NCBI GenBank assembly: GCA_030628225.1
Contig: DAOVRJ010000112.1
Coordinates: 1-7,714 of the forward strand
Source: Candidatus Zixiibacteriota bacterium
Lineage (GTDB): Bacteria > SM23-81
DNA: 7,714 nucleotides
Direction of reading: 5' to 3'
Made by a program: the position numbers and the translations under genes. Positions 1 through 7,714 of the stretch are shown piece by piece. Every line of letters starts with the position of its first letter. Position 1 is the first letter of the stretch. The notes below the pieces were generated by a model that had not been told where the DNA came from, made no database searches, and saw nothing but the letters and a program-made list of their open reading frames with translations.

Positions 1-480
1 CCTGGTTGGGTTGGGATGGGAGGTGGAAAGGGGTCGCCTTTTTTTAATGAAATGCAGAATGCAAAATGTAAAATTAAAAGTGAAAAATTGACAAACGAAT
101 CCTCTGGGCTAAGTTCATTTTGAAATTTGCACTTTGCATTTTTCAATTTGCATTCGGGGCAGTGGAGATGGGAGGGGGAAGTTCCCCCCTCGCTGTCTTT
201 CGCTACCCCCTCTGAGAGACCGAAACTCGGGAACCGGGGATCGGTAATCGTAAAATACATCATAAGTCCAGAGATTAGAGATCAGTGGGAATTTAGTCCT
301 CGATCTCTGATCTCTGGTGGGGTTAGGGGTGGAGGTGCCCTGATCTCTTTCTTTTCCCGAACCTCGAGTCTCGAATCTCGACTCTCGGTTTCTGCACGAA
401 AGGCAATATCTGCCTGCCAGCATAACCTGCAGCAAAACCCCCCTAACATTCTGGTATTATTCCATCCCTAAAACTAAAGT
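1..480. repeat. Non-coding block of imperfect inverted repeats and G-rich runs
   Basis: This stretch holds no convincing gene; open frames exist on both strands but have low-complexity translations and no ribosome site. It is made of separate dyads. An A/T-rich pair (about 59-100 against 114-155) shares roughly 80% of positions over about 40 bases and is built from TTTGCATTTT-like words. A G/C pair lies at 172-180/182-191. A 16-base pair at 268-283/302-317 has one mismatch. A set of TCTCGA-type words occupies 362-392. Positions 1-26 resemble 313-337 as an imperfect, G-rich direct repeat, so the array may continue beyond the left edge. Such blocks resemble interspersed intergenic repeats of environmental bacterial genomes. 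No transposase or target-site duplication is visible. Confidence 0.6.
268..317. repeat. 16-bp near-perfect inverted repeat (15/16)
   Basis: CCAGAGATTAGAGATC at 268-283 is matched by GATCTCTGATCTCTGG at 302-317. The arms are complementary except for one position, with an 18-nt spacer. The arms are themselves built of the repeated word AGAGAT, and the dyad would form a stable cruciform or RNA hairpin. It has no following T-run, so it does not look like an intrinsic terminator. It lies within the repeat-rich block and is probably part of a dispersed repeat family. Confidence 0.6.
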
Positions 481-917
481 TCAAACGCTCGCATCAGACA
501 CAGCCACTGGCAGTAACTGAGATTTCCCTGGCGATTTTATGGCCACCAAATCGTGCAATATGCAACCCGCAGTGGGCGTTCTGGCGGATGAGAAATTCTG
601 ATCAACCGAGTAGCCCTAAGGAAACGGCTGTAGGCGAAAGACCTATGATCCCTAAATATCAACAGAACAGGGACTTTTGCGATCGCCTAAAATGATTTAG
701 CAGTCAGCAAAACAGGCAAGTTTTTTGCTGTGTTTATTAGTGCCAAATGCTGTTGCACTTTGGAGTGGTTTAAGCAAAACACTTTCATAGAACAGAGAAA
801 ACCCGGGAGGAGATATTTCAAAACCGGGGAACTCTTTACGATCCACTGGTGGTTGATGTCTGCTGGAGGCTTTTTACAGAGAAAAGATTTCAGTTCGAGA
901 AAAGAGGGAGATCGAAA
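481..917 (+). other. Intergenic/leader region upstream of first GGDEF gene
   Basis: No gene is supported here; the open frame at 730-939 has no ribosome site and an unremarkable translation. The region does hold local secondary structure. Hairpin 611-615/626-630 is followed directly by hairpin 631-634/642-645, whose loop contains GAAA. Both could be enclosed by GATC/GATC pairing (600-603/647-650). An alternative stem is 649-653/669-673. Two further hairpins are CTAAA-ATGA-TTTAG (687-700) and an 8-bp stem at 705-730. No clear sigma-70 promoter was found for the downstream gene. The arrangement would suit a structured leader RNA, but I cannot match it to a known riboswitch class. Confidence 0.35.
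705..730 (+). repeat. 8-bp hairpin with loop CAGGCAAGTT, copy 1
   Basis: CAGCAAAA (705-712) and TTTTGCTG (723-730) are perfectly complementary around the 10-nt loop CAGGCAAGTT. A near-identical hairpin sits at 1660-1679 ahead of the second GGDEF gene. Over 26 aligned positions (707-732 against 1659-1684) 23 are identical, including the loop except for one base. It lies about 190 nt upstream of the GGDEF start codon. It may be a duplicated regulatory or RNA element; it does not resemble an intrinsic terminator with a following U-tract. Confidence 0.5.
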
Positions 918-1472
918 ATGGCAAATAAAGACGCTTTAACAGGGTGTTTTAACCGCCGGAAGCTGGACGAAGATATTGAAGCAGAGATTGTCCGGGCCAG
1001 GCGGTACGAGAGACCGCTATCCCTTTTGATGATCGATGTGGACTGGTTTAAAAATTATAATGATTTTCACGGACACATAAAGGGCGATGAGCTGCTCAAG
1101 AAAATGGTGGGTCTGTTTGAACGCAACATGAGAGCAAGCGACAGCCTTTATCGTTATGGAGGGGAAGAATTCACCGTTTTGCTTCCCGAGACCCCTAAGG
1201 CGGAAGCTCTCTTTGCTGCCAGCAAGCTTAAGAAGGTAATTGAAAAGGAGCAATTTGAGGGAGAAAAGGAAAGCCAGCCTGATGGGAAGGTCACCGTGAG
1301 CATAGGAGTGGCCAGCTATCCCTGGGATGGAAACGATGGGCTTGAGCTGCTGAGATCTGCCGATTCTGAGCTTTGCCGGGCTAAACAGATTGGCAGAAAC
1401 AAAGTGTGCGCTGTTGATATGGGGGGTGATAAATGCGATCCACAGCCGGTGTTTAAAAACCGCAACGGCTGA
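918..1472 (+). CDS. Stand-alone GGDEF diguanylate cyclase
   Basis: This gene encodes a predicted cytoplasmic enzyme of 184 residues that condenses two GTP to cyclic di-GMP. It is almost only a GGDEF domain. It begins DALTGCFNRRKL (residues 5-16, the usual D-LTG-NRR entry). IDVDWFKNYND (39-49) carries metal-binding Asp40, followed by GHIKGDELL (52-60). The RASD inhibitory site (72-75) lies exactly five residues before the GGEEF active site (81-85). VSIGVASYPWD is the conserved late strand. All catalytic and feedback residues are present, so it should be active and product-inhibited. There is no N-terminal sensor or receiver domain, which is unusual: control may be at expression or through a partner. 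The ATG at 918 is chosen because GAGGGAG (904-910) lies 7 nt upstream. A GTG at 849 in the same frame would add 23 unremarkable residues and lacks a comparable ribosome site. A degenerate paralogue follows 317 nt downstream. Confidence 0.9.
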   Translation: MANKDALTGCFNRRKLDEDIEAEIVRARRYERPLSLLMIDVDWFKNYNDFHGHIKGDELLKKMVGLFERNMRASDSLYRYGGEEFTVLLPETPKAEALFAASKLKKVIEKEQFEGEKESQPDGKVTVSIGVASYPWDGNDGLELLRSADSELCRAKQIGRNKVCAVDMGGDKCDPQPVFKNRNG

Positions 1473-1789
1473 ACTGATCTTAACCACTCTTGTCAGCGAA
1501 GGATCCTCTCTATCAATCCGAAGGGTGGAGATGTATGCATTTTTACTGCCCCGGCGGTCTTACCGGTTTTCCCCTCTTTTAGTGCAGAAAACAACACGTT
1601 CTTCATGTGGGTCTGACAAATGGGAAGACATAGAAGCCGAAATTGAAACAGGTGTTGTTCAAAACAGGCAAGGTTTTTGCTATGCTATAGCGTAAAGCAA
1701 TAATTTTGAGAGTAATAAGGATTGATAGCAACTTTTATAGATGATGAGAGAATACGCAAAGCTGAAATAGCATCTAAGGGAGGTTGGAG
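1473..1789 (+). other. Intergenic region between the two GGDEF paralogues
   Basis: This 317-nt gap has no supported gene. A frame open at 1390-1695 overlaps the first GGDEF gene, has no ribosome site and ends in unrelated sequence, so I reject it as a gene. Positions 1624-1645 would encode EDIEAEI, the same heptapeptide as codons 18-24 of the first GGDEF protein, with 18 of 22 bases shared. This may be a tiny remnant of another copy, or chance. The copy-2 hairpin lies at 1660-1679, and a small dyad (TTGCT 1677-1681 against AGCAA 1696-1700, around GCTATAGC) overlaps its end. No terminator follows the first gene, so read-through into the second is possible. Confidence 0.4.
1660..1679 (+). repeat. 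Hairpin with loop CAGGCAAGGT, copy 2
   Basis: CAAAA (1660-1664) pairs with TTTTG (1675-1679) around the 10-nt loop CAGGCAAGGT, which differs by one base from the loop of the 705-730 copy. The stem is shorter here (5 bp rather than 8). It lies about 110 nt upstream of the second GGDEF gene. The preserved loop and core stem upstream of both paralogues indicate that the duplication included upstream sequence, or that the element is functionally kept. Confidence 0.45.
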
Positions 1790-2356
1790 ATGTTGGGTAA
1801 AGGCCAGAAAGATTTGACGGGATGCCTCAGCCGAAAGAAGTTAAATGAAGATCTGGAAACTGAAATTGCTCGCGCCATGCGGTATGAAAAAACGCTCTCC
1901 ATTTTATTGATAGCTATTGAGTGGTTAAAGAAGCCTGGTGATGCTCATGGGAAGGTAAAGGGGGATGAATTACTTAAAAGGATGGTTACCATACTCCCAG
2001 GCAGCGTGAGAGTTGTTGATAAAGTATATCACTATGCGGCAGACGAAATGGTTATTCTGCTTCCAGAATCGGACAAGGTGGAGGCTTTGTCCACAGCCAA
2101 AAGGCTCCAAAAGACAATTGTACAAAGAGGGATTAAAGAGGAGAAAGAAAACCGGCCCGATCGGGAAGTAACTGTTAGTATCGGGATCGCCAGCTATCCC
2201 TGGGATAAGAATTCTGCAGACGAGTTGTTAAAAGCAGCCCATTCTGCGCTTGACCGGGCCAGGCAATCCGCTGGAAACGGCATTTGTTATCTTGATTTCA
2301 ATTTCGAGATGAGCAACAGCGATTCGGAACCCGTATATAGATTTTCTAGCGTCTGA
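1790..2356 (+). CDS. Degenerate GGDEF protein with retained c-di-GMP I-site
   Basis: This is a 188-residue cytoplasmic GGDEF-fold protein, clearly paralogous to the upstream cyclase along its whole length; shared segments include KGDELLK, VLLPE-like and the VTVSIG-IASYPWD region. The catalytic features are lost. The metal-binding Asp is Ala42 (IAIEWLKK), and GGEEF has become AADEM (83-87). The second GGDEF-side metal ligand region is also altered (PGDAHG for YNDFHG). The RVVD inhibitory site (74-77) is intact and keeps the exact five-residue spacing. In known families, degenerate GGDEF domains with an intact RxxD site act as c-di-GMP receptors. I infer that role here, perhaps sensing the product of its neighbour or pairing with it. 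The start is ATG 1790, preceded by AAGGGAGG at 1776-1783; a TTG at 1784 abuts that site and is unlikely. Tandem terminators follow at 2443-2509. Confidence 0.85.
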   Translation: MLGKGQKDLTGCLSRKKLNEDLETEIARAMRYEKTLSILLIAIEWLKKPGDAHGKVKGDELLKRMVTILPGSVRVVDKVYHYAADEMVILLPESDKVEALSTAKRLQKTIVQRGIKEEKENRPDREVTVSIGIASYPWDKNSADELLKAAHSALDRARQSAGNGICYLDFNFEMSNSDSEPVYRFSSV

Positions 2357-2442
2357 CCAACTTGATGGAGAGGTGATGGCCAGGGAAAAGTCCGCTGCGT
2401 TTCAGTGAGAGCAAGCGAGAGTACATGGGAAAACTGATCTTT

Positions 2443-2471
2443 AAAGCCGGCTTTGGCCGGCTTTTTCTTTT
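2443..2471 (+). terminator. Intrinsic terminator after GGDEF pair
   Basis: AAAGCCGGC (2443-2451) pairs perfectly with GCCGGCTTT (2456-2464) around a TTTG loop. The U-rich run extends to 2471 with a single C interruption. It sits about 90 nt past the stop of the degenerate GGDEF gene and ends that transcript. Confidence 0.88.
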
Positions 2472-2489
2472 CTGCAGATGTGTGTATAC

Positions 2490-2509
2490 AAGACCACCAG
2501 GGTCTTTTT
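2490..2509 (+). terminator. Second, weaker hairpin terminator
   Basis: AAGACC (2490-2495) pairs with GGTCTT (2501-2506) around ACCAG and is followed by further T residues to 2509. It lies 19 nt beyond the first terminator and probably acts as a back-up. The T-run runs into a perfect 12-bp palindrome, TGTACATGTACA (2509-2520). Confidence 0.5.
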
Positions 2510-2698
2510 GTACATGTACACTTATCAGGGAAGATCTGCCTGGAGCAGAGAGAATTTTTCGTTGACTTGCTGCAATTCTTGAATGACATTGTGAGTGAAG
2601 AAGTGGAAAAACCACCGTCGATCGTACTGGAGATACAAATACACATGGTGAGCTCAGCCTTGAAAATCCTCAGCGGCCAGGATTGACTCTTTTTTTTC

Positions 2699-2727
2699 TT
2701 GACTGAGCACTCCTATCAGAGTATAAT
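2699..2727 (+). promoter_or_regulatory. Sigma-70 promoter of the kinase/response-regulator operon
   Basis: TTGACT (2699-2704) and a perfect TATAAT (2722-2727) are separated by the ideal 17 nt. Transcription should start near 2734, leaving a leader of roughly 290 nt before the kinase ATG at 3028. The promoter matches the permease promoter at 6420-6448 in spacing and much of its sequence. Confidence 0.85.
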
Positions 2728-2735
2728 CGTAGTGC
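2707..2735. promoter_or_regulatory. Imperfect operator dyad over the -10 box
   Basis: The half-sites ACTCCTAT (2709-2716) and ATCGTAGT (2726-2733) are complementary at 6 of 8 positions, with outer GC/GC pairs giving GCACT/AGTGC. The dyad is centred on 2721, one base before TATAAT. Aligned on that centre with the perfect dyad at 6428-6456, 20 of 29 bases agree. Its position over the spacer and -10 box suggests repression. The cognate regulator is unknown. Confidence 0.55.
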
Positions 2736-3027
2736 TACCGGCAATTGCTCTTTTTCAGGGTGTGAGAAGCGGAAGAGCGCTTATTTGGAAAGACGATAAC
2801 CGTTGTTTGTACATAGGATAGCGTTTACCGGCGCCGATATTTACTATTTCTGGCAGGCGAGCCAGAGGGGTGAAGATTGGATTGATCATAATGTCCTTGG
2901 CGCAAAGCTCAAGGTGAAAATTTGATGATCACCCAAGGTTGGTACTCAGGTCTCCTACATTCATCTTTTAGCACAAGCGGATAAAGATATCTCCAGTGCA
3001 CGAGCCGCAGAAAGCAGGGAGCATTTC

Positions 3028-5007
3028 ATGCAGCGCTTCTCGCTGAGAACAAAGTTGTTGCTGAGTTTTAGCACAGTCATTGTGGTTAGTGCTTTGCTGT
3101 CATTAATTATCGGCACGTATTTGGTCAAGACGATTATTGCACAGGCGCAAGGCAAGGTGAAGCTGGATCTTAACTCGGCACGAGAGGTGTATCAGGAGGA
3201 AAGCGGGAACATCAAAGACGTGGTCCGGCTGACGGCGGTGAGGTTTTTCATAAAAGATGCCGTATTAAAGGGCCACGGAGAAAAACTGAAGGGGGAATTG
3301 CAAAACATCAGAGACCAGGAGCACCTGGATGTCTTGACCCTGGTCAACCGCCAAAGTCGAGTGATCTTAAGGGCTCACAACCCTGAGGTTTTTGGGGATC
3401 AGCTAAACGATGACGTGGTGAGCCACGTGTTGTCCCGGCAGAAAGTGGTCGTGTCTACTCAGATTGTCTCTAAAGATGATTTGGAAAGAGAAAGCCGTGA
3501 TCTTTTGGAGCGGTCCAGGATAGATCTGATCCCGACTCTCCAGGAGCGGCCCAGAACTGAGACGGAAGAGACCTCCGGCATGATGATCAAAGCAGCGGCG
3601 CCTGTTCTGGATTATGATGGTGAGCTGATCGGGGTGTTGCTTGGTGGAAGGTTGCTGAACCGCAACTATGAGATTGTCGACAATGTGAAGGATATCGTGT
3701 ATCGCGGTGAGAAATATAAGGGAAAAGACATTGGGACGGTGACGATTTTTCAAGGGGATCTGCGCATCTCCACAAATGTGCTGCGTCTGGATGGCGACCG
3801 GGCCATCGGGACGAGAGTGTCTCAGGAGGTGTACGATCAGGTGATAGGGAAGGGTGTCCCCTGGATCGGCCGGGCATTTGTGGTCAACGATTGGTACATA
3901 ACCGCATATGAGCCGATAAAGAATATAAGCGGAAACATCATCGGTATGCTTTATGTGGGGATACTCGAAGCTCCTTATGTGGATTTGAAAAATCGTGCTG
4001 TGCTCACATTTCTGGGAGTAGCTATCTTGAGCGTTACTCTTTTAGCAATAGTAGCGCTTTTTACTACCGAAAACATCACTCGACCGCTGAAAGAACTGCT
4101 GTTTGCCACACAGAAGGTCGCCCAGGGGAATCTTTCTCACCGGTTGCGGGTCAAATCTGGTGATGAGATTGGCCAGTTAGTGGGCTCTTTTAATCAGATG
4201 ACCGGTGAGCTTCAGAAAGCAACAGAGAAATACCAGGTTTTAACGAGAACCCTGGAGGATAAAGTCGCTGAGAAGACGGAGGAACTGAGGAAAGCCCAGG
4301 ATCAGCTTATTCAAACGGCGAAGTTAACATCGCTGGGAAAGTTGGCTGCAGGGATAGCTCATGAGGTGAATAATCCCCTGACGTCCATATTGATTAACAG
4401 CCACCTTGTTGCCGAAAAGCTGAGCGAGGATGACCATTTTCAGGAGAATATGCGATTGATAATCGATGAGACGACACGGTGTGGGGCTATCGTGAAGGGT
4501 CTTTTGGATTTCTCCAGGCAGACTCCGCCAGAGAAGAACATCTCCGATCTCAATGAGGTGGTTGAAAACACCCTGCAGATGTTGAAAAGCCAGATTTTGG
4601 TCCATGAGATCCAGGTGAAGAAAGACCTTGATCGGGAATTGCCGGAGATAATGATCGACGTCAATCAAATAAAACAGGTGTTCACCAACATGATCCTGAA
4701 CGCGTTAGATGCGACGCCTAAAGGGGGCTGGCTGACCGTTCGTTCGCAGATGGCATCCGACAAGCAATTTGTGGAAATCACATTTCAAGACACCGGTCAC
4801 GGCATAGAGAAAGGGAACATAGGCAAGATCTTCGACCCGTTTTATACCACAAAAGGAATGGCGGGAAGTGGGTTAGGACTTTCCGTGAGCTATGGAATCA
4901 TGCGGCAGCACGGGGGAACTATAGATGTGCAAAGCGAGCCGGGGAAAGGAACCACCATGACCATCCAGCTGCCAGTCACTGAGTACCAAGAAGACGAAGC
5001 TGTCTAA
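3028..5007 (+). CDS. Membrane sensor histidine kinase (Cache-HAMP-HisKA-HATPase)
   Basis: This 659-residue inner-membrane kinase should sense an extracytoplasmic small molecule and phosphorylate the regulator encoded next to it. Helix TM1 lies at about 13-35. A large external region (about 36-320) follows, whose second half (LGGRLLN, RAIGTRVSQEVYDQV, WIGRAFVVNDWYITAYEP, IGMLYVGILE) I recognise as the Cache_3-Cache_2 type. TM2 is at about 324-346, then a HAMP domain from about 346 to 398 (ITRPLKEL ... DEIGQLVGSFNQM). A coiled coil precedes the phosphoacceptor His445 in AHEVNNPLTSIL. The ATP-binding domain has the N box (NMILNALDA, N558), G1 (DTGHG, 588-592), the F box FDPFYTTKG and G2 (GSGLGLS, 613-619). 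The kinase core is complete and of NtrB-like type. AGGGAG (3016-3021) lies 6 nt before the ATG. Its stop codon overlaps the ribosome site of the next gene. The ligand cannot be read from the sequence. Confidence 0.93.
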   Translation: MQRFSLRTKLLLSFSTVIVVSALLSLIIGTYLVKTIIAQAQGKVKLDLNSAREVYQEESGNIKDVVRLTAVRFFIKDAVLKGHGEKLKGELQNIRDQEHLDVLTLVNRQSRVILRAHNPEVFGDQLNDDVVSHVLSRQKVVVSTQIVSKDDLERESRDLLERSRIDLIPTLQERPRTETEETSGMMIKAAAPVLDYDGELIGVLLGGRLLNRNYEIVDNVKDIVYRGEKYKGKDIGTVTIFQGDLRISTNVLRLDGDRAIGTRVSQEVYDQVIGKGVPWIGRAFVVNDWYITAYEPIKNISGNIIGMLYVGILEAPYVDLKNRAVLTFLGVAILSVTLLAIVALFTTENITRPLKELLFATQKVAQGNLSHRLRVKSGDEIGQLVGSFNQMTGELQKATEKYQVLTRTLEDKVAEKTEELRKAQDQLIQTAKLTSLGKLAAGIAHEVNNPLTSILINSHLVAEKLSEDDHFQENMRLIIDETTRCGAIVKGLLDFSRQTPPEKNISDLNEVVENTLQMLKSQILVHEIQVKKDLDRELPEIMIDVNQIKQVFTNMILNALDATPKGGWLTVRSQMASDKQFVEITFQDTGHGIEKGNIGKIFDPFYTTKGMAGSGLGLSVSYGIMRQHGGTIDVQSEPGKGTTMTIQLPVTEYQEDEAV

Positions 5008-5021
5008 GGAGGTGGATAGGA

Positions 5022-5810
5022 ATGGAGAACAAAGCGAAGATACTGGTCGTCGACGATGAAGTGCCCGTCTGCAGAAGCATATCCAGTGCGCTGGAACCGG
5101 AAGGTTACCTTGTTGATCAAGCGCTTAGTGGGGAAGAGGCTCTGCAGAAGGAAGGGGAAAACAGATACGATGTGATCATCGCCGATCTGATGATGCCGGG
5201 CATGAGCGGGATGGATCTGTTGCGGGCGGTGAAGGAGAAAAGATCAGATATCGTGGTGATCATGATCACCGGGTATCCATCCATGAAGACAGCGGTACAA
5301 GCCGTTAAACTAGGTGCATTTGACTATTTGCCGAAGCCATTTGCTCCAAGTGAGTTGCGCAATCTGATCTCGCGAGCACTGGAGAGAAAGCGTATCTATG
5401 AGGAAAAAGCGCCGGTGGAGGAGAAGGCAATGGCAAAAACTCCTCTGCCCGAGGGCCTGTATTGTATTCCGGGGCATTCCTGGGCAAAGCTGGAGGACGA
5501 TGGCAACGTGCGCGTGGGAATTCATGAGTTGTATTTGAGAACCGTCAAGAACTTCTCTTCTATAAAGTTCCCCGATGAGAACGAGAAGGTAAGTCAAGGG
5601 GAAACTTGTTTGTGGGTAGTCGATACCGCCGGGAATCTGCACAGATTATGGTCGCCAGTGAGCGGGCGGGTGATCTCGATCAACGAGGAGGTCGAAGAGG
5701 ATTATTCCCGGGTAATGGAAGATCCTTACGGATCTGGATGGTTGCTGTTGATTAAACCGTTGAGGTTCGAGGAGGAGCTGGAGAACCTGCTTCCATTTGA
5801 TAAAGAGTGA
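5022..5810 (+). CDS. Response regulator with GcvH-like output domain
   Basis: This is a 262-residue cytoplasmic protein. The receiver (about 5-125) is complete: acidic pair Asp11-Asp12, phospho-acceptor Asp55 (IIADLMMPGMSG), switch Thr83 (ITGYPS) and Lys105 (YLPKPF). A charged linker (120-141) leads to residues 142-262, which resemble glycine-cleavage H protein. The shared features are HSW (152-154, for HEW), VGI (165-167), SPVSG (211-215) and PYGSGWL (235-241), in the right order and spacing. Counting back from PVSG, the lipoyl-lysine position is Gly204, and there is no lysine between 190 and 244, so lipoylation at that site is ruled out. No DNA-binding motif is present; output is probably protein-protein interaction. 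TAAGGAGGT (5005-5013) is a near-perfect ribosome site overlapping the kinase stop, so the two genes are co-transcribed and almost certainly a cognate pair. Receiver plus GcvH-like proteins are, as I recall, known in anaerobes, but I know no established function. Confidence 0.9.
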   Translation: MENKAKILVVDDEVPVCRSISSALEPEGYLVDQALSGEEALQKEGENRYDVIIADLMMPGMSGMDLLRAVKEKRSDIVVIMITGYPSMKTAVQAVKLGAFDYLPKPFAPSELRNLISRALERKRIYEEKAPVEEKAMAKTPLPEGLYCIPGHSWAKLEDDGNVRVGIHELYLRTVKNFSSIKFPDENEKVSQGETCLWVVDTAGNLHRLWSPVSGRVISINEEVEEDYSRVMEDPYGSGWLLLIKPLRFEEELENLLPFDKE

Positions 5811-5983
5811 AGCTGAGCTCGCGGATGTGCTGGTGCTATTGCGGACTTGTGCGTTAAGATCCCCGGGACGTGCGGGTGAGAGTTCTGAGGTTGATGCCGG
5901 GAAGCATGGAAAGGACCGCCCTGTGCTCGTGCGGTATTTAAAGAGTTGTTTGCTCTTCCATCTTATCTGACCTTGTGTTTGAA

Positions 5984-6007
5984 ACTTCACAGAGATTTAT
6001 CTGAAGT
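5984..6007. promoter_or_regulatory. Small dyad upstream of the ribbon-helix-helix gene
   Basis: ACTTCA (5984-5989) and TGAAGT (6002-6007) form a perfect 6-bp inverted repeat with a 12-nt spacer. It lies about 50 nt before the start of a DNA-binding protein gene. Such a position would suit an autoregulatory operator, but a 6-bp dyad can easily arise by chance. No clear promoter is visible in the 244-nt gap after the response regulator and no strong terminator either, so read-through from that operon is possible. Confidence 0.25.
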
Positions 6008-6054
6008 CTGTAACTACTTTTCATTTACTTGTTGCCGATCTGGAGAAAAAAGTC

Positions 6055-6267
6055 ATGGGCAGCGACAGAGTAACCATCAAAATACCTCGCCAACTGTACA
6101 ATAAGCTGCGCAAGATCATCGATGAGAGCGGTTTCAGCAGCGTCAACGAGTTCATCGTCTATATTTTGCGTGACCTGGTGGCTCTGCAAAGAGAGAATGA
6201 AGACAGCTTAACGCCTGAGGAGGTGAGGTTGCTGAAGGAACGCCTGAAAAAGCTGGGATATCTTTAA
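6055..6267 (+). CDS. Small CopG-type ribbon-helix-helix DNA-binding protein
   Basis: This protein has 70 residues. Residues 5-11 (RVTIKIP) form the expected beta strand that enters the DNA major groove. Helix A follows (about 12-23, QLYNKLRKIIDE), then a turn at GFSSVNEF and helix B (about 28-43). This is the classic ribbon-helix-helix layout of dimeric CopG/Arc/MetJ-like repressors. The C-terminal tail (LTPEEVRLLKERLKKLGYL, 52-70) is a predicted charged helix that may mediate oligomerisation. No toxin gene lies next to it, so an antitoxin role is not supported. GGAGAA (6042-6047) lies 7 nt before the ATG. The neighbouring permease promoter carries a strong dyad, making this protein a candidate regulator by location only. 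Confidence 0.78.
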   Translation: MGSDRVTIKIPRQLYNKLRKIIDESGFSSVNEFIVYILRDLVALQRENEDSLTPEEVRLLKERLKKLGYL

Positions 6268-6288
6268 CCGCGTTGGATCCCCACCGAT

Positions 6289-6308
6289 TTTTGATCCGGC
6301 CATCAAAA
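6289..6308 (+). other. A/T hairpin after the ribbon-helix-helix gene
   Basis: TTTTGAT (6289-6295) pairs with ATCAAAA (6302-6308) around CCGGCC. With a two-base internal mismatch the stem extends to 6285/6312. It lies 22 nt after the stop codon, but no immediate T-run follows (a CTCTTTTTCC run occurs about 20 nt later). It may weakly terminate or stabilise the 3' end. The rest of 6268-6419 shows nothing recognisable. Confidence 0.25.
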
Positions 6309-6419
6309 TCCGCGAAGGATTTCTCTTTTTCCTCTTGAACCATCCTGGACAGCAAAAAACCGGCATATTCCTTGCTTATTAATAAAAAGTGTCTGGCCCT
6401 CGCCCAGCAAATTTATTGC

Positions 6420-6448
6420 TTGACGGGATACTACAATTGGAGTATAAT
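6420..6448 (+). promoter_or_regulatory. Sigma-70 promoter of the TauE-type permease
   Basis: TTGACG (6420-6425) and a perfect TATAAT (6443-6448) are 17 nt apart, a near-consensus promoter. Transcription should begin near 6455, giving a leader of about 85 nt before the permease ATG at 6539. The core GAGTATAAT and following GTAGT are identical to the promoter at 2699-2727. Confidence 0.88.
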
Positions 6449-6456
6449 TGTAGTAT
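6428..6456. promoter_or_regulatory. Perfect 11-bp operator dyad in the permease promoter
   Basis: ATACTACAATT (6428-6438) and AATTGTAGTAT (6446-6456) are perfectly complementary with a 7-nt centre. The dyad is centred on 6442 and covers the spacer, the -10 box and the likely start site. That placement is typical of a repressor site that blocks polymerase. A diverged relative of the same site lies at 2707-2735. I cannot assign it to a known regulator family from the sequence. Confidence 0.8.
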
Positions 6457-6538
6457 AAATGAGCGGCGAATCGTTTTCTCTCTCCAATTTGCTGTTGGGA
6501 TCTTGCCATAGGGCTAAAAGCTGTTCCGGGGGGATCTC

Positions 6539-7342
6539 ATGGAGTTTGTCCCTTATGTCATCATTGCCTTTGTGTGTGAGTTTGTAGACTCGACCATCGG
6601 GATGGGGTATGGCACTACTTTGACTCCGGTGTTGTTGCTCCTGGGTTTTCAACCCTTGCAGGTTGTCCCCGCTGTCCTTTTCTCGGAATTCATAACGGGT
6701 GTACTGGCTGGGCTGATGCATCACCGGGTGGGCAATGTCAGTTTCGATTTCGGAAGGGATGACAGAGTCCGCAAACGCCACCTGCAGGCGCTAGGCTATA
6801 TTCCACGCTCTTTTGATGCCAAGGTCACCTATGTTTTGGTTGTTCTGGGGATTTGTGGTGTTCTGGGGGCGGTTTTCCTTTCCATAAATATTCCGGCGAA
6901 GATCGTGAAGGGATATATTGGGGTGATGATCCTGGCCATAGGCCTGTACATCATCCTGAACATAAACAAAGACAAGATGTTTAGCTGGACCAAATTCAGC
7001 GTTATAGCCGCCCTCAGCGGATTTAACAAGGGCATATCCGGTGGGGGCTATGGTCCCCTGGTCACTGGCGGGCAGGTTGTCTCCGGCCGTTCTGCCAAAA
7101 GCTCCATCGGCAGCACCTCTCTGGCCGAGGGACTCATATGCCTGGTGGGATTCTTGGCCTATATGGTTATGCGAAGAGGGATCTACTGGCAGCTGGCCCT
7201 GCCCCTGCTCATCGGCGCTGTGTTATCCACCCCCCTGGCTGCCCTGGCGGTGAAGAGAATGCCGGAGACGAAGCTAAAATTGATCATCGGCGTCGTCACC
7301 ATGGCCCTGGGCATATTAACCCTCAAAAAATTGATTTTGTGA
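6539..7342 (+). CDS. TauE/SafE-family membrane permease (probable anion exporter)
   Basis: This 267-residue, strongly hydrophobic protein has about seven to eight predicted membrane helices. It shows the two related halves typical of TauE/SafE proteins. The first contains DSTIGMGYGTTLTPVLLL (17 onward) and a conserved helix with VLFSEFITGVLAG. The second repeats this as NKGISGGGYGPLVTGGQ (163 onward) followed by STSLAEGLICLVGF. A charged loop at about 62-92 separates early helices. Family members are linked to export of sulfite, sulfoacetate or other organosulfur anions, and some to uptake; the substrate cannot be settled here. Length is normal for the family. The start follows a weak G-rich site (6528-6533). 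It appears to be a single-gene unit, with its own promoter and dyad at 6420-6456 and a terminator at 7365-7399. The shared promoter design with the kinase operon suggests a related physiological role. Confidence 0.9.
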   Translation: MEFVPYVIIAFVCEFVDSTIGMGYGTTLTPVLLLLGFQPLQVVPAVLFSEFITGVLAGLMHHRVGNVSFDFGRDDRVRKRHLQALGYIPRSFDAKVTYVLVVLGICGVLGAVFLSINIPAKIVKGYIGVMILAIGLYIILNINKDKMFSWTKFSVIAALSGFNKGISGGGYGPLVTGGQVVSGRSAKSSIGSTSLAEGLICLVGFLAYMVMRRGIYWQLALPLLIGAVLSTPLAALAVKRMPETKLKLIIGVVTMALGILTLKKLIL

Positions 7343-7364
7343 GCGTCATAACGGTCTGCTTTGC

Positions 7365-7399
7365 ATCCCTATGGTCTTGGAGGCCATGGGGATTTTTTT
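7365..7399 (+). terminator. Intrinsic terminator after the permease gene
   Basis: ATCCCTATGG (7365-7374) pairs with CCATGGGGAT (7384-7393) as a 10-bp stem with one G-T wobble and a 9-nt loop. Seven Ts (7393-7399) follow. It lies 23 nt after the permease stop codon and isolates that gene from the next. Confidence 0.88.
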
Positions 7400-7435
7400 C
7401 AGGCCGGCCAGAAAAGGGGGATTGTTAAAAACTAT

Positions 7436-7464
7436 TTGTAAAAGCTGGCCAGAATCATTAAAAT
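7436..7464 (+). promoter_or_regulatory. Probable promoter of the GNAT gene
   Basis: TTGTAA (7436-7441) and TAAAAT (7459-7464) are 17 nt apart, each one or two bases from consensus. They lie between the permease terminator and the acetyltransferase start. The dyad seen in the other two promoters is absent, so this gene does not seem to share their regulation. Confidence 0.5.
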
Positions 7465-7498
7465 ATAAGCATGTGGCAGGAAAGGGTGGACGATTATC

Positions 7499-7522
7499 AT
7501 GAAAACAGATGGGGTGGAATAA
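7499..7522 (+). CDS. Possible 7-codon leader ORF abutting the GNAT gene
   Basis: ATG at 7499 opens MKTDGVE and stops with TAA at 7520-7522, immediately followed by the ATG of the acetyltransferase in the same frame. GGAAAGGG lies a suitable distance upstream (7479-7486), so the small frame could be translated. Its GGGGTGG (7511-7517) would serve as ribosome site of the next gene. It may be a chance frame or a translational-coupling leader; I have no direct support for a function. Confidence 0.2.
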   Translation: MKTDGVE

Positions 7523-7714
7523 ATGACAGCCCCAAAAAGAGGTTTGTCAGATCTGCTGGTGCGCAAATTCCGCATGGACGACTACGATCCGCTCATGGCC
7601 ATTTGGGATAAAGCCCAGCTTCCCTACAAGCCCCGGGGGCGGGACCGGCGAGATGAGATCGAGAAAGAGATCAAAAAGCCAAATGCCGTTTTCCTGGTAG
7701 CCGAGGTCGCTGGC
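7523..7714 (+). CDS. GNAT-family N-acetyltransferase, N-terminal part (cut by window edge)
   Basis: The first 64 residues are present and the frame is open at the right edge. The pattern VRKFRMDDYDPLMAIWDKAQ (13-32) is the typical opening strand and helix of a GNAT fold. A basic segment (PYKPRGRDRRDEIEKEI) follows, then the strand AVFLVAEVAG, where family members continue to the acetyl-CoA site. The acetyl-CoA-binding motif itself lies outside the window, so activity and substrate cannot be judged. GGGGTGGA (7511-7518) lies 4 nt before the ATG. The gene is separated from the permease by a terminator and probably has its own promoter. Confidence 0.72.
   Translation, partial: MTAPKRGLSDLLVRKFRMDDYDPLMAIWDKAQLPYKPRGRDRRDEIEKEIKKPNAVFLVAEVAG

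Follow-up and report, generated by a model that had tools for sequence, protein, structure and literature searches.

The locus and its two matching promoters

The window, that is, the whole stretch of 7,714 nucleotides analysed here, is the entire contig C155 of a 2.34-Mb MAG that is 92% complete. On its plus strand, profile matches identified a sensor histidine kinase with sCache_3_3, HAMP, HisKA and HATPase domains (3028..5007), followed by a response regulator made of a receiver and a GCV_H-like domain (5022..5810), a 70-aa ribbon-helix-helix (RHH; CopG/RHH_1) protein (6055..6267) and a TauE/SafE-family permease (6539..7342; PF01925, 103.8 bits against a cut-off of 32.6). The permease had been called an exporter in the initial annotation, a putative role that comes from its TauE/SafE family annotation only. 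No terminator-like site was found on the plus strand from 5811 to 7364, and transcripts from the kinase promoter could therefore run on into the RHH gene and tauE. The GCV_H-like domain of the regulator has a G at the position expected for the lipoyl lysine of GcvH (VVDTAGNLHRLWSPVSG), and its relatives in the same-family genome G001 and at locus L041 are also without a lysine there. Two adjacent GGDEF proteins (918-1472 and 1790-2356) score 140.6 and 92.9 bits, respectively; given its lower score and the motif YAADE in place of YGGEE, the second is probably inactive as a cyclase.

Two core promoters on the plus strand stand out as the top two promoter-like sites of the window, each with 17-bp spacing and 11 of 12 consensus bases. 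That of the kinase operon (2699..2727) consists of a -35 box TTGACT (2699-2704) and a -10 box TATAAT (2722-2727), and that of the permease (6420..6448) of TTGACG (6420-6425) and TATAAT (6443-6448). Direct comparison of 2698-2735 with 6419-6456 bore out the earlier observation that 27 of 38 positions agree, with CTTGAC, ACT, GAGTATAAT and GTAGT identical, and that the flanks are unrelated (15/60 and 11/60 identities, the chance level). The match also goes beyond the promoter consensus, as had been argued, for 16 of the 26 columns outside both hexamers agree (binomial tail 1e-4 at 25% per column). In both sites the centre of the dyad, at 2721 and 6442, does lie one base upstream of TATAAT; the two 11-base arms of the permease dyad match perfectly, whereas the kinase dyad is imperfect. 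The strongest internal signal, which the initial annotation had not mentioned, is a period of 11 bp, with lag-11 matches of 12/30 and 17/30, the highest among lags 7-14.

The operator is a tandem array

When arrays from many genomes were aligned, an 11-bp unit RTACTMYRATT emerged, which, read across its borders, is a 13-bp palindrome ATTRTASTAYAAT centred on S and repeated every 11 bp; this was recognised by inspection and then scored. The single large dyad that had been taken as the operator is therefore better described as a tandem array of three palindromic units (ATTRTASTAYAAT) at 11-bp steps. The kinase operator (2704..2738, not assigned to a strand) holds three 13-bp pseudo-palindromes centred at 2710, 2721 and 2732 and is conserved in G001, and the permease operator (6425..6459, likewise strandless) three 13-bp palindromes centred at 6431, 6442 and 6453. 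The kinase operator, at 27/39, is weaker than that of the permease, at 34/39, and control sequence from the same genome never exceeded 24/39; within the window no further array was found, the next best places scoring 23/39, inside the control range.

The middle palindrome, whose centre is the dyad centre described above, has the -10 hexamer as its right half, and a promoter that shares its -10 box with an operator half-site in this way is compact in design. Of 20 strong arrays for which a promoter could be called, 18 show the same arrangement, with the -10 box starting one base past a unit centre and a -35-like box 16-17 bp upstream; since the unit itself contains a TATAAT-like half, the placement of the -35 box is the informative part of this alignment.

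Genome-wide search and conservation in a related genome

A search of the 2.34-Mb MAG with ACTnCnAT-N9-ATnGTAGT returned two perfect sites, both within the window. With up to 3 mismatches to this 25-base pattern, the number of sites in the whole MAG was not above that of a reversed-pattern control, and weak matches were thus not taken as regulon members. The tandem-unit pattern with up to 2 mismatches likewise found only the two window sites in the MAG (control 0). Since there are two perfect sites only and mismatch hits stay at the control level, this genome appears to have a small, local regulon, as had been suggested. Searched with the array pattern, sixty relatives gave hits near the control level except in G000 and G001, and in G027, G056 and G058 the more distant relatives of the regulator showed no array above that level. 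The sat genes of G000 and G001 are without an array, so in this particular genome it is TauE only that provides the link to sulfur.

In G001 the tandem-unit pattern was found at C31:8304, C87:25043 and C87:16694, together with one weaker site at C27:12098. The first two precede paralogous operons of the order DUF2490 - kinase - regulator (GCV_H) - second regulator - HEAT/WD40 protein - RHH, and the third precedes tauE. Across the five promoters of the window and G001 the bases ACT, AT, AG and GTAGT are invariant, while the flanks agree at 8-24 of 48-60 positions, which is chance to weak similarity. Free drift of the half-site bases in a related genome, the outcome named beforehand as evidence against a shared operator, was thus not what G001 showed. 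Together with the genome-wide search, this conservation gives good support to the proposal that one regulator serves both the kinase/regulator and the permease promoters.

The window also retains a remnant of the DUF2490 gene (2830..2925, plus strand; alignment score 128 against 43 for the best of 300 shuffles) between promoter and kinase, at the place where the gene is intact in G001, which implies that the promoter once belonged to a longer operon. As the window kinase is moreover 66% identical to its G001 counterpart, the kinase promoter is probably that of the ancestral operon. The HEAT/WD40-repeat protein of 1055 aa that is encoded between the regulators and the RHH gene in G001 (L061 456-3623, L062 9213-12380) is absent from the window.

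The RHH protein and its association with the arrays

The protein encoded at 6055-6267 scored marginally above the threshold of PF01402 (RHH_1), with 22.0 bits against a cut-off of 20.5 (E 1.5e-4). Its predicted structure (mean pLDDT 81.6) has helices at residues 12-22 and 30-46 and a third at 54-67, the strand being unassigned in the monomer model; in a structure search several RHH chains ranked high, none of them significantly (E of at least 0.97). In the predicted DNA-contact strand, the positions of which we assume by analogy with Arc, K9 is invariant among the homologues and residue 5 (K/R) and T7 are nearly so. No ligand domain was recognised in the protein, and the scan of the window proteins brought up no second DNA-binding protein. 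An identity as NikR was rejected, as the match reached 17.8 bits against a cut-off of 83 and covered residues 4-50 only.

Relatives of the RHH protein were collected at 35 loci, mostly from Aminicenantes and also from Omnitrophota, Dehalococcoidia, Calditrichaeota, Stahlbacteria, Myxococcales and archaea. A matrix made from four units of the window only was run over the 33 loci outside the G001 genome, and in 26 of them, against 3.6 expected, the best tandem array lay no more than 300 bp from the RHH homologue (P 4e-20). This proximity is tested only within RHH-bearing loci, as these were selected by the homologue itself. Removal of redundancy at >85, 75 or 70% protein identity left arrays near the RHH gene at 17/21, 14/17 and 12/13 loci, respectively. 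With 300 column-permuted matrices a mean of 7.1 loci (sd 3.7, maximum 24) had the best array nearby, an average that measures the AT-rich intergenic bias, and the best mean score was 14.3 against 16.4 for the real matrix. When the spacing of the units was scanned from 6 to 19 bp, 11 bp scored best. At 7 of the 33 loci the best array was not within 300 bp of the RHH gene, and some arrays near it are weak (L026, L034 and L058).

Sulfur genes beside the arrays

Part of the neighbouring genes were named by a family library and several by similarity to genes so tested. On this basis arrays adjoin a sulfate ABC transporter (L027, L030, L037, L045, L050, L051), TauE (L029, L032, L033, L040, L043, L046, L047, L048, L056), ATP sulfurylase with APS kinase (L031), CysD (L048, L052, L060) and a CitMHS/Na-sulfate-symporter-like transporter (L036). 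Locus L041 has the RHH gene, an array and, further along, a response regulator with a GCV_H domain like that of the window. In G004 an identical 19-base element lies directly before sat in a sat - AlkP - RHH - cysC operon and again about 630 bp upstream of tauE on another contig, with no third exact copy, and the two sites likely reflect action in trans. The recurrence of the RHH gene and array as a pair in distant phyla, beside genes for sulfate uptake and activation, suggests a little-studied switch of sulfur metabolism.

Proposed regulation and alternatives

Most likely, both promoters of the window carry the same three-fold site for the small RHH protein encoded between them. We propose that this protein binds both arrays as side-by-side dimers and blocks RNA polymerase in a sulfur-related context, a reading to which we give a probability of roughly 83%. 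One RHH dimer would occupy each 13-bp palindrome ATTRTASTAYAAT, so that three dimers, abreast at 11-bp steps of about one helical turn, would extend from the spacer across the -10 box into the start region and block polymerase at the kinase/regulator promoter and at that of tauE. Since an operator half-site supplies the -10 hexamer, repressor and polymerase would compete for the same bases. That the RHH protein represses is the most likely consequence of the position of the array over the promoter, and the signal, we infer, would be a sulfur-related one. As relatives carry the RHH gene inside the operon that it appears to control, the protein is probably autoregulated, in this genome presumably as well, and in the window its transcription may come by read-through from the kinase promoter.

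The best surviving alternative has some other transcription factor, such as a dimer of the helix-turn-helix type, recognising the long dyad, with the RHH gene no more than a conserved neighbour. The perfect 11-base arms of the permease dyad are what many dimeric regulators bind; however, the tandem periodicity of 11 bp suits adjacent RHH dimers, the RHH gene, on which the loci were selected, occurs in every one of them whereas other neighbours vary, and the scan of the window proteins turned up no other candidate, all of which makes this explanation quite unlikely. Still less likely, in our judgement, is that the RHH protein binds the sites but activates, or organises the DNA locally, rather than represses. 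RHH proteins such as AmrZ, in the account given in PMC3325190, can both activate and repress, yet an array that covers the -10 box and the spacer is in a position that normally blocks polymerase. The response regulator itself might bind both promoters, in which case the two-component system would regulate itself along with the exporter. Its gene lies in the operon, and autoregulation is frequent among such systems, but with a receiver and a GCV_H-like domain only and no domain for DNA binding, and with such a regulator seen in few other array-bearing loci, it makes a very improbable candidate. Finally, two good sigma-70 promoters plus chance, with no operator, would account for the 12 of 38 columns that are promoter hexamers but hardly for the 16 of 26 matches elsewhere, and this explanation is already contradicted by the bases kept in G001 while flanks drift and by the recurrence of arrays across phyla beside RHH genes.

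Comparison with known systems

Repression by RHH dimers would have its closest functional analogue in MetJ, the RHH-family methionine repressor, which binds SAM and recognises 8-bp met boxes. Like MetJ, the proposed regulator would place RHH dimers on tandem short repeats that overlap promoters in a sulfur-related regulon; unlike it, the protein has 70 residues and no recognised ligand domain, and its units scored best at a spacing of 11 bp and not at the 8 bp of met boxes. NikR, Arc and CdrS share the RHH domain, with weak sequence similarity, whereas the window protein has no nickel domain and a different operator and scores far below the NikR and CdrS cut-offs. CysB and CymR also control genes for sulfate uptake and activation, but their folds and operators are unrelated to those of the RHH system.

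A nearer parallel in gene content is PYCH_17520, a putative copG factor that, according to the section of PMC8268124 on this cluster, may regulate sulfate assimilation in Pyrococcus yayanosii. There a CopG-type gene lies beside genes for ATP sulfurylase, APS kinase, a phosphodiesterase and TauE (PMC8268124); in contrast to the system described here it is archaeal, the suggestion is at the level of annotation, that section describes no operator, and the likeness is one of gene content and annotation. Apart from this annotation remark in PMC8268124, the open-access papers searched yielded no RHH regulator of sulfate assimilation, and the sulfur regulon is apparently undescribed. For little-cultured phyla (Aminicenantes, Zixibacteria, Omnitrophota, Dehalococcoidia and others), the arrays offer an operator code, and the RHH protein a candidate regulator, of sulfur acquisition. 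The rule is simple enough for regulon members to be predicted from sequence, and it would tie the sensor kinase pair to sulfur.

A shared C-terminal tail and further neighbours

The RHH proteins end in a tail EE..I..RL..LGY[LFI] (6208-6264 in the window), and the same tail was found at the C-terminus of other recognised proteins of the fetched loci, namely 4 of 5 APS kinases, 2 of 2 CysD and, in a weaker form, 5 of 5 CysA ATPases. Examples are encoded at L019 878-1492 (minus strand), L058 3459-4079, L064 7562-8224, L045 4782-5903, L052 6220-7059 and L060 2532-3347; the tail is absent from the Sat and sulfate-binding proteins looked at in these loci. It is a speculative and rather unlikely idea that the common tail, via a shared partner or by pairing of tails, reports an engaged pathway protein to the repressor. 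If true, such feedback would let the repressor sense how much pathway protein is engaged, a route that we have not seen described.

A second small protein is encoded directly after the RHH gene in L031 (5816-6022) and L048 (3019-3240), and as the one in L031 matches the Arc domain, some genomes may use a pair of small proteins. In L042 and L049 a 4Fe-4S protein adjoins the RHH gene on its downstream side, and L042 also has a NiFe hydrogenase operon, neighbours that possibly mark another branch of the regulon.
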